Below are positions 1-64,000 of a stretch of 64,000 nucleotides of DNA, in pieces. This stretch comes from Aquificota bacterium. Its GTDB lineage: Bacteria > Aquificota > Aquificia > Aquificales > Aquificaceae. Location of the stretch: contig CP076324.1 in the NCBI GenBank assembly GCA_018771605.1, positions 1,527,700 to 1,591,699 of the forward strand, read 5' to 3'. Both the position numbers and the translations under genes were made by a program. The notes below the pieces were generated by a model. It was not told the origin of the DNA and searched no databases. It saw nothing but the letters and a program-made list of their open reading frames with translations. Each line of letters opens with the position of its first letter. The stretch's first letter is position 1.

Positions 1-2
1 AC

Positions 3-1313
3 ATAGATGTGGGCGCATGCTGTCCCACTACTTTTACTGCGGGCAACTTGGCAAGGACGCTTATAAGCATCAAGGAAAAAGAAGGTGAGGAGGCTGTAAA
101 AAACAATTATCTTTTTGTCACGGTAGGTGCCTGCGGACCTTGTAGATTTGGCCAATACCATGAGTCTTATGAGAGGGTCCTTGAGGGCTTAAACCTTAGG
201 GACTTTAGGTTATTCCTTTTGGACCTACTTCAGATGGAGCAGTCTGCGCCGGGGGGTGGCCTTGAGATAAACATGCCTTTGACCTTTGGGCTTATATACG
301 CCATGTTTTTGGGAGACCTTATAACCGATATGGAGTATGCCACAAGACCTTATGAAGTAAGGGAAGGGCAAACGGACAGGGTGGTAAAAGAGAGCATAGA
401 ACTGCTCTATGAGAGGCTAAAAAACAGGCCCATAAAGGGCAAAAAGCTGGATTCTCTCCTTTGGCATGTGTTTACAGACTATTTTGTAAAGGCTTTGAAA
501 AAAGTAAAAAGCCTTTGGGATGAGGTGGAGGTAGACAGGTTAAGGGTAAAGCCAAAGGTTAAAATAACGGGCGAGTTTTGGCTTCAGACCCATGAGGGGG
601 ATGGAAACTACAACATAAAGAGGTGGCTGGAAAGGGAAGGGGCGGAGGTGATCCCACCACCTATAGCTGTTTGGATGGACTACCTTATAAACATGGAGCT
701 TTTCAAGCTTGAGGATGCCAAGGGCTTTGTCAAAAAGTATTACCTTAAGAAAAGCGCCGTAGGCGCCATAGCCTACCTTTACAGGTTTGTATATAACAGG
801 CTAAGGAAGGCCTTAAACAACATACCAAACCCACTGCCAGACCAAAGGCAGTTGAAAGAGCTGGCAAGGCCATACTTTTACTACAGGCTTACCGGTGGGG
901 AGGGCCACATGCTAATAGGGAAGGCCCTGTATGCCTACAAGAGAAAACAAGCCCATATGATATGCGAGCTTTCTCCCTATGGGTGCTTGCCCAATACCAT
1001 GTCCATAGGAGCTATGGCAAAGGTTTTGGGAGACTACCCAGACCTCCTCTATGCACCCATTGAGATAAAGGGAGATGCGGAGGTACATGCCTACTCAAGA
1101 TGTCAGATGATACTAACGGAGGCAAAAAGGAGGGCAAGGGAGGAGTTTGAAGAGGTGCTAGAAAGGACAGGCTTAACCGTAGAAGATATAAGGAACTTTG
1201 AGGAGGAACATCCAGAGCTAAGGAAAGCTACCTATAAGGTGCCTCACTACGGGTATGCGGGCACTGCCAGCAACTATGTGATGCATGTGGCCAAGCTTAT
1301 GGGTAGGGGGTAG
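3..1313 (+). CDS. 2-hydroxyacyl-CoA dehydratase activase-related protein (5' partial)
   Basis: The reading frame is open to the window edge (Ile-Asp precede the GTG at 9), so the N-terminus is missing; 434 codons are visible from position 9. The protein carries Cys-rich stretches typical of the dehydratase-like part of large 'CoA-substrate-specific enzyme activase' proteins: CGPCRFGQY near residue 42 and CELSPYGCLP near 318, plus a Cys in AYSRCQM. In many anaerobes these parts are joined in one chain of about 1,400 residues with two ASKHA ATPases and DUF2229. Here they are separate genes in one operon; the next gene starts 2 nt downstream. Family membership is recognised from motifs and context; the substrate is unknown. 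Confidence 0.75.
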   Translation: MDVGACCPTTFTAGNLARTLISIKEKEGEEAVKNNYLFVTVGACGPCRFGQYHESYERVLEGLNLRDFRLFLLDLLQMEQSAPGGGLEINMPLTFGLIYAMFLGDLITDMEYATRPYEVREGQTDRVVKESIELLYERLKNRPIKGKKLDSLLWHVFTDYFVKALKKVKSLWDEVEVDRLRVKPKVKITGEFWLQTHEGDGNYNIKRWLEREGAEVIPPPIAVWMDYLINMELFKLEDAKGFVKKYYLKKSAVGAIAYLYRFVYNRLRKALNNIPNPLPDQRQLKELARPYFYYRLTGGEGHMLIGKALYAYKRKQAHMICELSPYGCLPNTMSIGAMAKVLGDYPDLLYAPIEIKGDAEVHAYSRCQMILTEAKRRAREEFEEVLERTGLTVEDIRNFEEEHPELRKATYKVPHYGYAGTASNYVMHVAKLMGRG

Positions 1314-1315
1314 CC

Positions 1316-3478
1316 ATGCTTTTGCTTGGTATAGATGTGGGAAGCACCACCTGTAAGTATGTTTTGACGGATGAAAAAGGGAACATCCTTGACAAGGCCT
1401 ATGAGAGGCACAACACAAAGCAGGCGGAAAAGGTATTGGAGTTTCTCCTAAGGCTGGAAGGTCAATATGGCTTAAGGCATGGAAGGGATAGGGTTTATAT
1501 AACAGGCTCCGGTGGGGGCTTTATAGGAAGCCTCATAGGTGCAAGGTTTGTGCAGGAGGTGGTTGCCGTTGCCACGGCGGTGGAAAGGTTGCATCCCGAT
1601 GTGAGGTTTGTGAGCGAGATAGGCGGAGAGGACATGAAGACCATCTTTATAAAGGAGCAGGAGGGAAAAAGGAACAGGCAGGTGTATATGCAGAATGTAT
1701 GCGCTGGAGGCACGGGCACCTTTATAGAAAAGGTGGGCAGAAAGCTTGGCATACCACCAGAAGAGCTATCTCAGATGGACTATGAGGGCTATACGCTCCA
1801 CCGCATAAGCTCCAAGTGTGGCATCTTTGCAGAGGCAGATGTAAACTCCCTTGTAAAGGCGGGCGTTCCAGTGGAAGAGATCATAGCTTCCCTCTTTGAG
1901 GCCGTTGTCTATCAAAATTTGGCCCAGCTCACAAAAGGAAACACTCCCCTTCCAAAGGTCCTTCTTTTAGGTGGTCCCAACCTCTTCTTTAAGGGCCTTC
2001 AGCAGGCGTGGAGGGTTCACCTTCAAAGGCTTTGGAAGGAAAGGGGTGTGGGAGACTTTAGCAAGGAGGATATGGAAAAGCTTGTAATAGTGCCGGAAAA
2101 CTCCCTCTACTATGCCAGCCTTGGCTGTGTCTTTACAGCCCTTGAGGAGGAGGGAGGAACTTATACGGGTCATGAGAGGCTAAGGTGGTGGGTGGAAGAG
2201 GGTCAGTATGAGCAGAAGTTAAAGGAAGGAAAGAGGGGGCTTGTAAGCTCAGAAGAAGAGCTTGAGGAGTTCAAGAGAAAGTACTCCTACGTTGTGGAAA
2301 ACCGCATAGTGCCGAAGAAGGTAAGGGAGGTCATAATAGGCTGTGATTTTGGTTCCACAACGGCAAAGGCTGTATGCATAACGCCTCAGAAGGAGATAGT
2401 TTTCTCCTGCTATACCTTGAGCAAGGGCAATCCTATAGAGGATGCAAAGGAGATATTTAGAAAGATAAAGGATTATCTCGGTGATGGGAGGGTTTTGGCC
2501 CTTGGCCTAACGGGCTATGGCAAGGACCTACTCAAAGATGTTCTGGGCGCGGATGTGGCGGTGGTGGAAACGGTGGCCCATGCCACGGCGGGCCTTCACT
2601 TCTTCCCCGATGCGGACTGTATATGCGATGTGGGCGGTGTGGATGTAAAGATAATGATACTAAGGCAAGGCTCTGTGGTAGACTTTAGGCTAAATTCTCA
2701 ATGTTCTTCTGGCAATGGTGCCTTCCTTCAGGGTGTGGCAGAGAGGTTTAACATACCTTTGGGAGATATAGCGGATAGGGCCTTCTCAGCCAAGGCCATG
2801 CCCAACTTCACCATGGGCTGTGGCGTTTTTCTCCAGAGCGACATAGTAAACCAGCAGAGGAAGGGCTGGAAGGCGGAAGAGATTTTGGCAGGCCTTTGCT
2901 ACGTTCTGCCCTTGAACGTGTGGGTCTATGCGGGCAACATAAACAACCTGGCTCAGGTGGGCAAAAAGTTTATCCTACAAGGTGGAACGCACAAAAACCT
3001 TGCGGTGGTTAAATCTCAGATAGACTTTATAAAGTCCAAGGTGCCAGAGGCTGAAATCTATGTGCATCCTTATTCAGGTGAGGCTGGCGCCATAGGCGCA
3101 GCACTTATAGCCTTAGAGCATTATCAAAGGCATGGAAAAACCAACTTCAGAGGCTTTTCCACTATAGAAGGGCTTACCTACAAGGCTACCACCTCAAAAG
3201 ATACGGTGTGCCATTGGTGTCCTATAAACTGCCAGAGAAGCTTTATAGACGTTTACATTGGAGAAGGAGAGGGAAGGCCTTGGAGTAAGGTTCCGTTGCC
3301 ACCGGGATGGGTAAGGCTTATCGTTAATAACGCCTGTCCAAAGGGCCTTGTGGAGGATGAAAAGGAGTTAAAGGTGGTAAGAGAAAGGATGGAGAGGGTA
3401 AAAAATGAGTTTCCTAATATCGCTGATCTTGTTAAAAAGGAGGCCTTTAGGGTCCCAACAAGACAGAAGGTCCATTAG
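1316..3478 (+). CDS. tandem BcrAD/BadFG ASKHA ATPase (CoA dehydratase activase)
   Basis: This 720-residue protein has two tandem activase ATPase domains. Phosphate-1 loops GIDVGSTT (about residue 5) and GCDFGSTT (about 340) open the domains. Each has two conserved Cys segments that in HgdC-type activators ligate a bridging [4Fe-4S] cluster: CAGGTGTF (about 128) with SSKCGIFAEADVNS (about 165), and CSSGNGAF (about 462) with MGCGVFLQSD (about 501). A C-terminal tail has a further CHWCPINC (about 631) and a Cys near 671. Known activators use ATP to drive low-potential electron transfer into a dehydratase; that is inferred here. It starts 2 nt after the preceding gene and overlaps the next by 74 nt, implying one operon. 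Confidence 0.85.
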   Translation: MLLLGIDVGSTTCKYVLTDEKGNILDKAYERHNTKQAEKVLEFLLRLEGQYGLRHGRDRVYITGSGGGFIGSLIGARFVQEVVAVATAVERLHPDVRFVSEIGGEDMKTIFIKEQEGKRNRQVYMQNVCAGGTGTFIEKVGRKLGIPPEELSQMDYEGYTLHRISSKCGIFAEADVNSLVKAGVPVEEIIASLFEAVVYQNLAQLTKGNTPLPKVLLLGGPNLFFKGLQQAWRVHLQRLWKERGVGDFSKEDMEKLVIVPENSLYYASLGCVFTALEEEGGTYTGHERLRWWVEEGQYEQKLKEGKRGLVSSEEELEEFKRKYSYVVENRIVPKKVREVIIGCDFGSTTAKAVCITPQKEIVFSCYTLSKGNPIEDAKEIFRKIKDYLGDGRVLALGLTGYGKDLLKDVLGADVAVVETVAHATAGLHFFPDADCICDVGGVDVKIMILRQGSVVDFRLNSQCSSGNGAFLQGVAERFNIPLGDIADRAFSAKAMPNFTMGCGVFLQSDIVNQQRKGWKAEEILAGLCYVLPLNVWVYAGNINNLAQVGKKFILQGGTHKNLAVVKSQIDFIKSKVPEAEIYVHPYSGEAGAIGAALIALEHYQRHGKTNFRGFSTIEGLTYKATTSKDTVCHWCPINCQRSFIDVYIGEGEGRPWSKVPLPPGWVRLIVNNACPKGLVEDEKELKVVRERMERVKNEFPNIADLVKKEAFRVPTRQKVH

Positions 3479-4571
3479 GGTAGGGATCCCTAAGTTTTTG
3501 AACGTGTGGGGGACCCACCAGTTTTGGGTGGGCTTCTTTAAAGCCCTTGGCGTAGGTAAGATAATTTTCAGTTCAGACACCTCGGAAGAACAATACAGAA
3601 CATACGGAAAAGGTAGGATAACTATGGACTCCTGCTATCCGGTAAAAGCCCTTGCAGGACATATGGGAGAACTGCTATATAAGGATATAAACCTTCTCTT
3701 TGTACCCATGATCTATTCCTTACCTTCCTTTTTGAGGGGTCATGTGGTAGATACCCTATCTTGCACCCGAGTAATGATGAGCGTGGAGAACATAAGGGCT
3801 GGTTTTACAAGGGAAAGGGATGAGTTCTCCCAAAGGGGTATAAGCCTTGTCTCTCCCTTTGTTCCCTTTGGAGAGCCAGAGCTCTTGCCCAAATACCTTT
3901 GGGAGTCTTTAAAAGAGGTTATACCGGGCCTAACCCTTGAAGAGACTGCAAAGGCCGTAGAAGAAGGCTTTAGGTCCCTTTGGGATTTTGAGAAAAGGAT
4001 GAGGGAAAAGAGCCTTGAGATCATAAAATGGTGTGCCAAGAATCAAAGGCCTGCCTTGCTTGTGCTTGCCAGGCCATACCACATGGACCCGGGCATAGGC
4101 CATGAGATAGACGCAGAGTTCCAGCCCTATGGCTACCCTGTTCTTTGGTATAACTACCTGCCTTTGGATGATTGGCTTCTGGACTGGCTCTTTGGAAAGG
4201 AGATAAGAGCTGGCATAATAAAAAGCCCCTTTGACATATCAGACGTTTGGACATCTTCATACAGCTCCAACACCAACGAGATCATATGGGGTGCCAAGTT
4301 CTCCGCAAGGCTTCCTTGGATAACAGGCGTTATAAGGCTCTCCAGTTATGAGTGTGGTATGGACCAGCCCACCTTTACACCAGTCCAAAAGATTGTGGAA
4401 AGCTCTGGCACCCTTTACTTTAAGTTTGGAGAACTGGATGAGACAAAGCCGGCGGGTAGTGTAAAGATAAGGGTAGAAACCATAATTTACTACCTTGAAA
4501 AGTACTCAAAGGATATCATAGAGAGGAAATTAAAAAGGCTTGGACCCATTCCAAAGGAGCTTTTAGTCTAA
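3405..4571 (+). CDS. DUF2229 protein, CoA dehydratase activase-associated
   Basis: The 388-residue product resembles the DUF2229 section of fused activase proteins, with GIPKFLNVWGTHQFWVGFF soon after the start and DSCYPVKALAGHMGELL, a typical HgdA/B-like Cys-Pro segment, after it. The ATG at 3405 lies inside the preceding gene in another frame and has a GGAGAGGG Shine-Dalgarno-like sequence at 3391-3398, so translational coupling explains the overlap without a frameshift. Conserved similarity begins only near residue 29, so a shorter start is possible. Its stop codon lies in the first copy of a 20-bp direct repeat (4569-4588). The substrate is unknown. Confidence 0.78.
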   Translation: MSFLISLILLKRRPLGSQQDRRSIRVGIPKFLNVWGTHQFWVGFFKALGVGKIIFSSDTSEEQYRTYGKGRITMDSCYPVKALAGHMGELLYKDINLLFVPMIYSLPSFLRGHVVDTLSCTRVMMSVENIRAGFTRERDEFSQRGISLVSPFVPFGEPELLPKYLWESLKEVIPGLTLEETAKAVEEGFRSLWDFEKRMREKSLEIIKWCAKNQRPALLVLARPYHMDPGIGHEIDAEFQPYGYPVLWYNYLPLDDWLLDWLFGKEIRAGIIKSPFDISDVWTSSYSSNTNEIIWGAKFSARLPWITGVIRLSSYECGMDQPTFTPVQKIVESSGTLYFKFGELDETKPAGSVKIRVETIIYYLEKYSKDIIERKLKRLGPIPKELLV

Positions 4572-4588
4572 AAGCTGTTTATAATAAA
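4569..4588. repeat. 20-bp direct repeat, copy 1
   Basis: TAAAAGCTGTTTATAATAAA. It is identical to 4837-4856. This copy contains the stop codon of the preceding gene; the other sits directly upstream of dapL. The two bound a 248-bp segment. Confidence 0.95.
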
Positions 4589-4836
4589 GGGGCTTGGCCT
4601 TTTCTTTTCTATGCCATATATAAGAATGTTTGCATCACCTACAGAATTTAAATTTCTGGTATTTAGGATTATAGCCCGTACCCTTCAAGCGTCTTTTTGC
4701 ATCAAAATAATTTTTGCTCGTAAGTAAACCATGATACACACCCACAAATAATGCATAAGCTGTCACATACATGCGATAACTGTATGCATACTTGGAGTCT
4801 GCCACTACATAGGATTGGTTTTTAACACGGTGTGAT
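4589..4836. other. 248-bp intergenic insert between direct repeats
   Basis: No gene is supported here. The segment is AT-rich and unlike its neighbours. It contains a near-palindrome around AGAATTTAAATTTCT (4640-4654) and TGTATGCATAC (4781-4791). On the minus strand one frame is open for about 66 codons with no start codon (it reads roughly VADSKYAYSYRMYVTAYALF in the middle), which could be a gene remnant. Exact 20-bp repeats on both sides suggest insertion or local duplication. Confidence 0.5.
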
Positions 4837-4856
4837 TAAAAGCTGTTTATAATAAA
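4837..4856. repeat. 20-bp direct repeat, copy 2, containing dapL -10 box
   Basis: It is identical to 4569-4588. TATAAT at 4848-4853 is a plausible -10 box for dapL, giving a leader of about 30 nt with a Shine-Dalgarno sequence; I see no good -35 match. If this repeat arose by duplication, the upstream copy carries a second -10-like box. Confidence 0.7.
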
Positions 4857-4890
4857 AACATTTCATTTCTTACTAAAAGGAGGTATGCGG

Positions 4891-6054
4891 ATGTTTGAGT
4901 ATGCTCAGAGGATAAAGATACTTCCACCCTATCTCTTTGCCCAGATTGACCAAAAAAAGAGGGAAAAGCTACAGCAAGGAGTGGATTTAATTGACCTTGG
5001 AGTGGGAGACCCAGATATACCCACGCCACAGCCCATAGTGGAAGCTATGAAAAGGGCTGTGGAAAAGCCAGAACATCACAGATATCCCTCCTATGAGGGT
5101 ATGTTTTCCTTTAGAAAAACTGTGGCAGATTGGTACAAAAGGCGCTTTGGTGTAGATTTAGATCCGCACACAGAAATAGTTACACTTATAGGCTCTAAGG
5201 AGGGAATTGCCCACTTCCCCCTTGCCTTTGTAAACCCAGGTGACGTGGTCCTTTGCCCAGACCCGGCTTATCCTGTCTATAAGATAGGAACCATCTTTGC
5301 CGGAGGCGAGCCTTACATACTGCCCCTCAAGGAAGAGAATGGCTTTCTTCCAGACTTTAAAAGCGTGCCAAAAGACATCCTAAAAAGGGCAAAGATCATA
5401 TGGGTAAACTATCCCAATAACCCCACCTCTGCGGTGGCAGAGGAAAGCTTTTACAAAGAGCTTATTGACTGGGCAAGGGAAAACAACATAATAGTTGCCT
5501 CAGACCTCGCCTATTCGGAGATATACTTCGGCAACAAAAGGCCCATGTCCATACTTCAGATAGAAGGGGCAAAGGAGGTGGCCATAGAGTTTCACTCTCT
5601 CTCAAAGACATTCAACATGACGGGCTGGCGCCTTGGTATGGCCGTGGGCAACAAGGACCTAATAGCGGGCCTTGGAAAGGTAAAGACCAATGTAGATTCA
5701 GGACAGTTTCAGGCAATTCAAGAAGCAGGCATTACAGCGCTAAGCCTACCCGAAGAAGAAGTTCAAAAGATAAGGGACATATACAGAGAGAGAAGGAAGG
5801 TTATGATTGAAGCCCTTGAGGATGTGGGGCTTGAGGTCTATAAATCTGACGCTACCTTTTACCTTTGGGTAAAGGTGCCAAAGGGCTACACTTCCGCAGA
5901 GTTTGTATCCTTACTTTTGGATAAGTGTGGTATTGTATGCACACCTGGCAACGGCTTTGGACAGTATGGAGAAGGATACTTTAGAATATCTTTAACAGTG
6001 CCAACGGAAAGGCTTTTGGAGGCCGTTGAGAGGATTAGGGGGCTAAAACTATGA
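4891..6054 (+). CDS. dapL: LL-diaminopimelate aminotransferase
   Basis: This is a class I/II PLP aminotransferase of 387 residues from the preferred start. It shows GVGDPDIPTP near the N-terminus, NYPNNPTSAVA, the SDLAYSEIYF loop, the PLP lysine in HSLSKTFNMTGWRLG, and the C-terminal FRISLT arginine. These match the DapL family, which converts tetrahydrodipicolinate to LL-diaminopimelate in one step for lysine and peptidoglycan synthesis. An ATG at 4885 is only 1 nt from the AGGAGG at 4878-4883, whereas the ATG at 4891 has 7-nt spacing, so I chose 4891. The stop overlaps the next start by 4 nt. Another aminotransferase specificity cannot be excluded. Confidence 0.87.
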   Translation: MFEYAQRIKILPPYLFAQIDQKKREKLQQGVDLIDLGVGDPDIPTPQPIVEAMKRAVEKPEHHRYPSYEGMFSFRKTVADWYKRRFGVDLDPHTEIVTLIGSKEGIAHFPLAFVNPGDVVLCPDPAYPVYKIGTIFAGGEPYILPLKEENGFLPDFKSVPKDILKRAKIIWVNYPNNPTSAVAEESFYKELIDWARENNIIVASDLAYSEIYFGNKRPMSILQIEGAKEVAIEFHSLSKTFNMTGWRLGMAVGNKDLIAGLGKVKTNVDSGQFQAIQEAGITALSLPEEEVQKIRDIYRERRKVMIEALEDVGLEVYKSDATFYLWVKVPKGYTSAEFVSLLLDKCGIVCTPGNGFGQYGEGYFRISLTVPTERLLEAVERIRGLKL

Positions 6055-7556
6055 AGAAAAGGGAGACTTGGGCCTCAAAGATAGGCTTAATATTTGCCGC
6101 CGCTGATAATGCCATAGGCTTGGGGAATCTTTTAAGGTTTCCTTCCAAGGTGGCCCTCTATGGTGGTGGCGCCTTTATGATACCTTACTTTGTCTCTCTT
6201 TTCCTTTTAGGTCTACCCCTTATGATCCTTGAGTGGATTATAGGAAGGTATGCTGGTTCCAAGGGGCATGGTTCCATGACAGGCATTATGGGATCACTCT
6301 TTCACCATGCCAACTGGGCAAGGGTCCTTGGTTCCCTTGGTGTTGCCATACCCTTCCTTATAGTTTGCTATTACATATACATTGAGTCGTGGACGCTGGG
6401 CTTTGCGGTACTTTCTCTCTTTGGCCAGATGCCAGAACCGGTTATAGGCCAAGACGCCAAGACGGCCATGGCACCCTATGTGGAGTTTTTCAAGACATAC
6501 ACAAAGCCTTCCAATGTAGCCATACTCTTTTTGGTCCTTACCCTTGCCATAAACTGGTATATCCTTCAAAGGGGAGTGGTAAAGGGCATAGAACTTACCG
6601 CAAAGTTTGGCATACCAGCCCTACTTGTAATGGGTCTTTTACTTTCCATAGTATCCCTTTCCATCAGGGGTGGTAAGGGTCTTGAAGGGCTTTTGTACAT
6701 ATATACGCCCGATTTCAGCAAGATATGGGACCCTCATGTGTGGCTTGAGGCCTCGGGCCAGATCTTCTTCATCCTCTCTCTTGGCATGGGTGCTATAGCC
6801 ACCTACGCCAGCTATGTAAAGTCTAAAGAAGATGTTTTAAAGGCGGGACTTTGGACGGCAGGACTCAATGAGTTTGTGGAGGTGGTGATCGGTGCCTCCA
6901 TTGCCATACCGGCCGCCTTTGCCATGTTTGGAGCCTCTGCAGTTCCAGAGCTTGCCAAAGAAGGCACCTTTAGGCTTGGATTCATGTCCATGCCAGCCGT
7001 GCTTATGGCCTTACCTTTGGGCAGTATTCTTTCAGCCGTGTGGTTCTTCTTGCTTTTTATTGCAGCCCTTACCTCCTCCTTGGCCCTCACTCAGCCTCTA
7101 ATATCCCTTTTTGAAGATGAGATGAGATGGTCCCATACAAAGGCTGTAAATGTTTCTATGGTTATGGTCTCTGTAGGTGCCTTTCTGTCCGCCTTTTTGC
7201 CCGGATTTATAGATGAGCTTGACTTCTGGGCTGGTACCTTTATGCTTGTCTTCTTTGCCCTTTTGGAGATAATAGTATTTGTGTGGATATTTGGCGTAAA
7301 TAAGTTCCACCATGAACTTACAAGGGATGTTTTTATAAGAATACCAAAGGCGGTGGTTTACTTCTTTGCCATAGTATCGCCTATATTCTTGGTGAGCCTC
7401 CTATACCAATGGGGTGTGGTAAAGGCTCCAGAAGTTCTATCTAACACGGACCCAAAGGTGGTCGTAGCCAGGCTCTTCATAATAGCCACCCTTGTGCTTC
7501 TTGCCTTTGTGGCCATAGATAGTAAGAGAAGATACCTTTCTGGACCACACCTATGA
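6051..7556 (+). CDS. LeuT-like Na+-dependent (NSS family) transporter
   Basis: A 501-residue, 12-helix sodium symporter that resembles Aquifex LeuT along its length. Visible ligand regions are NAIGLGNLLRFP in broken TM1 (LeuT Ala22/Asn27 region), ATYASY in TM6, LNEFVE in TM7, and ALTSSLALTQP in TM8 (LeuT Thr354/Ser355 region). The YYIYIESWTLG segment corresponds to LeuT TM3, including the tyrosine that closes over the substrate. It sits in the inner membrane and takes up a small hydrophobic amino acid or related substrate by Na+ symport (family knowledge; exact substrate unknown). It overlaps dapL and the next gene by 4 nt each, so the three are probably co-translated. Confidence 0.92.
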   Translation: MKKRETWASKIGLIFAAADNAIGLGNLLRFPSKVALYGGGAFMIPYFVSLFLLGLPLMILEWIIGRYAGSKGHGSMTGIMGSLFHHANWARVLGSLGVAIPFLIVCYYIYIESWTLGFAVLSLFGQMPEPVIGQDAKTAMAPYVEFFKTYTKPSNVAILFLVLTLAINWYILQRGVVKGIELTAKFGIPALLVMGLLLSIVSLSIRGGKGLEGLLYIYTPDFSKIWDPHVWLEASGQIFFILSLGMGAIATYASYVKSKEDVLKAGLWTAGLNEFVEVVIGASIAIPAAFAMFGASAVPELAKEGTFRLGFMSMPAVLMALPLGSILSAVWFFLLFIAALTSSLALTQPLISLFEDEMRWSHTKAVNVSMVMVSVGAFLSAFLPGFIDELDFWAGTFMLVFFALLEIIVFVWIFGVNKFHHELTRDVFIRIPKAVVYFFAIVSPIFLVSLLYQWGVVKAPEVLSNTDPKVVVARLFIIATLVLLAFVAIDSKRRYLSGPHL

Positions 7557-8845
7557 AGGAAATAGAGCTTTCCAGCTTGGCAACGGGCGTGCCTATTATA
7601 GAGCTTTCCCTTGGAGTAAAGGAAGCACTAAGAACCTTTGAAGAGTATGGCATATACGATTTTTTAGTAGTTGTAAAGGATAACAAGCCTGTAGGCATTG
7701 TTTATAAATTTGACCTTATAAACGCGCAGCAAAGGCCAAATTTAATAGTTGGGGACCTTGTCCATCCTGTTATGAAGTTAAAAAATGTGGTAATAAAGTC
7801 GGATGAGCTTGTATATCTTCTGGACTTTTTTAACTTTTCAAAATCTCCTATACTGCTTATAGACAAAAAAGGCTTTTATATAGGTGTTTTGTTCTACCAT
7901 GTGGTGCTTCATCATATAAGCCTGTTTAAGGAAACTGCCATTCCTTTGTTCCAAAAGATAAGGTCCCTTTTTGGTCAAGATTATTATTTTTATTGCTTTT
8001 ATATAAAGTCTTTAAAAGGCTTTGTAGAAGCTTACGGAACCTCTGCGGGTGAAAGCGTTCAAAAGATATTATACGAGGATATAAAAAATAGCATACCGGG
8101 CGATATAAGCCTTTCCCTCGAGGAGAAGGAGGTTTATGTTCTTTCAAAGCATAGAGTAAAGGAAGAGGATATAAGGTCTTTGTATGAAGAATTTCACAAA
8201 GAGTTTACACTGCTTTATGCAGAGGCAAACCCGCTTTACATACGGGGTTATTGTATACCAATAAAGGATGTTAACAACTTTGAAGAGCTTTTTAGGATAA
8301 GCTCAGACCTTAAAAAGAGGATGGAAGGGGTTTATGATGCTTCCTTTTTCATATTTTATGATGAAAGGCCTTCCGTTGTTTTATGTGAGTATAAAAGAAA
8401 GGAATTTATACATCAGATAAAGTCCAAGATCAAGCAAGACTTTGAAAAGATAGTGGATGTTTTAAAAAGGTCGGATAGAGACCTTTGGGAGTTTATACTA
8501 TATGACCTTTTTAAAGAATATCCTTATTTTGAGCTTTTCTATATAATGGGAGAAAGCGGACTTCAAGTTTCCAACAATGTGGTAAACCCGAGGATAACCT
8601 ATCCCATAAAAACTGGTAGAAAGGGTGCGGACAGGTCGGAAAAGGAATACTTTAAAAAGGCAAACTACGAGGATGTTTATATCTCCAACATATACATATC
8701 TCAGGCAACGGACGATTTTTGCATTACCGTATCAAAAAGGTTTAACTATGGAGGAAAGAGCTACATCCTTGCAGGAGATATAAACTACAGAGAAATACAC
8801 AAACTGGTAAAGGAATATGCAAAAGAAAGCGAGATTAGTAGGTAG
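7553..8845 (+). CDS. CBS pair + degenerate GGDEF-like + Cache (PDC) sensor-like protein
   Basis: A 430-residue soluble protein with no clear membrane helix. Residues 1-125 look like two CBS motifs (FLVVVKDNKPVGIVYKFDL; ILLIDKKGFYIGVLF). Residues 140-270 resemble a GGDEF fold (YIKSLKGFVEAYGTSAGE), but LEEKEV stands where GGDEF should be, so cyclase activity is unlikely. Residues 370-425 match a Cache/PDC signature (ADRSEKEYFKKA, VYISNIYISQATDD, ITVSKRF). Cache domains normally face the periplasm, so a cytoplasmic one after CBS domains is odd. It overlaps the symporter by 4 nt and the deacetylase by 29 nt. Domain calls are by motif; the ligand is unknown. Confidence 0.7.
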   Translation: MKEIELSSLATGVPIIELSLGVKEALRTFEEYGIYDFLVVVKDNKPVGIVYKFDLINAQQRPNLIVGDLVHPVMKLKNVVIKSDELVYLLDFFNFSKSPILLIDKKGFYIGVLFYHVVLHHISLFKETAIPLFQKIRSLFGQDYYFYCFYIKSLKGFVEAYGTSAGESVQKILYEDIKNSIPGDISLSLEEKEVYVLSKHRVKEEDIRSLYEEFHKEFTLLYAEANPLYIRGYCIPIKDVNNFEELFRISSDLKKRMEGVYDASFFIFYDERPSVVLCEYKRKEFIHQIKSKIKQDFEKIVDVLKRSDRDLWEFILYDLFKEYPYFELFYIMGESGLQVSNNVVNPRITYPIKTGRKGADRSEKEYFKKANYEDVYISNIYISQATDDFCITVSKRFNYGGKSYILAGDINYREIHKLVKEYAKESEISR

Positions 8846-9947
8846 TTTGGCATATAAGAAGCTAAGATATACCAACAACCATCCCCTCAGAATACCAAGG
8901 GTTTCTTTGCTCATTGAACTGTTAAAAGCTATGGAACTTATAGAGGAAAAAGAGCTTGTGGAAAGTAGGGAAGCAAGATGGGAAGAGCTAAGGCTATTCC
9001 ATGATGAGGAGTATTTGAGAGCTTTGGAAGAATGCGACAGGTGCATGTGTGTAAAAAAGGATTACAGAGAAAGGTTTAACATAGGCAATTATGAAAACCC
9101 TGTGTCTCCAGCCATGTGGAAGGGTTCCCTTCTTGCCACAGGCTCTTCCGTGCAAGCGGTGGAACTCTTCTTAGAGGGCCATATAGCCTTTAACCCTGCC
9201 GGTGGCATGCACCACGCTTATAAAGACAGGGCAAACGGCTTCTGTTTTATAAACGACCCTGGAATAGTTTTGCAATACCTGTTAGAAAAAGGCTTTAAAA
9301 GGGTCCTTTACATAGACCTTGATGCCCATCACTGCGATGGCGTTCAAGAGTTTTTCTACCAGGAGGACAGGGTCTTTGTCTTTTCCATACACCAATCTCC
9401 AACCTACGCCTTTCCCTTCAAAAGGGGCTTTTGGGAAGAGAGAGGAGAAGGAAGGGGAAAGGGCTATAACCTAAACATACCCTTACCAAAAGGAGTAAAT
9501 GACAGTGAGTTTCTCTTCGTTTTAGAGAGCCTTTTACCTCTTATAGCACAATCATACAAGCCAGAGGTCTATGTATTACAACTTGGCACAGATGCGCTTA
9601 AAGAGGATTATCTTTCCAAGTTTGAGCTCTCCAACTGGGGCTTTTTGAAGGCCTTTGACCTTGTGAGAGAGGTTTTAGGGGAGGGCATTTACCTTGGTGG
9701 TGGAGGCTACCATCCCATAGCTTTGGCAAGGGCTTGGTCCCTTATCTGGTGCAGGATGTCCAACAGAGATATTCCAAAGGGTCTTACTCCTTTGGCAAGG
9801 GAAGTGCTATCCTCTGTGGATTTTGAGGAACTGGAAGAGGAAGACAGGAGCTATATGCTGGATGGCCTTTTGGACAGACCAAGGGAAGGAGAAATAAGAA
9901 GCGAGGTAAGGGAGATTGTGGAGAGGGCTAAAGCAGAATTTTGCTAA
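8817..9947 (+). CDS. histone deacetylase-like amidohydrolase (HDLP/AcuC family)
   Basis: The 376-residue product resembles Aquifex HDLP from end to end. Catalytic features are intact: PAGGMHHAYK with His132-His133, zinc ligands in DLDAHHCDGVQ and LGTDALKEDY, and the transition-state tyrosine in GGGGYHP. Bacterial members remove acetyl groups from small molecules or proteins; the physiological substrate here is unknown. The start lies 29 nt inside the preceding gene, with AAAGGA just upstream, which suggests translational coupling. An alternative name is acetoin-utilisation protein AcuC. Confidence 0.93.
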   Translation: MQKKARLVGSLAYKKLRYTNNHPLRIPRVSLLIELLKAMELIEEKELVESREARWEELRLFHDEEYLRALEECDRCMCVKKDYRERFNIGNYENPVSPAMWKGSLLATGSSVQAVELFLEGHIAFNPAGGMHHAYKDRANGFCFINDPGIVLQYLLEKGFKRVLYIDLDAHHCDGVQEFFYQEDRVFVFSIHQSPTYAFPFKRGFWEERGEGRGKGYNLNIPLPKGVNDSEFLFVLESLLPLIAQSYKPEVYVLQLGTDALKEDYLSKFELSNWGFLKAFDLVREVLGEGIYLGGGGYHPIALARAWSLIWCRMSNRDIPKGLTPLAREVLSSVDFEELEEEDRSYMLDGLLDRPREGEIRSEVREIVERAKAEFC

Positions 9948-10030
9948 GACAATTAAATGTAGGGGAGGGTTCCAAACCCACCCGGTGAGACCCGATCCAC
10001 CTAAATTTCAATAAGAGCGCGGTGCACCAT

Positions 10031-10116
10031 GCCTCTACAAAGTATGAATTTCTCACCCAGCGTATTTTTGCTAAAAATAAATGAGACAAAAAATGTAGAG
10101 GCACGGCATGCCGTGC
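10031..10116. repeat. inverted repeat with inner dispersed motif and terminal palindrome
   Basis: GCCTCTACA (10031-10039) is matched in reverse complement by TGTAGAGGC (10094-10102). The right arm continues into the palindrome GCACGGCATGCCGTGC (10101-10116). Between the arms lies the dispersed motif GAATTTCTCACCCAGCG followed by GCTAAAAATAAATGAGACA. The layout resembles a small non-autonomous mobile element, but I see no transposase or target duplication here. Confidence 0.7.
10046..10090 (+). repeat. dispersed intergenic motif, most complete copy
   Basis: It contains TTCTCACCCAGCGTATTTTT and GCTAAAAATAAATGAGACA. Parts recur at 10201-10221, 15922-15940 (reverse complement), 15980-15998, 29147-29157 (reverse complement), 29191-29213 and 58452-58472, always outside genes. 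Confidence 0.8.
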
Positions 10117-10169
10117 AACTACTAATAAAAAATCTACTGGTCTTGGACCCGCCCGATGCTTTATAATCT

Positions 10170-10188
10170 GGCAGGTTTAAAACCTGCC
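10170..10188. repeat. short palindrome
   Basis: GGCAGGTTT-A-AAACCTGCC, a perfect 9-bp stem with a 1-nt centre, followed by ACTACA. A related shorter form with TAGGTT/AACCTA arms, followed by TCCTACA, occurs at 13478-13492. Confidence 0.75.
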
Positions 10189-10200
10189 ACTACAGAGAAT

Positions 10201-10221
10201 AAATTTCTCACCCAGCGCATT
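10201..10221 (+). repeat. dispersed intergenic motif, partial copy
   Basis: AATTTCTCACCCAGCG here repeats the left half of the 10046-10090 element. The TAAAAATAAATGAGACA half is absent. Confidence 0.7.
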
Positions 10222-10261
10222 GTTTCAAAAATTTTCAAAATATTTGAAGCAAAGTCAAAAA

Positions 10262-11014
10262 TTAAGGCAAGACTTTTTTTGCCTCTTCCCTTTTGTGCAA
10301 ATACTTTGCCAATGTGATAACCGTATATACTCCCGTTAATACAAGCCCCAAAAGTGCTATAAAGAAGAGAAACCTTTGAACTTTCTCCCACAGAGGAGCT
10401 TTGCCTTTGGCGTAATCTAAGGCTTTTTTCAACTCCCTTTTATCAAAAACCACACCATACACATACTTTTTAATCTTCATATCCGGCGAGATGAAGACCA
10501 ATAGGTTTGGATGGACAAAGTCCTTACTTTCCGGTATGGACATAAACCTAAAATCTATGGCATCCAAAAGCCTAAACAGGTCTTCCTTGTTTTTTACCAT
10601 AGCCACAATCCAACCCTTACCATCCAAGCCATGCTTTTCTTGAAAATCCTTTATGTTTTTAAGGCCGTCCGTTGGGTCAAAAGTGAGGGATATTACCCAA
10701 AAGTCTTCACCCGGCCTTCCGGGAAGGGCCTTTTTTAGAGAATCGGTAATTATGGGGCAAGCGGAAGAGCAGTTGGTATAGATTGGGCTTAAAATTATAG
10801 GCTTTCCCTTCAAGCTGTATAGGTCAAACTCCTCTCCATAGGAGTTTATAAGCCTTACATTGGGCAAGGGGTTTTCTAAGGTTTTTCCCTCGTTGGGTGG
10901 TATGCCAGTGGAGCCTTCTTGGGCAAAGGCTGTTAATAAAAAAAAGAGGAGGGCTAAAAGCCCTCCAAACAAATGGCGCACGACGGAACCCTCATCTAAG
11001 CTCTGCCTTCTCAT
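10262..11014 (-). CDS. SCO1/SenC copper-delivery protein
   Basis: A 250-residue SCO-family thioredoxin-fold protein anchored by an N-terminal hydrophobic segment (HLFGGLLALLFFLLTAFA) and an extra C-terminal helix. The copper motif CSSACP (CxxxCP) and the distal ligand His in FVHPNLLVF are intact. SCO proteins deliver copper to the CuA site of cytochrome oxidase, fitting its place directly after subunits I and II. I chose ATG 11014, which overlaps coxA by 23 nt and has AAAGGAAG 6 nt upstream; a GTG at 10981 just after the coxA stop is a fair alternative and gives a cleaner signal peptide. Confidence 0.9.
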   Translation of the reverse strand: MRRQSLDEGSVVRHLFGGLLALLFFLLTAFAQEGSTGIPPNEGKTLENPLPNVRLINSYGEEFDLYSLKGKPIILSPIYTNCSSACPIITDSLKKALPGRPGEDFWVISLTFDPTDGLKNIKDFQEKHGLDGKGWIVAMVKNKEDLFRLLDAIDFRFMSIPESKDFVHPNLLVFISPDMKIKKYVYGVVFDKRELKKALDYAKGKAPLWEKVQRFLFFIALLGLVLTGVYTVITLAKYLHKREEAKKVLP

Positions 11015-12734
11015 TCTTGTCTTCCTTTGCAGACTGGGGCTTTGTAATAGGAACTGGGTTTTTATCGTTATATCCGGGAGAGTCAAAGAATACACCCCTC
11101 TTGGTCACATCGTAAAGGGGTGGTATGTAGGATATGAGGAATAGGAGTGAGCTAAAGACCACCCAAGGTGTAAGCTTTTGGAGAGCTGGCATCTTCTCAT
11201 CGTGGTAGGCTTCAGCGGTGGGTATTTCAAGGTCTGCCTCCTTGGTGGCTGGGGACAAGAGAGTTCCAAAGAAGGAGATGGCCCAGAATACAAAGCCAAC
11301 TACTATAAGCACGCCGGCAAATACGGAAAGCTCTGCATAGCCTACCCACTCGGGCCTGTAGAGGGGTGATTCTGGGTTTAGGTAAGATATGCCCGTGTTT
11401 GTCCTCCTTGGGAAGCCATGAAAACCTGCCACAGACATGGCATATTCAAATATAAGCATACCTTGCCACCAGAGCCATGGAGCCAAGACTGCCAAGCCTT
11501 TGAACTTGATCTCCTTTCCGGTGAGCTGAGAGAGGAAGTAAAGGGACATGCCAAGGAATACAAGGGTTACAAGACCACCAACGGTGGTGTGGAAGTGTCC
11601 GGGCACAAAGGAGGTGTTGTGAACCACTTGGTTCATGTTATAGGAAGCGTTGATTATACCCGTTATACCACCCACGAAGAATAAGAACAGACCAGCCATA
11701 AAGTAGGAGACGAGCCACTTGTTGCCCTCAAGGCTTATGTAGGGTATTTTTGCCAACCAGTAGAGATAAGAATCTTTAACTTCTGGATACTTGGCCTTTA
11801 TAGAATACTCAAGGGATGCTGCCACAGTAAAGGCGGTTATCATACTTGGCACTGTTACACCCAAGGTAAAGAGAGCGTGTATGAGCTTGTAGTTGTTGGT
11901 TATACCGGGTTCTGTAAACTGGTGGTGAAGTCCTACCGGGAAGGATAGGATTAGGAAGAGAATGAACACAAGCCTTGCTGCACCATCGGAGTATAGCTTT
12001 CCCTCACCAGTTACTATTTTAGGAAGCACTGTGTAGAGCATCACATAAGCTGGCAAAAGCCAGAAGTAAACTATCGGGTGTCCAAAGGCCCAGAAGAGAG
12101 TCCTTGCCAAGGAGGGGTTAATCTCTTGCACAAGGCCCAAAGACAAAGGCAGAAGTTGGAAAAGCACCTCTATAAAAACGGGCACCACCATTATGACCCA
12201 CATAATATGGTTTACGAGCATACCGTAGACCGCAAGTGGCACCTTTTGGCCGGGGTTTTCCCTCTTCCATGCTATATAGTTGGGTAGCCAGTCAAAAAAG
12301 AGGGGAACTATGGAACCTACTATCAAAAGTGCTGCGCCAAGGTAGAAAGTCCAGTGGGCAATAAGTGGAGGATAAAAGGTGTAAAGCACGTTTGCCTTGC
12401 CCGTAAACATGGCCCAGGCTGCCATAAGGGTGCCACCAAACATAAGGATAAGGGAGAGCCATTGGACAGCAGGCCTCAAAGGCTTTTTAAGGTAGTAAAG
12501 AAAGACAATATTTCCAAGGGCCACTATGATTATGGTTGTAAATACTATGGCGTTTATAACACCGTGCAGGGTAAGACCTTGATAATATTCAATGCCCGCC
12601 ACAGACATATCTTTTATCACACCAGCCCTATATAATACCTGCATGAGGCCATGGTAGATACCAAAGACAAGCAAGACAATTGGGAAGACTATCTCCGCCA
12701 CAAGTATGTTTCTTATGGTCTTATCCACCTTCAT
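10992..12734 (-). CDS. cytochrome c oxidase subunit I, B-type (ba3-like)
   Basis: The 580-residue heme-copper oxidase catalytic subunit has about 13 hydrophobic helices. The low-spin heme ligand lies in LHGVINAIVFT. The CuB ligand and cross-linked tyrosine form HPIVYFWLLPAY, the pattern of B-family (ba3) oxidases rather than A-family. The CuB pair LHH and the heme ligands in PGHFHTTVGG are present. It reduces O2 to water and pumps protons at low oxygen. GGAGG precedes the ATG, and it sits 11 nt after subunit II in one operon with subunit IIa and SCO1. Confidence 0.95.
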   Translation of the reverse strand: MKVDKTIRNILVAEIVFPIVLLVFGIYHGLMQVLYRAGVIKDMSVAGIEYYQGLTLHGVINAIVFTTIIIVALGNIVFLYYLKKPLRPAVQWLSLILMFGGTLMAAWAMFTGKANVLYTFYPPLIAHWTFYLGAALLIVGSIVPLFFDWLPNYIAWKRENPGQKVPLAVYGMLVNHIMWVIMVVPVFIEVLFQLLPLSLGLVQEINPSLARTLFWAFGHPIVYFWLLPAYVMLYTVLPKIVTGEGKLYSDGAARLVFILFLILSFPVGLHHQFTEPGITNNYKLIHALFTLGVTVPSMITAFTVAASLEYSIKAKYPEVKDSYLYWLAKIPYISLEGNKWLVSYFMAGLFLFFVGGITGIINASYNMNQVVHNTSFVPGHFHTTVGGLVTLVFLGMSLYFLSQLTGKEIKFKGLAVLAPWLWWQGMLIFEYAMSVAGFHGFPRRTNTGISYLNPESPLYRPEWVGYAELSVFAGVLIVVGFVFWAISFFGTLLSPATKEADLEIPTAEAYHDEKMPALQKLTPWVVFSSLLFLISYIPPLYDVTKRGVFFDSPGYNDKNPVPITKPQSAKEDKNEKAELR

Positions 12735-12745
12735 GGCAAACCTCC

Positions 12746-13183
12746 TTATTTAACTACTATCTTTGCAGCCATATCCTGATGGCCTATACCACAGTACTCA
12801 TGGCAAACTATGTGATAAACGCCGGGCTTGTCAAACTTATACCTTGCATAGGCCACCGTTCCTGGAACTGCCATGAGGTTTACGTTTGTGTTGTCAATTT
12901 GAAAGCCGTGGATCACATCACCACTTGTTAGGTAAATATCCACCACAGAACCAGCGGGTATTTCCACCTCTGCAGGCTCAAAGTACCACATCTTGGCAAG
13001 GTAGTGAAGCTCATACCTGTTGGGAGCGTGCTGTATCACTTTGCCCTCTGTAAATGGTTTTACGTCGGTAATACAAGTAGGCACATCAATGTTTAGCGCC
13101 TTTGCAGCATAGACTATAAGCCCTGCAAAGAAAGCCATGAGGGCTACTGCTAAGGTTAAAGCGGTTTTTTCTGCCCTATCCAT
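12746..13183 (-). CDS. cytochrome c oxidase subunit II (CuA), ba3-type
   Basis: The 145-residue short subunit II has a single N-terminal membrane helix (TALTLAVALMAFFAGLIVYAA) and a periplasmic cupredoxin domain. CuA ligands are the His in VIHGFQ and the set in CHEYCGIGHQDM (two Cys, His, Met). The short length with one helix matches ba3-type enzymes. AAGGAGG precedes the ATG. It accepts electrons from cytochrome c and passes them to subunit I. Confidence 0.95.
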   Translation of the reverse strand: MDRAEKTALTLAVALMAFFAGLIVYAAKALNIDVPTCITDVKPFTEGKVIQHAPNRYELHYLAKMWYFEPAEVEIPAGSVVDIYLTSGDVIHGFQIDNTNVNLMAVPGTVAYARYKFDKPGVYHIVCHEYCGIGHQDMAAKIVVK

Positions 13184-13195
13184 GGTACCACCTCC

Positions 13196-13321
13196 TTATG
13201 GCTGGGTTTGGCCCCTGGAGACCATAACCAAATAAGTGGAAAGCCACACAAAAGCGTAGAAAGCCATCATGAGCAAGAAAAAGGCTACTGCGCCTTTTGG
13301 AAAGAAGCCCTCTTCCTTCAT
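13196..13321 (-). CDS. cytochrome c oxidase subunit IIa (41 residues)
   Basis: A small gene encoding 41 residues: a short polar start (MKEEGFFPKG) followed by one membrane helix (AVAFFLLMMAFYAFVWLSTY) and a short polar end. Size, single helix and position directly upstream of subunit II match the IIa subunit of ba3 oxidases, which supplies the helix missing from their short subunit II. AGGAGG stands 7 nt before the ATG at 13321. Confidence comes from position, ribosome site and hydrophobicity. Confidence 0.85.
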   Translation of the reverse strand: MKEEGFFPKGAVAFFLLMMAFYAFVWLSTYLVMVSRGQTQP

Positions 13322-13371
13322 AGCACACCTCCTATAAGGATGTTTTTATAAAAACATAAGTTGCACTTATA

Positions 13372-13400
13372 AGTATATGCACTTATATGTCTTTTGTCAA
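13372..13400 (-). promoter_or_regulatory. promoter of the oxidase operon, with direct repeats
   Basis: On the minus strand TTGACA (13395-13400), 17-nt spacer, TATACT (13372-13377): a near-consensus housekeeping promoter. On the plus strand the 10-bp TGCACTTATA occurs twice 16 nt apart (13362-13371, 13378-13387), one copy in the spacer and one across and just downstream of the -10. This spacing could be an operator. Confidence 0.8.
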
Positions 13401-13477
13401 TAGATTTCTGAAGAAAAATATTCTCAATAAGAAATTTTTAGATTTAAAAGTAAGATTATGAAAATATTATTAATAAG

Positions 13478-13492
13478 TAGGTTTAGAACCTA
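13478..13492. repeat. short palindrome near thiS
   Basis: TAGGTT-TAG-AACCTA followed by TCCTACA; related to the palindrome at 10170-10188. Confidence 0.5.
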
Positions 13493-13504
13493 TTCCTACA
13501 AACC

Positions 13505-13532
13505 TTGTAATGTGGAAGTATAGGGCTATATT
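13505..13532 (+). promoter_or_regulatory. predicted thiS promoter, near-leaderless
   Basis: TTGTAA (13505-13510), 16-nt spacer, TATATT (13527-13532). The start codon follows 12 nt later without a Shine-Dalgarno sequence, so the mRNA leader would be only about 4-6 nt. I saw no TPP-riboswitch-like element here. Confidence 0.5.
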
Positions 13533-13544
13533 TATTAAAATCCC

Positions 13545-13751
13545 ATGAGGCTCGTGGTCAACGGAAAAGATACGCACATGCCCGAAGGCATTAGTATACT
13601 TGAACTCCTTGAAAGACTGGAGATAAAGGTAAGGGAGGTAGGCTTGGCGGTGGCCGTAAACGGGGAGATAGTGCCAAAATCAAGGTATAAGGAGTATATA
13701 CTTAAGGATGGAGATAGCGTTGAGATAGTAAACATTGTAGGAGGTGGATAG
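13545..13751 (+). CDS. thiS: sulfur-carrier protein ThiS
   Basis: A 68-residue ubiquitin-like carrier ending in Gly-Gly-Gly (IVNIVGGG), the tail that is adenylated and thiocarboxylated to donate sulfur for the thiamine thiazole ring. The body has the ThiS pattern (MRLVVNGK, AVAVNGEIVPKSRY, LKDGDSVEIV). The stop codon directly abuts the start of thiG, its partner. Confidence 0.95.
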   Translation: MRLVVNGKDTHMPEGISILELLERLEIKVREVGLAVAVNGEIVPKSRYKEYILKDGDSVEIVNIVGGG

Positions 13752-14555
13752 ATGACGGATTATGAGAAGCTTCTTGAGGATGACTACTTGGAGATAGCAG
13801 GTAGGCGTTTTCGCTCAAGGCTTATCATAGGCTCTGGTAAGTTCAAAAGCTTTCAGGAGAACAAGGAGGTCCTTGAAGCCTCTGGTGCAGAGATTATAAC
13901 GGTGGCCGTGCGTAGAGTAAACATAACAGATAGGTCCAAGGAGAACCTACTTGATTACATAGACCCCAATAAGTATCAAATACTCCCAAACACAGCTGGT
14001 TGTTATACGGCGGAGGAAGCCATAAAGACGGCCATGCTGGCAAGGGAGGCCACAGGAATAAACTGGATAAAGCTGGAGGTTATAGGAGACCAAAAGACCC
14101 TTCTGCCCGATATGGAGGAAACGTTAAAAGCTGCCAAGTTCTTGGTAAAGGAAGGCTTTGTGGTATTGCCCTATATCTTTGACGACCCTATTTATGCCAA
14201 AAAGTTTGAGGATGTGGGCTGTGCTGCTGTTATGCCACTTGCGGCGCCCATAGGTTCAGGCCTTGGTATGCAAAACCCTTATAATCTAATCTTCATAAAG
14301 GAAGCCGTTTCTGTGCCTGTTATAGTGGATGCCGGCATAGGCAGTGCTGCGGACATTCCACCCGTTATGGAGCTTGGTATAGATGCCATCCTTACCAACA
14401 CAGCCCTTGCGGAGGCAAAGGACCCCATAAAGATGGCTGTGGCCATGAAGTATGCGGTCATAGCGGGTAGGCTCTCTTACCTTGCTGGCAGGATGCCAAA
14501 GAGGACCTATGCGGTTCCATCCTCTCCACTAAAGGGAGTTCCATTTAAGACATGA
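13752..14555 (+). CDS. thiG: thiazole synthase ThiG
   Basis: The 267-residue TIM-barrel enzyme makes the thiazole phosphate of thiamine from deoxyxylulose phosphate, dehydroglycine and ThiS thiocarboxylate. It shows [12 protein letters not shown], the Schiff-base lysine in [22 protein letters not shown], the [11 protein letters not shown] loop and [12 protein letters not shown]. It directly follows thiS and overlaps the next start by 4 nt. Dehydroglycine is probably supplied by the ThiO-like oxidase at 28101. Confidence 0.96.
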
Positions 14556-15862
14556 TAGATGTGGCAGTGGTAGGCTCGGGCATATCCGGGCTATCTGTAG
14601 CATGGCATCTGTCAAAAAAAGGCTTTGAGGTAAAGGTCTTTGAAAAGGAAGACCTTCCTGGTGGAAACATACAAACCGTAAAGAAGGAAGGCTTTATCTT
14701 AGAGCTTGGCCCACAGACTATAATGGCAGACAAAAGGGTGGAAGAGTTCCTTTCCGATGCAGGAATAGAACCCGAATACGCTAGCGAAAGGGCCAAGATA
14801 AGGTATATTTACAAAAAGGGAAGGCTTATATCCTTGCCCCTGTCTCCCTTAAGCTTTTTAAAATCTCCCCTCCTTTCTCTTTTTGGAAAGATAAGGGTTC
14901 TAAAAGAGCCCCTTATAGCACCCTCCATAAAGCCAGAGGAGAGCATTGCGGAGTTTGTAATAAGAAGGCTTGGAAAGGAGTTTCACGATTACATAGTGGC
15001 ACCTTTTATATCCGGCGTTTATGCAGGAGATACGGAAAAGCTCTCTGTAAAGTATGCAGTAAGAAGGGTCTATGAGCTTGAAAGGAACTTTGGAAGCCTT
15101 ATAAAGGGAGCTATAAAGCTAAAGGCTTTGGGACCCGCTGGTAGGCTCATATCCTTCCCAGGAGGAAATTACACCTTAATTGAAAGGCTTTCTTCAGAGC
15201 TCTCTGTGGATACGGAGAACGTAGTCCTAAAGATCAGAAGGAAGGATGACAGGTTTATAATAGATGCCAAAAATGGTAAGTATGAAGCCAAGGCTGTAGT
15301 AGTGTCTGCACCAGCCACCTCCGCAGGCTACCTTCTTAGAGACATCTCTTGGAGTGCTTCCCAGGAGTTTGACCAGATATACTACGCACCTATTGTGGTG
15401 GTGCATGCAAGCGTAGAAAAAGGGTCCATTCCAGAGGGCTTTGGCTTTTTGGTGCCAAGGGTGGAAGGCAAAAGGATGCTTGGTGTCCTCTTTTCTTCTC
15501 AAATATTCACCGGCAGGTCTCCAGAGGGCAAGGAGCTTCTTACCATATACCTGGGCGGTGCCACAGACCCAGAGGTGGTTGAATATGAAGATGAACTTAT
15601 ATACTCGCTTGTGGAAAAAGAACTAAAGGAAATCTTAAGAATAGACAAGGTCCAATTTTTGAACCTGACAAGGTGGAAAAGGGCTATACCACAGTATACG
15701 ATTGGATATGGTAAATACCTTGACCTTGCCAAAACCTTGGAAGAGGAGAACCCTGGGCTATTTTTGACGGGCAACTACCTTTATGGTGTTTCTGTGGCGG
15801 ACTGCATAAGGGCTTCTCATGATGTGGCGGAAAGGGTGGAGAGATTTTTAACAAGAAGATAA
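14552..15862 (+). CDS. hemY: protoporphyrinogen/coproporphyrinogen oxidase (HemY type)
   Basis: A 436-residue FAD amine-oxidase-fold protein with the dinucleotide motif [15 protein letters not shown] at the N-terminus, [20 protein letters not shown], the [10 protein letters not shown] loop typical of HemY, and a C-terminal [19 protein letters not shown] motif. It oxidises porphyrinogens in heme synthesis. It overlaps thiG by 4 nt, probably just sharing the transcript. Its last codons and stop lie in the first copy of a 20-bp direct repeat. Whether it acts on the proto- or copro- substrate cannot be told by eye. Confidence 0.9.
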
Positions 15863-15863
15863 T
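15844..15863. repeat. 20-bp direct repeat, copy 1 (end of hemY)
   Basis: ATTTTTAACAAGAAGATAAT, identical to 15993-16012. This copy encodes the C-terminal FLTRR and stop of hemY. Confidence 0.95.
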
Positions 15864-15992
15864 TACGTCGGGTTAGAAATTCCTTTTTATAGGCACGCAT
15901 CAGCGTGCCCCTACCTTTAACTGTCTCATTTATTTTTAGCAGGGTGGAAGGGCATTGGCAAGCCCAGTCCTAACTAACTCCTCACCCGGCGT
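15864..15992. repeat. 129-bp insert with dispersed repeat motifs
   Basis: Bounded by exact 20-bp direct repeats. It contains the palindrome GGCACGC-ATCA-GCGTGCC (15892-15909), TGTCTCATTTATTTTTAGC (15922-15940, the reverse complement of the dispersed motif) and CTCACCCGGCG (15981-15991). No gene. It looks like a small repetitive element inserted between convergent genes. Confidence 0.75.
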
Positions 15993-16012
15993 ATTTTTAA
16001 CAAGAAGATAAT
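15993..16012. repeat. 20-bp direct repeat, copy 2 (end of Mut7-C gene)
   Basis: Identical to 15844-15863. Read on the minus strand this copy encodes the C-terminal LSSC and stop of the Mut7-C gene. Confidence 0.95.
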
Positions 16013-16455
16013 ACCTCTTTTAAAATCCTCTTGAGCCTTGGATGGTGTGAGCCTTTCCAATAAATTTTCCCACAACCTGGGCATAGGGTAAAGTCTTTGC
16101 CATACTTATAGACCATGGGCGGTATTTTGTCTTTTATCTCTTCCTTATCCACGGGTAAAAGTGGGGAATTGCAATAATAACATCTGTTTAGCTTTAACTC
16201 TCCATTTATGCCAAAAAATTTCAAAATAAGACACAACTGCACCTTCCAATCATCCTTTGGGATTAGAAAATACTCTACTCCCCAAGCCTTCAGATGTTCT
16301 TCCATCTTCCTTGAAGTGGTGATAAAAACCCGACCAGGGTGCTTAAGAAGGTCTTTTTTATTTATGGCGCCCTCCAAGAGGAGGGCATCCTGGCCCAAAA
16401 GCCTTAGCCAATAGGCTATTTTATGGAGGTCCGCCTCAAGCAAGAACCTCTTCAA
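15997..16455 (-). CDS. Mut7-C RNase domain protein with zinc ribbon
   Basis: A 152-residue protein with the Mut7-C pattern: FLLEADLHKIAYWLRLLGQDA at the start (a PIN-like fold), VFITTSRKM, then a zinc ribbon from CYYC and CPGCGKIYWKGSH. Homologs are predicted ribonucleases; no substrate is known. The start is uncertain: the TTG at 16455 or the TTG at 16446, both within the end of leuC. The last four residues and stop lie in a 20-bp repeat shared with hemY. Confidence 0.8.
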   Translation of the reverse strand: MKRFLLEADLHKIAYWLRLLGQDALLLEGAINKKDLLKHPGRVFITTSRKMEEHLKAWGVEYFLIPKDDWKVQLCLILKFFGINGELKLNRCYYCNSPLLPVDKEEIKDKIPPMVYKYGKDFTLCPGCGKIYWKGSHHPRLKRILKEVLSSC

Positions 16456-17725
16456 GCTCTTCTTTTTTGACCACCTCCTCAGGGTGGGCTATTCTACCAA
16501 GCACTGCGCTGGCTGCCACCACCGCCGGATTTGCCAAGTAGGCTTCGCTCTTTGGATGGCCCATCCTACCGGGGAAGTTTCTGTTGGAGGTGGATATGCA
16601 CCTTTCACCCTCTGCCAATATGCCCATATGACCACCAAGGCATGGGCCACATGTAGAAACGGAAACAGAACAACCCGCCTCAAGGAATATGTCTATGAGG
16701 CCTTCTTTTAGAGCCTGCATATAGACCTGCTTAGAGGCTGGTATAACTATGCATCTCACATAAGGATGGACCTTTTTACCCTTTAGCACTTTGGCCGCTA
16801 TCCTAAGGTCCTCTATCCTTCCGTTGGTGCAAGAGCCTATGAAGGCTTGGTCTATGGTTATGTGGGTAGATTCAGAAACGGGATGCACGTTGGAGGGAAG
16901 GTATGGCCATGCCACAAGAGGCTCTATCTTGCTTGCATCCCACTCATAGACCACCTCATAGTTGGCATCAGGGTCGCTCTGGTAAACCTTCCAGGGCTTT
17001 TTGGCCCTTTGGGAAACATACTCTATGGTCTTTTCGTCCGGCGCTATTATTCCGCTTTTGCCGCCTGCCTCTATGGCCATGTTGGCTATGGTTAGCCTCT
17101 GCTCCACAGAAAGGCTTCTTATGGCTTCGCCGTCAAACTCCATGGCCTTATAGAGGGCGCCATCCACACCTATATGGCCTATGGTGTAAAGGATAAGGTC
17201 CTTGCCCGAAACCCAGGGCTGTAATTTCCCATAGAAGATAAACTTCATGGTGGGTGGAACCTTCAACCATGTCTCGCCCGTTGCCATGGCGTAGGCTATA
17301 TCGGTAGAACCCATACCTGTGGCAAAGGCTCCTATACCACCATAGGTACAGGTGTGAGAGTCTGCACCCACCACAAGGTCTCCCGGCACCACTATACCTT
17401 GCTCCGGCAATATGGTATGTTCTATGCCTTCACCCTCTTGGAAAAACCATTTTATATTGTGCTTCCTTGCAAACTCTCTTACTATCTTTGCCTGCTCTGC
17501 AGACTTTATGTCCTTGGCTGGCACAAAGTGGGATAGCACAAGGGCTATCTTCTCTGGGTCAAAGACTTTGTTTATTCCGTACTTTTCCAAGGTTTTTATG
17601 GCCAAAGGCGCAGTCACATCGTTGGCCATAACAAGGTCCACCTTAACAGTGATTAGCTCTCCTGAGTGGACCTCCTTTTTGCCCGCATGGTCGGCCAATA
17701 TCTTTTCTGTGATAGTCATACCCAT
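16436..17725 (-). CDS. leuC: 3-isopropylmalate dehydratase large subunit (homoaconitase type)
   Basis: A 429-residue aconitase-family large subunit. Cluster cysteines lie in IGSCTNGR and in CGPCLGGH; VGADSHTCTYGG and FPGRMGHPKSEAYLANP are further signatures. It isomerises isopropylmalate in leucine synthesis, together with a small subunit not in this window. I chose ATG 17725: AGGAGG ends 7 nt upstream, while the GTG at 17728 is too close. This start overlaps the ftsH stop by one base (TGATG). The related homoaconitase or methylmalate dehydratase role is possible. Confidence 0.9.
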   Translation of the reverse strand: MGMTITEKILADHAGKKEVHSGELITVKVDLVMANDVTAPLAIKTLEKYGINKVFDPEKIALVLSHFVPAKDIKSAEQAKIVREFARKHNIKWFFQEGEGIEHTILPEQGIVVPGDLVVGADSHTCTYGGIGAFATGMGSTDIAYAMATGETWLKVPPTMKFIFYGKLQPWVSGKDLILYTIGHIGVDGALYKAMEFDGEAIRSLSVEQRLTIANMAIEAGGKSGIIAPDEKTIEYVSQRAKKPWKVYQSDPDANYEVVYEWDASKIEPLVAWPYLPSNVHPVSESTHITIDQAFIGSCTNGRIEDLRIAAKVLKGKKVHPYVRCIVIPASKQVYMQALKEGLIDIFLEAGCSVSVSTCGPCLGGHMGILAEGERCISTSNRNFPGRMGHPKSEAYLANPAVVAASAVLGRIAHPEEVVKKEELEEVLA

Positions 17726-19596
17726 CACTTTACCTCCTTTACTTCTTCTTTCTTTTCCTCTACTTTAAACTCCTCTTTTTTGCACTCGTTTTTGACTTCT
17801 ACACCATAAAGCTTTAGTATCTCCACCACTTCCTCGCAGGACATAGTTTCCTTTTCTAAGAGCCTTTTGACTACAGCCTGTATGGCCTCTTTATGCTCCA
17901 AAACTATCCTTTTTGCATCCTCATAAGCTTTTGTAAGTATATTCCTAACTTCCTCATCTATCTCTCTTCTTAGCTCCTCGCTTATATCCACGGAGGTAGT
18001 CATGCCACCGAGGAAGGGGTTTATGGTCCTTCTTACCGCCAAAGGTCCTACCCTTTCGCTCATGCCCCACATGGAAACCATCCTATAGGCAAGCTCTGTA
18101 GCCCTCTGAAGGTCGTTCTCCGCTCCCGTGGTAATACCTTCCTTACCATAAAAGACTTCTTCCGCTGCCCTTCCACCCATAAGGCTAAGTATCCTGGTAT
18201 AAAGGTCTTGCTTGTCATACATATGCTTATCATCTATGGGCATCTGTTGTGTTACACCCAAGGCCATGCCCCTTGGAATGATAGATACTTTATGAAGGGG
18301 GTCTGTGCCGGGCACCATAAGGCTCATTATGGCATGGCCCATTTCATGGTAGGCTATCTTCTCCTTTTCTTTGGGAGATATAACCATGCCCTTCCTTTCA
18401 AGGCCCATGGTAATCCTGTCTATGGCATCTTCTATGTCTTGCATCTCTATGGCTTCTTTTCCTCTTCTTGCTGCAAGAAGAGCAGCCTCGTTCATCACAT
18501 TGGCCAGGTCTGCACCAGTAAAGCCCGGTGTAGCCCTTGCCACTATCTCAAGGTCCACATCTGGTGCCAGCTTTTTGTCCTTTGCGTGTACCTTAAGTAT
18601 TTCATACCTTCCTTTTACATCAGGCCTTGGAATGAATATCTGCCTGTCAAACCTGCCAGGCCTCAATAGGGCTGGGTCAAGTATATCTGGCCTGTTTGTG
18701 GCAGCTATAACTATGATACCTTCAGAAGTATCAAAGCCGTCCATTTCCACCAAAAGCTGGTTAAGGGTCTGCTCCCTCTCATCATGCCCACCGCCAAGGT
18801 TTAGGGCACCCCTTGAACGGCCTACTGCATCAATCTCGTCTATGAATATAATGCATGGTGCATGCCTTTTTGCCGTATCAAAAAGGTCCCTTACACGGGC
18901 CGCACCCACACCCACAAACATCTCCACAAAGTCAGAGCCGGAAACGGATATAAAGGGCACGTGGGCCTCTCCAGCTATAGCTTTGGCAAGGAGTGTTTTA
19001 CCCACGCCCGGTTCACCATAAAAAAGCACACCCTTTGGAGGTCTTCCACCAAGCCTTTGGAACTTTACAGGGTCCTTTAAATACTCTATTATCTCCTTTA
19101 CCTCCTCCTTCACCTCTTCCATACCCGCCACATCTTGTAGTGTTACCTTTGGCTTCTCATCTATATAAACCTTTGCCCTGCTTTTTCCAAAGCTAAAGGC
19201 CCTTGAAGTAGGGTTGCCGCCGCTCACCTGCCTCATCATGTATATCCAAATACCTATAAAGAGCAGTATGGGAAGCCAAGAGACAAGGAAAGGCATAAGC
19301 CAACCGCCCTCTTGCGTTACAACTTCAACTTTTACACCCTTTTCTATAAGCTTGTTAACAAGGTCAGAGCCAGGGGGTATGCCCGTTTCTATCCTTTGAC
19401 CCTCTGTGGTTATGCCGGTTAATATATTATCTTTAATCTTTACTTCTTTTAACTTACCCTGGTCCGCAAGCTCTATAATAGTGTTTACAGGAGTTTTGAC
19501 TGCAATGTGTTCTCTATTACCTTCAAAAAGGTTAAAGGCCAAAACCATAAAACCCAAAAGTATCACCCATACAAAAAGGCTCTTCATCCACTGCAT
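17725..19596 (-). CDS. ftsH: ATP-dependent membrane zinc protease FtsH
   Basis: 623 residues. Two N-terminal membrane helices (about 5-24 and 100-122) enclose a periplasmic domain. The AAA domain has Walker A GEPGVGKT (about 193-200), Walker [10 protein letters not shown] and the second region of homology ([20 protein letters not shown]). The protease zinc motif HEMGH is near 416-420. The C-terminal tail is Lys/Glu-rich ([18 protein letters not shown]). It degrades membrane and regulatory proteins. GGAGG precedes the ATG, and a promoter is predicted in the short gap after tilS. Confidence 0.98.
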
Positions 19597-19623
19597 TCTT
19601 TTACCTCCGTACTTAAGAATTTA

Positions 19624-19651
19624 ATAATAATCATGTGTTAGGGCTTTTCAA
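19624..19651 (-). promoter_or_regulatory. predicted ftsH promoter
   Basis: Minus strand TTGAAA (19646-19651), 16-nt spacer, TATTAT (19624-19629). The -35 lies within the last codons of tilS. Leader of about 20 nt with a GGAGG ribosome site. Confidence 0.55.
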
Positions 19652-20524
19652 GTAGGAACCCCTTCTTATACTCTTTATAGCCCTATCCACGTCCTTAAGG
19701 TTTCTTAAATTATAAACTTTATAGATAACCCTTCTTTGTATGGCAATTGGAAGGCTTAAAAAAGCTTTTCTATTCAACTCTATGCCATTAAATACTTTAC
19801 TTATTGCCTCCTGCGTTAAGCTTTCTAAAACTTCCTCTTCATCTTTTAGGATCTCCCTAAGCCTCAGAAAGCTTTCTTCAAGCTTTAGATTTAATTTTTT
19901 AAGCTCTGGGACAATTTTATGTCTTATAAGATTCCTTGCTATCTTTAGGTTATAATTGGTAGAATCTTCAACCCATTCTTCACCTTTTAGTCTTACAAAA
20001 TCCTCTATCTCTTCCCTTTTTGTAAGATAAAGAGGCCTTATCACATTTCCTTCCTTCTCTTCAAAGCCCAAAAGGCCCTCCCTGCCCGAACCTCTTACAA
20101 GCCACAAAAGTATGGTCTCTACCAAGTCGTTAAGGTGATGGGCTGTGGCAATAAGGTCAAAGCCCTCTTCTCTCCTTATCTCTTCCAAGGCTTGGTAGCG
20201 TAGCTCCCTCGCCCTTGCCTCCAGATTACCCCTTTTGGTATCTATCTCTAACCTCTTTACAAATATCTCAAGGCCCTTCCTTTTGGCAAACTCCACGCAA
20301 AAAGCCTCATCTCTAAAGGCCTCTTCTCCCCTTATGCCATGGTTTATGTGTGCAAGGGCAAGTCTGCCTATACCCAAGAACTCCTTTAACTCCAATAGGG
20401 CAAGGGCCAAAGCTACCGAATCCACACCACCAGAAAAGGCCACCAATAGCCTTGCACCTTTTGGTATAAGCCTTTTGCTCCTTTGAAGGGTTGCCACCTT
20501 TCTTAAAAGAACGTGGTACTTCAT
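19631..20524 (-). CDS. tilS: tRNA(Ile)-lysidine synthase
   Basis: A 297-residue N-type PP-loop ATPase with the signature AFSGGVDSVALALAL near residue 29, HINHGIRGEEAFRDE and TAHHLNDLVETILLWLVRGSG. It modifies the wobble C of tRNA-Ile(CAU) to lysidine, an essential step. It is a short form: the C-terminal domain of the E. coli enzyme is missing, as in several thermophiles. Its start overlaps the preceding gene by 4 nt. Confidence 0.93.
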   Translation of the reverse strand: MKYHVLLRKVATLQRSKRLIPKGARLLVAFSGGVDSVALALALLELKEFLGIGRLALAHINHGIRGEEAFRDEAFCVEFAKRKGLEIFVKRLEIDTKRGNLEARARELRYQALEEIRREEGFDLIATAHHLNDLVETILLWLVRGSGREGLLGFEEKEGNVIRPLYLTKREEIEDFVRLKGEEWVEDSTNYNLKIARNLIRHKIVPELKKLNLKLEESFLRLREILKDEEEVLESLTQEAISKVFNGIELNRKAFLSLPIAIQRRVIYKVYNLRNLKDVDRAIKSIRRGSYLKSPNT

Positions 20525-21123
20525 CCCTTAAGCCTTTTCTTTACCTCCTCGTAAAAGGGATGGGGAACGCCTTCAAGATGAAGTTTTTCAAGAAGGTCAA
20601 GGGCCTTTGACCTTTCTCCCTTTCTCTCAAGAAGGTAAACCATGATCTCATAGGAGTTAATCTGTGGCAAGCTACCTCCGTTTCTTTCCTTTAGTTCTTC
20701 CTTATATTCATCAAAAAGGCTTAGGTCCATGGAGGCATACCTTTCCATCCTTTCAAAGTCCTTTAGCTTTTGAGAAAGCATGAGAAGGTCGTTAAGTATT
20801 AGGTGTTTTTCATAGGCCGATTGGGCGAAGTCAAGGGCTCTTAAGTATAACCATTCTGCATCCTCATACTTTCCATCAAGCAGGGCCGTCTGGGCAAGGG
20901 TTCCAAGAAAAGTGGCTTTCGTATAGCCGGGGTTTTGCACCTCTCCACTGTCAAAGTGTTTGGCTTTAAATGGGAATCTCATATCCTTTATGCTTTTTAA
21001 AGAAAAAAAGTATTTAACACGCTTCTGGTCCTTTGGGTCCAAGCCTTCATACCAATCCCAAAGGTCAAGGGCTTTTAAAATTCCTCCCCTTTCTCTAAAT
21101 ATACGGAAAACCTTACCAATCAT
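20521..21123 (-). CDS. TPR-like helical protein, function unknown
   Basis: 200 residues from ATG 21123, which has GGAAG upstream; a TTG at 21135 is the longer option. The sequence is mostly helical with TPR-like pairs ([44 protein letters not shown]). I do not recognise the family. It overlaps the end of panD and the start of tilS, so it belongs to the panD-tilS operon. Confidence 0.75.
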
Positions 21124-21511
21124 AAGTGCTTCCAACCCCTTCTATCACCATTTCTCTCTTTACTTCCCTTATTTGATTGTTCTCATCCACGTAAACCAAA
21201 AAGGGTCTGTAATTCTTTAGTTCTTCCTCATCAAAGAGGCCGTAGGAGGCTATTATGATTATGTCTCCTACTGCTCCAAGCCTTGCGGCGGCACCGTTTA
21301 GCCTCACTTCGCCAGAGTACCTTGGTGCTGGTATTACATATGTAGAAAAGCGTGCACCGTTGCTCACATTATAAACCTCTATCTTTTCAAAAGGTAAAAG
21401 GTTTGCCGCCTCCATAAGGGCAAGGTCAAGGGATAGGCTTCCCTCATAGTGAAGCTCTGCACCAGTAATCTTAGCTCTATGCACCTTAGACTTTAGCATA
21501 AACCTCTGCAT
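21113..21511 (-). CDS. panD: aspartate 1-decarboxylase
   Basis: A 132-residue pyruvoyl enzyme making beta-alanine for pantothenate and CoA. Starting at ATG 21511 (GGAGG 5 nt upstream) puts the self-cleavage site at Gly24-Ser25 in HYEGSLSLD, the canonical position, which supports this start over the TTG at 21523. Other signatures are [13 protein letters not shown] and [12 protein letters not shown]. panB for the same pathway is at 45518. Confidence 0.96.
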
Positions 21512-21622
21512 TCTTACCTCCAAAAGGTATAAATATATAAATATAGCTTAAACCTTAAACTGTGTAGGAAATTGATAAACCACGTCGGAAAAAATAGGAC
21601 TTTTCAACTGACGAATGTGTAT

Positions 21623-21645
21623 TATAATTATATCATTATGATATA
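21623..21645 (+). promoter_or_regulatory. leaderless promoter with palindromic operator of the Rrf2 gene
   Basis: TATAAT at 21623-21628 lies 9 nt before the ATG at 21638, with no Shine-Dalgarno sequence. A perfect palindrome TATATCAT-T-ATGATATA (21629-21645) covers the likely transcription start and the start codon, a good position for autorepression by the encoded regulator. Confidence 0.65.
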
Positions 21646-22081
21646 CTCAGAAACAGTTAAATACGCTCTGTTGGCTTTGGCTTATTTAGCAGTAAATAGG
21701 GACAGGCTGGTAAAGGTGGAAGAGATTGCGGAAGCCCAAAGGATACCCAAGCCCTTTCTCTCTAAAATTTTCCATAAGCTTGCAAGGGAAAGGGTTTTAA
21801 AGTCCTACAAGGGGCCAACTGGTGGCTTTACCCTTGCGGTGCCTCCAGATAAGATCACCATAATGGACGTTATAAAGTATCTGGATGAGGATTATAAACT
21901 GGACTACTGCGCCCTTAGGCCCGGAAGGTGTGAAGAATGGAACGTCCTACCCTGTGCAGTGCATGACAAATGGACCAAGCTTAGACAAGAGATTCTGGAA
22001 TACCTTAGCACAACCACCATAGCAGAGTTGGCAGAGGTGGAAGAAAAGCACAGAAAGCCAGTCAATTCAGCTAAGTTATAA
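21638..22081 (+). CDS. Rrf2-family regulator with three cysteines
   Basis: 147 residues from ATG 21638. A winged-helix N-terminus (YALLALAYLA, IPKPFLSKIFHKLA, GPTGGFTLA) is followed by Cys91, Cys98 and Cys106. The spacing is close to the [2Fe-2S] ligands of IscR and NsrR, so it is probably an iron-sulfur sensor of iron, redox state or NO. An upstream in-frame start at 21572 exists but would read through the promoter. The 3' end overlaps convergent nrdD by 11 nt. The target genes are unknown. Confidence 0.85.
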   Translation: MIYSETVKYALLALAYLAVNRDRLVKVEEIAEAQRIPKPFLSKIFHKLARERVLKSYKGPTGGFTLAVPPDKITIMDVIKYLDEDYKLDYCALRPGRCEEWNVLPCAVHDKWTKLRQEILEYLSTTTIAELAEVEEKHRKPVNSAKL

Positions 22082-24179
22082 CATACTCCAGCCTGTCCTT
22101 GAACTCCTCCTGCTTTCCCTTGTTCCACCTTTGCACCGGTCTATAATAACCCACTATCCTTGAGTAGGTCTCTGTTTCCTTCCCGCATATGGGACAGGTA
22201 AAGTGTTCTCCCTTTATATAGCCGTGGTCCTCGCATACAGAGAAGGTGGGAGTTATGGTAATGTAAGGCACTGGATAGTTTTCAAAGACAAACTTTACAA
22301 ACTTGGCTACCGTTTGCTCCTCTGGAGACTCTTGCAGGAAAAAGTGGATAACCGTTCCACCTGTATAAAGCACCTGTAGGTCCTTTTGGTGTTCCAAGAC
22401 CTCTATGGGGTCATCGGTGTAGTTCACCGGCAAGTGGGTGGAGTTGGTGTAGTATGGCTCCTTTTCTCCAGCAGTGATTATATCTGGAAACTTACTCTTA
22501 TCTATCTTGGCCAGCCTGTAAGAAGCTCCTTCTGCGGGCGTAGCCTCAAGGTTATAAAGATGTCCCGTTTGCTCTTGGAATTCGGAAAGTTTCTCTCTCA
22601 TAAACTTGAGGACCTTTATGGCAAAGGCCTTACCTTCTGGCTCTGCTATGGACACACCAAGGAAGTTTAAACATGCCTCGTTCATACCCACAAGGCCTAT
22701 GGTTGAAAAGAAGGTATCAAAAGATTCAAGGTATTCCCTTGAGTAGGGCATAAGCCCCCTTTTGAGATTTCTCTCTATAACCTTCCTTTTTATTTCCAAG
22801 CTATCTCTTGCAACCTTCATCAGGTACTCAAGCCTTTCAAAGAATTCCTCTTCACTCTTTGATAGGTATCCTATCCTTGGCATGTTTATAGTTACAACGC
22901 CTATGGAGCCAGTTTTGTCTGCGCTTCCAAATAGACCACCCATCCTACTTCTTAACTCTCTTAAATCCAGCTGCAATCTACAGCACATACTCCTTATGTC
23001 CTCCGGCCTGAGTGAGCTGGATACAAAGTTCTGGAAATAAGGTATGCCGTATTTGGCCGTCATCTTCCATAGAAGCTCTGCATTGGGCGAGTAAAAGTCA
23101 AAATTCTTGGTTATATTGTATGTTGGGATAGGGAAAGAAAAGATGCGCCCATTGTAATCTCCTTCCATCATGATTTCCATAAAAGCCCTGTTTATCATAT
23201 CCATCTCTTTCTGAAAGTCTCCATAATAGCCTATATCCTCCCTTTCCACACCGCCTATAATCACAGGCTTTTTCTTCATATCCTCTGGCACCGTCCAGTC
23301 AAAGGTAAAGTTTATAAAGGGTGCCTGAGAGCCCCATCTTGAGGGTACGTTCAAGGAGAATATAAATTGTTGCATGAGCTGTTTTAGCTCATCATAGGAT
23401 AGCCTGTCTATCCTTACAAAGGGTGCAAGGTAAGTATCAAGAGAGTTAAGGGCTTGAGCACCAGCAAACTCCATCTGGGCAACGCCCAAAAAGTTTACAA
23501 TTTGACCAAGCAAGGAAGAAAGGTGCTTGGCAGGCCCGGCGGTCACCTTACCCTTTCCACCCCTAAAGCCCTTTCTAAGAAGGTCCTCCATGGACCATCC
23601 TGCACAGTATCCTACTATGCCATGGGATAGGTCGTGTATATGAATATGACCCTCCCTATGGGCCTTTGATATGTACTCTGGGTAAACATGGGTAAGGGTG
23701 TAGTGGGCTATAAGAGTCCCCGCAGTATGGAGCATAAGGCCGGAGAAGGAATAGGTGGCGTTGGCGTTCTCCTGAACCCTCCAGTCTTGTTGGTATATGT
23801 AGTCGTTTACCACCTTTTCCGCATCCACTATGGCCTTTGATATGTCTCTAAGCTCCTCCCTTTTTTTCCTATAGAGTATGTAAGCCTTTGCAGTTTTGGC
23901 AAAACCATGAAGTATAAGCCTTTCCTCAACTATGTCTTGTATCTCTTCCACATGAACCTTATCCTTTTTAAGCTCCAAAACCTTTTCTATTACCTCATCG
24001 TACAGGTCCTTTAAAACACCTTCCTCCAAAGGCTCGCCAACGGCCTTAAAAGCCTTGGATATGGCCCTTTCAATCCTGCTTCTGTCAAACTCTTGCAATG
24101 TGCCATCCCTCTTTATTACTTGAGGAAGCTGACCATAATACCTTTTTTTGAGCTCCAAGGGGCTTTCTATCTTCAACAT
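22071..24179 (-). CDS. nrdD: anaerobic ribonucleoside-triphosphate reductase (class III)
   Basis: A 702-residue glycyl-radical reductase. An N-terminal ATP-cone (residues about 18-110, VIKRDGTLQEFDRSRIERAI) is followed by the catalytic barrel with MCCRLQLDLRELRSRMGG, the C-terminal zinc site (CEDHGY, CPICG) and the glycyl radical loop RIVGYYRPVQRWNKGK. It makes dNTPs without oxygen, which suits a microaerophile. No nrdG activase lies next to it. AAGGAGG precedes the ATG. Confidence 0.96.
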   Translation of the reverse strand: MLKIESPLELKKRYYGQLPQVIKRDGTLQEFDRSRIERAISKAFKAVGEPLEEGVLKDLYDEVIEKVLELKKDKVHVEEIQDIVEERLILHGFAKTAKAYILYRKKREELRDISKAIVDAEKVVNDYIYQQDWRVQENANATYSFSGLMLHTAGTLIAHYTLTHVYPEYISKAHREGHIHIHDLSHGIVGYCAGWSMEDLLRKGFRGGKGKVTAGPAKHLSSLLGQIVNFLGVAQMEFAGAQALNSLDTYLAPFVRIDRLSYDELKQLMQQFIFSLNVPSRWGSQAPFINFTFDWTVPEDMKKKPVIIGGVEREDIGYYGDFQKEMDMINRAFMEIMMEGDYNGRIFSFPIPTYNITKNFDFYSPNAELLWKMTAKYGIPYFQNFVSSSLRPEDIRSMCCRLQLDLRELRSRMGGLFGSADKTGSIGVVTINMPRIGYLSKSEEEFFERLEYLMKVARDSLEIKRKVIERNLKRGLMPYSREYLESFDTFFSTIGLVGMNEACLNFLGVSIAEPEGKAFAIKVLKFMREKLSEFQEQTGHLYNLEATPAEGASYRLAKIDKSKFPDIITAGEKEPYYTNSTHLPVNYTDDPIEVLEHQKDLQVLYTGGTVIHFFLQESPEEQTVAKFVKFVFENYPVPYITITPTFSVCEDHGYIKGEHFTCPICGKETETYSRIVGYYRPVQRWNKGKQEEFKDRLEYVIT

Positions 24180-24196
24180 GGTCCACCTCCTTCAAA

Positions 24197-24239
24197 TTTA
24201 TGATTTTAATATCATAAAAGTTCTTTAACTAATTTTCAA
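24197..24239 (-). promoter_or_regulatory. nrdD promoter with inverted repeat
   Basis: Minus strand TTGAAA (24234-24239), 17-nt spacer, TATGAT (24211-24216). An inverted repeat TTTATGAT-N6-ATCATAAA (24197-24218) straddles the -10 and likely start site. Its half-site resembles that of the operator at 21629-21645, though the spacing differs. Confidence 0.65.
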
Positions 24240-24297
24240 TCTAAAAAACAACATAAACAAAAGGTTTAGAGTATGTTGTTTCTAACTTATGGGGAAA

Positions 24298-24864
24298 CTA
24301 TAACTTTTTTATATCCAAAAACTTTAAGGCTAAATGGGTAATTATCTCCTGCCTCTCTTTTCCCTTAGGTAGGCTTTTCCTCATATCTTCCAATGTCTGC
24401 TTTATATCCTCTATGTTTTGTGGTAGGGACCCTTCTATGTATTCCCTTATGGCCCTTGAGAGGGCGGGAACTTTACCAGAGGTGGATATACCTATAACCA
24501 CATCACCTTTTACCACAAGGGCAGGAAATATAAAGGAGCAATAATCTATACTATCCACTGAGTTGCAAAGTATGCCTTTTTTCTTGCAGTATTGGTATAG
24601 CCTCTTTTGGAGCTTTATATCATCCACAGCCACTATGACCATAAAGGCACCTTTTATATCTGCAAGCCTGACCTTCCTAAGGGTAAGCTCTATTTTTCTT
24701 TGATTGTATAACTCTCTTATGCCCTCTGTTATTTTTGGGGATATGACCCTTATCCTTGGCTCAAAAAGTAAGAGCTTTTCTATCTTTCTCTCCGCCACCT
24801 TTCCACCACCAACCACCACAACTTCTTTATCCTTTAAATCCACAAAAACTGGAAAGTAGGGCAT
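24298..24864 (-). CDS. precorrin-2 dehydrogenase / sirohydrochlorin ferrochelatase
   Basis: A 188-residue Met8/CysG-N type protein: YFPVFVDLKDKEVVVVGGGKVAERKIEKLL is the NAD-binding motif, and SVDSIDYCSFIFPALVVKGDVVIGISTSGKVPALSRAIRE is the catalytic stretch. It oxidises precorrin-2 to sirohydrochlorin and may insert iron to make siroheme. The start lies 17 bp from a possible divergent start and has no clear Shine-Dalgarno sequence. Confidence 0.9.
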   Translation of the reverse strand: MPYFPVFVDLKDKEVVVVGGGKVAERKIEKLLLFEPRIRVISPKITEGIRELYNQRKIELTLRKVRLADIKGAFMVIVAVDDIKLQKRLYQYCKKKGILCNSVDSIDYCSFIFPALVVKGDVVIGISTSGKVPALSRAIREYIEGSLPQNIEDIKQTLEDMRKSLPKGKERQEIITHLALKFLDIKKL

Positions 24865-24881
24865 AGTTTATAATCTAAGAT

Positions 24882-25736
24882 ATGAAACCCATTTTGGACT
24901 TTTTACCTTTTCTACTTTTTTTGGTGGTGGTTCTCGCCAGCGTAGCGGGAGGGGACATATTAAGATTGATAGGAGGTGTAGCCATGAGCTTTTCACCCTT
25001 TATAGTGATAGCTATTGCCATTATTGTATTTTTGGCTGCTTCGGTAAAGATAGTGCCAGAATACCAGAGGGCTGTTATCTTTAGGCTTGGTAGGGTAATT
25101 GGGGCCAAGGGGCCAGGCCTTTTTATACTTATACCCATAATAGATAAGATGGTAAAGGTGGACCTAAGGACTGTAACCCTTGATGTGCCAACACAAGACA
25201 TAATAACCAGGGACAACGTTTCTGTAAGCGTGGACGCAGTGGTGTATTTTAGGGTTATAGATCCTGTAAAGTCCATTGTGGCTGTAGAGAACTACCTTTA
25301 TGCCACTTCTCAGATAGCTCAAACAACCTTAAGGAGTGTATGCGGTGCTGTAGAGCTTGATGAGCTTTTATCGGAAAGAGAAAAGCTAAACTTACAACTG
25401 CAAGAGATTATAGACAGGCAGACAGACCCATGGGGTATTAAGGTGGTTGCCGTTGAACTAAAGAGGATTGACCTACCAGAGGAGCTAAGAAGGGCCATGG
25501 CAAAACAGGCGGAGGCAGAAAGGGAAAGAAGGGCCAAGATAATAGCGGCGGAGGCAGAATACCAAGCGGCCCAAAAGCTTGCGGAAGCGGCGCAGATACT
25601 TGCCACACAGCCCATAGCTATACAGTTGAGATATCTTGAAACTATACAGAGCGTAGCCAACAAGCCCGGCAACACGGTGCTTATACCTATTCCCACAGAG
25701 CTTTTTAGAGTGTTCTTCAGTGAAGGTAAGGGTTAA
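24882..25736 (+). CDS. slipin (SPFH/stomatin) membrane protein
   Basis: An SPFH protein: [35 protein letters not shown], then the conserved [24 protein letters not shown] and a coiled C-terminal segment rich in Ala/Glu (RREAERE-type heptads). Two starts are possible. ATG 24882 follows a TATAAT by 7 nt and adds a hydrophobic helix; ATG 24984 has a strong AGGAGG 7 nt upstream and still leaves one membrane anchor. Homologs organise membrane microdomains and often pair with an NfeD protease, which I do not see here. The stop overlaps the next gene. Confidence 0.9.
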
Positions 25737-26571
25737 TAGGGCAGGGGTAATATTCATAGGGATAACCATCTTTTTGGGCGTTGCAGCGGTCAATACTGCA
25801 AATAACCTACTTTATCTTGTGGTCTCCTACATGCTTTCTTTTATGCTACTTTCCGGTATGCTTTCCCTTTATAACCTTAAGGGCCTTGAGGTTTTGCTTT
25901 TGCCACCGGAAGAAGTATATGCTGGCTTGGAAACACCTTTTAGAGTGGTAGTGAAAAACCAAAAAAGGCTACCTTCCTTTCTAATAGAGGTAAAAAGCGG
26001 TAAAGGCTATTGTCTATTTCCCTTTATAAAGGAAGAGAGTGAAGGCATCATACACATATACTTTGAAAAAAGGGGCTTATACGAAAACCTGGAGGTGGAA
26101 ATTTCCTCTTCCTTTCCTGTGGGCCTTTTTGAAAGGTTTTATAGTTTAAGTGTGCCGTTGAACCTGGTAGTCTTCCCTAAGCCTTTGAAGGCCAGCGAAA
26201 GTGCTTTGAACTCCGTAGGCAAGAAGGAGGGCATTACTCCTCGCCACAGTAGGATAAAAGGTTATGAAGAGCTTGAGGGTATAAGAGAATACACGAACGA
26301 GCCAATAAAACTTATACATTGGAAGATCTCTGCAAAAACGGGAGACATTTATGTAAAGGAAATGGTAGAAGAAGCTTCTCCGCCTATCATACTATCTTTG
26401 GACAGCGTGGATGGAAGCTTGGAAGAACGTATTTCAAAGCTTACCTACCTAATTGTTAAGTTTATATCTCAAGGAAGAGCAGTGGGCTTGGAACTTCCCC
26501 ATATCACCATAGAGGCTTCCACTGGCACAGCCCACAAAAGAAGAATGCTTAAAGAGTTAGCCCTCCTGTAA
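25720..26571 (+). CDS. DUF58 protein with two N-terminal helices
   Basis: 283 residues starting at a GTG within the end of the slipin gene. Two membrane helices (residues 8-26 and 31-50) precede a beta-rich region and the DUF58 signature [28 protein letters not shown], followed by a vWA-like stretch ([13 protein letters not shown]). DUF58 proteins usually sit next to MoxR ATPases; none is nearby. Function unknown. The 3' end overlaps convergent pheA by 15 nt. Confidence 0.8.
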
Positions 26572-27648
26572 AAAGGCCTTTGGATAGGACCCCAAAACCT
26601 TTACCATCTGCGCCCTCTCCTGAAGCAAGTCAAGAGCCTTTTTTACCCTTTCCTCTTCCACATGCCCTTCAAGGTCTACAAAGAACACATAGTCCCATAC
26701 CCTTTTCTTTGAAGGCCTGGATACTATCTTAGTTAGATTCACACCATACTTATAAAAACACTCCAAGGCCCTAAAGAGGGCTCCAGCTTCATCCTTTACT
26801 GCAAATATAAGGCTTGTTTTGTCGTTGCCCGTGGGCTTCATAGCCCTTTTGCCAATAACTATAAACCTTGTGTAGTTGTTGGGATTGTCTTGAATATTCT
26901 CCGCCAAGATGTTAAGGTGGTAGGTATAGGCTGCCACTTCACTGGCTATGGCGCCCGCATCTTCCATCTCTATAACCAGCTCGCAAGCCTTTGCCGTGCT
27001 TTCTGTCTCAATAAGGCTCACAGTAGGTAGGTTTTTCCTTATCCACTCCTTACATTGGGCCAAGGCATGCCTATGGGAGTATATGGTTTTTATATTGCTT
27101 AATGCGCTGCTGGTAGAAAGAAGGTTTAGTTTGACTGGTATGACTATCTCACCCACAATCTTGAGGTCAGACTCTAAAAACATATCCAAGGTATAATTGA
27201 CTACCCCTTCTGTGGTGTTTTCCACAGGCACCACCCCATAATCCACCCTGCCAAGCTCCACTTCTCTAAAAACATCACCTATGGTGCTTACAGGCACATA
27301 GTGAGCAGAAAAGCCAAAGTATTCAAGAGCTGCTTGGTGTGTAAAGGTGGCCTTTGGGCCAAGGTAGGCAATCCTTAGTTCCTTTTCCAAAGAAAGGCAG
27401 GCTGAGATGATTTCTCTGTATATGTGAAGTATGGCTTCTGTAGGGAATTCCTCTCCATATACTTCTTTGTTTAGCTTTATCATTCGGTTTATTATTTCCT
27501 TTTCCCTTTCTGGGGCATGCACTTCAAGGCCAAGCTCCTTTTTTACCTCACCTACCCTTTTTGCAAGCTTTGCCCTTTCATTCAAAAGATGGAGTATTTG
27601 CTGGTCTATCTCGTCTATCTTAAGCCTTAATTCCTTTAGTTCATCCAT
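26557..27648 (-). CDS. pheA: bifunctional chorismate mutase / prephenate dehydratase
   Basis: 363 residues: an AroQ chorismate mutase (about 1-85; LRLKIDEIDQQILHLLNERAKLAKRVGEVK), prephenate dehydratase (about 92-270; AYLGPKATFTHQAAL, VPVENTTEGVV and the catalytic TRFIVIG), and an ACT domain (about 280-355; KTSLIFAVKDEAGALFRAL, VSRPSKKRVWDYVFFVDLEGH) for feedback by phenylalanine. It makes phenylpyruvate. The start overlaps the upstream stop codon as TAATG. Confidence 0.95.
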   Translation of the reverse strand: MDELKELRLKIDEIDQQILHLLNERAKLAKRVGEVKKELGLEVHAPEREKEIINRMIKLNKEVYGEEFPTEAILHIYREIISACLSLEKELRIAYLGPKATFTHQAALEYFGFSAHYVPVSTIGDVFREVELGRVDYGVVPVENTTEGVVNYTLDMFLESDLKIVGEIVIPVKLNLLSTSSALSNIKTIYSHRHALAQCKEWIRKNLPTVSLIETESTAKACELVIEMEDAGAIASEVAAYTYHLNILAENIQDNPNNYTRFIVIGKRAMKPTGNDKTSLIFAVKDEAGALFRALECFYKYGVNLTKIVSRPSKKRVWDYVFFVDLEGHVEEERVKKALDLLQERAQMVKVLGSYPKAFLQEG

Positions 27649-28079
27649 TAGCCTTTGGTATGTGTATGCATATAAATGCTATCTGTATATGCTTCCATGG
27701 AAGGCATGTGCCTTTCCTTAGATTTCCAGTATTTTCTGCGCCTACTGTAAATATCTCTAAGGTACTCTTTAAGCGTAAGGCTTGGGTATTTACCCTTTGC
27801 TACCTTGTGAAGGTGCCACCACCACTTTTCTATGGGTTGGCTATCATCATCCTCCATAGGCTCGTCAGAGTTTTCAAGAAGTTCAAGGAACCTATGCACA
27901 TTTTGAAAGAGCTTCTTATCAGCCTTTCTAACATAAATGCTATCTTCAAGGCCTTCTTGATGCACTTTTTCCCTTAGCTTGATTATAAGGTCTGGATATC
28001 CCACACCGTAGTTAAATAAGAGCTCCACCTCCGCAAAATAAATATAATCTGTATCAAGTTCTCTTTTAAATTCGCCCAT
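27648..28079 (-). CDS. hypothetical protein, upstream partner of pheA
   Basis: 143 residues, charged and probably soluble and helical, with a Trp-rich patch (EKWWWHLHKV) and a Tyr-rich C-terminal third. I do not recognise it. It is translationally coupled to pheA (TAATG). TATAAT on the minus strand (28091-28096) lies 11 nt before the ATG and there is no Shine-Dalgarno sequence. It diverges from thiO across 21 bp. Confidence 0.7.
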   Translation of the reverse strand: MGEFKRELDTDYIYFAEVELLFNYGVGYPDLIIKLREKVHQEGLEDSIYVRKADKKLFQNVHRFLELLENSDEPMEDDDSQPIEKWWWHLHKVAKGKYPSLTLKEYLRDIYSRRRKYWKSKERHMPSMEAYTDSIYMHTHTKG

Positions 28080-28100
28080 AACAAAATTAAATTATATACC

Positions 28101-29135
28101 ATGAGGAAAATCATTGTAGTGGGTAGTGGTGTTATAGGGCTAAGCTGTGCTATGTACCTTGCCCATGAGGGGCACCATGTGCAGGTTATCACCAGAAACC
28201 CAGAGGAGGCCACCTCTTGGGTGGCAGGTGGCATGCTTGCACCCTTTTCTGAAGGCTTGGAAGGAGAACTTTTTGATTTTTCTTACAAAAGCTTAAAACA
28301 ATATCCAGAGTTTATAAGGCTTGTAAAGGAGGTTTCTGGCCAAAGGGTTGACTTTTGGGAAGGTGGTATATACAGGGTAGTCTTGAAGGAAGAGGAAAAG
28401 CTTTTGGAGATAGCCAAAAGGTATAAGGATATGGGCTATAAGCTGGAGGTGTTGGAGAAGGGAGATTGGCTTTCGGAAGAGGTTCTTTGCCTTATTAATT
28501 ATGTGGAGGAGGGCTGGGTGGATGCAGAGATGCTTATGGATGGCCTCCTTTTTGCCATGAATAGGCTTGGTGTGGAGATTAGAATTGATGAGATTGTAAA
28601 AGTGGAAAAGAGTAAGGATGAGATAACCCTTTTAAAGGGTCTAAAAGGGAATTATACGGCAGATTTTTATCTTTTTGCCCTTGGGGCCTGGACTGGAGAG
28701 CTTTTTGACCTTCCCGTATATCCTATAAAGGGCCAAGCTTTAAAGCTTAAGGGAGAAAGGCTTCCAAGAGTGCATTACTCTTCCATCTCCTACCTTATAC
28801 CAAGGGATAGCTATCTTTATGTTGGTGCCACCTCCGAGGATGTGGGCTTTTTATCGGGTAATACCCTTGAGGGTATAAAGAGACTTTCGGAAGGTGCCAT
28901 AAGGGTCTGTCCATCCCTTTCAAAGGCTAAGGTCTTTGGCATGCTCTATGGCTACAGGCCAGCCACACCAGACGAAAAGCCCATCTTTGAAGTGGGACAA
29001 AACTATATGGTGGCTACTGGACACTATAGAAATGGCATTTTGCATGCGCCGATAACTGCAAGGATAGCCTTAGATTATTTGGAAGGTAATAGGTCCCAAT
29101 TTATAGACCTTTTTTCCCATAGGAGGTTTTCTTAA
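28101..29135 (+). CDS. thiO: glycine oxidase-like FAD oxidoreductase
   Basis: 344 residues of the D-amino-acid-oxidase fold: N-terminal IIVVGSGVIGLSCAMYLAHEGH, the WVAGGMLAPF loop typical of ThiO, YPIKGQALKLKGERLPRVH, and C-terminal GYRPATPDEKPIFEV with ATGHYRNGILHAP, the FAD-closing motif. ThiO oxidises glycine to dehydroglycine for ThiG, whose gene is at 13752. The start has no Shine-Dalgarno sequence and sits 8 nt after an AT-rich box. Another amine substrate is possible. Confidence 0.88.
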   Translation: MRKIIVVGSGVIGLSCAMYLAHEGHHVQVITRNPEEATSWVAGGMLAPFSEGLEGELFDFSYKSLKQYPEFIRLVKEVSGQRVDFWEGGIYRVVLKEEEKLLEIAKRYKDMGYKLEVLEKGDWLSEEVLCLINYVEEGWVDAEMLMDGLLFAMNRLGVEIRIDEIVKVEKSKDEITLLKGLKGNYTADFYLFALGAWTGELFDLPVYPIKGQALKLKGERLPRVHYSSISYLIPRDSYLYVGATSEDVGFLSGNTLEGIKRLSEGAIRVCPSLSKAKVFGMLYGYRPATPDEKPIFEVGQNYMVATGHYRNGILHAPITARIALDYLEGNRSQFIDLFSHRRFS

Positions 29136-29146
29136 GGAAGTGCTGG

Positions 29147-29213
29147 GGTGAGAAATCAATTAAGCAACGGGATGATACTATCATTTTTTTTGCAAAAAAT
29201 AAATGAGACAAAC
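29147..29213. repeat. dispersed intergenic motif, rearranged copy
   Basis: GGGTGAGAAAT (reverse complement of ATTTCTCACCC) at 29147-29157 and GCAAAAAATAAATGAGACA at about 29191-29209, in opposite relative orientation to the 10046-10090 copy. Confidence 0.65.
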
Positions 29214-29370
29214 AAGGATGAATTGCTTAGCAGACGTAAGCAAAAGATAATATAGAGCTATGGTTGTTGAAAGTGGAAGACCCATACCAATAACCAATTC
29301 CAGAAAAATGTCCTTACACCTATGAAGAAGCTATAACAAAAGATTTAAGAGGATAAACAGGGAAATAAAC

Positions 29371-29410
29371 CTTAACCGAAACTTAACCAAACCTTAAAGA
29401 TTTCTTAACA
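29371..29410 (+). promoter_or_regulatory. probable Pho box (four 11-bp-spaced repeats)
   Basis: CTTAACC, CTTAACC, CTTAAAG and CTTAACA begin at 29371, 29382, 29393 and 29404: exactly 11 bp apart, the helical spacing of PhoB/PhoP binding sites. The last repeat ends about 8 nt before CATAAA (29418-29423), a plausible -10, and the next gene is a PhoX phosphatase. Induction by phosphate starvation is inferred. Confidence 0.75.
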
Positions 29411-29453
29411 AAAAGCCCATAAACTTAGTCAAAAACCTTAAGGAGGCAAAGCC

Positions 29454-31403
29454 ATGGGTGAGTATTTTGGGGACGTATTGAAAAGAGCCTTGAGTAGGAG
29501 AGAGGTATTAAAGTCTGCCATCTTTGGTAGTGCGGGCCTTGCTCTTGTAGCCTGTGGTGGGGGTGGTGGCTCCTTGGCGGAGGCAACCCAACCACCCTTG
29601 AGCTTTAAAACCATCTATCCAAACACAGAGGACAAGATAACTGTGCCAGAAGGCTACAAGCACAACGTGGTAATAAGGTGGGGAGATGCGCTGGATAGTG
29701 GTCCAAACCTAAATTGGGACAGCATCTACCAAAATGGTCCCACGGACCAAGATATAGAACGTCAAAAGAATTGCTTTGGTTATAACTGCGACTTTTTGGG
29801 CTTTTTCAAAACTCCCAACGGGAAAATCCTCCTTGCCATAAACCACGAATACGCAAACCCAGAGCTCATGTTTAGCAACTTTTTAGATGCTCAAGGCAAT
29901 CCAAACTCTGGAAGGCCTACGGCAAATGAGTCAAGGTTTATGCTTGAGGCCCACGGCGTTTCCATAGTGGAGGTAAGAAGAAGGCCCGATGGCTCTTGGG
30001 AGTATGTGAAAGGCTCATCATACAATAGAAGGATAACAGGCTCAACGGAGATAGACATATCCGGTCCTGCAAGGGGGCACAGTTTGATGAAGACTTCTCA
30101 AGAACCAACTGGCACAAAAGTACTTGGCACTCTCAACAACTGCGCAGGAGGGAAAACGCCTTGGGGCACCATGCTAACCTGTGAAGAAAACTTTAACTCA
30201 TACTTTTATGGAGATATAAACCAGGTGCAGGACCCTACAGTTAAGGCCATACACCAAAAGTATGGTGTGCCAAGTGGCTACAGCAAGTATTACGGCTTTC
30301 ATAACATAGACAGCAGGTTCAACATAAACCAAGAGCCTAACGAAGCCTTTAGGTTCGGGTGGGTGGTGGAGATAGACCCAATGGACCCAAGCAAAAAACC
30401 CGTAAAGAGGACGGCCCTCGGAAGGTTTAAGCATGAAGGGGCTACATGCGTGGTGGCACCAAATGGTAGGATAGTGGTCTATATGGGAGATGATGAGAGG
30501 TTCCAGTATGTGTATAAGTTTATAACCAAAGGCACATACAACCCAAACAACAGAGATGCTAACTGGGGACTTTTGGACGAGGGAGAGCTTTATGTAGCAA
30601 AGTTTAACGATAATCTTACAGGCCAATGGATGCTAATAGCCAGGTGTGAGAAGAATCCCGATGGCACATATCAGATCACACCAAACCCAGCCCTTCCGCA
30701 GAAATTTCAAGATGACCCAACCCTATGCTTTATAAACACCAGAGGAGCTGCCGACGCCCTTGGAGCTACCAAGATGGACAGGCCGGAGGATGTGGAATGG
30801 AACCCAATGAGCAAAAGCGCATGGGTGGCACTTACATACAATGAGAGAAGGGGTCAATCTGGTCAACCTCCCGCAGATGCTTCAAACCCAAGGTCACCCA
30901 ACTATATGGGCCATATACTTGAGATCATGGAAGACAATCAAAACCCAGCTTCCACAACTTTTAGGTGGCAGATACCAGTGCTATGTGGAGACCCAAACTC
31001 TCCGATAATAGATAATAGGCTCATCATCTACGGACAGTTTGCAAACTCTCAGGTGCCAGCCATATCAGCACCGGACAACTTTGTGATAGACAAACTTGGC
31101 AACGTGTGGATAGCCACCGATGGAAACCCAAGCTCAAGCAGGCTCAATAAAAACGATGGAGTTTATGTTTTAAATCCCTTTACAAAAGAGCTTAAAATGT
31201 TCCTTTCTGGAGTAAAGGGCTGTGAAATATGCGGTCCCGAGTTTTCCGATGATTGGAAGACTTTCTTCTGCAACATACAGCATCCGGGAGAAACAGATAC
31301 CAATAACCCCTCAAGCAGGTGGCCCTATGATGGCACGGCCAACATTCCAAGGCCTTCTACCGTAGCGGTTTGGAGAGAGGATGGAAGGGAGATATTCGCA
31401 TAA
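29454..31403 (+). CDS. phoX: PhoX-type alkaline phosphatase, Tat lipoprotein
   Basis: 649 residues of the DUF839/PhoX family. The N-terminus has a twin-arginine motif (SRREVLK), a hydrophobic run and a lipobox LVAC followed by a glycine run, so it is probably Tat-exported folded with its metals and lipid-anchored. The body carries INHEY, LTCEENFNSYF, GRFKHEGATCV, DRPEDVEWNP and ATDGNP motifs typical of the calcium/iron PhoX enzymes, which release phosphate from organic esters. AAGGAGG precedes the ATG. A Pho box lies upstream and a terminator downstream. Confidence 0.9.
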   Translation: MGEYFGDVLKRALSRREVLKSAIFGSAGLALVACGGGGGSLAEATQPPLSFKTIYPNTEDKITVPEGYKHNVVIRWGDALDSGPNLNWDSIYQNGPTDQDIERQKNCFGYNCDFLGFFKTPNGKILLAINHEYANPELMFSNFLDAQGNPNSGRPTANESRFMLEAHGVSIVEVRRRPDGSWEYVKGSSYNRRITGSTEIDISGPARGHSLMKTSQEPTGTKVLGTLNNCAGGKTPWGTMLTCEENFNSYFYGDINQVQDPTVKAIHQKYGVPSGYSKYYGFHNIDSRFNINQEPNEAFRFGWVVEIDPMDPSKKPVKRTALGRFKHEGATCVVAPNGRIVVYMGDDERFQYVYKFITKGTYNPNNRDANWGLLDEGELYVAKFNDNLTGQWMLIARCEKNPDGTYQITPNPALPQKFQDDPTLCFINTRGAADALGATKMDRPEDVEWNPMSKSAWVALTYNERRGQSGQPPADASNPRSPNYMGHILEIMEDNQNPASTTFRWQIPVLCGDPNSPIIDNRLIIYGQFANSQVPAISAPDNFVIDKLGNVWIATDGNPSSSRLNKNDGVYVLNPFTKELKMFLSGVKGCEICGPEFSDDWKTFFCNIQHPGETDTNNPSSRWPYDGTANIPRPSTVAVWREDGREIFA

Positions 31404-31441
31404 AGCATGCCTTGCCTTCCTTCTCCTCCTTTTTTACACAA

Positions 31442-31468
31442 AGCTGGGCTCATAAGCCCAGCTCTTTT
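31442..31468 (+). terminator. rho-independent terminator of phoX
   Basis: AGCTGGGCT-CATA-AGCCCAGCT, a perfect 9-bp stem (31442-31463), followed by CTTTT. Confidence 0.9.
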
Positions 31469-31523
31469 ATATTCTTAAGACTGCCTTGTCCTTTTCTTGA
31501 TCACGCATGATAAAATAAATCCT

Positions 31524-32655
31524 GTGGGACGCAAGATTAAAAACATTAAAAAGAAGCTTAGAATAAGAAAGAAAAAGGAGAAAAAACTTATTGAAATATA
31601 TCAAGAACGATTTATAGAGTCTCTAAAAGACCTTAAAATACCTCTACTTCTCCTACACTTTTCCATTAGCATTGGCACTTTGGGCTATATGATGCTTTCA
31701 GGTGGTAATTTTATAGACTCCATCTATATGACTGTTATTACTATTGGAACCATAGGATTTGGTGAGATAGCAAAGGGGACGGACACGCCTATTGGTAGAA
31801 TTTTTACAACTTTATTGGCTGTAATGGGTATTGGCGTGTTTACTACCTCTGCCACGGTCATTATAAGCATATTTTTAAAAGGGAACTTACTAAATCTACT
31901 AAAATATATACGTATGCTTTCTCAGATAGAAAAGTTAAAAGACCATGCCATTATATGTGGTTATAACAGGGCTTCTGCATGGTTGGTGGAGGCTCTAAAA
32001 AGAAGAAAAATAGAATTTGTGGTCGTAGACGCAAGAGAAGAAGCTCTTAAGTATATCCAACTTCATAATATTAAGTACTTTATAACGGAAGAACCTTTTA
32101 AGAAAAGCGCCCTAATAGCGGCCGGTATAGAAAGGGCAAAAATACCTTATAGCCAATATGGAAGATGAAGCAAAAAATATAGCGGTAATTGCCACCGCAA
32201 GGCTTTTACAACCAGACAAGGAAAAACTCTTTATATACTCTACCGCACCCACGGACGGCAGCGCCAAAAAGTTAGAAGAGCTTGGCGCCAATAAGGTAAT
32301 TGTCCCAGATAAGCTTATAGCTAACAGGATATTCTCCTACATGCTTCATGAGACAAGTGGATACGTTTCGGACCTTTTTGATAGAATAGCTTACGGGGAA
32401 GAAGGAGAGCTGGAGATAGTGGAGCTTAACGTTGGAGAAAGTAGCCATCTTGTAGGCAAAAGGTTAAGGGATATGGACTTAAGAAAGACCTACGGAGTTA
32501 CCATCATAGGAATAAGGAAATTGGATGGAAGCATTGATCTAACCGTATCCGGCGATACAAAGATAGAAAGTGGGGATACCTTATTACTCCTTGGCAAGCC
32601 TTCCAATATACGTAAAGCTATGAACTTTTACAGGGAGGTTTTACATGAAGCTTAA
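31524..32655 (+). pseudogene. two-TM potassium channel with RCK domains, frameshifted
   Basis: The first frame gives two helices around a pore with selectivity filter TIGFGE, then an RCK/TrkA-N Rossmann start (HAIICGYNRASAWLVEAL) and stops at 32168 after AGIERAK. Removing one A from the A5 run at 32138-32142 joins AGIERAK to YLIANMEDEAKNIAVIATARLL and continues to 32655 through the second RCK half and an RCK-C domain (VGKRLRDMDLRKTYGVTIIGI, SGDTLLLLG). So this is one channel gene split by a single-base insertion: real mutation, sequencing error or slippage site. GTG 31524 follows TAAAAT by 7 nt; a TTG at 31497 is the alternative. Confidence 0.8.
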
Positions 32656-32983
32656 AAAGATAATGACAGACTTCTTCCTTCTTATGGCTCTTACCACCAA
32701 CCTTAGCTTTATATTCAATCCAAATCCATATGAGCTTGTAATAACGGTTATAACCAATCTTACAGCTACCATACTTAAACTCGGAGAGGGCAAAATACTG
32801 GCTACAGAGATGACTGCGGCAAGCCTTGTGGCAGACCTTCACCTTATTCCAGCCACCTTTATATATTTTTTGGGTGATGTTCAGGAAGCAGTAAGCCTTG
32901 CCATAGGGGCCTTGGCAGCCAATATAATATCCATCCTACTTTCTATCATAGAAGCCATATTTAGCTATCTATCAGAGGAGTAG
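32645..32983 (+). CDS. small membrane protein, DUF6394-like, with K+ channel
   Basis: 112 residues with three or four hydrophobic helices (FFLLMALTTNLSFIF; ELVITVITNLTATILKLG; LIPATFIYFLGD; LAIGALAANIISILLSIIEAIF). The pattern resembles DUF6394 proteins, which I recall beside potassium channels; not verified. It overlaps the channel gene by 11 nt with GGGAGG upstream, so it is probably a channel partner. The 3' end overlaps the convergent tRNA-end enzyme by 12 nt. Confidence 0.65.
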   Translation: MKLKKIMTDFFLLMALTTNLSFIFNPNPYELVITVITNLTATILKLGEGKILATEMTAASLVADLHLIPATFIYFLGDVQEAVSLAIGALAANIISILLSIIEAIFSYLSEE

Positions 32984-35419
32984 GCTGTCCATAAGCCTTA
33001 GCCTTTCCCTTTCTATGGCTTCTCCAAGCTCCTTTCCTTTTAGGTGTTTAAAGTTTTCCACATCTACTTTGATAAACCTTAACCTTTCCATGTAAAGTTT
33101 TGCCTTTTCCTTTTGGTAAAGCATGAGGATAAGCAAGAGTGCTGTGGGCTTTCCCTTAAGGGTAAGGTAGATTTCAGAAGGCTTTTGTGCCTTTTGGAGT
33201 TGGCTTATGAGATTGTGTAGGCTTTCTTTCATCAGTTTGTAGCTTTCTCTTACCCAAGAGGGTGCGCTAATCTCCTTGAGAAGGTCCTCTCCCTTTGTAT
33301 CTTTTAAAAGCAAAAGCAAAAATACCCAGCCATAGTCCAAGGCCTCCTGTGGAAACTCTATCTTATGCCAGCTTACTATATCCTTTAGCCTTTCCAAAAG
33401 GCTTTCCAGCTCCGGCTTAAATACAAAGCCTTCTATGATCTGTTCAAGAACACCATACCTTTTGTAAAGCCTAAGTATTTCCAAAAGCCTCTCTTCCCTT
33501 AGGGCAAGCCTTAGCTCGTTGAGGATCCTACCCCTCGGTGCCTTCTTTAACAGCCCAAGGCTTACAGCCTTTTTGAGGAGCTTTTCTGTGCCTTTGGATA
33601 GCTTAAAGCCAAACCTTCCCGCAAACCTCAAAGCCCTCAAAATCCTAACCGGGTCCTCCACAAAGCTCATGGGATGTAAGACCCTTATAATTCCATCCTT
33701 TAGGTCCCTCAGGCCTCCAAAGTAGTCAATAAGAGTGCCAAAATCCTCCGGGTTTAGAGAGAGGGCCATGGCGTTTATAGTAAAGTCCCTTCTTAGGAGG
33801 TCTTCTTTTAGAGTTGCCCACTCCACCACAGGGTAAGAGCCGGGATGCGGGTAGGTTTCCCTCCTTGTTGTAGCAAACTCCAGCTTATAGTCCTTATATT
33901 TCATGTGGGCCGTGCCAAACTCTTGAAAGGTGTGGCAATTCACTTGCCATTTTTCTCCAAGCTTGCAGGCAAGAGCTATGGCATCACCTTCCACCACCAA
34001 GTCAAGGTCCCATATTCTTTTTCTCATAAGAAGGTCCCTTACTACACCACCCACCAAGTAAACCTTATAGCCCAGCCCTTTTGCTTCCTGTCCTATCTCC
34101 TCAAGAAGTCCTCTTATATCTTCTGGTATGCTTATCTTCTTTTCAATGGCTCTAAGGCCTTGTATATGCCTTCTGTAGGCATGCAAAAGGTCCATCCTTG
34201 TTATAACACCCACAACCCTATCCTTTTCCACCACGGGTATGAGCTTTTCCCCATACTTGGAAAGTATTTCCTCTGCCTTCCATATAAAGTCCTCCAGCTC
34301 CAAGGTATGAAATTCTTCCACCATAAAATCTTTTACCTTTCCCTTTATGCCGTGCCTTTGGGCCTTGAGAAGGTTTTTCTTATACACAATGCCTACAAGC
34401 CTTCCTCTATCGTCTATGACCGGTGCCCCCGCATAGTTCCTTTGACTTAGCTCAAGAAGGGCAAGGTCAACGTCCATATCTTCATGGATCAAAAAGGGTG
34501 GATAGCTCATTATCTCTTTTACCTTCAAGGGAACTTTTTCGCCTTTTAAGAGGGCTTCAAGAAGGCCCTTTAGCCTCTCAGCTGGCACTCCTTCAAACTT
34601 GCCAGCACTGGCAAACTCATGCCCTCCACCTCCAAAGCTTTCAAGCACGGCGGATACATCAAATTCACCCCTTATGGACCTACCAAAAAGGTAGCTTTTG
34701 CCACCCGCTTCCACTATAACAAAAAAGGCAGAGGATTCTTTTATCTCCTTTAGTTCATAAAGCAAGCTCAAAATATCCGGTTTATACTCTTCCATCCTAA
34801 GAACCACAAGGCTTATCTTCTTTCCATCCACATATAGGCTTTCCAAGCTTACCATATGCTTTGAAAGAAGGTCTATCTCCTCCTTGCTTATACCACCGCT
34901 AAGGCTTTTTCTAAGGAGGCTAAGGTTCAAACCCCTTTCTAAAAGCCATGCGATAGCCTTGGCATCCCTATAAGTGGTGCCTTCGTAAGTGAGCATGCCC
35001 GTATCCTCGTATATGCCAAAAGCTAAAAGGGTGGCTGATAAAGAATCTATTTCTATCTCTTTTTCCATCAGCTCTTCCACTACAAGGGTGGTGCAACTTC
35101 CCACGCTATCCACCTTTCCTTTAAAGCCCTTTGGAGCCTTTGGATGATGGTCGTAAATGTATATGTCCCTTATTCTATCTCCGAAGCTTTTGAGGTATTC
35201 TTCATAGTTGTGGCTGTCTACCAAAAGAAGGTCAAATTTCTCTGGAAGTTCTTCCAGTGTGCGGAATCGGTCAGAAAAGGAGCTTAAAACCTCGCTGGCT
35301 CTCTTAGAAAGGTAAGAGGGCCTTAAAAGATAGGCATCCTCATAAAGGAGTAATAGTCCGTAGGCACAAGATAGGGCATCAAGGTCTGCACCCTCCTCAA
35401 GTATGATAACTTTTGGCAT
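32972..35419 (-). CDS. tRNA nucleotidyltransferase (CCA-end) with DHH and CBS domains
   Basis: 815 residues. N-terminal DHH/DHHA1 phosphoesterase-like part (LLVDSHNYEEY, YDHHPKAPKG, FGGGGHEFASAGKF; about 1-300), two CBS repeats (about 308-430), then a class II nucleotidyltransferase (about 445-815) with LVGGVVRDLLMRKRIWDLDLVVEGDA, RRDFTINAMALSL and EDPVRILRALRFAGRFGF. Aquifex splits CCA addition between a CC-adding and an A-adding enzyme; this layout matches the larger one, but which step it does cannot be read here. The tRNA at 51689 lacks an encoded CCA and so needs such an enzyme. TATAAT lies 9 nt before the ATG. Confidence 0.88.
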   Translation of the reverse strand: MPKVIILEEGADLDALSCAYGLLLLYEDAYLLRPSYLSKRASEVLSSFSDRFRTLEELPEKFDLLLVDSHNYEEYLKSFGDRIRDIYIYDHHPKAPKGFKGKVDSVGSCTTLVVEELMEKEIEIDSLSATLLAFGIYEDTGMLTYEGTTYRDAKAIAWLLERGLNLSLLRKSLSGGISKEEIDLLSKHMVSLESLYVDGKKISLVVLRMEEYKPDILSLLYELKEIKESSAFFVIVEAGGKSYLFGRSIRGEFDVSAVLESFGGGGHEFASAGKFEGVPAERLKGLLEALLKGEKVPLKVKEIMSYPPFLIHEDMDVDLALLELSQRNYAGAPVIDDRGRLVGIVYKKNLLKAQRHGIKGKVKDFMVEEFHTLELEDFIWKAEEILSKYGEKLIPVVEKDRVVGVITRMDLLHAYRRHIQGLRAIEKKISIPEDIRGLLEEIGQEAKGLGYKVYLVGGVVRDLLMRKRIWDLDLVVEGDAIALACKLGEKWQVNCHTFQEFGTAHMKYKDYKLEFATTRRETYPHPGSYPVVEWATLKEDLLRRDFTINAMALSLNPEDFGTLIDYFGGLRDLKDGIIRVLHPMSFVEDPVRILRALRFAGRFGFKLSKGTEKLLKKAVSLGLLKKAPRGRILNELRLALREERLLEILRLYKRYGVLEQIIEGFVFKPELESLLERLKDIVSWHKIEFPQEALDYGWVFLLLLLKDTKGEDLLKEISAPSWVRESYKLMKESLHNLISQLQKAQKPSEIYLTLKGKPTALLLILMLYQKEKAKLYMERLRFIKVDVENFKHLKGKELGEAIERERLRLMDSLLL

Positions 35420-35436
35420 AAGGTTAAAATTATATT

Positions 35437-35709
35437 GTGGAAAAGCTTTTACTTTTTTCTATTCTTGGCTTTGTATTGGGTGTAGGCTTTGTAGAGCTTA
35501 CATACAGATTTATAAAAAAAGGCCTTTTGAATTTCTACTTCCTTAGCCTCCCATTAAAGCTTTCCCTTTGGGCCTTTGGCCTTTACCTTTCATATGTTTT
35601 AGGAAGCCTTTTTAGCTTTGTTTTGTGTCTGCTTGGCTTTCTCTTTGGCTTTTTTTCAATGCTTATACTTAGGGGGTATGTAAAGGATGGAAGACCTAAG
35701 GATGCTTGA
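35437..35709 (+). CDS. small hydrophobic membrane protein, unknown
   Basis: 90 residues starting at GTG 35437, with three probable helices (LLLFSILGFVLGVGFVEL; LKLSLWAFGLYLSYVLG; FSFVLCLLGFLFGFFSMLIL) and a charged end. Size and position resemble AtpI/AtpR-like proteins, but no ATP synthase genes are near, so I assign no function. TAAAAT lies 6 nt before the GTG and there is no Shine-Dalgarno sequence. It overlaps the next gene by 23 nt. Confidence 0.6.
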   Translation: MEKLLLFSILGFVLGVGFVELTYRFIKKGLLNFYFLSLPLKLSLWAFGLYLSYVLGSLFSFVLCLLGFLFGFFSMLILRGYVKDGRPKDA

Positions 35710-36070
35710 ACCTCTTTTTCAAAATAGCCTTTTCCAGTTTTTTCTTTATATGGCCCTTATTCAACTTCTTGCACAAGTTTTTTTAGACAGAAGGGTAGCC
35801 TTCTGGATAGCCTCGGTAAGCGCCACAGTTTTGTGGCTTAGGTCCTTTGACCCACTAACACCTCTTAAGGCATGGCTTATAGTTCTCTTCATATTTAGCC
35901 TGTATCTGATACCAAGGCTACTTTTCCACTTTAACATCTTTCTATACCTAAAAGGCAAAAAACGATGTCCAGAATGCTATAGTGAAGTGCATTGGAGGGC
36001 TAAGGTGTGCCCATTTTGTAAGCATAGGTTTAAGGGAGTGGAAAAGGCTGGAGAGGAGATTTCAAAATAA
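35687..36070 (+). CDS. membrane protein with C-terminal zinc ribbon
   Basis: 127 residues: about three N-terminal hydrophobic helices (FQFFLYMALIQLLAQVFL; VAFWIASVSATVLWL; LKAWLIVLFIFSLYLI), then a cytoplasmic zinc ribbon CPECYSEVHWRAKVCPFCKHRF. Family unknown. It is translationally linked to the preceding gene by overlap; ATG 35702 is an alternative start. Between it and the next gene are 49 bp without clear signals. Confidence 0.65.
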   Translation: MEDLRMLEPLFQNSLFQFFLYMALIQLLAQVFLDRRVAFWIASVSATVLWLRSFDPLTPLKAWLIVLFIFSLYLIPRLLFHFNIFLYLKGKKRCPECYSEVHWRAKVCPFCKHRFKGVEKAGEEISK

Positions 36071-36119
36071 AGTTGAAGCTCTTGGTGGTAAGGAGTAAAT
36101 TTATAGGTGGAGGTTTGCC

Positions 36120-36602
36120 ATGATAGAGATGGTTGTGCATGGAGTAACCCTTGACCCTGTGTCTCAGATGCCTATAGTGATTTTGAGGGCAAAAGACAAT
36201 GAGGAAGTGATCCTTCCTATATGGATAGGTGTTTTTGAAGCAGACAGTATAGTACGCCAGCTTCAAAGGATAGAACCGCCAAGGCCCATGACCTATGAGC
36301 TTACAAAGAACATAATAGAAAGTATGGGTGCAAGGCTTGAAAAGGTGGTAATAACCGACTTAAGAGATAGCACCTACTATGCGGAGCTTCATATAATACA
36401 TGGGAACAACCTTTTGGTTATAGATTCAAGGCCAAGCGATGCCATAAACCTTGCATTAAGGTTTGATGTTCCAGTCTTCGTTGAGGAGGAAGTTTTAGAA
36501 AAGTCCAAAGTGCCAAAGCCGGAGGAGGATGAAGAAAAGGAAAAACTAAGAGAATGGCTTGAAAACATAAAACCCGAAGATTTTGAAAAGGGCTTAAGTT
36601 AA
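36120..36602 (+). CDS. bifunctional nuclease (BFN/DUF151) domain protein
   Basis: 160 residues with the BFN pattern: PVSQMPIVILRAKDNEEVILPIWIGVFEADSI, RPMTYELTKNIIESMGARLEKVVITDLRDSTYYAEL and IDSRPSDAINLALRFDVPVFVEEEVLE. Members have DNase/RNase activity in some species; a general role is not known. The C-terminus is an acidic helical tail. The 3' end overlaps a convergent gene by 9 nt. Confidence 0.9.
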   Translation: MIEMVVHGVTLDPVSQMPIVILRAKDNEEVILPIWIGVFEADSIVRQLQRIEPPRPMTYELTKNIIESMGARLEKVVITDLRDSTYYAELHIIHGNNLLVIDSRPSDAINLALRFDVPVFVEEEVLEKSKVPKPEEDEEKEKLREWLENIKPEDFEKGLS

Positions 36603-37022
36603 TATAACCTCTTTTAAACACTCCAGCATAAGGTCCTTGGGTGGGCTTCCCACATCCACCACGGGTTCAACGGCTAAGAGGTCTTCTTTGTTTAAAGAAT
36701 CATAGAGTAATTTATACACTTCCACAAGGCCTTCACGAAAGCTAAGCCCCTCTTTAAAAACATACAGCTCCAAATCCTCCCTGTAGCCAGACAGGTTATA
36801 GTTCTCCGGCTTTTTTATGGCTTCATCCACTCCTATAGCATAGGCCTTACCATGGTTTAAAGCAAGCTTAAAAGGTGCATACTCGGAAGCATAACATTCC
36901 ATATCTACAGGGCTTAGTTCCTCATCGGAAGGCAAAGCCACCACATACACGGCAGACCTTCTTTCTTGCCTTCCACCCTCGTAATGTGCCAAAATCTCTA
37001 TGTAATATACCCAAGACCTCAT
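36594..37022 (-). CDS. hypothetical protein
   Basis: 142 residues, soluble and acidic, starting with a beta-strand-like YYIEILAHYEGGRQERRSAVYVVAL. I do not recognise the family. Its start overlaps the stop of the M50 protease gene by 4 nt, so it is the third gene of the sdhA-protease operon. Confidence 0.65.
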   Translation of the reverse strand: MRSWVYYIEILAHYEGGRQERRSAVYVVALPSDEELSPVDMECYASEYAPFKLALNHGKAYAIGVDEAIKKPENYNLSGYREDLELYVFKEGLSFREGLVEVYKLLYDSLNKEDLLAVEPVVDVGSPPKDLMLECLKEVILT

Positions 37023-37663
37023 ATCCTACCTAAAAGATAGTTCCATAGGAACAGTATGGGTGGAAATATGATCCTTCCCAATACTCCAGTAAAGAGCAAG
37101 ACTGTTATTATGAGAAAACCATAGGTTTCAAACCTATAAAAAAGTTCCCAGTATTTTACGGAGAAAAAGCTCATAAGGGCCCTACTTCCATCCAAAGGTG
37201 GTATGGGTATGGCGTTGAAAAAGGCAAGCACAAGGTTTATAAGCACAGCTTGGGCGGAGAAAAGGGCAAGGGGAAGGATTATTGGGTCTCCAAGGAAGTT
37301 AAGGTAGCCCTCTTTTATAAGCCTAAAGAGGATAGCAAAGAATATGGCAAGGAAGAGGTTCATAAGGATGCCTGCAATGGAGACAAAAAAGGTGCCATAC
37401 CTTAGGTTTCTAAACCTTAGAGGGTTTATAGGCACGGGCTTTGCCCATCCGAAGAGAATGGGAGAGGAGAGTAGCATTAAAAGGGCTGGGAGGATTATGG
37501 TGCCAAAGAGGTCTATGTGGGGGATAGGGTTTAATGTTAGCCTTCCTGCCTCTTTGGCCGTTGGGTCTCCCATCTTATAGGCCATCCATCCATGGGCATA
37601 CTCATGAAGTATTACAGCCATCATGATGGCTGGTAAGGCCACCACTGCCTGTTGTGGGTCCAT
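37019..37663 (-). CDS. site-2-protease-like M50 membrane metalloprotease
   Basis: 214 residues and about six helices. The zinc motif HEYAHGWMAYKMGD lies in the first helix region and the third ligand in NAIPIPPLDGSRAL near 160. It matches the short M50B family without a PDZ domain, which cleaves substrates inside the membrane; the substrate is unknown. It starts at TAATG overlapping the flavoprotein stop. Confidence 0.9.
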   Translation of the reverse strand: MDPQQAVVALPAIMMAVILHEYAHGWMAYKMGDPTAKEAGRLTLNPIPHIDLFGTIILPALLMLLSSPILFGWAKPVPINPLRFRNLRYGTFFVSIAGILMNLFLAIFFAILFRLIKEGYLNFLGDPIILPLALFSAQAVLINLVLAFFNAIPIPPLDGSRALMSFFSVKYWELFYRFETYGFLIITVLLFTGVLGRIIFPPILFLWNYLLGRI

Positions 37664-39369
37664 TAGTACTTCCTCTCCGCCGGTTGATGGTATTTTATGT
37701 CCACCTCAGAGTATTCTATCCTTAGCTTATCGCCCTCTTGCTTAAGGATGGTATGTTTCAAAAAGTTTTCATCATCCCTTTCGGGGTAGTCTTCCCTGTA
37801 ATGGCCACCCCTTGACTCCCTTCTATGCAAGGCACAGTAGGCCACTGCCCTTGCAAGGTGTAGCATGTTCCTTAGTTCTATAGTCTCTACCAGATTTGTG
37901 TTAAAGACCTTGCTTTTATCCACCACTGGCACCCTTTCCCATCTTTCAATAAGCTCAGAAAGCTCCTCATAGGCGGACTTTAAGGATGCCTCATCCCTAA
38001 ATATGCCAACCTTCTCCCATGTAATATCTCCCATTCTCTTTCTCAAATCGGCCAGTCTTTCTTTGCCTTCCCTCTTCATAAGCCCTTCTATAAACTCTTC
38101 CCCTTTTCTCTCTTCTCCCGGGGCTATGTCCAAAAAGTCTACCTGTTTGGCATACTCTCTGGCCGATATACCACAGAACTTGCCAAAGACAAGAAGCTCT
38201 ATAAGGGAATTTCCACCCAAGCGGTTGGCACCATGCACAGAAACACAAGCACACTCACCCACTGCATAAAGGCCTTCCATGGGCGTGGCGGAGGTCATGT
38301 AGTTTTCCACATGTATGCCACCCATACAGTAGTGGGCTGTGGGCCTTATAGGCACAGGGTCATAGACAGGGTCCACACCCTCAAAGTCTATGGCCAATTG
38401 ACGCACCTGTGGAAGCCTTTCCTTTATCTTCTCTTCTCCCAAATGCCTTAGGTCCAAAAGCACGTAGGCAGAAGTGCCTTCTCCAAAACCTCTTCCTTCC
38501 CTTATCTCATACTCTATGGCCCTTGATACCATATCTCTGGGCGCAAGCTCCATCTTTTCTGGCGCATACCTTGCCATAAACCTCTCACCCAGCTTGTTTA
38601 TAAGATAACCACCCTCTCCACGACAGGCCTCAGAGAGCAAAATACCAGTTTTGGCAAGGCCAGTGGGATGGAACTGGATAAACTCTATATCTTTGAGGGG
38701 AAGGCCGTTCAAAAGGGCTACCGCCACACCATCACCCGTATTTCCCACTGCGTTGGTGCTTCTCTGCCAGTATATACGGGCAAAGCCACCGGTGGCCAAA
38801 ACCACCGCCTTGGCTCTAAGCACAACCACCTCGCCGTTCCTTATATCATAGACCACCACACCCTTGACCCTTTGGCCGTTGTGAAGTAGGTCCAAGAGGA
38901 AAAACTCGTTGAAAAAGTCTATGTTATCTTTGGCAAGAGCCTGCTCAAAAAGGGTATGCAAAAGCACATGGCCAGTCCTGTCGGCCGAATAGACAGTCCT
39001 TGGGAAAGAGGCACCACCAAAGGGCCTTTGAGCTATCCTGCCATCCTCCATCCTTGAAAAAGGCACACCCCATCGGTCAAGCTCGTAGACCACCTCCGGC
39101 GCATGCCTGCACATAAAGTAAACGGCCTCCTGGTCTGCAAGGAAGTCTGCGCCCTTTATGGTATCAAAGGCATGTGCCTCTGGAGTGTCTTGGGGCATGG
39201 CATTACCAAGGGAGGCGTTTAGACCTCCCTGCGCCGCACCTGTATGTGAACGCGTGGGATATACCTTAGAAACCACAGCCACCTTTATGGATGGGTCCCT
39301 TGCACACTCTATAGCGGTGCGAAGCCCAGCACCACCCGCACCCACAATAACCACATCATAGCTTTTCAT
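37663..39369 (-). CDS. sdhA: succinate dehydrogenase/fumarate reductase flavoprotein subunit
   Basis: 568 residues. FAD-binding VIVGAGGAGLRTAIE, the covalent-FAD region TRSHTGAAQGGLNASLGN, active-site QFHPTG, RGEGGYLINKLGERFM, and PTAHYCMGGIHV with GANRLGGNSLIELLVFG are all present. In Aquificaceae the reductive TCA cycle needs fumarate reduction, so it may run in that direction; sequence alone cannot tell. No iron-sulfur or membrane subunits follow: the next genes are a protease and a hypothetical. frdA is the alternative name. Confidence 0.93.
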   Translation of the reverse strand: MKSYDVVIVGAGGAGLRTAIECARDPSIKVAVVSKVYPTRSHTGAAQGGLNASLGNAMPQDTPEAHAFDTIKGADFLADQEAVYFMCRHAPEVVYELDRWGVPFSRMEDGRIAQRPFGGASFPRTVYSADRTGHVLLHTLFEQALAKDNIDFFNEFFLLDLLHNGQRVKGVVVYDIRNGEVVVLRAKAVVLATGGFARIYWQRSTNAVGNTGDGVAVALLNGLPLKDIEFIQFHPTGLAKTGILLSEACRGEGGYLINKLGERFMARYAPEKMELAPRDMVSRAIEYEIREGRGFGEGTSAYVLLDLRHLGEEKIKERLPQVRQLAIDFEGVDPVYDPVPIRPTAHYCMGGIHVENYMTSATPMEGLYAVGECACVSVHGANRLGGNSLIELLVFGKFCGISAREYAKQVDFLDIAPGEERKGEEFIEGLMKREGKERLADLRKRMGDITWEKVGIFRDEASLKSAYEELSELIERWERVPVVDKSKVFNTNLVETIELRNMLHLARAVAYCALHRRESRGGHYREDYPERDDENFLKHTILKQEGDKLRIEYSEVDIKYHQPAERKY

Positions 39370-39484
39370 GGCTTAAATTTTAACTCAAAACCATATATTT
39401 AAATGCAACATAAAAGGATAATCTTCATCATATAAAAGGTGTTTCTACAAGATTGATGGACCAGATTTTCACAAGGACAAACAT

Positions 39485-39508
39485 ACCGACCGGTCGGTCG
39501 GTTATAAT
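39485..39508 (+). promoter_or_regulatory. TetR-type operator overlapping the RND promoter
   Basis: ACCGACC-GGTCGGT (39485-39498) is a perfect 14-bp palindrome followed by another CGGT half, the style of many TetR/AcrR operators. TATAAT (39503-39508) starts 4 nt later and lies 8 nt before the RND start codon, so a bound repressor would block polymerase. No TetR gene is in this window. Confidence 0.75.
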
Positions 39509-39516
39509 ATCTTGCT

Positions 39517-42500
39517 ATGTACAAGTTTTTTATACACAGGCCAGTGACCTCTTGGATGTTCATGATAGCCTTTATTTTGCTTGGCCTATACTCCCTCAGA
39601 GTCATACCTATAGACCGCCTTCCCGATGTGGACTTTCCCACAGTTTCCATAGTTACCAACTACCCGGGTGCCAACGCTTATGTGGTGGATGTGAATATAA
39701 CAAGGGAGATAGAGGACCAAATAGCCACCATAAGCGGAATAGAAAGTATATCTTCTGCCAGCTTTGCTGGCACCTCCCGGATAACCATAACCTTTTCCCT
39801 TGAAAAGGACATAGATGTGGCAGCACAGGAGGTAAGGGATGCAGTCCAAAGGGCTTTAAGTAGGCTTCCGGAGGGTGTGGACCCACCTTTGGTAAGGAAG
39901 GTGGATACATCTATTGCTCCTGTCTTTGTTGCTTTGCTTCACTCAAAGACGGCGGACTATCAGACCTTGGCCTATTGGGCGGATAAGGTAATAAAGAGGG
40001 AGTTTGAAAGGATAAACGGCGTAGGACAGGTGGACCTTGGGGGCTTTAGGGACAATGTGTTGTGGGTTAGGATTGATGCAGAGAAGCTGTACTCAAGAAG
40101 CTTGGCCATTCAAGATGTGGTTGATGCCATAAAGAAAAACAATTTAGAGTCTCCGGCGGGAGCCATCTATGGCAAGGACAGAGAATACATAATAAGGCTT
40201 TACGGAAAGGTAAAGGACCCAAAGGAGTTGGAAAGCGTGTATATAAGGAACGGTGTAAGGCTAAAGGATGTGGGCTTTGTGGAGTTTACAGAGGACGAGT
40301 TTAGAGGCATGGCGAGATATAAGGGAGAGCAGGCCATAGCCCTTGTGGTCTATAAGCAATCAAAGGCAAACACGGTGGCCGTTGTGGATGCAGTTAAGAA
40401 AAAAATGGAAGAGCTAAACAGGGAACTTCCACCTGGCATGCGTATGGATTACACCTTTGACTCTTCCATCTTTGTAAAGGACAGCGTAAAGGCGGCCATA
40501 GAGGAGATCATCATAGGTAGCCTCCTTACTGCCCTTGTGGTCTATTTCTTCCTTGGCAGTCTAAGGCTTACCCTTGTTCCCATCTTTGCCATACCCATAA
40601 CCCTTTTGGGGACAGTCTTCTTTATATACCAGCTTGGAAACTCTTTAAACACCTTTACCCTCCTTGCCCTTGCGGTGGCTGTAGGCATAGTCATAGACGA
40701 CGCCATTGTGGTGCTTGAAAGCATATTTAGGAGAAGGTATGAGGAAGGCTTTGAGCCTTTGCAGGCGGGAGAGGTTGGAACAAGGATAGTTATCTTCGCA
40801 CTTTTGGCCTCCACCGCCTCTTTGGTAATAGTGTTTATTCCCATCATATTTTTAAAAGGTGTGGTGGGCAAGCTCTTTGGTAGCTTTGCCCTCACTTTGG
40901 CGATAGCCATAGCCCTTTCTTACCTTGTGGCCGTAAGCTTTACACCTATGGCAGTCTCAAGGCTGGTAAAGGGCAAAGAGCCCTCAAACCCTTTTACAAA
41001 GGCTTACCACAGCTTTGAAGCCTTTTTTGATAGGCTTTTGAGATGGTCCCTTGACCACAAAGCCATTGTTATAGCCCTCTCGCTCATAAGCGTTTTTATA
41101 GGCTTCCAGCTATTTAAAGCCACTAAAAAAGAATTTTTCCCCATAGTGGATGAGGGAAGATTTCTCATAAGGTTTGAAACGCCTACCGGCTCTTCCTTTG
41201 AATACACAAGGAAAAAGGCGGAAGAGATAGAAAGGATCCTTTTGAAAAACCCCTATGTGGACCGCTTTGGTATGGCTGTGGGACAAGGCGTGGCAGGAAG
41301 GCCAGACGTGAACGGTGGCTTAGGCTTTGTGTATTTAAAGGAAGGAAAAAGACCCCATCAGGCCAAGATCATGGAGATGGTAAGGGAGGAGTTTAAAAAG
41401 GTCAGGGATGTGAGAGTAAGCGTAGAACCACCGGGCATAGTGGGACCGGGAGGAGGAAGACAGGTGGACCTTCAGTATGTTATAAAAGGCCCATCCCTTG
41501 AGGAGCTTCAAAGTATATCAGAAAAGCTGGTAAAAGAGTTTAGGAATAGGCCAGGCTATAGGGATGTGGATACGGACCTAAGATTAAACGAACCACAGGT
41601 GCAGATAAGAGTAAACAGAGAAAAGCTGGGAGACCTTGGAGTGAGCGTGGAGGACATAGCCCTCACCTTAAACGTCCTCTTTGGAAAGTTCCAACTTGGC
41701 ACCTATGAGCTTGGTGCGGAGAGCTACGACCTATACGTCAAAGCCTTGCCAAACTTTGTAGAAAATAGGGAAAACCTTAAAAAGGTCTTTGTAAGAAATG
41801 CAAAGGGAGAACTCATACCCCTTACAGAGCTTGTGGAGATGGAAATTGCCCCCGGCTACAAGGCCATAAACCGCTACAACAGGCAATACTCTTTTACCTT
41901 TTTTGCCAACCTATCCCCAGAAAAGCCTTTGGCCAACGCAGTGGATGAGCTAACAAGCTGGTTAAGAAATAACCTACCACCGGGCTACACCTTTGAACCT
42001 GTAGGCCAAGCCAAAGAGTTTCAAAGAGCCTTTCAAGGCCTTGGCTTTGCCCTTCTTTTTGCCCTCGTGGGAGTCTATATGGTTTTGGCTTCCCTCTTTG
42101 AGAGCTACAGGCATCCCTTTACGGTGCTTTTGATGGTTCCTTTGGCTGTGGCAGGAACCTTTGGCCTTCTCTTTTTAACCAACACCTCCTTAAGCGTCCC
42201 ATCTTACTTTGGCGTAATACTTCTGGTAGGCATAATAGTTAGGGATGCAGTGCTTTTTATAGAAAGGATAATACAGCTAAGAAAGGAAAGTATGCCCACG
42301 CGCCAAGCCATACTTCAGGCAAGGAAGGAAAGGCTAAGGCCCATTTTGATGACCACCTTTACCATAGTCTCTGCCCTCACGCCCGTGGCCCTTGGTCTTA
42401 CCGCCGGCGCAGAACTTAGAAAGCCTTTAGCCCTTGCAGTTATAGGTGGTATATTTACCGGTTTACCTCTTAGTCTCTTCCTGCTTCCAGTTATCTATGA

Positions 42501-42555
42501 ACTCTTTGACAAACTTAGTTTAAAGACTTATCATATAAGAAAGGAAAACACTTAG
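39517..42555 (+). CDS. RND (HAE-1 type) efflux transporter
   Basis: 1,012 residues with the AcrB layout: a first helix, two large periplasmic loops, and 12 helices. The proton-relay aspartates lie in TM4 (VGIVIDDAIVVLE). In TM10 the AcrB Lys940 position seems to be Arg with Asp next to it (IIVRDAVLFIE). It exports drugs or lipids outward. No periplasmic adaptor or outer membrane factor gene is adjacent, so partners must be encoded elsewhere. The start has no Shine-Dalgarno sequence and follows TATAAT by 8 nt. Confidence 0.94.
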   Translation: MYKFFIHRPVTSWMFMIAFILLGLYSLRVIPIDRLPDVDFPTVSIVTNYPGANAYVVDVNITREIEDQIATISGIESISSASFAGTSRITITFSLEKDIDVAAQEVRDAVQRALSRLPEGVDPPLVRKVDTSIAPVFVALLHSKTADYQTLAYWADKVIKREFERINGVGQVDLGGFRDNVLWVRIDAEKLYSRSLAIQDVVDAIKKNNLESPAGAIYGKDREYIIRLYGKVKDPKELESVYIRNGVRLKDVGFVEFTEDEFRGMARYKGEQAIALVVYKQSKANTVAVVDAVKKKMEELNRELPPGMRMDYTFDSSIFVKDSVKAAIEEIIIGSLLTALVVYFFLGSLRLTLVPIFAIPITLLGTVFFIYQLGNSLNTFTLLALAVAVGIVIDDAIVVLESIFRRRYEEGFEPLQAGEVGTRIVIFALLASTASLVIVFIPIIFLKGVVGKLFGSFALTLAIAIALSYLVAVSFTPMAVSRLVKGKEPSNPFTKAYHSFEAFFDRLLRWSLDHKAIVIALSLISVFIGFQLFKATKKEFFPIVDEGRFLIRFETPTGSSFEYTRKKAEEIERILLKNPYVDRFGMAVGQGVAGRPDVNGGLGFVYLKEGKRPHQAKIMEMVREEFKKVRDVRVSVEPPGIVGPGGGRQVDLQYVIKGPSLEELQSISEKLVKEFRNRPGYRDVDTDLRLNEPQVQIRVNREKLGDLGVSVEDIALTLNVLFGKFQLGTYELGAESYDLYVKALPNFVENRENLKKVFVRNAKGELIPLTELVEMEIAPGYKAINRYNRQYSFTFFANLSPEKPLANAVDELTSWLRNNLPPGYTFEPVGQAKEFQRAFQGLGFALLFALVGVYMVLASLFESYRHPFTVLLMVPLAVAGTFGLLFLTNTSLSVPSYFGVILLVGIIVRDAVLFIERIIQLRKESMPTRQAILQARKERLRPILMTTFTIVSALTPVALGLTAGAELRKPLALAVIGGIFTGLPLSLFLLPVIYELFDKLSLKTYHIRKENT

Positions 42556-42567
42556 GAGGTGAGAGCC

Positions 42568-42864
42568 ATGCCTATCTATGTCATGTTAACCTCTTTAACA
42601 GATGAGGGGATGAAAACACTAAAACACAAGCCAGAAAGGATAAAAGAAGTTGACAAAGAAGTAATGGATCGCTTTGGTATCAAAATCTTGGCCCAGTATG
42701 CAGTGATGGGACCTTATGACTTTGTAAACATAATAGAGGCGCCGGACAACGACACAGTGGTAAAGATGGCTATAGAGCTTGGTTCAAGGGGCACCATAAG
42801 AACACTTACCATGCCGGCCATAGAAGTAGACCAACTAATAAAAGACCTAAAGGAGCTAGGTTAA
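42568..42864 (+). CDS. GYD-domain protein
   Basis: 98 residues from ATG 42568, with GGAGG 8 nt upstream; a GTG at 42559 lies on the ribosome site itself. The pattern (YVMLTSLTDEGMKTLKHKPERIKEV, FGIKILAQYAVMGPYDFVNIIEAPD) fits the GYD ferredoxin-like family, of unknown function. It starts 12 nt after the RND pump stop. Confidence 0.85.
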   Translation: MPIYVMLTSLTDEGMKTLKHKPERIKEVDKEVMDRFGIKILAQYAVMGPYDFVNIIEAPDNDTVVKMAIELGSRGTIRTLTMPAIEVDQLIKDLKELG

Positions 42865-42868
42865 GCTG

Positions 42869-43216
42869 ATGGAACATATCCTTAGGGCTTTCTTTGAAAT
42901 TACCCTAAGGCATACGGACCTAAAATGGGCAAAGAGCAGGGATGACCTCATAAGCAGGGCTATAAAGGCCCTAAGGGCCTTCAAAGAAGGTAAAAGCATA
43001 CAGGAAGTCAAAGCCACAAAGGATCTAAGCTTTGAAATAGAAAACAGCTTGGAATTTTTGGAAAGCTTTGTAAAAAAGCACCCAGAGGAGGTGGAAAAGC
43101 TTATAAGCCTTTTAAGCATGTTCATAAAATCACCAACTCCTTGTAAAATAAAGCTTATAAACTTTGCGGAGGCCTTGCTTGAAGATAGGGCAGTACCTAA
43201 AAGAGGGCAACTTTAG
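42869..43216 (+). CDS. hypothetical helical protein
   Basis: 115 residues, nearly all helical and charged ([44 protein letters not shown]). Family not recognised. It starts 4 nt after the GYD gene and overlaps metF by 38 nt, so it sits in the same operon. Confidence 0.65.
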
Positions 43217-44060
43217 CCTATCCTTTGAATTCTTCCCACCAAAGACTCCAGAAGGGGAAGAGGAGCTTTTTCAAACCATAAAAAACCTAAGGAGTATAAA
43301 CCCATCCTTTGTATCCGTTACCTACGGAGCTGGTGGAAGCACAAGGGACAGAACAAGGAGAGTGGTGGAAAGGATACACAAAGAAACAGACCTTACAGTT
43401 ATGGCCCACCTTACTTGCATAGCGCATAGCAAAGAAGAGCTTTTGCAGATAATAGAAGAATACAGGGAAATAGGCATAGAGAACCTTTTGGCCCTAAGGG
43501 GGGACAAACCCGTCAATACGCCAGACTTTAAACCACCGGAAGGTGCATGCAAACATGCGGACCAGCTTGTAAGCCTAATAAGGGAAAACTACGGCGATTG
43601 GTTTTCCATAGGCGTGGCTTCTTATCCAGAAGGCCATCCCGAATCTCCCAATATGGAATGGGAGATAAAGTATTTTAAAAAGAAGGTGGAGGCTGGTGCA
43701 GACTTTTCCATAACTCAGATGTTCTTTGATAATAGATACTACTACGAGTTTGTAGACCTTTGCCAAAAGGCTGGCATAGACATACCCATTATACCGGGCA
43801 TAATGCCCATAACCAACTTCAGGCAGGTGCAAAAATTTGCCAGCATGTGCGGTGCCACCATACCCCAAAGGCTAATAGAGAGATTAGAACCCTATGCGGA
43901 CAGTCCAGAAGAGACATTAAAAATAGGTGTGGAGTTTGCCATAGAGCAGTGCTTGGACCTTTTGGAAAACAATGTTCCAGGTCTTCACTTTTATACGCTA
44001 AATAAGTCAAAGGCAACGCTTATGGTCTATGAAGGCATTAGGGGAGCTTTAAAGGCATGA
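43179..44060 (+). CDS. metF: methylenetetrahydrofolate reductase
   Basis: 293 residues. [53 protein letters not shown] and [13 protein letters not shown] are MetF signatures; it makes 5-methyltetrahydrofolate for methionine. I chose TTG 43179 because GGAGG ends 6 nt upstream and the protein then starts KIGQYLKEG as in relatives; the TTG at 43164 is longer. The stop overlaps the next start by 4 nt. Confidence 0.93.
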
Positions 44061-44260
44061 GAGTAAAGGTAAGCTACAGAGGGCAGATAAAGGAATTGGA
44101 GTTTGAAAAGGATAAGATAACAGCCTTGGAGCTATTGAAGGCCTTGGGCCTCTCAAGGGAATATGCCTTTGTAGTAAAAGGTGAGGAAATACTGGAGGAG
44201 AGGGACCTTATAGAGGATGGAGAAGAAGTAAGAGTGATAAACGCCATCTCAGGCGGATAG
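44057..44260 (+). CDS. MoaD/ThiS-like sulfur-carrier protein
   Basis: 67 residues of a ubiquitin-like fold ending in Gly-Gly (INAISGG). It resembles MoaD/ThiS carriers but is distinct from the thiS at 13545. It could serve molybdopterin, tRNA thiolation or another pathway. It is co-translated with metF through a 4-nt overlap. Confidence 0.85.
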
Positions 44261-44267
44261 TTAAAGC

Positions 44268-44744
44268 ATGAGGTTGGATGTTAGAAACTTAGAGCCACCT
44301 CAGCCTATGGTTAAGGTAGCCCAGGCCCTTGAAAGATTAAAGGAAGGGGAGGTTTTGGAAGTCTTAGGTTCAAGGCCCTTTACTCATTTACTTCCAAGGC
44401 TAAAGGAGCTGGGCTACGATTATGAATTAAAGGAAACAGAAGAAGGATACCTTCTTAGGATATGGCGTAGCGGTCCGGCCATGCTGAAAGAAGAAAGCCA
44501 TAGAGGGGAGTTTGAAATAGATGAAAATACCAACGTTGGAGAGCTTTTAAGAAGGTTGCCAAAGGCCCTTGATGTGCTAATAAGCTATGGCTTTACGCCC
44601 CTTAAGAACCCCATCTTAAGGAAAATACTGCCCCACACGGTCACCCTTGGACAGGCAAAGAAGATAAGAAGGATGTCCGATGAAAAATTTAACGAAATGC
44701 TTGAAGTCCTCAGAAGGCTAAAGGATGAGACCCACAACCTCTAA
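44268..44744 (+). CDS. DUF2249-DUF1858 protein
   Basis: 158 residues. The N-terminal half is a TusA-like DUF2249 (RLDVRNLEPPQPMVKVAQALERLKEGEVLEVL) lacking the TusA cysteine. The C-terminal half is DUF1858 (IDENTNVGELLRRLPKALDVLISYGFTPLKNPILRK), often found near redox or sulfur enzymes. Function unknown. It starts 7 nt after the sulfur carrier. Confidence 0.85.
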   Translation: MRLDVRNLEPPQPMVKVAQALERLKEGEVLEVLGSRPFTHLLPRLKELGYDYELKETEEGYLLRIWRSGPAMLKEESHRGEFEIDENTNVGELLRRLPKALDVLISYGFTPLKNPILRKILPHTVTLGQAKKIRRMSDEKFNEMLEVLRRLKDETHNL

Positions 44745-44753
44745 AATATTTTT

Positions 44754-45164
44754 ATGGAAATAAAGACGCCCTACCTAGCTGTGGATGCCATCTTGAGGCT
44801 TTGGGAGGGAAAAAGCTTTAAAGGTTTGGTCCTGATAGAAAGGCTATACCCTCCTTACGGCCTTGCCTTGCCTGGTGGCTTTGTGGAAATTGGAGAAAGC
44901 GTAGAGTCTGCGGTGCTAAGAGAGGTAAAGGAAGAGACCGGACTAAATGCTACAATAAACAGGCTCTTTGGAGTATATTCGGACCCCAAAAGGGACCCAC
45001 GATTTCATGTGGTTTCTGTTGTCTTTGTATGTGATGCGGAAGGTGTTCCAAAGGCTGGAGATGATGCAAAAAAGGTAAGGGTTTTTAAACTGGAAGAGCT
45101 TCCCTTAGATAATCTATGCTTTGACCATGGTAGGATATTGGAGGACTATTTAAAAAGATGGTAA
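44754..45164 (+). CDS. Nudix hydrolase
   Basis: 136 residues. The Nudix box GGFVEIGESVESAVLREVKEETGL is complete and preceded by LALPGGF, the pattern of ADP-ribose/NDP-sugar pyrophosphatases or housecleaning enzymes. The start has no Shine-Dalgarno sequence and follows TAAAAT by 6 nt, a possible leaderless unit. Confidence 0.9.
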   Translation: MEIKTPYLAVDAILRLWEGKSFKGLVLIERLYPPYGLALPGGFVEIGESVESAVLREVKEETGLNATINRLFGVYSDPKRDPRFHVVSVVFVCDAEGVPKAGDDAKKVRVFKLEELPLDNLCFDHGRILEDYLKRW

Positions 45165-45200
45165 AATTTTTAATTCATAAACTCTTTCTGGAGGAGTTGT

Positions 45201-45515
45201 ATGACCAAGGAGTTTGAAATTGGCATAAGCTTACTCAAAAAGGTCCAAAAGGAGCTTGAAAGCCTTATGCAAGTTCAAGACCGTTTAAACGCACGCATTA
45301 TAGTAAATGCCATAATAAACCCCATCACAGCATCCGCTTACCAAATAAGGGTGGGTGATGGCCCCCACAAGGAAGAATTGCTGGAAAGCTTGCTCAAACT
45401 TGTTAAAGAGATGAGGGACCTATCGGACATAAAGGCTATGCAAGAAACCATAGGGAAGGTTCTGGAGCTTTTGAAAGAGTTTGAAGAGGCGCAAGCGGAG
45501 AAAAAAGAAGGGTAG
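45201..45515 (+). CDS. hypothetical helical protein upstream of panB
   Basis: 104 residues, mostly amphipathic helix (ISLLKKVQKELESLMQVQDRLNARI; LESLLKLVKEMRDL) with an Ile/Asn/Ala-rich centre (IVNAIINPITASAYQIR). Family not recognised. GGAGGAG precedes the ATG, and the stop is 2 nt before panB. Confidence 0.7.
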   Translation: MTKEFEIGISLLKKVQKELESLMQVQDRLNARIIVNAIINPITASAYQIRVGDGPHKEELLESLLKLVKEMRDLSDIKAMQETIGKVLELLKEFEEAQAEKKEG

Positions 45516-45517
45516 CT

Positions 45518-46318
45518 ATGGAAGGTATAACTATAAGAACCCTTTTTAAGAAGAAGAGGGAGGGTAAGAAGATCACCATGGTATCCACCTATGATTACCT
45601 TTCTGCAAGGCTTTGCGACCAGGTGGGTATAGATTGCATATTGGTGGGTGATTCTTTGGGTATGGTCTTTCAGGGCTTGGATTCTACTCTACCCGTTACC
45701 CTTGAGGAGATGATATACCATACAAAGGCCGTAAGAAGGGGAGCAAAGGAAAGCTTTGTTATAGTGGATATGCCCTTTATGAGCTATCAGGTTAGCCTTG
45801 AAGAGGCCATAAGGAACTGTGGAAGGGTTATGAAAGAAACAGGCGCCAACGCAGTGAAGATAGAAGGCGGTGAGGAGGTGGCAGAGCTTGTTTACAGGCT
45901 CGTAAATATAGGCATTCCTGTGGTAGGTCATATAGGCTTTACACCCCAAAGCGTGCATGCCTTGGGAGGCTACAGGGTGGTGGGAAAAGTAGAAGAGGAG
46001 GCCCAAAGGGTAAAAAGGGATTTTAAGGCCTTAGAAGAGGCAGGAGCCTTTATGGTAGTTTTGGAGAGCATGCCAAAGGATCTGGCAAAGGAGATAACAG
46101 AAAGCTCAAAGGCTATAACCATAGGTATAGGTGCTGGTCCCTATTGCGATGGGCAGGTGCTTGTCTTTTATGACCTGGTGGGCCTTGTGGAGGAGATAAA
46201 GCCCAAGTTTGTAAAAAGGTATGTGGATGGGGCAGAGCTTTTTAGGAAAGCCCTTATGTCCTTCAAAGAAGAGGTAGAAAAGGGTATATTCCCTTCTCAA
46301 GAGGAAAGCTATGGATGA
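45518..46318 (+). CDS. panB: 3-methyl-2-oxobutanoate hydroxymethyltransferase
   Basis: 266 residues of the TIM-barrel ketopantoate synthase: TMVSTYDYLSARLCDQVGIDCILVGDSLGMV, the FVIVDMPFMSY loop, AVKIEGG, GHIGFTPQSVHALGGYRV and IGIGAGPYCDGQVLV. It makes ketopantoate for CoA; panD is at 21113. It overlaps the next gene by 8 nt. Confidence 0.96.
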   Translation: MEGITIRTLFKKKREGKKITMVSTYDYLSARLCDQVGIDCILVGDSLGMVFQGLDSTLPVTLEEMIYHTKAVRRGAKESFVIVDMPFMSYQVSLEEAIRNCGRVMKETGANAVKIEGGEEVAELVYRLVNIGIPVVGHIGFTPQSVHALGGYRVVGKVEEEAQRVKRDFKALEEAGAFMVVLESMPKDLAKEITESSKAITIGIGAGPYCDGQVLVFYDLVGLVEEIKPKFVKRYVDGAELFRKALMSFKEEVEKGIFPSQEESYG

Positions 46319-48029
46319 GGCCAAGCTTTTGGACACCTTGGTAAAGCTTGGGTATGTAAAAAGAGATGAAGCTCTTAAGGCCCAAAAGGAAAAGGAAAAG
46401 GATGAAGACATAATTAGTGCTTTATATAGGATGGGTTTTTTAAACGATACAAAGCTTTTGGATTTTTATCAAAAATATTTAAGACAAAGGCTTTGGACCG
46501 GTAGTCCAGAAGATATAAACATTCCGGAAGATATAAAGGATAAATTACCAGAAGACTTATTGAGGAAACATAGCATAGCACCTATAAAATACGAAAGAGG
46601 AGAAGATGGAAAGGCGCAAAAACTACACGTGGTCATGATAAACCCTTTCAATCAAGCGGCCATAAACGAGCTTAAGTTCAAAACAAAGATAGACATAGTA
46701 ATACCATATGTAGGCACGAAAAAGACTATAGACGCTATCCTTGATAAACTTTATCCTCCCATAGATAGAATTGTAGAAGGTATGGAGCTTGGCGAAGAGC
46801 TGGAAATAGAGTCTTCTCAACCAGAAATACCCCTTGAGATGTTGGCTGCAGAATCGGGAGAAGGCCCAATAGTAAAACTGGCAAATTTTCTTATAGCGGA
46901 GGCGGTAAACCTTGGAGCCTCAGATATTCATATAGAACCACAAGAAAAGAAATTGGTTATAAGGTATAGGGTTGATGGTGTATTAAAGATATACCACGAG
47001 TTTCCTGTAAGGATAAAGGACTCTCTCACAGCACGTTATAAAATCATGGCAAACCTTGATATTTCAGAAAAAAGGCGCCCTCAAGATGGAAGGATAAGGA
47101 CAAGGTATAAGGGTAAGAAAATAGACCTTAGAGTATCTACGGTTCCCACCGTATATGGCGAGAAGATAGTTATGAGAATACAGGAAGCTGAAAAGTACCT
47201 AAACGTAAAGCTTGAGGACCTGGGCTTTGAGCCAGATGACCTTGAAAAGTTCCGAAAAGCAATTTGGACGCCCTGGGGTATGATACTGGTCACAGGACCA
47301 ACGGGTTCTGGTAAAACCACCACCCTTTATGCTGCCCTTATGGAAAGGAATAGTCCAGATGTAAACATAATGACCGCAGAAGACCCGGTGGAGGTCTCCA
47401 TACCAGGGCTTAACCAGGTTCAAATAAACGAGAAGATAGGAGTTACCTTTGCCAATGTACTAAGGGCTTTTCTAAGGCAGGACCCAGACATAATACTCAT
47501 AGGTGAGATAAGGGACACAGAGACGGCCGAGATTGGCATAAGAGCGGCTCTAACGGGCCACTTGGTCTTTTCCACCCTGCACACCAACGACGCACCTTCC
47601 AGCATTACAAGGCTGGTGGATATGGGTATAGAACCTTTCCTTGTAGGCTCTTCTGTTATCCTTATAGTGGCCCAAAGGCTTGTAAGGAAGCTTTGTCCAA
47701 GGTGCAAGCTTGTGGATGATACCCCAAGGGAAGCCCTATACAGGCTGGGTGTTCTACAAAGCCCGGATGAAAACATAACAATTTATAAGGCAAATCCCAA
47801 GGGTTGCGAGCATTGCAACGGCTCTGGCTATAAAGGTAGGACGGCAGTGCATGAGATATTGGAGGTGGATGAGGAGATGAGAAAACTGATAATAAAGGGT
47901 GCTACTTCAGAAGATATAAGGGACCTTGCTCGCAAAAAAGGTATGAGGACCCTTTACGAAACAGGTGTGTTGAAGGTTAGAAAGGGCATAACCTCCTTGG
48001 CGGAGGTGGAAAGGGTCCTTGCAAAGTAA
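46311..48029 (+). CDS. type II secretion / type IV pilus assembly ATPase (GspE/PilB)
   Basis: 572 residues. An N-terminal MshEN-like domain (about 1-150), the Asp box (ASDIHIEPQEKKLVIRYRVDGVL), Walker A GPTGSGKTTT, the Walker B region (DPDIILIGEIRDTETAEIG), the His box (ALTGHLVFSTLHTND) and a zinc site CPRC...CEHC. It powers pilus extension or secretion. No pilus genes lie next to it, though comEC and dprA in this window make a link to DNA uptake plausible. The start lies within panB. Confidence 0.92.
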   Translation: MDEAKLLDTLVKLGYVKRDEALKAQKEKEKDEDIISALYRMGFLNDTKLLDFYQKYLRQRLWTGSPEDINIPEDIKDKLPEDLLRKHSIAPIKYERGEDGKAQKLHVVMINPFNQAAINELKFKTKIDIVIPYVGTKKTIDAILDKLYPPIDRIVEGMELGEELEIESSQPEIPLEMLAAESGEGPIVKLANFLIAEAVNLGASDIHIEPQEKKLVIRYRVDGVLKIYHEFPVRIKDSLTARYKIMANLDISEKRRPQDGRIRTRYKGKKIDLRVSTVPTVYGEKIVMRIQEAEKYLNVKLEDLGFEPDDLEKFRKAIWTPWGMILVTGPTGSGKTTTLYAALMERNSPDVNIMTAEDPVEVSIPGLNQVQINEKIGVTFANVLRAFLRQDPDIILIGEIRDTETAEIGIRAALTGHLVFSTLHTNDAPSSITRLVDMGIEPFLVGSSVILIVAQRLVRKLCPRCKLVDDTPREALYRLGVLQSPDENITIYKANPKGCEHCNGSGYKGRTAVHEILEVDEEMRKLIIKGATSEDIRDLARKKGMRTLYETGVLKVRKGITSLAEVERVLAK

Positions 48030-48047
48030 AAAAGAGGTTCTTATAAT
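48019..48047 (+). promoter_or_regulatory. leaderless tusA promoter
   Basis: TTGCAA (48019-48024), 17-nt spacer, TATAAT (48042-48047), then 8 nt to the ATG at 48056. The -35 overlaps the end of the upstream ATPase gene. No Shine-Dalgarno sequence is present. Confidence 0.7.
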
Positions 48048-48055
48048 TAAGTTCT

Positions 48056-48298
48056 ATGGAGAAGATAAACTGCGATAAGGAGTTGGATATAAGGGGTGAT
48101 GTCTGTCCCTTCACCTTTGTAAAAAGCAAGCTTGCCCTTGAGCAGATGGAAGTGGGACAGGTGTTAAGGGTAATAGTGGATTATAAGCCTTCGGCGGAGA
48201 GCGTTCCAAAAAGCATGAGAGAAGAAGGTCAAGAGGTTCTGGCCGTAAACCAGCTTTCGGAAAACACCTGGGAAATCCTCATAAGAAAGGTAAGATGA
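48056..48298 (+). CDS. tusA: TusA-family sulfurtransferase
   Basis: 80 residues with the TusA motif LDIRGDVCPFTFVKSKLALEQM; the Cys-Pro is the persulfide carrier. Position at the head of a cluster with DsrE/F/H-like genes points to cytoplasmic sulfur relay, for tRNA thiolation or, in sulfur oxidisers, feeding sulfane sulfur to Hdr-like enzymes (inference). It overlaps the next gene by 4 nt. Confidence 0.92.
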   Translation: MEKINCDKELDIRGDVCPFTFVKSKLALEQMEVGQVLRVIVDYKPSAESVPKSMREEGQEVLAVNQLSENTWEILIRKVR

Positions 48299-48597
48299 GA
48301 TTTCTCTTTATAATAACCAGCAACCCCTTTGCTAAGGACTACAACACCATAGTAAGACTTGTAGAAGAGCTTACAAAAAAAGGTGAAGTGGCCCTATTCT
48401 TTACGGGAAACGGTGCCTATTACATCATAAGGCCAGAGACAAAAAGACTAAAAGAGCTGGGAGCAAGGCTTTTGTACTGCGCCCACTCTGCCCACCAGAG
48501 GGGCATAGAAAAGGCCCTTGAATTCTTTGAGAGTAGTTCTACCTACAACCTCTCAAGACTCATACAGGATTACGATAGGGTGATAAACTTTAATTAA
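48295..48597 (+). CDS. DsrE-like sulfur relay protein
   Basis: 100 residues of the DsrE/TusD fold: an N-terminal FLFIITSNPFAKDYNTIVRLVEEL, FFTGNGAYYI, and a Cys in RLLYCAHSAHQRG at the position of the active Cys of DsrE. Expected to form a hexamer with the next two products. Overlaps tusA by 4 nt. Confidence 0.82.
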   Translation: MRFLFIITSNPFAKDYNTIVRLVEELTKKGEVALFFTGNGAYYIIRPETKRLKELGARLLYCAHSAHQRGIEKALEFFESSSTYNLSRLIQDYDRVINFN

Positions 48598-48598
48598 C

Positions 48599-48940
48599 AT
48601 GAGAATAGCCTTTATAGTAAAGGGAGACCCTTTCTCATGGAAGTGCCATGAGGCCCTAAGGGTGGCCATGGCCCTCGGCATAAACTCTGAAGTAAGCCTT
48701 ATCTTCATAAAGGATGGCGTATATGCCCTTACAAAGTGGCATCCAGAGGAGCTTGGTATAGAGGGCTTTGAAAGGCTTTTGGAGAACATGGCCTATGTTA
48801 ATGTAAAGGTCTTTGTGGAAGACACATCCTTAGAAGAGAGAGGCCTAAAGCCAGAGGATTTGGTCTGTGAAGTGGAAGTAAAAAGCATTGAGGAAATAAA
48901 GGAGATGATAAAATCTGCGGAGGCTGTAATGGTATGGTAA
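48599..48940 (+). CDS. DsrF/TusC-like protein
   Basis: 113 residues: FIVKGDPFSWKCHEALRVAMALG, LIFIKDGVYAL and a C-terminal EAVMVW. It matches the DsrE/F-like fold in second position of the dsrEFH order. The Cys in its first helix is not the usual DsrE active Cys. It starts 1 nt after the previous stop. Confidence 0.82.
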   Translation: MRIAFIVKGDPFSWKCHEALRVAMALGINSEVSLIFIKDGVYALTKWHPEELGIEGFERLLENMAYVNVKVFVEDTSLEERGLKPEDLVCEVEVKSIEEIKEMIKSAEAVMVW

Positions 48941-49173
48941 GGACCTTGTGGCTTGTTAGAAAGTTGGGAGACTTTAGCTCAGACTTGGTGGAAGAGGATG
49001 ATATAGTTATACTTATCCAAGATGGTGTTTTGCGCTTTCCCACAAGGAAGGGTTGGTATGCTTGTAAAGAAGATGCCCAGGCAAGGGGCATAAAAATACC
49101 AGAAAACCTTACAAAGAGCTACCAAGAGATAGCCGATCTAATAGTAAAGGCCGAAAGGGTGGTGGTGTGGTGA
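48934..49173 (+). CDS. DsrH/TusB-like protein
   Basis: 79 residues: DIVILIQDGVLRFPTRKGWYACKEDAQARGI and a C-terminal RVVVW match DsrH/TusB. It overlaps the previous gene by 7 nt, and its stop overlaps the next start as TGATG. Third partner of the predicted DsrEFH complex. Confidence 0.82.
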   Translation: MVRTLWLVRKLGDFSSDLVEEDDIVILIQDGVLRFPTRKGWYACKEDAQARGIKIPENLTKSYQEIADLIVKAERVVVW

Positions 49174-49667
49174 TGAAGTGGCAGATTACAAAGACCTTTA
49201 GGTTTGAGGCTGGCCATAGGGTTTGGAAGCAAAACCTCACCTGTGGAAGGGGTGCGGAGCTTACCCTTGGAAAGGAAGTGCCTGTAAACAAGTGCGTAAA
49301 CCTTCATGGACATAGCTACCTGTTGGAAGTAGTCATAGGGTCCAACGTGCTATCAGAACAGGAGATGGTTTTGGACTTTTACCATGTAAAAAACGCTTTG
49401 AAGGACCTAATAGACACCATAGACCACAGCTTTATCATAGATGTGAAGGACCCAATGTATGAGGAGCTAAAAACTGTGGCGGAAAAGTACGGAGCCTTAA
49501 AGATATTTCCAGTGGATTTTTGTCCCACTGCGGAAGCCTTGGCCAAGTTCTTTTATGACTTTTTGGTGGAAAAGCTATCTCAGGTGGGGCTTTTGGGAGA
49601 GGTAAAGGTGGTCAAGGTGGTCCTTTGGGAAACGGCCACCTCAAAGGCGGAGTATTACGGTGAATGA
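49173..49667 (+). CDS. queD: 6-carboxy-tetrahydropterin synthase-like (QueD/PTPS)
   Basis: 164 residues of the T-fold family. Zinc histidines lie in FEAGHR and LHGHSY, with the catalytic Cys in NKCVNLHGH; the Asp-His pair is in TIDHSFII and a C-terminal Glu in LWETATSKAEYY. It makes the queuosine precursor or a related pterin. An insertion between the first His and the Cys (KQNLTCGRGAELTLG) makes it longer than E. coli QueD. The start codon overlaps the dsrH stop. Confidence 0.87.
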   Translation: MKWQITKTFRFEAGHRVWKQNLTCGRGAELTLGKEVPVNKCVNLHGHSYLLEVVIGSNVLSEQEMVLDFYHVKNALKDLIDTIDHSFIIDVKDPMYEELKTVAEKYGALKIFPVDFCPTAEALAKFFYDFLVEKLSQVGLLGEVKVVKVVLWETATSKAEYYGE

Positions 49668-51667
49668 ATTTAAAGATAGCACTACCAGGTGGGAGAAGCC
49701 TTAAAGTAAAGGCAGAATTTCCCTACGCAGGCAGTCCAGTAGGCTACCGAGTTCTCATAAGGGGTAAAACTGGCCTTGTGGTGGGATTGGCAAAAGAGGG
49801 AGAAGCCATAGACCTTACCTTTCCCGATGAAAAGCCCATTACAACAGAAAAACATATCCTGTCCATCCTTGAAACGGCCAATTACTTTGCCCAGCTACCT
49901 TGGAAGCTTCTCTTTGACCTTATGCCCTCTGTTTTTGACTGGAGGGAGGAGGAATACATCCGCCTTGGAGAAAAGGACTGGAAGTTTATTGATAAGCTAA
50001 GCCTTAAGGTGCTTGAGTATGTAAAAACAAGAAGGGCTGTAAAGGAGGAGAGTCTAAAAGAAAAGTTTGGGAGGGATTTGGTTGAAAAGCTCTTGGAGCT
50101 TGGCTTTTTAAAGAGGGTAAAAGAGTGGAAGATGCCAGACCTTACTACCACCTACTACAGCCTCCTTGTGCCATTGGAAGATGCCCTCCAAAGGCTAAAG
50201 CCCTTTAAAAAGAAGGAAGAAAAACTGAGGCTCATATACTACCTTTTTGAGAATAATATAGCAAGCAGGGAAGAGCTACGGTTGGCAGGCTTTAAGGGTG
50301 ATGATATAAAAGCCTTGGTCCAAAAGGGCATAATAGGAGAAAGGGAGGAAATAATTCGTGAGATAAGGGGTGCGCCCACCATAAGGCAGGCAAGGGTGGA
50401 GTATGTAAAGCCCTTGGGAAAAAGGTCAGTAATCTTTGGTCATTGGGAGGGTCTAATAAGCCATGTGGCGACACATCTTGAACGACTTGTAAAAGAAGGG
50501 AAAAACACCTTTATCTTTTGCCCCAGTATATCCCTTCTTTCTGTTCTGTTTGAGCATCTTTATCCCCTTTTGGGAGATAGGCTAATCCTCCTTAGGTCCC
50601 AAGATAAGCCAAAGGACTTTATCAAAAAGTGGTTTTATATTTCCTCCGCCGATGGCATTGTGCTTTTGGGAAGCAAAATAGCCCTTTTAGCACCTCTAAA
50701 AAGCATGGACCTGCTCATCTACTTTGATGAAAACACATCCAAGGCATTGGAAGGCTTTGATATAAGACACTTTCTCTATACCCTTTCCAGGTATTACGGT
50801 GCAAACTTTTTGCTTGTTAGCACCTTTATGCCCCTTAGCCTATGCACAAGAGAAGATTGGGAAAGACACTACCATGCGCCGCAGGCGGAGGTTTTTGTCT
50901 TCAAAAGAAAAGCCCAAGAGATCCTTTCACCTTCGGTAAGAGAGCTTATAAAAAACAGCCAAGAGGAGTGGCTTTTCCTTGTAAATAAAAGTGGTTATGC
51001 CTATGCCTTTTGCAGTTTTTGTGGTTGGATGGTGGAATGTCCAAGGTGCAAGGGCTTTTTGACCTTGAGCAAGGATAAGGAAAGGGTCTTTTGCACCTCT
51101 TGCGGGTATAAGTCCCATGCCCTATGCCCAGAGTGTGGCAGACAGCTCAAAGAGCTTGGCTTTGGCATAGAAAAGGCCATAGAAGAGGTACACAGGCTCT
51201 TTGGAAATAGAGAAAACTTTCACTTTGACACGGTGCCAAGGCTCGGGAAGAGTTATGACAATGTTTTAGTGCTTCACTCAGACAATATCCTTTCGGTGCC
51301 TTGGTTTGATTCCTTAGAAAGGTATTTTTCTTACCTGTGGCAGGCACTCTGTATTAGCAAAAAAAGGCTAATAATCCAAACGGCGCTGGAAGACAACCCT
51401 GTATTGGAGTTTATCAAAAACAAGGACTGGCATGGCTTTTGCCAAGAGGAATTAAAAAGGAGAGAGGAAGAGGACCTTCCACCCTTCAAAAGGCTCGTAA
51501 GGGCAAGGTTAAGGTCGGAGCCAAACTTAAAAAACCTTCCTGTGGAGGCAAAAGGCAAAAGGCTTGAAAAACTTTGGGAGCTTCTTATAAAGGTGGATAA
51601 AAAACATCTCAAAGAGCTTTTAAAAAGATTAAGGGAATACCAGCCCGTGGACCTTGAAGTGTTTTGA
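49664..51667 (+). CDS. priA: PriA-like primosomal protein with degenerate helicase motifs
   Basis: 667 residues with the PriA order: N-terminal 3'-DNA-binding domain, winged helix, helicase core, and an intact zinc set (CSFC, CPRC, CTSC, CPEC). The Walker A site reads FGHWEGLISH (about 262) instead of GxTGSGKT, and the Walker B site reads YFDENTSKALEG (about 353) instead of DEEH. It should not hydrolyse ATP like E. coli PriA and may act only as a loader or scaffold, as proposed for degenerate actinobacterial PriA. It overlaps queD by 4 nt. Confidence 0.85.
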   Translation: MNLKIALPGGRSLKVKAEFPYAGSPVGYRVLIRGKTGLVVGLAKEGEAIDLTFPDEKPITTEKHILSILETANYFAQLPWKLLFDLMPSVFDWREEEYIRLGEKDWKFIDKLSLKVLEYVKTRRAVKEESLKEKFGRDLVEKLLELGFLKRVKEWKMPDLTTTYYSLLVPLEDALQRLKPFKKKEEKLRLIYYLFENNIASREELRLAGFKGDDIKALVQKGIIGEREEIIREIRGAPTIRQARVEYVKPLGKRSVIFGHWEGLISHVATHLERLVKEGKNTFIFCPSISLLSVLFEHLYPLLGDRLILLRSQDKPKDFIKKWFYISSADGIVLLGSKIALLAPLKSMDLLIYFDENTSKALEGFDIRHFLYTLSRYYGANFLLVSTFMPLSLCTREDWERHYHAPQAEVFVFKRKAQEILSPSVRELIKNSQEEWLFLVNKSGYAYAFCSFCGWMVECPRCKGFLTLSKDKERVFCTSCGYKSHALCPECGRQLKELGFGIEKAIEEVHRLFGNRENFHFDTVPRLGKSYDNVLVLHSDNILSVPWFDSLERYFSYLWQALCISKKRLIIQTALEDNPVLEFIKNKDWHGFCQEELKRREEEDLPPFKRLVRARLRSEPNLKNLPVEAKGKRLEKLWELLIKVDKKHLKELLKRLREYQPVDLEVF

Positions 51668-51688
51668 GTGTATAATTTAAAATTCCAA

Positions 51689-51760
51689 GGGGACGTAGCT
51701 CAGTGGGAGAGCGCCTGCATCGCAAGCAGGAGGTCGGGGGTTCAAATCCCCTCGTCTCCA
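51689..51760 (+). tRNA. tRNA-Ala (anticodon CGC)
   Basis: 72 nt that fold as a cloverleaf: acceptor GGGGACG/CGTCTCC, D-arm GCTC/GAGC, anticodon stem CCTGC/GCAGG with loop ATCGCAA (anticodon CGC), T-arm GGGGG-TTCAAAT-CCCCT, discriminator A. CCA is not encoded. TATAAT at 51671-51676 is a good -10 box. The 3' end is 1 nt from the convergent dprA stop. Confidence 0.96.
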
Positions 51761-51761
51761 C

Positions 51762-52775
51762 TCAAAGGCTCATGTAGTATGACCCATTCCTCAAAACCTT
51801 ACCCTCCAGCTCAAGCTGGGTTAATCTCATGGTAAGCTCTTGGTGAGAAAGCCTTGTGATCTCCAATAGCTCATCAAAGGTCTTGGGTGTTGTCAAAAGG
51901 TCAAGAAGTGGGTCCTTTAAGGAGTCTGAGGAAGGAAGCTCTTGGAAAAGGAGGGTAGGGCTATACAGCACCTTGGCTTTGCCCTCGTTTACCAAGTTTA
52001 TACAGCCCAACCACCTTTGACTTAGGGCGTTGCCTACATATACCCATAAGGGTTTTTTCTGTTTTATGGCGTATTGGGCCGTTATTAAAGAACCGCTCTT
52101 TTGGCCCGCTTCTGCCACCACCAAAGCCTTAGAAAGACCGCTTATAAGCCTGTTTCTCCTTGGAAAGGTGTATTCTTCTGGGCTTGCCTCTGGCAAAAAC
52201 TCGGACAGAAAAAGCATATTCCCATTTTGCAACTTACTTAGATAGGCTGGAATTTTTAGTATTCCCATGCCCAAAAGGCATACGGTATAGCCCCCAAGGG
52301 CTAAACACTCCTTGTGGCTATAAAAATCACAACCTATGGCTCCGCCAGAGCAAACACCATAGCCCTTGCTTACCACCTCTCTAACCAAGCTTTTTATAAA
52401 GCCCAAGCTTTGGCTATCTGGCTTTCTTGTCCCCACTATGCCTATCATGGGCACCTGCCTTATCTCTCCCCTGTAGAAAAGCACAGGAGCAGGGTCTTCT
52501 ATCTCTCTGAGAGAGGTAGGATAAGCCTCATCCTCCAAACATACCCAACCTATGCCCTCCCTTTCCACAAGCCTTATAACCTCCTCTGGCTCAAAGGAAA
52601 GCTCTCTTCTTTTTATCGCCCTTGCCCTCTCCTCTCCCACCATCTCCTTTAGGTCCTCATAGCTTGCAGAAAGTATATCTTCCGCAGACCCAAAGGCCAA
52701 CCAAAGCCTTTTTATGGATACCTCCCCAAGCCCCCTTATAGCCTTCAAAAGAAGCCAGTTATACAGCCTCTCCAT
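51762..52775 (-). CDS. dprA: DNA processing protein DprA
   Basis: 337 residues: an N-terminal HhH-like region, the Rossmann core with VGTRKPDSQSLGFIKSLVREVV, SEFLPEASPEEYTFPRRNRLISGLSKALVVAEAGQKSGSLITAQYAI, and a C-terminal winged helix. DprA loads RecA on incoming DNA in transformation. The usual SGxARGID motif reads SGGAIGCD here, losing the Arg, an unusual change. comEC is also in this window. It overlaps moaC by 17 nt. Confidence 0.92.
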   Translation of the reverse strand: MERLYNWLLLKAIRGLGEVSIKRLWLAFGSAEDILSASYEDLKEMVGEERARAIKRRELSFEPEEVIRLVEREGIGWVCLEDEAYPTSLREIEDPAPVLFYRGEIRQVPMIGIVGTRKPDSQSLGFIKSLVREVVSKGYGVCSGGAIGCDFYSHKECLALGGYTVCLLGMGILKIPAYLSKLQNGNMLFLSEFLPEASPEEYTFPRRNRLISGLSKALVVAEAGQKSGSLITAQYAIKQKKPLWVYVGNALSQRWLGCINLVNEGKAKVLYSPTLLFQELPSSDSLKDPLLDLLTTPKTFDELLEITRLSHQELTMRLTQLELEGKVLRNGSYYMSL

Positions 52776-53523
52776 CTACCCAAATTCCCAAGAGACTTCC
52801 AAAGCTACCAAAAAAGGCCTCTATAACTTCCCTGTCTGGTTGAATTTCTACGCAAGGCTTGCCCTCAAACCTACCCACCCTTACACCCTCCCTTAGCCTC
52901 TCTGGGACCAAGGAAAAGAGCTTTTGGTTTATGGCATAAGACACACCCCAAACCTCAGAAAGGTCAAGCCTTTGAGTGCTTACCACCAGCTGGGCATCCC
53001 CTTCGGAAATGATAGCCCCAAGGCTTGAAAGCTTACCCTCTATATACTCCTTCATACCGCACTCGGATATAACCCTCACCACCACACCCTCAAGGCCCTT
53101 TGACCACTGAGACTTGCCCCCAGCCTTCTCCAAAAGCCTTATCTCCTCTATAAACATGCTATCATCCATACCCTTACACATATCGTAGATGGTAAGAAGG
53201 GCAACACTAACGGCAGTAAGAGCTTCCATTTCATAGCCAGTCCTATGGATGCCCTTTACAAAAGAGAAAACTTCCACATAATCCTCTCCCACCCTTACAT
53301 CCATCTCCACATGTTCAAGGCTTACAGGATGGCAAAAGGGTAAAAGCTCGGGAGTTTTCTTTGAAGCCATAATGCCCGCAAGCCTACAAGAAGGGATCAC
53401 ATCCCCCTTTGGCACTCTGCCCTCCCTTATGGCCCTTATGGTCTCTGGCCGTAGCCTTATCCTACCGTAGGCTTTGGCAGTCCTAAGAGTCTCTGGCTTT
53501 GAACTAACATCCACCGTTCTCAT
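52759..53523 (-). CDS. moaC: MoaC (cyclic pyranopterin monophosphate synthase) with C-terminal extension
   Basis: 254 residues from ATG 53523. The first 160 are MoaC: KGDVIPSCRLAGIMASKKTPELLPFCHPVSLEHVEM, GYEMEALTAVSVALLTIYDMCKGMDDSM and EKAGGKSQ carry the active-site Lys, His and Asp. About 95 further residues (EGVVVRVISECGMKEYIEGKLSSLG onward) are not part of normal MoaC and I do not recognise them. TATAAT on the minus strand (53548-53553) is its likely -10. It makes the molybdopterin precursor. Confidence 0.9.
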   Translation of the reverse strand: MRTVDVSSKPETLRTAKAYGRIRLRPETIRAIREGRVPKGDVIPSCRLAGIMASKKTPELLPFCHPVSLEHVEMDVRVGEDYVEVFSFVKGIHRTGYEMEALTAVSVALLTIYDMCKGMDDSMFIEEIRLLEKAGGKSQWSKGLEGVVVRVISECGMKEYIEGKLSSLGAIISEGDAQLVVSTQRLDLSEVWGVSYAINQKLFSLVPERLREGVRVGRFEGKPCVEIQPDREVIEAFFGSFGSLLGIWVDGEAV

Positions 53524-53639
53524 TGTATTTTGACTCCAATGGTAAATATTATATGCCCTTGGTGAAGATTTTGAATTTTTGCAAAAATAAAACTTGCTGT
53601 TTAAAAGCCTTTGGAAATCTTGCAAACTTTAAAAAAGTC

Positions 53640-53668
53640 TTGACAAGCATCTCTTTTTTTGCTATTAT
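53640..53668 (+). promoter_or_regulatory. strong porin promoter
   Basis: TTGACA (53640-53645), 17-nt spacer, TATTAT (53663-53668), an almost perfect housekeeping promoter. AAGGAGGG and the ATG at 53703 follow. Confidence 0.88.
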
Positions 53669-53702
53669 ATTGCCATCAAAATCTTTTAAGGAGGGTACCA
53701 AC

Positions 53703-54881
53703 ATGAGGAAGAGCCTTTTGGCAGTAGCAGCCCTTATGGGAGCAGCCATATTGCCCGCAGAGGCAGCCGTTATTAAAGTGGACGAGAACACCTTTGCCAA
53801 CACAGGCCTAAAGCTCCAAATCTGGGCACAAAGGCTTGGAAAAACAACCCCAGGTGGTAAAGACTACACAGACTTCTCCATTAACAACGCAAGGATCTAC
53901 TTCTCTGGACAGGTCAACAAGTTCGTCCAGTTTGGTGCCAATCTGGATTTTGCGATAGGTAATAATGCACAAGGAAGAACCAATCATTCAGGTACAGCAA
54001 GTACCAGAGTTAACGACGCCTTCATCAACCTAAAGCTTATGGACGAGTTCCAAGTAATGGCAGGTCTTTACAGGCTTCCCTTCTCAAGGGCAGCCCTTAC
54101 AGACAGCTACAGCTACTATATACCAACTGGATATGGATATAGCGTAAGAGGAAATATGTTCACTCCATTCACCATAGGTTCTGCAGTTCAAAACGGCTAC
54201 AGAGATGCTGGTCTTACCTTTTGGGGCAATATAATGGATGGTCTTATAAAGTATCAGATTGGTGTCTTTGATGGAAGATGGGACCATGTAAGCGGTGCTC
54301 TTGGTACTAAAGACAACCTTGCCTTTGCTGGAAGGATCCAATTCACACCTACCATGCTTGGTTTTAAGGGTGAAAAGGGCTTTACTCTTGCGGACACATA
54401 CCTCGGAAAGCAGAATGTCCTCTCCATAGGTCTTGGCTACAACACCCAGAAGTGGGACAACGGTGCCGGAGATTCAGCCACAGGCAAAGCCTGGACTGTT
54501 GACGCCATGTGGGAGCAAAAGTTTGGTGATATAGTGCCCAACCTTCAGCTTGGCTACCAAGACAGGAAGGATATGCCCGCTGGTACTATCTCACCTATTG
54601 CCAAAGCAAAAGACAGAGCCTACTATGTCCAGGGTCAGCTCCTTTATGACCAGGTGGTGGGTGTTGGAAAGCCAGCACTTGCTATAAGGTATGAAAAGCA
54701 GGATGATAGGACAGCTAGCAACTTAGATACTAATAGGGTAGGTGTGTTCCTCAACTACTACATAAAGGGCCAGGATGCCAAGATACAATTTGGTGCTGAC
54801 GTAGTAAGCCTGAAGAACAAGAATGTCGACAACAGGAAGAACTATACCGACTGGACCTTGGCCCTTCAAACTCAATTCTAA
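53703..54881 (+). CDS. outer membrane porin
   Basis: 392 residues. A signal peptide (MRKSLLAVAALMGAAILPAEA) is followed by alternating beta-strand sequence with many aromatic residues and ends in Phe (TLALQTQF), the outer-membrane signature. The pattern (FSINNARIYFSGQVNKFVQFGANLDFAI; MAGLYRLPFSRAAL) fits the phosphate-selective OprO/P-like porin superfamily; true selectivity is unknown. A strong promoter, a strong ribosome site and a terminator suggest an abundant single-gene transcript. Confidence 0.9.
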   Translation: MRKSLLAVAALMGAAILPAEAAVIKVDENTFANTGLKLQIWAQRLGKTTPGGKDYTDFSINNARIYFSGQVNKFVQFGANLDFAIGNNAQGRTNHSGTASTRVNDAFINLKLMDEFQVMAGLYRLPFSRAALTDSYSYYIPTGYGYSVRGNMFTPFTIGSAVQNGYRDAGLTFWGNIMDGLIKYQIGVFDGRWDHVSGALGTKDNLAFAGRIQFTPTMLGFKGEKGFTLADTYLGKQNVLSIGLGYNTQKWDNGAGDSATGKAWTVDAMWEQKFGDIVPNLQLGYQDRKDMPAGTISPIAKAKDRAYYVQGQLLYDQVVGVGKPALAIRYEKQDDRTASNLDTNRVGVFLNYYIKGQDAKIQFGADVVSLKNKNVDNRKNYTDWTLALQTQF

Positions 54882-54893
54882 CAATCCCATCCA

Positions 54894-54917
54894 CCCCCGC
54901 CTCCTGCGGGGGTTTTT
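54894..54917 (+). terminator. rho-independent terminator of the porin gene
   Basis: CCCCCGC-CTCCT-GCGGGGG (7-bp stem) followed by TTTTT. Confidence 0.93.
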
Positions 54918-54933
54918 ATTACAATCTTTATAG

Positions 54934-55357
54934 ATGCAAGCCTTACCAAGATGGAAGCATAGGTTTAATTCCTACAAAAAAGCTCTAAATCAGCTAAATA
55001 GTGCAATATTGCTTTCTAAGGAAAGGGAAATTATCCCTTTTGGAAAAGCAAGGTTTAATTCAGGCTTTTGAATTTACCCATGAGCTTGCATGGAACCTAC
55101 TCAAAGATTATTTAGAATACCAAGGTTATCAAAATATTAAAGGCTCAAGGGATGCCATAAGGGAAGCTTTTAGGGTTGGGCTTATTGAGGATGGTGAGGC
55201 TTGGATGGATACAATAAAGGCACGAAACATTACATTACATGTTTATGATGAAAGCATGGTGGAAGAGATATTTGAGGTAATTGTGTAAAAATATGCAGAC
55301 CTTTTTAACAAGCTTAAGGAAACCTTTGAAAAGATTGAGAGGAAAGAGGACCCATAA
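54934..55357 (+). pseudogene. HEPN-domain (HI0074-like) gene with a frameshift and a nonsense codon
   Basis: From ATG 54934 the frame reads MQALPRWKHRFNSYKKAL, then LNSAILLSKERE. One extra A at 55028-55030 breaks it; skipping it continues LSLLEKQGLIQAFEFTHELAW, the hallmark of nucleotidyltransferase-substrate-binding HEPN proteins. A TAA at 55286-55288 then interrupts, but beyond it KYADLFNKLKETFEKIE stays in frame to a TAA at 55355-55357, exactly one base before the next ATG. Two lesions argue for a decayed gene. An intact fragment from 55001 might still be made. Its partner is the MNT gene that follows. Confidence 0.85.
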
Positions 55358-55657
55358 ATGGACATACCAGAGCATATTTTGAAAAAGATATTGGATGTTT
55401 TAAAAGAGGAGGGAAACATAGAAAAGGTTATTGTATTTGGCTCAAGGGTAAAGGGGACTTCTAAGGCGGGTTCCGATATAGATATAGCCCTTGTGGGCGA
55501 AAACATAAACCTAAGGCAGATACTAAGGATAGGCTCAAAGATAGAGGACCTTGACCTACCTTATAAGGTGGATTTAATAAGCTACAAAGATATAAAGGAC
55601 AAAAATTTAAAAGAGGAGATTGATAAGTTTGGCGTAGAGATAGAATTAAAAAATTAA
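55358..55657 (+). CDS. minimal nucleotidyltransferase (MNT/MntA-like)
   Basis: 99 residues of the polymerase-beta-like minimal nucleotidyltransferases: VIVFGSRVKGTSKAGSDIDIALVG carries the GSx(10)DxD metal site, and a later Asp in KVDLISY completes it. In HEPN/MNT toxin-antitoxin pairs this antitoxin AMPylates the HEPN toxin. Here the toxin gene directly upstream looks broken, leaving the antitoxin intact. Confidence 0.9.
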   Translation: MDIPEHILKKILDVLKEEGNIEKVIVFGSRVKGTSKAGSDIDIALVGENINLRQILRIGSKIEDLDLPYKVDLISYKDIKDKNLKEEIDKFGVEIELKN

Positions 55658-55658
55658 T

Positions 55659-56084
55659 TTATAAAAGTCCTGCCCTTTTTAATACCTCTTCTATCTCTGG
55701 ATTTCTTTTTGCTAAATCTTTTAAGACTTTTTCTATCTTATCGCTTTTGTCTTCCAATTCTTTTGTCTTCTTGGCTACGGGAGATAGGGCAGTTCTTCTG
55801 TCCCATAGTATAAATCCAATTAGAGCGATTATTCCCACTATAACCGTCAATAAAGCTCCCAAAACAATGCTCATATAATTCCTAAAATCGCTCCTCAACT
55901 CATCAACCTGTTTTTGAAGGAGATCCATGCGCTTTTCCAAGGCTTCTACTTTTACCTCAAGTCTTTCAACCTTTATTTCTATACTTCTTAACCTATCCCT
56001 ATCCTCTTGTGTAAAAGGCACTTCTTTGGAGAAGGCAAGGCCAAGGAAACTTAAAAACACAAAGACCAATAAAAACTTTCTCAT
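55659..56084 (-). CDS. signal-peptide coiled-coil membrane protein, paralog A
   Basis: 141 residues: a signal peptide (MRKFLLVFVFLSFLGLAFS), then KEVPFTQEDRDRLRSIEIKV, a heptad coiled coil (VERLEVKVEALEKRMDLLQKQVDEL), one membrane helix (MSIVLGALLTVIVGIIALIGFILW), and a conserved charged end (DRRTALSPVAKKTKELEDKSD to RNPEIEEVLKRAGLL). It is a tandem paralog of the gene at 56129. Function unknown; it would sit in the inner membrane with the coiled coil outside. Confidence 0.8.
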   Translation of the reverse strand: MRKFLLVFVFLSFLGLAFSKEVPFTQEDRDRLRSIEIKVERLEVKVEALEKRMDLLQKQVDELRSDFRNYMSIVLGALLTVIVGIIALIGFILWDRRTALSPVAKKTKELEDKSDKIEKVLKDLAKRNPEIEEVLKRAGLL

Positions 56085-56091
56085 GCTTTAA

Positions 56092-56120
56092 ATGTTAAAC
56101 TTTTAAAGGTCCTTTGTCAA
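56092..56120 (-). promoter_or_regulatory. leaderless promoter of paralog A
   Basis: Minus strand TTGACA (56115-56120), 17-nt spacer, TAACAT (56092-56097), then 7 nt to the ATG at 56084. The same layout precedes paralog B. Confidence 0.8.
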
Positions 56121-56128
56121 TTCAAGGT

Positions 56129-56524
56129 TTAAAGCAATCCCGCCCGTTTTAAGGCTTGCTCTATCTTTGGGTCTTCTTTGGCCAATTCCTTTAAAACTTT
56201 CTCCACCCTATCGCTTTTATCTTCCAACTCCCTTGTCTTTTTTACCACAGGCGATATGGCGGTCCTTCTGTCCCACATTACCAAGCCTATTAAAATTCCC
56301 ATACCACTAAACAATACACCAAAGCCCCAGAGCATCAAAGTCCTTAGGTCATCAATCTGTTTTTGCAAAGACCTTTGTCCTTCTTCCACTTTTACCTCAA
56401 GCCTTTCAACCTTTATTTCTATGCTTCTAAGTTTGTCCCTATCCTCCTGTGTAAAAGGCACTTCCTTGGCTAAGGCTAAGTCAAGAAAGCTTAGCAGTAT
56501 AATAGCTAATAAAAACTTTCTCAT
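56129..56524 (-). CDS. signal-peptide coiled-coil membrane protein, paralog B
   Basis: 131 residues from ATG 56524. Same layout as paralog A: signal peptide (MRKFLLAIILLSFLDLALA), KEVPFTQEDRDKLRSIEIKV, a shorter coiled coil, one membrane helix (LWGFGVLFSGMGILIGLVMW) and the tail DRRTAISPVVKKTRELEDKSD ending in ALKRAGLL. The ends are well conserved between the two copies, while the coiled coil and membrane helix have diverged. Function unknown. Confidence 0.8.
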   Translation of the reverse strand: MRKFLLAIILLSFLDLALAKEVPFTQEDRDKLRSIEIKVERLEVKVEEGQRSLQKQIDDLRTLMLWGFGVLFSGMGILIGLVMWDRRTAISPVVKKTRELEDKSDRVEKVLKELAKEDPKIEQALKRAGLL

Positions 56525-56531
56525 AACTAAA

Positions 56532-56560
56532 ATGTTAAGCTTTGAAAGGCTTACTGTCAA
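56532..56560 (-). promoter_or_regulatory. leaderless promoter of paralog B
   Basis: Minus strand TTGACA (56555-56560), 17-nt spacer, TAACAT (56532-56537), then 7 nt to the ATG at 56524. The -35 overlaps the comEC stop codon. The element is preserved in both paralogs. Confidence 0.8.
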
Positions 56561-57855
56561 TTTTTAAAAATATTTGAAGCACACCTATCTTTTTTCCTGT
56601 ATATTCCCCACACATACAAAATCATGGCTCCAAAGCTTGATAGAAAAATAGCCTGCTTTAAGCCTAAAGGAATCCCCACATCCAAGTCAAAATGGGAAAG
56701 GACTTTAACAGAAAAAAGTATTAACTTACCCATCACTTCCATTGGAAAAGTGGGAAGGCTAAAGAATGTGATGATTTCCCAAATACCATAAACTGTAAAG
56801 GGCAAAAACATAAATCCAACTAAAGGGCTAAAGACTATACTACCCGCACTGCTGGTGGTGAAACTCCAAAGCAAGGGAGACACACCCAAAAAGGCAAAGA
56901 AGGAAAGTAGAAAGGAGTTTAAAACCTTCCACTTTAGGCTGTTTTCTTCCCTTCTAACTATTCTCAAGCCCAAAAGTATGTAAAGGGTGGCAAAGAAGGA
57001 AAGCCAAAAAGAGTAAGATTTTACAAAGCTTGGTTCAAAGAGTAGTAGAAGACTGCAAGAAAAAAGTAGGATGTTTAAAGAGTTTGGCACACCTTGAGAG
57101 AGCTTTACCAAAACCCAAAGCAAAAACATAAGCCAAGCCCTCAAAGCTGGTGGGTCCTGTGGTGTCAAAAAGATCACATAAAGGCTTGTGCCAATGGTGG
57201 CAAGCAATACCCCATAAGGATAGGGTAGGGCATATTTTAGTATGAAAAAGAACATGGCTACATGAAAGCCAGATATGACAAGTATATGAATCAAGCCCGT
57301 CTTCCTAAAGTGATAAAAAATATCCTGTGGTAGAAGCTCTTGAGACTCTCCAAAGAGATAGCTAAGGGTCAAAGCTCTCACTTGTGGGTCTTTTATTTTC
57401 TCTTCCACCTTTCCCATATATCTTTCCCTTAGGCTCTTTTGCCTCAAGGATGGCCCTTCTATATCTTTCCAGCTGGCGCTTACAAAGACCTTGTTTCCTT
57501 CTGCCCTCACCTTACCGTATAGCCAAAAGGCCCTTGAAGGGACGTCCTCTGCACCATAAAGGCTAAGGCTTATCTTTTTACCATACAGCTCTGGAAAGTC
57601 TCCGCTTAGGACCTTTGCCCTTAGCCTTAATCTTCCACCCTCTTCCACCACAGGGCCTTCTACAAGCACCTCCAAAAGACCCTCATCTTCAAAGTACAAA
57701 AAGGCCTCTTCCCTTTCTACCTTCCAAAGAGAAAAGACCAGAAGTGTAAAAAATAGAAAAAGCTGTAATGCTTCAGGCCTTTTTGGCAAGGATAAGATAG
57801 ACAACTCCCAAAAGCCTCTTTTGGACTTCCACCACATAAAAACCCTCCTCTTCAA
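56557..57855 (-). CDS. comEC: ComEC/Rec2 competence channel protein (no nuclease domain)
   Basis: Up to 432 residues. An OB-like N-terminal part (EGPVVEEGGRLRLRAKVLSGDFPELYGKKI), then the competence domain with HILVISGFHVAMFF, the key signature, and about eight further helices. The metallo-beta-lactamase domain of larger ComEC proteins is absent. It forms the inner-membrane DNA uptake channel. The start is uncertain: the ATG at 57855 overlaps the methyltransferase gene by 83 nt; a later TTG near the end of that gene is plausible. Confidence 0.85.
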   Translation of the reverse strand: MKRRVFMWWKSKRGFWELSILSLPKRPEALQLFLFFTLLVFSLWKVEREEAFLYFEDEGLLEVLVEGPVVEEGGRLRLRAKVLSGDFPELYGKKISLSLYGAEDVPSRAFWLYGKVRAEGNKVFVSASWKDIEGPSLRQKSLRERYMGKVEEKIKDPQVRALTLSYLFGESQELLPQDIFYHFRKTGLIHILVISGFHVAMFFFILKYALPYPYGVLLATIGTSLYVIFLTPQDPPALRAWLMFLLWVLVKLSQGVPNSLNILLFSCSLLLLFEPSFVKSYSFWLSFFATLYILLGLRIVRREENSLKWKVLNSFLLSFFAFLGVSPLLWSFTTSSAGSIVFSPLVGFMFLPFTVYGIWEIITFFSLPTFPMEVMGKLILFSVKVLSHFDLDVGIPLGLKQAIFLSSFGAMILYVWGIYRKKDRCASNIFKN

Positions 57856-58426
57856 GCTCCCTTTTTACCTCTTCTGTGCTAAGGGAGTTTTCAAGAGAGT
57901 GTATAAAGAAAGCCCATTTATCGCTACCAAATAGAAGAAGACCAAGGGGCTTTAGAGGGTATTTCATCAGAAATATCAAAAGTGGGGTTATAAAGAACTT
58001 GTTTATATCCAAAAGGGCCATATGGCCATTATCTTTTAAAACTCTCTTTGCCTCTTTGAGAAAAGCCTTCCTATTTAGAAAATGCCTATAAACCAAGGAA
58101 AGGCTTATGGAAGAAAAAGAACGGTCTTTAAAAGGCATATTTTCCGCATCTGCCACCAAAAATTTACAAGCCTTGCACTTTGACCTTGCTATCTTTAGCA
58201 TCTCCAAAGATAGGTCTATGCCCACCCTTAGGCCCTTGTTTTGAGACTTCAAAAGCACCTCGCCAGTACCAGTTCCCACATCAAGCCTGTTGCCCTCATA
58301 AGGTAGCATATCAAGAAGGTCCCTTTGCCATTGGCTTATACTTCCTAAGGTTATAAGGTTTAGAAAAAAGTCATATTTTTTGCTTACAGCAGAAAAAATT
58401 TCTTGCACTTGCTTTTTTGTTATCAT
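57773..58426 (-). CDS. UbiE/MenG-like quinone methyltransferase
   Basis: 217 residues of a class I methyltransferase: IFSAVSKKYDFFLNLITLGSISQWQRDLL matches the UbiE N-terminus, LDVGTGTGEVLL is the SAM motif, and MPFKDRSFSSISLSLVYRH follows. It probably methylates demethylmenaquinone or a menathioquinone precursor. TATAGA on the minus strand 8 nt before the ATG and no Shine-Dalgarno sequence suggest a leaderless start. Confidence 0.8.
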   Translation of the reverse strand: MITKKQVQEIFSAVSKKYDFFLNLITLGSISQWQRDLLDMLPYEGNRLDVGTGTGEVLLKSQNKGLRVGIDLSLEMLKIARSKCKACKFLVADAENMPFKDRSFSSISLSLVYRHFLNRKAFLKEAKRVLKDNGHMALLDINKFFITPLLIFLMKYPLKPLGLLLFGSDKWAFFIHSLENSLSTEEVKRELEEEGFYVVEVQKRLLGVVYLILAKKA

Positions 58427-58451
58427 GCTAATATTCTATAACAATTGGACA

Positions 58452-58472
58452 AAGAACGAATTTCTCACCCGG
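58452..58472 (+). repeat. dispersed intergenic motif, partial copy
   Basis: GAATTTCTCACCCGG here matches the left half of the element at 10046-10090, in the 86-bp gap between the methyltransferase and cyclase genes. Confidence 0.6.
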
Positions 58473-58512
58473 AGTGTTAGTATGTTATTATTATAAACAG
58501 GCGGAGTGAGTT

Positions 58513-59253
58513 ATGTGGGAGGTTTATATAGCCCTTGGCATTGCCATATTTATGCTAAGTGTAGGTTATGCTGTAAAGGATCTCTTTTTTAGAAGGCTTG
58601 CTCTTTTGTATGCTGTAGCCTTTCTGCTTTTGTCCGCTGGCTACTATGCAAGCTACGTGGTTAATTTGAGAATTTACTTTAGCTTTATGAACGTGTTTTC
58701 TTACCTTATCTTTTCCTATACCTTTTTCCTTAGCTACAAGCTTGTAAAAACACAAAGGAAAGAGATGGAAAAGAAGTACTTAGACACTATAACGGGAGTT
58801 TTTAATAGGCTATACTTTGAAGAAGTCTTACCACAAAGAATAAAAGCTATTTTGAGCCTTGGGTTGAACTACTTGGTTGCCTTCTTAGATTTGGACAACT
58901 TAAAACAGGTAAACGATACTTACGGCCATTTGAAGGGTGATGAACTTATAAAAAACCTTGCAAAGGTTATAAAGCAATCTATTAGAAGTCATGAAGATGT
59001 GGTTATAAGGTATGGAGGAGATGAGTTTTTAGTTGTAGCTCCCATAAGGGCTTGTGGAGATAGTTTAATCCTTTTGGAAAGGATAGAAAGAAACATAGAG
59101 GAGATGAACCGATCCCTTGAAATCCCTATATCCTTATCCATTGGCTTTGCCTGTTATCCCGATGATGAGAAGGATTTTGAGAAGCTTTTGGAAATTGCGG
59201 ACAAAAGGATGTATCAAGTAAAGCTTTCAAGAAAAGGCCTTATTTCCACATAG
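58513..59253 (+). CDS. membrane diguanylate cyclase (GGDEF)
   Basis: 246 residues. Three N-terminal helices (IALGIAIFMLSVGYAV; LALLYAVAFLLLSAGYYASYVV; FSFMNVFSYLIFSYTFFLSY) and a GGDEF domain (about 90-245) with DTITGVFNRLYFEE, FLDLDNLKQVNDTYGHLKGDELI and an intact RYGGDEF. It makes cyclic di-GMP. No inhibitory RxxD stands five residues before GGDEF. The 3' end overlaps convergent pgeF by 40 nt. Confidence 0.93.
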   Translation: MWEVYIALGIAIFMLSVGYAVKDLFFRRLALLYAVAFLLLSAGYYASYVVNLRIYFSFMNVFSYLIFSYTFFLSYKLVKTQRKEMEKKYLDTITGVFNRLYFEEVLPQRIKAILSLGLNYLVAFLDLDNLKQVNDTYGHLKGDELIKNLAKVIKQSIRSHEDVVIRYGGDEFLVVAPIRACGDSLILLERIERNIEEMNRSLEIPISLSIGFACYPDDEKDFEKLLEIADKRMYQVKLSRKGLIST

Positions 59254-59813
59254 GTCAAAAGCCTTTCTTGTGTTCTGTTTCTTCTGTGGGATGGTAGGCT
59301 ATGATGACATATGGTGCAAACTTTGTATATAAAAAGGTGTTTTATTCCGCTCTTTTTTAACCTCAATATAGCCTCCTCCTGCGTATCCATATAAAAGCTT
59401 TTGTTCTTAAAGTGAAGACATGAAAAGTGATCTTTAAACTCTTCTCCCACCTCATAACAGCAAGCCTTGGCAGAAGGACCAACGAAGGCTAAAAAGCTAT
59501 CCAAAGGCTCCAGTTTGGAAAGTTTTTCCACAGTACTTTCCACTATACCATCCCTTAGCCCTCTCCAGCCTGCATGCACCACCGCCACCGTTTTCTCTCC
59601 AAGGAAGGCCAAAGGTACGCAGTCTGCAGACCTCACACCTATCTTCAAACCTCTCTTTTGCGTAATTATGGCATCGCCTTCAAGGCCATCTGTAAAGCTA
59701 TTTAAAACATAAACCTTGGAAGAATGCACCTGTTTGAGGGTCAAAACATCTTTGTCCTCTTCCCACCTTTTGAGAACAAGCCTTGCACTGCCTTTTTCTA
59801 AGGAAAATATCAT
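59214..59813 (-). CDS. pgeF: YfiH/PgeF-family multicopper/laccase-domain protein
   Basis: 199 residues from ATG 59813, which overlaps the proC stop by 4 nt. Signatures are QVHSSKVYVL, GDAIITQKRGLKIGVRSADCVPLAF and VVHAGWRGLRDGIV, with the catalytic Cys and His. E. coli PgeF cleaves aberrant L-Ser-containing peptidoglycan precursors; other relatives act on purine nucleosides. The C-terminus shows CTICHHSLPSHRRN. Confidence 0.9.
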   Translation of the reverse strand: MIFSLEKGSARLVLKRWEEDKDVLTLKQVHSSKVYVLNSFTDGLEGDAIITQKRGLKIGVRSADCVPLAFLGEKTVAVVHAGWRGLRDGIVESTVEKLSKLEPLDSFLAFVGPSAKACCYEVGEEFKDHFSCLHFKNKSFYMDTQEEAILRLKKSGIKHLFIYKVCTICHHSLPSHRRNRTQERLLTYVEIRPFLESFT

Positions 59814-60583
59814 AACAGCCTTTTGGCCTTCTCTGAGGTCCTTTGGATACACTCCATTACTATGCCAGTAAAACCACGCTCTTCAAGCACCTTTATACCT
59901 TCTATGGTGGTCCCGCCGGGAGAGGCCACCTTGCTTATCCAATCTTCCGGATGTCCTCCCATTACCTTCAAAAGCTCACAAGAGCCCAAAAGCATATCTA
60001 TGGCTATGGACTTGGCAAGCTGATAAGAAAAGCCCTCTATTACCCCCGCCAGAGCCAAGGCATGCACGAACTTAAAGGCAAAAGCAGGGCCAGAACCAGC
60101 AAGGGCAGTAAAGGCATCAAAAAGACTCTCTTCTATCTCATACAGGCTTCCAGCCTTAGAAAAGACCTTTTTAAAGCTTTCCTTTTCCTCTTCCTTTACT
60201 CCCCCACCAAAGGCGCAGGCTATGGTAGCCTTCCCCACAAGGGCATTAATATTAGGCATAAGCCTTATTATCTTTGATGTTTTACTCATCTCCTCCATCT
60301 TTGAAAGGCTAAGGCCTGCCACCACGCTTATCAAAAGCTTATCCCCCATCTTGTCCCTTATCTCCCTTAGCACACCTTCCACATCCTTTGGCTTTACCGC
60401 AAGCAAAAGCCAGTCTGATACTTCCAGTAAAAACTCCAAACTACTTGCCACTCCAAAGCCTTCCGAAAGGGCCTTCTGCCTTTTATCCTCGCTTACATCG
60501 TAAACCACTATCTCCACATGTTCCTTTATAGCTTTTGAAAAGCTTTCTCCCATATTGCCATATCCAATAACTCCCACTTTCAT
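59810..60583 (-). CDS. proC: pyrroline-5-carboxylate reductase
   Basis: 257 residues from ATG 60583, with AAGGAG 6 nt upstream. NAD(P) motif VGVIGYGNMGESFSKAI, LLLAVKPKDVEGVL, RLMPNINALVGKA and the catalytic LAGSGPAFAFKFVHALALAGV with SPGGTTIEGIKVLEERGF. Last step of proline synthesis. It starts 2 nt after flhG, in the flagellar operon. Confidence 0.96.
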   Translation of the reverse strand: MKVGVIGYGNMGESFSKAIKEHVEIVVYDVSEDKRQKALSEGFGVASSLEFLLEVSDWLLLAVKPKDVEGVLREIRDKMGDKLLISVVAGLSLSKMEEMSKTSKIIRLMPNINALVGKATIACAFGGGVKEEEKESFKKVFSKAGSLYEIEESLFDAFTALAGSGPAFAFKFVHALALAGVIEGFSYQLAKSIAIDMLLGSCELLKVMGGHPEDWISKVASPGGTTIEGIKVLEERGFTGIVMECIQRTSEKAKRLL

Positions 60584-60585
60584 GT

Positions 60586-61416
60586 TTATCTCCTTAGCTT
60601 TGATAGTAATTTTTGCCAAAAGCTCATGGGTTGTGGCTTTATATCCAAGGGTAGCTTTGATAGGGCTATGGTAAGGTCTCTTGTGAAGTTTTCATCAAAA
60701 GGGTTTTGATTTACTATATTCCTTATCATCTTTGGGTTAAACCTTATACTTCCCAAATACCTTACTTCTGCAGAAGTGAACTTTTCACATACTACCCTTA
60801 TACTCTCAAAGACCTTTATACCTTCTTCATAATTTTGTACCTTGTTCACAATTAGATAAAATTCTTTTACCTTTTCCTCTTGGTTTAGCACCTTTATAAG
60901 CCCGTAGGCGTCCGCTATGGCCGTAGGCTCTGGTGTGGTTACTACAATTGGTATATTACTTGAAGATACCAAAGCTGTGGTATCGGAATGAATACCCGGT
61001 GGCGTATCAAAGATGACCCATTGGTAGTTCTTTTCTGCATACTCCTGAAGTCTATATATCAAGCTTTTCAATTGTGCTGGTGGTAGGTTTACCAACTCCC
61101 TCACACCACTACCGCTGGATATAAAGGCAAGGTTTTCTTCCAAAGGAACTACTATTTCCTCAATAGAGGCCTCGCCAGTAAAGAAATGGTATAAGTTTTT
61201 TGAAGAGGTTATACCGAGCATTATATGCACATTACTGAGTCCAAGGTCTCCATCTATTACAAGCACCTTTTTACCATGCCTGCTTACGATCTTGCCTATA
61301 TTTATAGTAATAAGTGTCTTCCCAACTCCACCCTTACCGCTGGCAACGGATATATAGCCAGTTTTCTCCTCTTTACCCTCCGCTACTAATAGGTGCAAAG
61401 CTTGCTCCCCCATCAT
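60586..61416 (-). CDS. flhG: flagellar number regulator FlhG (MinD-like ATPase)
   Basis: 276 residues. The deviant Walker A SGKGGVGKTLITINIG, IDGDLGLSNVHIMLG, FDTPPGIHSDTTALVS and IVNKVQNYEEGIKVFE match FlhG/FleN/YlxH, which with FlhF sets number and place of flagella. ATG overlaps the flhF stop. The family's membrane-targeting helix may be the C-terminal SFWQKLLSKLRR. Confidence 0.94.
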   Translation of the reverse strand: MMGEQALHLLVAEGKEEKTGYISVASGKGGVGKTLITINIGKIVSRHGKKVLVIDGDLGLSNVHIMLGITSSKNLYHFFTGEASIEEIVVPLEENLAFISSGSGVRELVNLPPAQLKSLIYRLQEYAEKNYQWVIFDTPPGIHSDTTALVSSSNIPIVVTTPEPTAIADAYGLIKVLNQEEKVKEFYLIVNKVQNYEEGIKVFESIRVVCEKFTSAEVRYLGSIRFNPKMIRNIVNQNPFDENFTRDLTIALSKLPLDIKPQPMSFWQKLLSKLRR

Positions 61417-62519
61417 GCTGCTCCTAAAAATATCCTGGCTAAATACTCATAGCTTGCCATGACCAGGTCCTCTGGAACCCTTTGCCCTGTGGTAAAACAA
61501 AGTATAGGTAGCTGGGTTCTATAAGCTACATTTATGACAGTTCCAAAATAGTTTGTTTCATCCAGTTTGGTAAATATTAATCCAGCAGGCTCTATAATGC
61601 TAAAGCTTTCTATAACCTCATACTGCACCCTTTCTTCCGTGTTTGCTCCAATTGTTATATAGGCCCTTAGGGCTGGAAGCTTGGCAAAAAAGGGAGAAAG
61701 TTCTTTTATTCTTATCTCATCATATTGGCTCCTACCGCCCGTATCTACAAATACCAGGTCAAGGGAAGAAAGTTCTCCTATACACTCTCTTAACTTGTAG
61801 GGTGTGTCTGCAATCCTAAAGGGAAGCTCCATTATGTTGGCGTAGGTCCTGAGCTGTTCCACCGCTCCAACCCTGTAGCTATCTATGGTTATAAGTCCCA
61901 CCTTTTTACCTCTATTTTTTAACATATATGCCAGTTTAGCTATGGTGGTGGTTTTACCCACGCCAGTGGGACCAAGGAGTGTTATTACGCTAAAGCCTTC
62001 CTCGGGGAAGTTATCCACAAGCTTTATTTTTTTGCTAAAACCCTCTATAAGAGACTCCATATTCTCACCCTTTAGGTCAAGTCTATTAAGTTCAAAGTCA
62101 TAACCACAGGCGGATTCCACTATCTTTTGAGCCACATCCCTTGAAACCCCCCTGTTTATAAGTTTGTTCATAAGGTGCAAAGCTCTTATGGAGTATTCCG
62201 ATTCCAAGTCATCCTTTTTTGGCTCTTCCTTTTCCAACTTTTGTTTTTTTACAAGGTCCATAACCTCCTTTAGGTTTTCCTTTAGTCTGTTTATCTCTTG
62301 GTATAAACTCTCTTCTTTTTTTAACTCTGTGGCAAAGTCTTCCTTATCTGGTATGCCAACGGTTATCTCCAGCTTTGAACTTTTTGGAAAAGGTAAAAAG
62401 GGTATAAGCTTTTGTTTTACAACCCTTGTGGACAGAATAACCGCCTCAGACCCATATAAAGCCCTTACCTCCTCCACTGCCTCCTGAAGGGAATCCACCA
62501 CCAGCTTTTTAATCTTCAT
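61413..62519 (-). CDS. flhF: flagellar SRP-like GTPase FlhF
   Basis: 368 residues. N-terminal B domain ([30 protein letters not shown]), a charged linker, then NG domain with [44 protein letters not shown] and [11 protein letters not shown]. It recruits the first flagellar parts to the pole. It overlaps flhA by 11 nt. Confidence 0.95.
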
Positions 62520-64000
62520 CTACCACACCTATAACCTTAAGGTTTAGCTGTCTATCAAGTTCATTATAAGACAGCACAGTAAGGTTTGGCATGTAATTTT
62601 CAAGCACCTTCCTTACATGCCTCCTTATGCTTCCAGAGGTGATGATAAGTGGTATAGCTTGGTATTGGTTAAACTTAACAATCTCCTGCGATAGCTTGGG
62701 ATATACCTTATTAACCAAAAGGTCCAAAAATTCATCTTCTTTACCTTCCTGAACATATGCGGTTAGCTTGGCTTCAAGCTTGGGAGATATTATCATGGCG
62801 TACAATGTTCCGTTAGTGCTATACAACCTTGTTATTCTTTTAGAAAGCCTTTGCCTTACAAACTCTGTAAGCAGGTCTGGGTCCTTTGTCTGTTCTATGT
62901 AATCTGCAAGAGTTTCAAGTATGGTAAGAAGGTCGTTTATGGGTATGCCTTCCCTCAAAAGGTTTTGGAGCACTCTATGTAGTATGGATATGGGTACTAC
63001 ATCTGGCACAAGGCCCTGCACCGCCTTTGGATATTTTTTAGATAGGTTCTCCACAAGTTCCATAACCTCTGCCCTTCCCAGTATTTCATAAAGGTTTCTC
63101 TTTATGGTTTCACTCAAATGGGTAATTATCACTGTAGATATATCCACCACCATATAGCCAAGCCTTTGGGCCTTATCTTTTAGTTCTTCCCTTATCCAAT
63201 AGGCTTTTAACTTAAAGGATGGATCCTTTGTTTCTATACCTTGAAGGGGTTCTCTTGCATTGCCAAGGTCTATGGCGAGCCAATGTCCTGGGAAAACTTC
63301 AAAGGAATCTACTTCTATGCCTCTTACCAATATTCTGTACTGGTGGGGCTTTAGCCTAAGGTTATCCCTAATATGCACAAGGGGTATTATCACACCGTAA
63401 TCATTTGCCAGCTGTCTCCTTATGGACTTTATCCTATCTGGAATGTCTCCACCCTGCGACTCATCCACGTAGGGTATAAGACCATAACCTATTTCAAGGG
63501 CTATAGCTTCAGGCTGTGTGAAAAACTCTTCCTCTTTCTTTTCCAAAGCGGGCTTTTTCTGTTCTTTCAATACCTCTTCAAGCTTTCTAAGTTCCTCTTG
63601 CTTTAGGGCTTTGTTTAGTGTGTAATAGAGGCCTCCAAGGAGACCAGCCAACAGGAAAAAGGGCAACTTGGGAAAGCCCGGTATAAGGCCTATAAAGAGT
63701 AAAAGGCCAGAGGAAAATAGGAATACTCTTGGCTCCTTTGAAAACTCTTCTAAAAGGGCCCTTCCAAGCCTATCCTTTGAAGAAGACTTTGTCACGACCA
63801 CGCCAGCGGCCGTGGAAAGCATCAAAGCAGGTATCTGGCTGGCAAGCCCCTCCCCTACTGTGAGCAAAGAATAGGTTCTTATGGCATCAAGAAAGCCCAT
63901 ACCCTTGAAGACCAATCCCACCACAAGGCCACCCACAAGGCTCAAAAAGAGTATGATGAGGGCTGCGATGGCATCACCCCTTATAAACTTACTGGCACCG
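62509..64000 (-). CDS. flhA: flagellar export protein FlhA (N-terminus outside window)
   Basis: The frame stays open to the window edge, and the bases before 63945 read [22 protein letters not shown], the conserved FlhA helix region, so the gene continues beyond 64000. Visible parts: [25 protein letters not shown], a membrane pair, and the cytoplasmic domain with [50 protein letters not shown] and [20 protein letters not shown]. It is the export gate of the flagellar type III system. Confidence 0.96.

Follow-up and report, generated by a model that had tools for sequence, protein, structure and literature searches.

At the hemY/Mut7-C junction of the window (the whole stretch of 64,000 nucleotides that was analyzed), a short element has been inserted between two direct repeats. 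In all probability, it is a non-autonomous mini-transposon that entered a 15-bp overlap of the two genes, likely moved by the 966-bp insertion sequence (IS) of its own family, and the long stagger behind its direct repeat is general to the transposase family rather than particular to this junction. The names hemY and Mut7-C are the labels of the original prediction and do not stem from a family search.

Table 1. Genes, repeat copies and element parts at the hemY/Mut7-C junction (window coordinates).
Feature	Position	Strand	Remark
hemY-like gene	14552..15862	+	436 aa; final codons and TAA inside the left 20-bp copy
Mut7-C-like gene	15997..16455	-	152 aa; end and stop (15997-15999) inside the right 20-bp copy
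Left target-site duplication copy, 20 bp	15844..15863	.	single copy at congener empty sites
Right target-site duplication copy, 20 bp	15993..16012	.	identical to the left copy
Inserted mini-element (MITE), 129 bp	15864..15992	.	missing from nine congener junctions
Left terminal inverted repeat ACGTCGGGTTAGAAATT	15865..15881	+	2 mismatches to the family repeat ACGCCGGGTGAGAAATT
Right terminal inverted repeat	15976..15992	-	2 mismatches to the family repeat
Internal hairpin GGCACGC-ATCA-GCGTGCC	15892..15909	.	in the part common to other short copies

The inserted element and its repeat family

The two copies of ATTTTTAACAAGAAGATAAT agree at 20 out of 20 positions and are spaced by 149. As originally predicted, the left copy holds the end and stop of hemY and the right copy those of the Mut7-C gene, in agreement with the open reading frame (ORF) coordinates. 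The predicted insert length of 129 bp is correct for the stretch between the copies, but the element proper is a 128-bp core (15865-15992) that runs from ACG to CGT. The extra T at 15864 may be either an element base or an altered target base. The inverted-repeat ends of the insert, ACGTCGGGTTAGAAATT and AACTCCTCACCCGGCGT, are bounded exactly by the perfect 20-bp direct repeat, and this combination is not a product of chance, because the same arrangement recurs elsewhere in the genome. With a 128-bp core that is too short for a transposase gene and 17-nt terminal inverted repeats (TIRs) with two mismatches each, the insert has the features of a MITE.

Other functions of the stretch were considered as well. 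No terminator-like site is found across 15700-16200, and a terminator was rejected; the same interval comprises two promoter-like sites compared to 0.9 expected. An Rfam search over 15600-16300 returned one sub-threshold CRISPR-repeat-like match, located outside the insert and at chance level. RNA folding of the insert is strong on both strands (z about -4), which may merely reflect the inverted ends and hairpins; a structured 3' end is a possible, though unsupported, role.

The unit also occurs elsewhere, as had been proposed for a mobile element. A 169-bp query yields at least 48 matches in its own genome (itself included, some being pieces of one copy; the scoring covered 40 out of 82 first-look candidates), and long direct repeats also border other copies. 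The TIR pattern CGCCGGGTGAGAAATT occurs with up to three mismatches at 53 + 60 sites versus 2 + 2 for a reversed control. About 100 of these 113 places were listed, and within the stretches fetched around them at least 21 full-length copies of an IS were counted, 20 of 966 bp and one of 965 bp, with the same TIR as the mini-element. All twenty 966-bp copies contain a full-length transposase match (96-100% identity), one of them with an internal TAG; in the 965-bp copy the transposase gene is broken into two pieces. In the window, matches to the TIR or core of the same repeat family are also present between ORFs, at 10047-10062, 10069-10105, 10202-10217 and 58459-58474. The short copies L009-L028 carry modular palindromes (e.g., GTAGTGGCAGG..CCTGCC), combined differently from copy to copy, as would follow from an exchange of hairpin modules.

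Carrying the same inverted-repeat ends, the 966-bp IS would be the likely source of transposase for the mini-element. The enzyme would join the two element ends to two target strands about 20 bp apart, and repair of the gap would copy the 20-bp stretch on both sides. Apart from approximately the outermost 20 bp, the mini-element does not resemble the full IS; it has, in addition, a core in common with other short copies. This limited similarity leaves some room for a real insertion by a different transposase or integrase, the ends of the 966-bp IS being alike through convergence. We consider such an origin unlikely, as both forms combine the same TIR, duplications with AT...AT ends and an unusual length class, and the 966-bp IS, in many open copies, has the sole transposase gene met with these ends in searches confined to this repeat family.

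Empty sites in congeners

A Mut7-C protein search in 41 genomes (the own genome and 40 relatives) gave matches in 25, including 11 out of 13 other genomes of the same genus. In nine of these 11 congeners (G001, G002, G003, G004, G006, G008, G010, G011 and G013), the ends of hemY and the Mut7-C gene overlap in convergent orientation and the insert is missing, as was foreseen for empty sites. The overlaps measure 15 bp (n = 3), 18 bp (n = 1), 27 bp (n = 3), 39 bp (n = 1) and 54 bp (n = 1), and the hemY homologs of ten congeners show 73.7-78.1% identity. The Mut7-C match of G003 lies in two pieces on two contigs, has an internal stop and is counted for the junction only. G012 contains about 430 bp of other sequence between both genes, and this locus yielded no TIR of the family; in G009, no hemY match occurs within the fetched Mut7-C locus.

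Joining the flanks of the window at the 20 bp produces a 15-bp overlap, equal to that of the three congener loci L033, L034 and L036, and the joined sequence agrees with the congeners through the joint, as judged by eye. Since the joined flanks match the congener overlaps, the 20 bp represent a genuine target-site duplication that holds both stops. The ancestral tail-to-tail overlap that the original prediction envisaged as the point of entry is thereby recovered. Both genes keep a complete end because the duplicated 20 bp held the whole overlap and both stops. The five additional convergent pairs claimed to overlap in the window are likewise found in the mechanical ORF coordinates (22071-22081, 26557-26571, 32972-32983, 36594-36602 and 59214-59253).

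The empty sites can also be read in the opposite direction, namely as the loss of an ancestral spacer in the congeners, for recombination between the 20-bp copies would delete precisely the spacer and one copy. However, nine congeners are empty, their single-copy sequences have diverged and their overlaps range from 15 to 54 bp, and independent deletions in all nine are far less likely than one insertion, which makes this course of events highly improbable. Replication slippage or recombination, which can produce short direct repeats, hardly deserves more credence as the origin of a 20-bp repeat around an ordinary 129-bp intergenic region, as the spacer belongs to a repeated family and carries the TIRs of that family precisely where it meets the repeat copies, and the nine empty sites contradict it by lacking spacer and second copy together.

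Long duplications and classification of the element

Under transposition by the family's own enzyme, staggered joining over 19-38 bp would be a general property of the transposase family and no peculiarity of the junction. Most DDE transposases have a fixed 2-10 bp between their joining points. As the original prediction remarked, 20 bp is long for a transposon duplication, in line with this range; within its own family (19-38 bp), it ranks among the shorter lengths. A long direct repeat is present at 14 out of 21 full-length copies (13 perfect, one imperfect) and at eight out of 29 short-element pairs, these 29 rows including four alternative pairings. Among 28 cases measured in G000, G056 and G038, which were chosen for a detected duplication and comprise six copies from G056 and G038, 24 duplications are perfect, with lengths of 19-38 bp and a mean of 26.5, and four are imperfect; a few lengths vary by 1-2 bp depending on where the element boundary is set. 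The duplications are poor in G+C (18%), and the target bases toward the element are A at -2 in 51 out of 56 ends and T at -1 in 47 out of 56, a pattern to which the AT...AT duplication at hemY/Mut7-C conforms. The longest duplication (38 bp) belongs to the full-length IS L198 (own genome, C1:638934-639899), which apparently lies within a copy of the short-repeat family. If the 282-aa enzyme indeed joins at 19-38 bp, variably yet with AT ends, it would exemplify joints that are far apart and semi-independent.

Long duplications (24-33 bp) also occur in relatives from another family of the order. Six out of 20 loci examined have one, all among the seven full-length copies of G056 and G038; none was detected at L137 (G056/G038) or at 13 other loci, which are mostly broken or at contig ends and include two from the own genome. 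A second empty site is provided by L139 (G056), whose 33-bp duplication is single in G038. Its joined sequence gives an ungapped alignment with G038 of 236 positions (216 identical), although only 13 bp extend past the duplication on one side. Weak support comes from L141, whose joined sequence can be aligned with G036 through the joint (68%, five gap positions), and none from L143, for which the stretch is missing in G056 and diverged in G036. G036 and G059 (genus g16, another family of the order) contain 64 + 68 and 93 + 99 TIR matches at up to two mismatches, compared to 0 + 1 each for the reversed control. A TIR pair was found at 21 out of 27 loci in these two genomes, and seven of the 21 paired short elements are flanked by duplications of 21-33 bp, perfect in one case and with 2-4 mismatches in six. 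In other congeners, two out of 18 pairs have a duplication, both 23 bp and imperfect; several G002 ends coincide with contig ends.

The transposase of the parent IS comprises 282 amino acids, is 49% identical to the G056/G038 version and was found in 24 out of 61 genomes searched, its own included. A scan of genome contigs returned 35 loci, in Aquificota records except for one Acidobacteria-labelled MAG, which may be a binning error. In Pfam, no family passes its cut-off with the own transposase, and two out of six relatives match DDE_Tnp_1 weakly (best E 2e-5). The NCBIfam IS982 profile matches the own transposase with an E-value of 1.1e-6 (28.5 bits; cut-off 130) and all six relatives weakly (best 1.4e-8), with 1.3e-8 as the best value for IS5_4. 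Acidic residues are conserved in the alignment at D114 and E240 (six out of six rows) and at D215 (five out of five rows without a gap at that position), making these three the candidate catalytic residues as judged from sequence. The predicted fold of a relative, of moderate confidence (mean pLDDT 68.8), has Tn5 transposase as its best match (Z 11.4, rmsd 4.0, 215 aligned residues), and a Foldseek search with this model gave no match at E<=0.001; the Tn5 match is consistent with a DDE enzyme, a group with an RNase H-like fold.

The excerpted description of the IS1202 family mentions one subgroup that leaves target duplications of 16-28 bp, Acinetobacter members of 1.5 kb with 441-457-aa TnsB-like transposases and 5'-TGT outer ends, other members of 448-473 aa, and TIRs that are alike across the remainder of the group (PMC10132070). 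Measured against these excerpts, the present elements are alike in their long duplications, which at 19-38 bp overlap with and exceed that range, but are set apart by their 966 bp, 282 aa and 5'-ACG ends, a distinction drawn from descriptions that leave out the sizes of the long-duplication subgroup. With IS982 and IS5, the 966-bp IS shares a single, probably DDE-type transposase and a weak profile similarity far under the cut-offs. Known IS982 and IS5 members make short target duplications, in contrast to the 19-38 bp seen here. Like bacterial MITEs, the mini-elements are short and numerous, have inverted-repeat ends in common with a full-length IS and are flanked by a target duplication. The usual MITE duplication is 2-10 bp, whereas the perfect duplications at five short copies span 19-29 bp. 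Because the element lacks the IS1202 features and does not reach the IS982/IS5 cut-offs, we regard the insert as a MITE from an IS group that fits none of the named families compared here, its transposase being distantly IS982/IS5-like and its duplications IS1202-like. A literature search in mostly openly available journals recognized no description of the 966-bp IS or the mini-element. The group offers a second lineage beside IS1202 for studying long duplications.

Target regions and copies lacking a duplication

A long duplication allows an element to enter overlapping genes or promoter and start regions with neither side destroyed. Exact TATAAT motifs occur in nine out of 23 own-genome duplications, while dinucleotide shuffles have a mean of 4.25 and reach nine in 58 out of 5000 cases. 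In seven of the nine, the motif starts 8-10 bases from one duplication end, which none of 5000 shuffles equaled; this position was noticed before it was tested, and each shuffle was scored at its best three-base window. After reconstruction of 20 own-genome empty sites (two out of 22 were dropped, as the right copy was not matched exactly), exact TATAAT is present eight times at offsets 6-14 and four times elsewhere between -60 and +74; the base preceding the duplication is C in 13 and the base following it is G in 15 of these sites. Start codons show a related trend. For 21 insertions, that of the window excluded, ATG is read outward at 21 out of 42 duplication edges, and nine of these 21 ATGs open an ORF of 110 codons or more. 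The background is 331 out of 2085 window ATGs (16%; binomial P 0.003) or, with an AT-rich upstream region, 16 out of 92 (17%; P 0.006). Together, this suggests that insertions in the own genome target promoter and start-codon regions.

With G056 and G038 added, TATAAT is found in 13 out of 29 duplications, eight of the 13 at offset 8-10. Outside the own genome, this offset occurs in one out of four cases in G056/G038 and in one out of three exact cases among six G036 duplications. The promoter register is therefore not established for the whole family, as it is not reproduced outside the own genome. The hemY/Mut7-C insertion itself is off the pattern, with neither a TATAAT promoter nor a start-codon feature. 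As a tentative and rather doubtful extension, the elements may form a distinct Aquificota IS family whose transposase senses active promoters, perhaps through DNA opened by RNA polymerase, and joins its ends to the target on either side of the -10 box at a distance of about 20-35 bp, in many cases between AT and G of the start codon, so that the side facing the gene would regain its -10 box and start codon through the duplication. If so, the element could settle where a gene is most sensitive and leave the gene unbroken, and hemY/Mut7-C would represent the same sparing at gene ends.

No own duplication was detected at seven of the 21 full-length copies and in 21 of the 29 short-copy rows, for the latter presumably due to age. 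A comparison of the flanks of 86 ends (43 out of 50 pair rows, those located within larger stretches) revealed that three of the seven full-length copies share a duplication-length repeat with another copy; the other four have no such explanation. For instance, the IS copies at 160009 and 179477 have the same orientation, and their outer ends share a perfect 27-bp repeat. The interior of this stretch (C1:160009-180442, L231) is about 18.5 kb and comprises ORFs that, named by eye, are murA-like, sulfite reductase/PAPS reductase-like, ATP sulfurylase-like and Ni,Fe-hydrogenase-like. A 20-kb composite insertion is possible, but, given the ordinary chromosomal genes in the interior, a recombination event between two IS copies is no less likely. 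Similarly, the copy at 427733 on C1 of the own genome shares a 28-bp repeat with the copy at 1286538, its right flank repeating the duplication of the other, a sign of recombination between copies and of rearrangement.

Follow-up and report, generated by a model that had tools for sequence, protein, structure and literature searches.

Bacterial PriA proteins that lack a working motor are already known. PriA of Deinococcus radiodurans is a pseudohelicase that has no ATPase or helicase activity and binds replication forks and DnaB (Lopper et al. 2015, PMC4504706). In E. coli, ATPase-deficient PriA (K230R) can still assemble primosomes (as cited in PMC4504706). An earlier survey credited neither Aquifex aeolicus nor D. 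radiodurans with a PriA (Rocha et al. 2005, PMC1193525); the D. radiodurans protein was characterized after that survey (PMC4504706).

We analyzed a stretch of 64,000 nucleotides (the window) from the complete 1.72-Mb genome of a member of the Aquificaceae. An uninterrupted open reading frame in the window encodes a 667-aa protein (Table 1). NCBIfam PriA models were its best family matches (E = 2e-33), below their strict cut-offs; the TIGR00595 score was 114 bits against a curated cut-off of 230, with PriA still the best-matching family. Because this equivalog cut-off describes helicase-competent PriA, we filed the protein as a divergent PriA ortholog and not as an equivalog. A phmmer search of the PDB returned PriA for all top matches (E = 2e-16). 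An AlphaFold model computed from 39 family sequences (pLDDT 87.3, pTM 0.78) matched PriA in all of its top nine PDB fold hits (E = 9e-29 to 1e-21); the next-ranked family followed at 4e-8. The fold and domain order of PriA are thus retained, as are the eight zinc cysteines (C450, C453, C459, C462, C477, C480, C488, and C491), and the earlier note, made from the sequence of this locus, was right on both points. In the alignment these cysteines were invariant or nearly so across the Aquificota families and E. coli PriA. The genome holds one copy, the groups in the PriA tree track families, and the queD-priA gene order is kept in several Aquificaceae genera, all of which point to a single, vertically inherited ortholog. 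Directly 3′ of priA lies a tRNA-Ala (CGC) gene (51689 to 51761, + strand), and the next gene after it, dprA-like, has the opposite orientation.

Table 1. Features of the priA locus, in positions of the window; residue numbers refer to the 667-aa protein.
Feature	Position	Strand	Basis
queD-like gene, stop overlapping priA start	49167..49667	+	name by sequence reading, without family search
priA gene (predicted pseudohelicase), 667 aa	49664..51667	+	ORF reading; family, PDB, and fold searches
N-terminal DNA-binding (3′BD-like) domain, residues ~1-105	49664..49978	+	alignment and model; boundary approximate
Winged-helix-like region, residues ~106-245	49979..50398	+	alignment and model; boundaries approximate
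Degenerate motif I (Walker A position) FGHWEGLISH, residues 258-267	50435..50464	+	alignment and model
Degenerate motif II (Walker B position) YFDENTSKALEG, residues 353-364	50720..50755	+	alignment
Cys-rich zinc region, eight cysteines, C450-C491	51011..51136	+	alignment
Site lacking ~30 residues, including motif V, that PriA of E. coli and of the Desulfurobacteriaceae has; residues ~512-530	51197..51253	+	alignment
Position of lost motif VI (GRAGR), residues ~561-567	51344..51364	+	alignment

The motor motifs were missing from this protein. In the alignment, FGHWEGLISH occupies the site of E. coli GVTGSGKT and motif II reads YFDENT, within YFDENTSKALEG; the earlier note had assigned these two segments to Walker A and Walker B, and both fall where motifs I and II align. 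In the model, a strand (residues 254 to 259) runs almost immediately into a helix (261 to 277), and the phosphate loop is absent. The features of an active SF2 PriA helicase, a Walker A of the form GxxxxGK[TS] and a DEExD motif II together with motifs V and VI, were not found. GxxxxGK does not occur anywhere in the 667 residues, and structure-based comparison revealed no intact Walker motif elsewhere in the protein. We also considered a P-loop hidden by a local frameshift and rejected it, given that stop codons crowd both alternative frames near motif I. As a PriA ortholog without catalytic ATPase motifs, the 667-aa protein has the sequence hallmark of the pseudohelicase defined for D. radiodurans, and it may share the biochemical one, loss of ATPase with binding to forks and DnaB retained.

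The loss is larger than the earlier note stated, since motifs V and VI are gone as well and residues implicated in binding of the 3′ end and of the SSB tail are not kept. Lys occupies the position of E. coli D17, a residue called crucial for 3′-end recognition in a review, and Asp was found there in only 5 of 48 aligned Aquificaceae PriA proteins. A counterpart of the SSB-tail residue Arg697 (Klebsiella numbering) is absent from this PriA family; it is likewise absent from PriA of the Desulfurobacteriaceae and thus says little about loss of the motor. Together, the Lys at the D17 position and the missing Arg697 counterpart suggest that fork and SSB contacts may differ from those of E. coli PriA. 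Other SSB-pocket positions were placed from what we presume the pocket to be, and little is drawn from their residue counts.

PriA genes were collected across the phylum, aligned with E. coli PriA, and labeled as families f1 to f5. Family f1 represents the Aquificaceae, with Hydrogenobacter, Thermocrinis, and Hydrogenobaculum among the close matches; f2 we take to be the Hydrogenothermaceae; and f5 represents the Desulfurobacteriaceae. Motif I was absent from 93 of 93 PriA proteins of f1 to f4, none of which carried motif I, II, V, or VI in canonical form (the two from f4 by direct reading). GSGK was present in all 15 f5 proteins (L081, L086, L088-L090, L092, L093, L097-L103, and L106), and the patterns used for motifs II, V, and VI matched in 12 to 14 of the 15. 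The lineage-wide loss that the earlier note had raised as a question is therefore real in f1 to f4 and stops at the Desulfurobacteriaceae. Such uniformity, with the motif missing from every f1 to f4 protein and GSGK in every f5 protein, is not the product of chance or of sequencing error. GxxxxGK strings did occur by chance in 7 of the 93 relatives, all away from motif I; one of them, the Ser-bearing GYQKEGKS at residue 241 of L091, lies one helix downstream.

Remnants of the motor are graded from f5 through f2 to f1. All 15 f5 proteins have Met in place of the P-loop Thr (GVTGSGKM). In f2, the residue aligned with the Walker A lysine is Arg in all 26 proteins (L058-L061, L066-L080, and others) and E-E-E is mostly retained at motif II, and f1 lacks both. 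The most reduced form seen was that of the Hydrogenobaculum-like genus g5 (L062-L065; ~615 aa), in which some of the winged-helix region has been lost too, along with the first half of helicase lobe 1. Across the phylum, priA is open at full length in dozens of genomes, and one copy is kept in nearly all. A divergent PriA (L040) was also detected in genome G001, which we identify as A. aeolicus from its DnaC, whose sequence agrees with that of PDB entry 3ecc, the A. aeolicus DnaC, at all 184 residues compared. This PriA was too divergent for recognition in 2005.

Having lost the P-loop, the acid pattern of Walker B, and motifs V and VI, the 667-aa protein very probably neither hydrolyzes ATP nor unwinds DNA. 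The claim of the earlier note that it cannot be a normal helicase draws strong support from the alignment, the structural model, and the lack of the motifs across the lineage. Weak or unconventional nucleotide-dependent activity through noncanonical residues is conceivable, since the helicase lobes retain their fold and evolve under purifying selection and f2 places Arg and acidic residues at motifs I and II. We consider such activity very unlikely, however: the strand-helix turn of the modeled protein would leave no room for a phosphate loop, its motifs II, V, and VI are gone, and a Lys-to-Arg change alone abolishes the ATPase of E. coli PriA (cited in PMC4504706).

The earlier note had also allowed for a second, functional priA. 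A search of the complete genome with TIGR00595 returned no second intact PriA, the other matches being RecG and UvrB. The only other PriA-like DNA in the genome was a 127-aa fragment outside the window (C1:1338908-1339264, - strand; L035:1391-1780), situated between alaS and a divergently oriented hsdM-like gene of a type I restriction system. Its DNA is ~90% identical over ~375 bases to the 5′ end of priA from the Thermocrinis-like genus g8. We considered the fragment as a stand-alone DNA-binding paralogue and rejected this reading, as it is instead a truncated piece of a g8-like priA, likely the scar of a transfer between genera to judge by the sequence match.

The genome encodes a DnaC homologue with an intact Walker A (GPPSMGKT) that matches the A. 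aeolicus DnaC entries 3ecc and 3ec2, and DnaC matches were detected in 130 of 136 genomes of the phylum. DnaB, RecG, and one UvrD-family helicase are also encoded, and a search for PriC found none. In one genus of the Desulfurobacteriaceae (G123-G126), dnaC immediately follows priA in the same orientation (L161:257-3357 and L162:733-3826), a gene order that hints that the two may act together.

In a tree of 103 PriA proteins, every family formed one side of a branch, and a single branch parted the motor-less f1 to f4 from f5 and the outgroups, so that one loss suffices; the tree was built by a quick method and has long branches, and its deep order is not firm. On these sequence comparisons, loss of the motor appears to be old and wide across the Aquificota, ending at the Desulfurobacteriaceae. 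PriA identity within the genus was 47 to 63%, versus 80 to 89% for the queD-like neighbor and 70 to 76% for DnaC, and this much faster divergence could reflect a shifted or weaker role. Pairwise dN/dS ratios (15 pairs) were 0.08 to 0.20 for the whole protein and 0.05 to 0.26 for degenerate lobe 1. The stepwise erosion of the motifs and the fast divergence would also fit a relic gene decaying toward a pseudogene, or a sequencing or frame error, but the dN/dS values rule out a decaying pseudogene, full-length frames are open in dozens of genomes, and the alternative frames are closed. We regard this explanation as highly improbable.

The reading that we favor is that the 667-aa protein is the only PriA of its lineage and a vertically inherited pseudohelicase, which we consider probable. 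It is likewise probable that this protein serves as an ATP-independent platform for fork binding and recruitment, with DnaC carrying out ATP-dependent loading. The N-terminal and helicase-fold domains would bind branched DNA, and the intact zinc-binding region may act as a docking surface that recruits DnaB with the AAA+ loader DnaC. DnaC would then spend ATP to load the DnaB ring, and strand opening, where needed, could fall to RecG, the UvrD-like helicase, or DnaB itself. The role of structural loader that the earlier note had proposed is consistent with the intact DnaC, the purifying selection, and the Deinococcus precedent. The nonconserved D17 counts against it, as do the fast divergence of PriA and the additional losses in Hydrogenobaculum.

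Alternatively, PriA may have been repurposed to bind DNA for a different task (recombination, repair, or competence, for example), with restart achieved elsewhere, such as by DnaA-independent loading through DnaC alone. The fast divergence of PriA, the nonconserved D17 and SSB-tail residues, and the further domain loss in Hydrogenobaculum would all accord with such a shift. This alternative seems unlikely to us, given that nearly all genomes of the phylum keep one copy with the whole PriA fold and zinc region, that no other restart initiator was found (the search covered PriC), and that the Deinococcus protein retains binding to forks and DnaB despite its dead motifs (PMC4504706).

Building on the platform reading, we tentatively propose a broader scenario, which as a whole has somewhat less than an even chance of being correct. 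Outside the Desulfurobacteriaceae, the Aquificota would have lost the whole motor once, in an ancient event, leaving an ATP-free adaptor that hands forks to a distinct Aquificae DnaC-type loader. Replication restart in these lineages would then be an independently evolved, helicase-free form with altered recognition of fork ends and SSB, and GSGKM in f5, Arg in f2, and nothing in f1 would record the order of the loss. Because A. aeolicus DnaC structures have been solved, the proposed PriA-DnaC-DnaB hand-off is directly testable with stable proteins.

We found no report of motor-less PriA across the Aquificales in the open-access papers searched, and subscription journals may hold an earlier notice. 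What is new here is the extent of the loss, its completeness, and the presence of PriA in A. aeolicus. These observations extend helicase-free PriA from Deinococcus-Thermus to most of a thermophile phylum, with complete loss of the motor, and such natural motor-less proteins allow the loading role to be studied apart from unwinding.

Among known systems, E. coli PriA has the same domain order and zinc region as the 667-aa protein; it differs in that its motor motifs are all intact, it has D17 and the SSB-tail site, and its partners are PriB and DnaT. Within the Aquificota, PriA of the Desulfurobacteriaceae (mostly 783 to 791 aa) scores above the TIGR00595 cut-off and has an intact-looking motor with GSGK, DEExD, and GRAGR, apart from the Met substitution. 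Actinobacterial PriA is annotated as lacking helicase motifs. We liken it to the Aquificota proteins by description, and as it belongs to a separate phylum, its motor loss is probably independent; Rocha et al. (2005, PMC1193525) described actinobacterial PriA as a smaller, strongly divergent protein. A published counterpart is PriA of D. radiodurans, which like Aquificaceae PriA has nonfunctional Walker A and B motifs. In Deinococcus-Thermus, however, the lysine of GKT is replaced by Arg and the motif is still recognizable, whereas Aquificaceae PriA has lost the P-loop along with motifs V and VI. The Arg of f2 resembles the Deinococcus-Thermus state, and the two are possibly convergent early steps toward loss of the motor.
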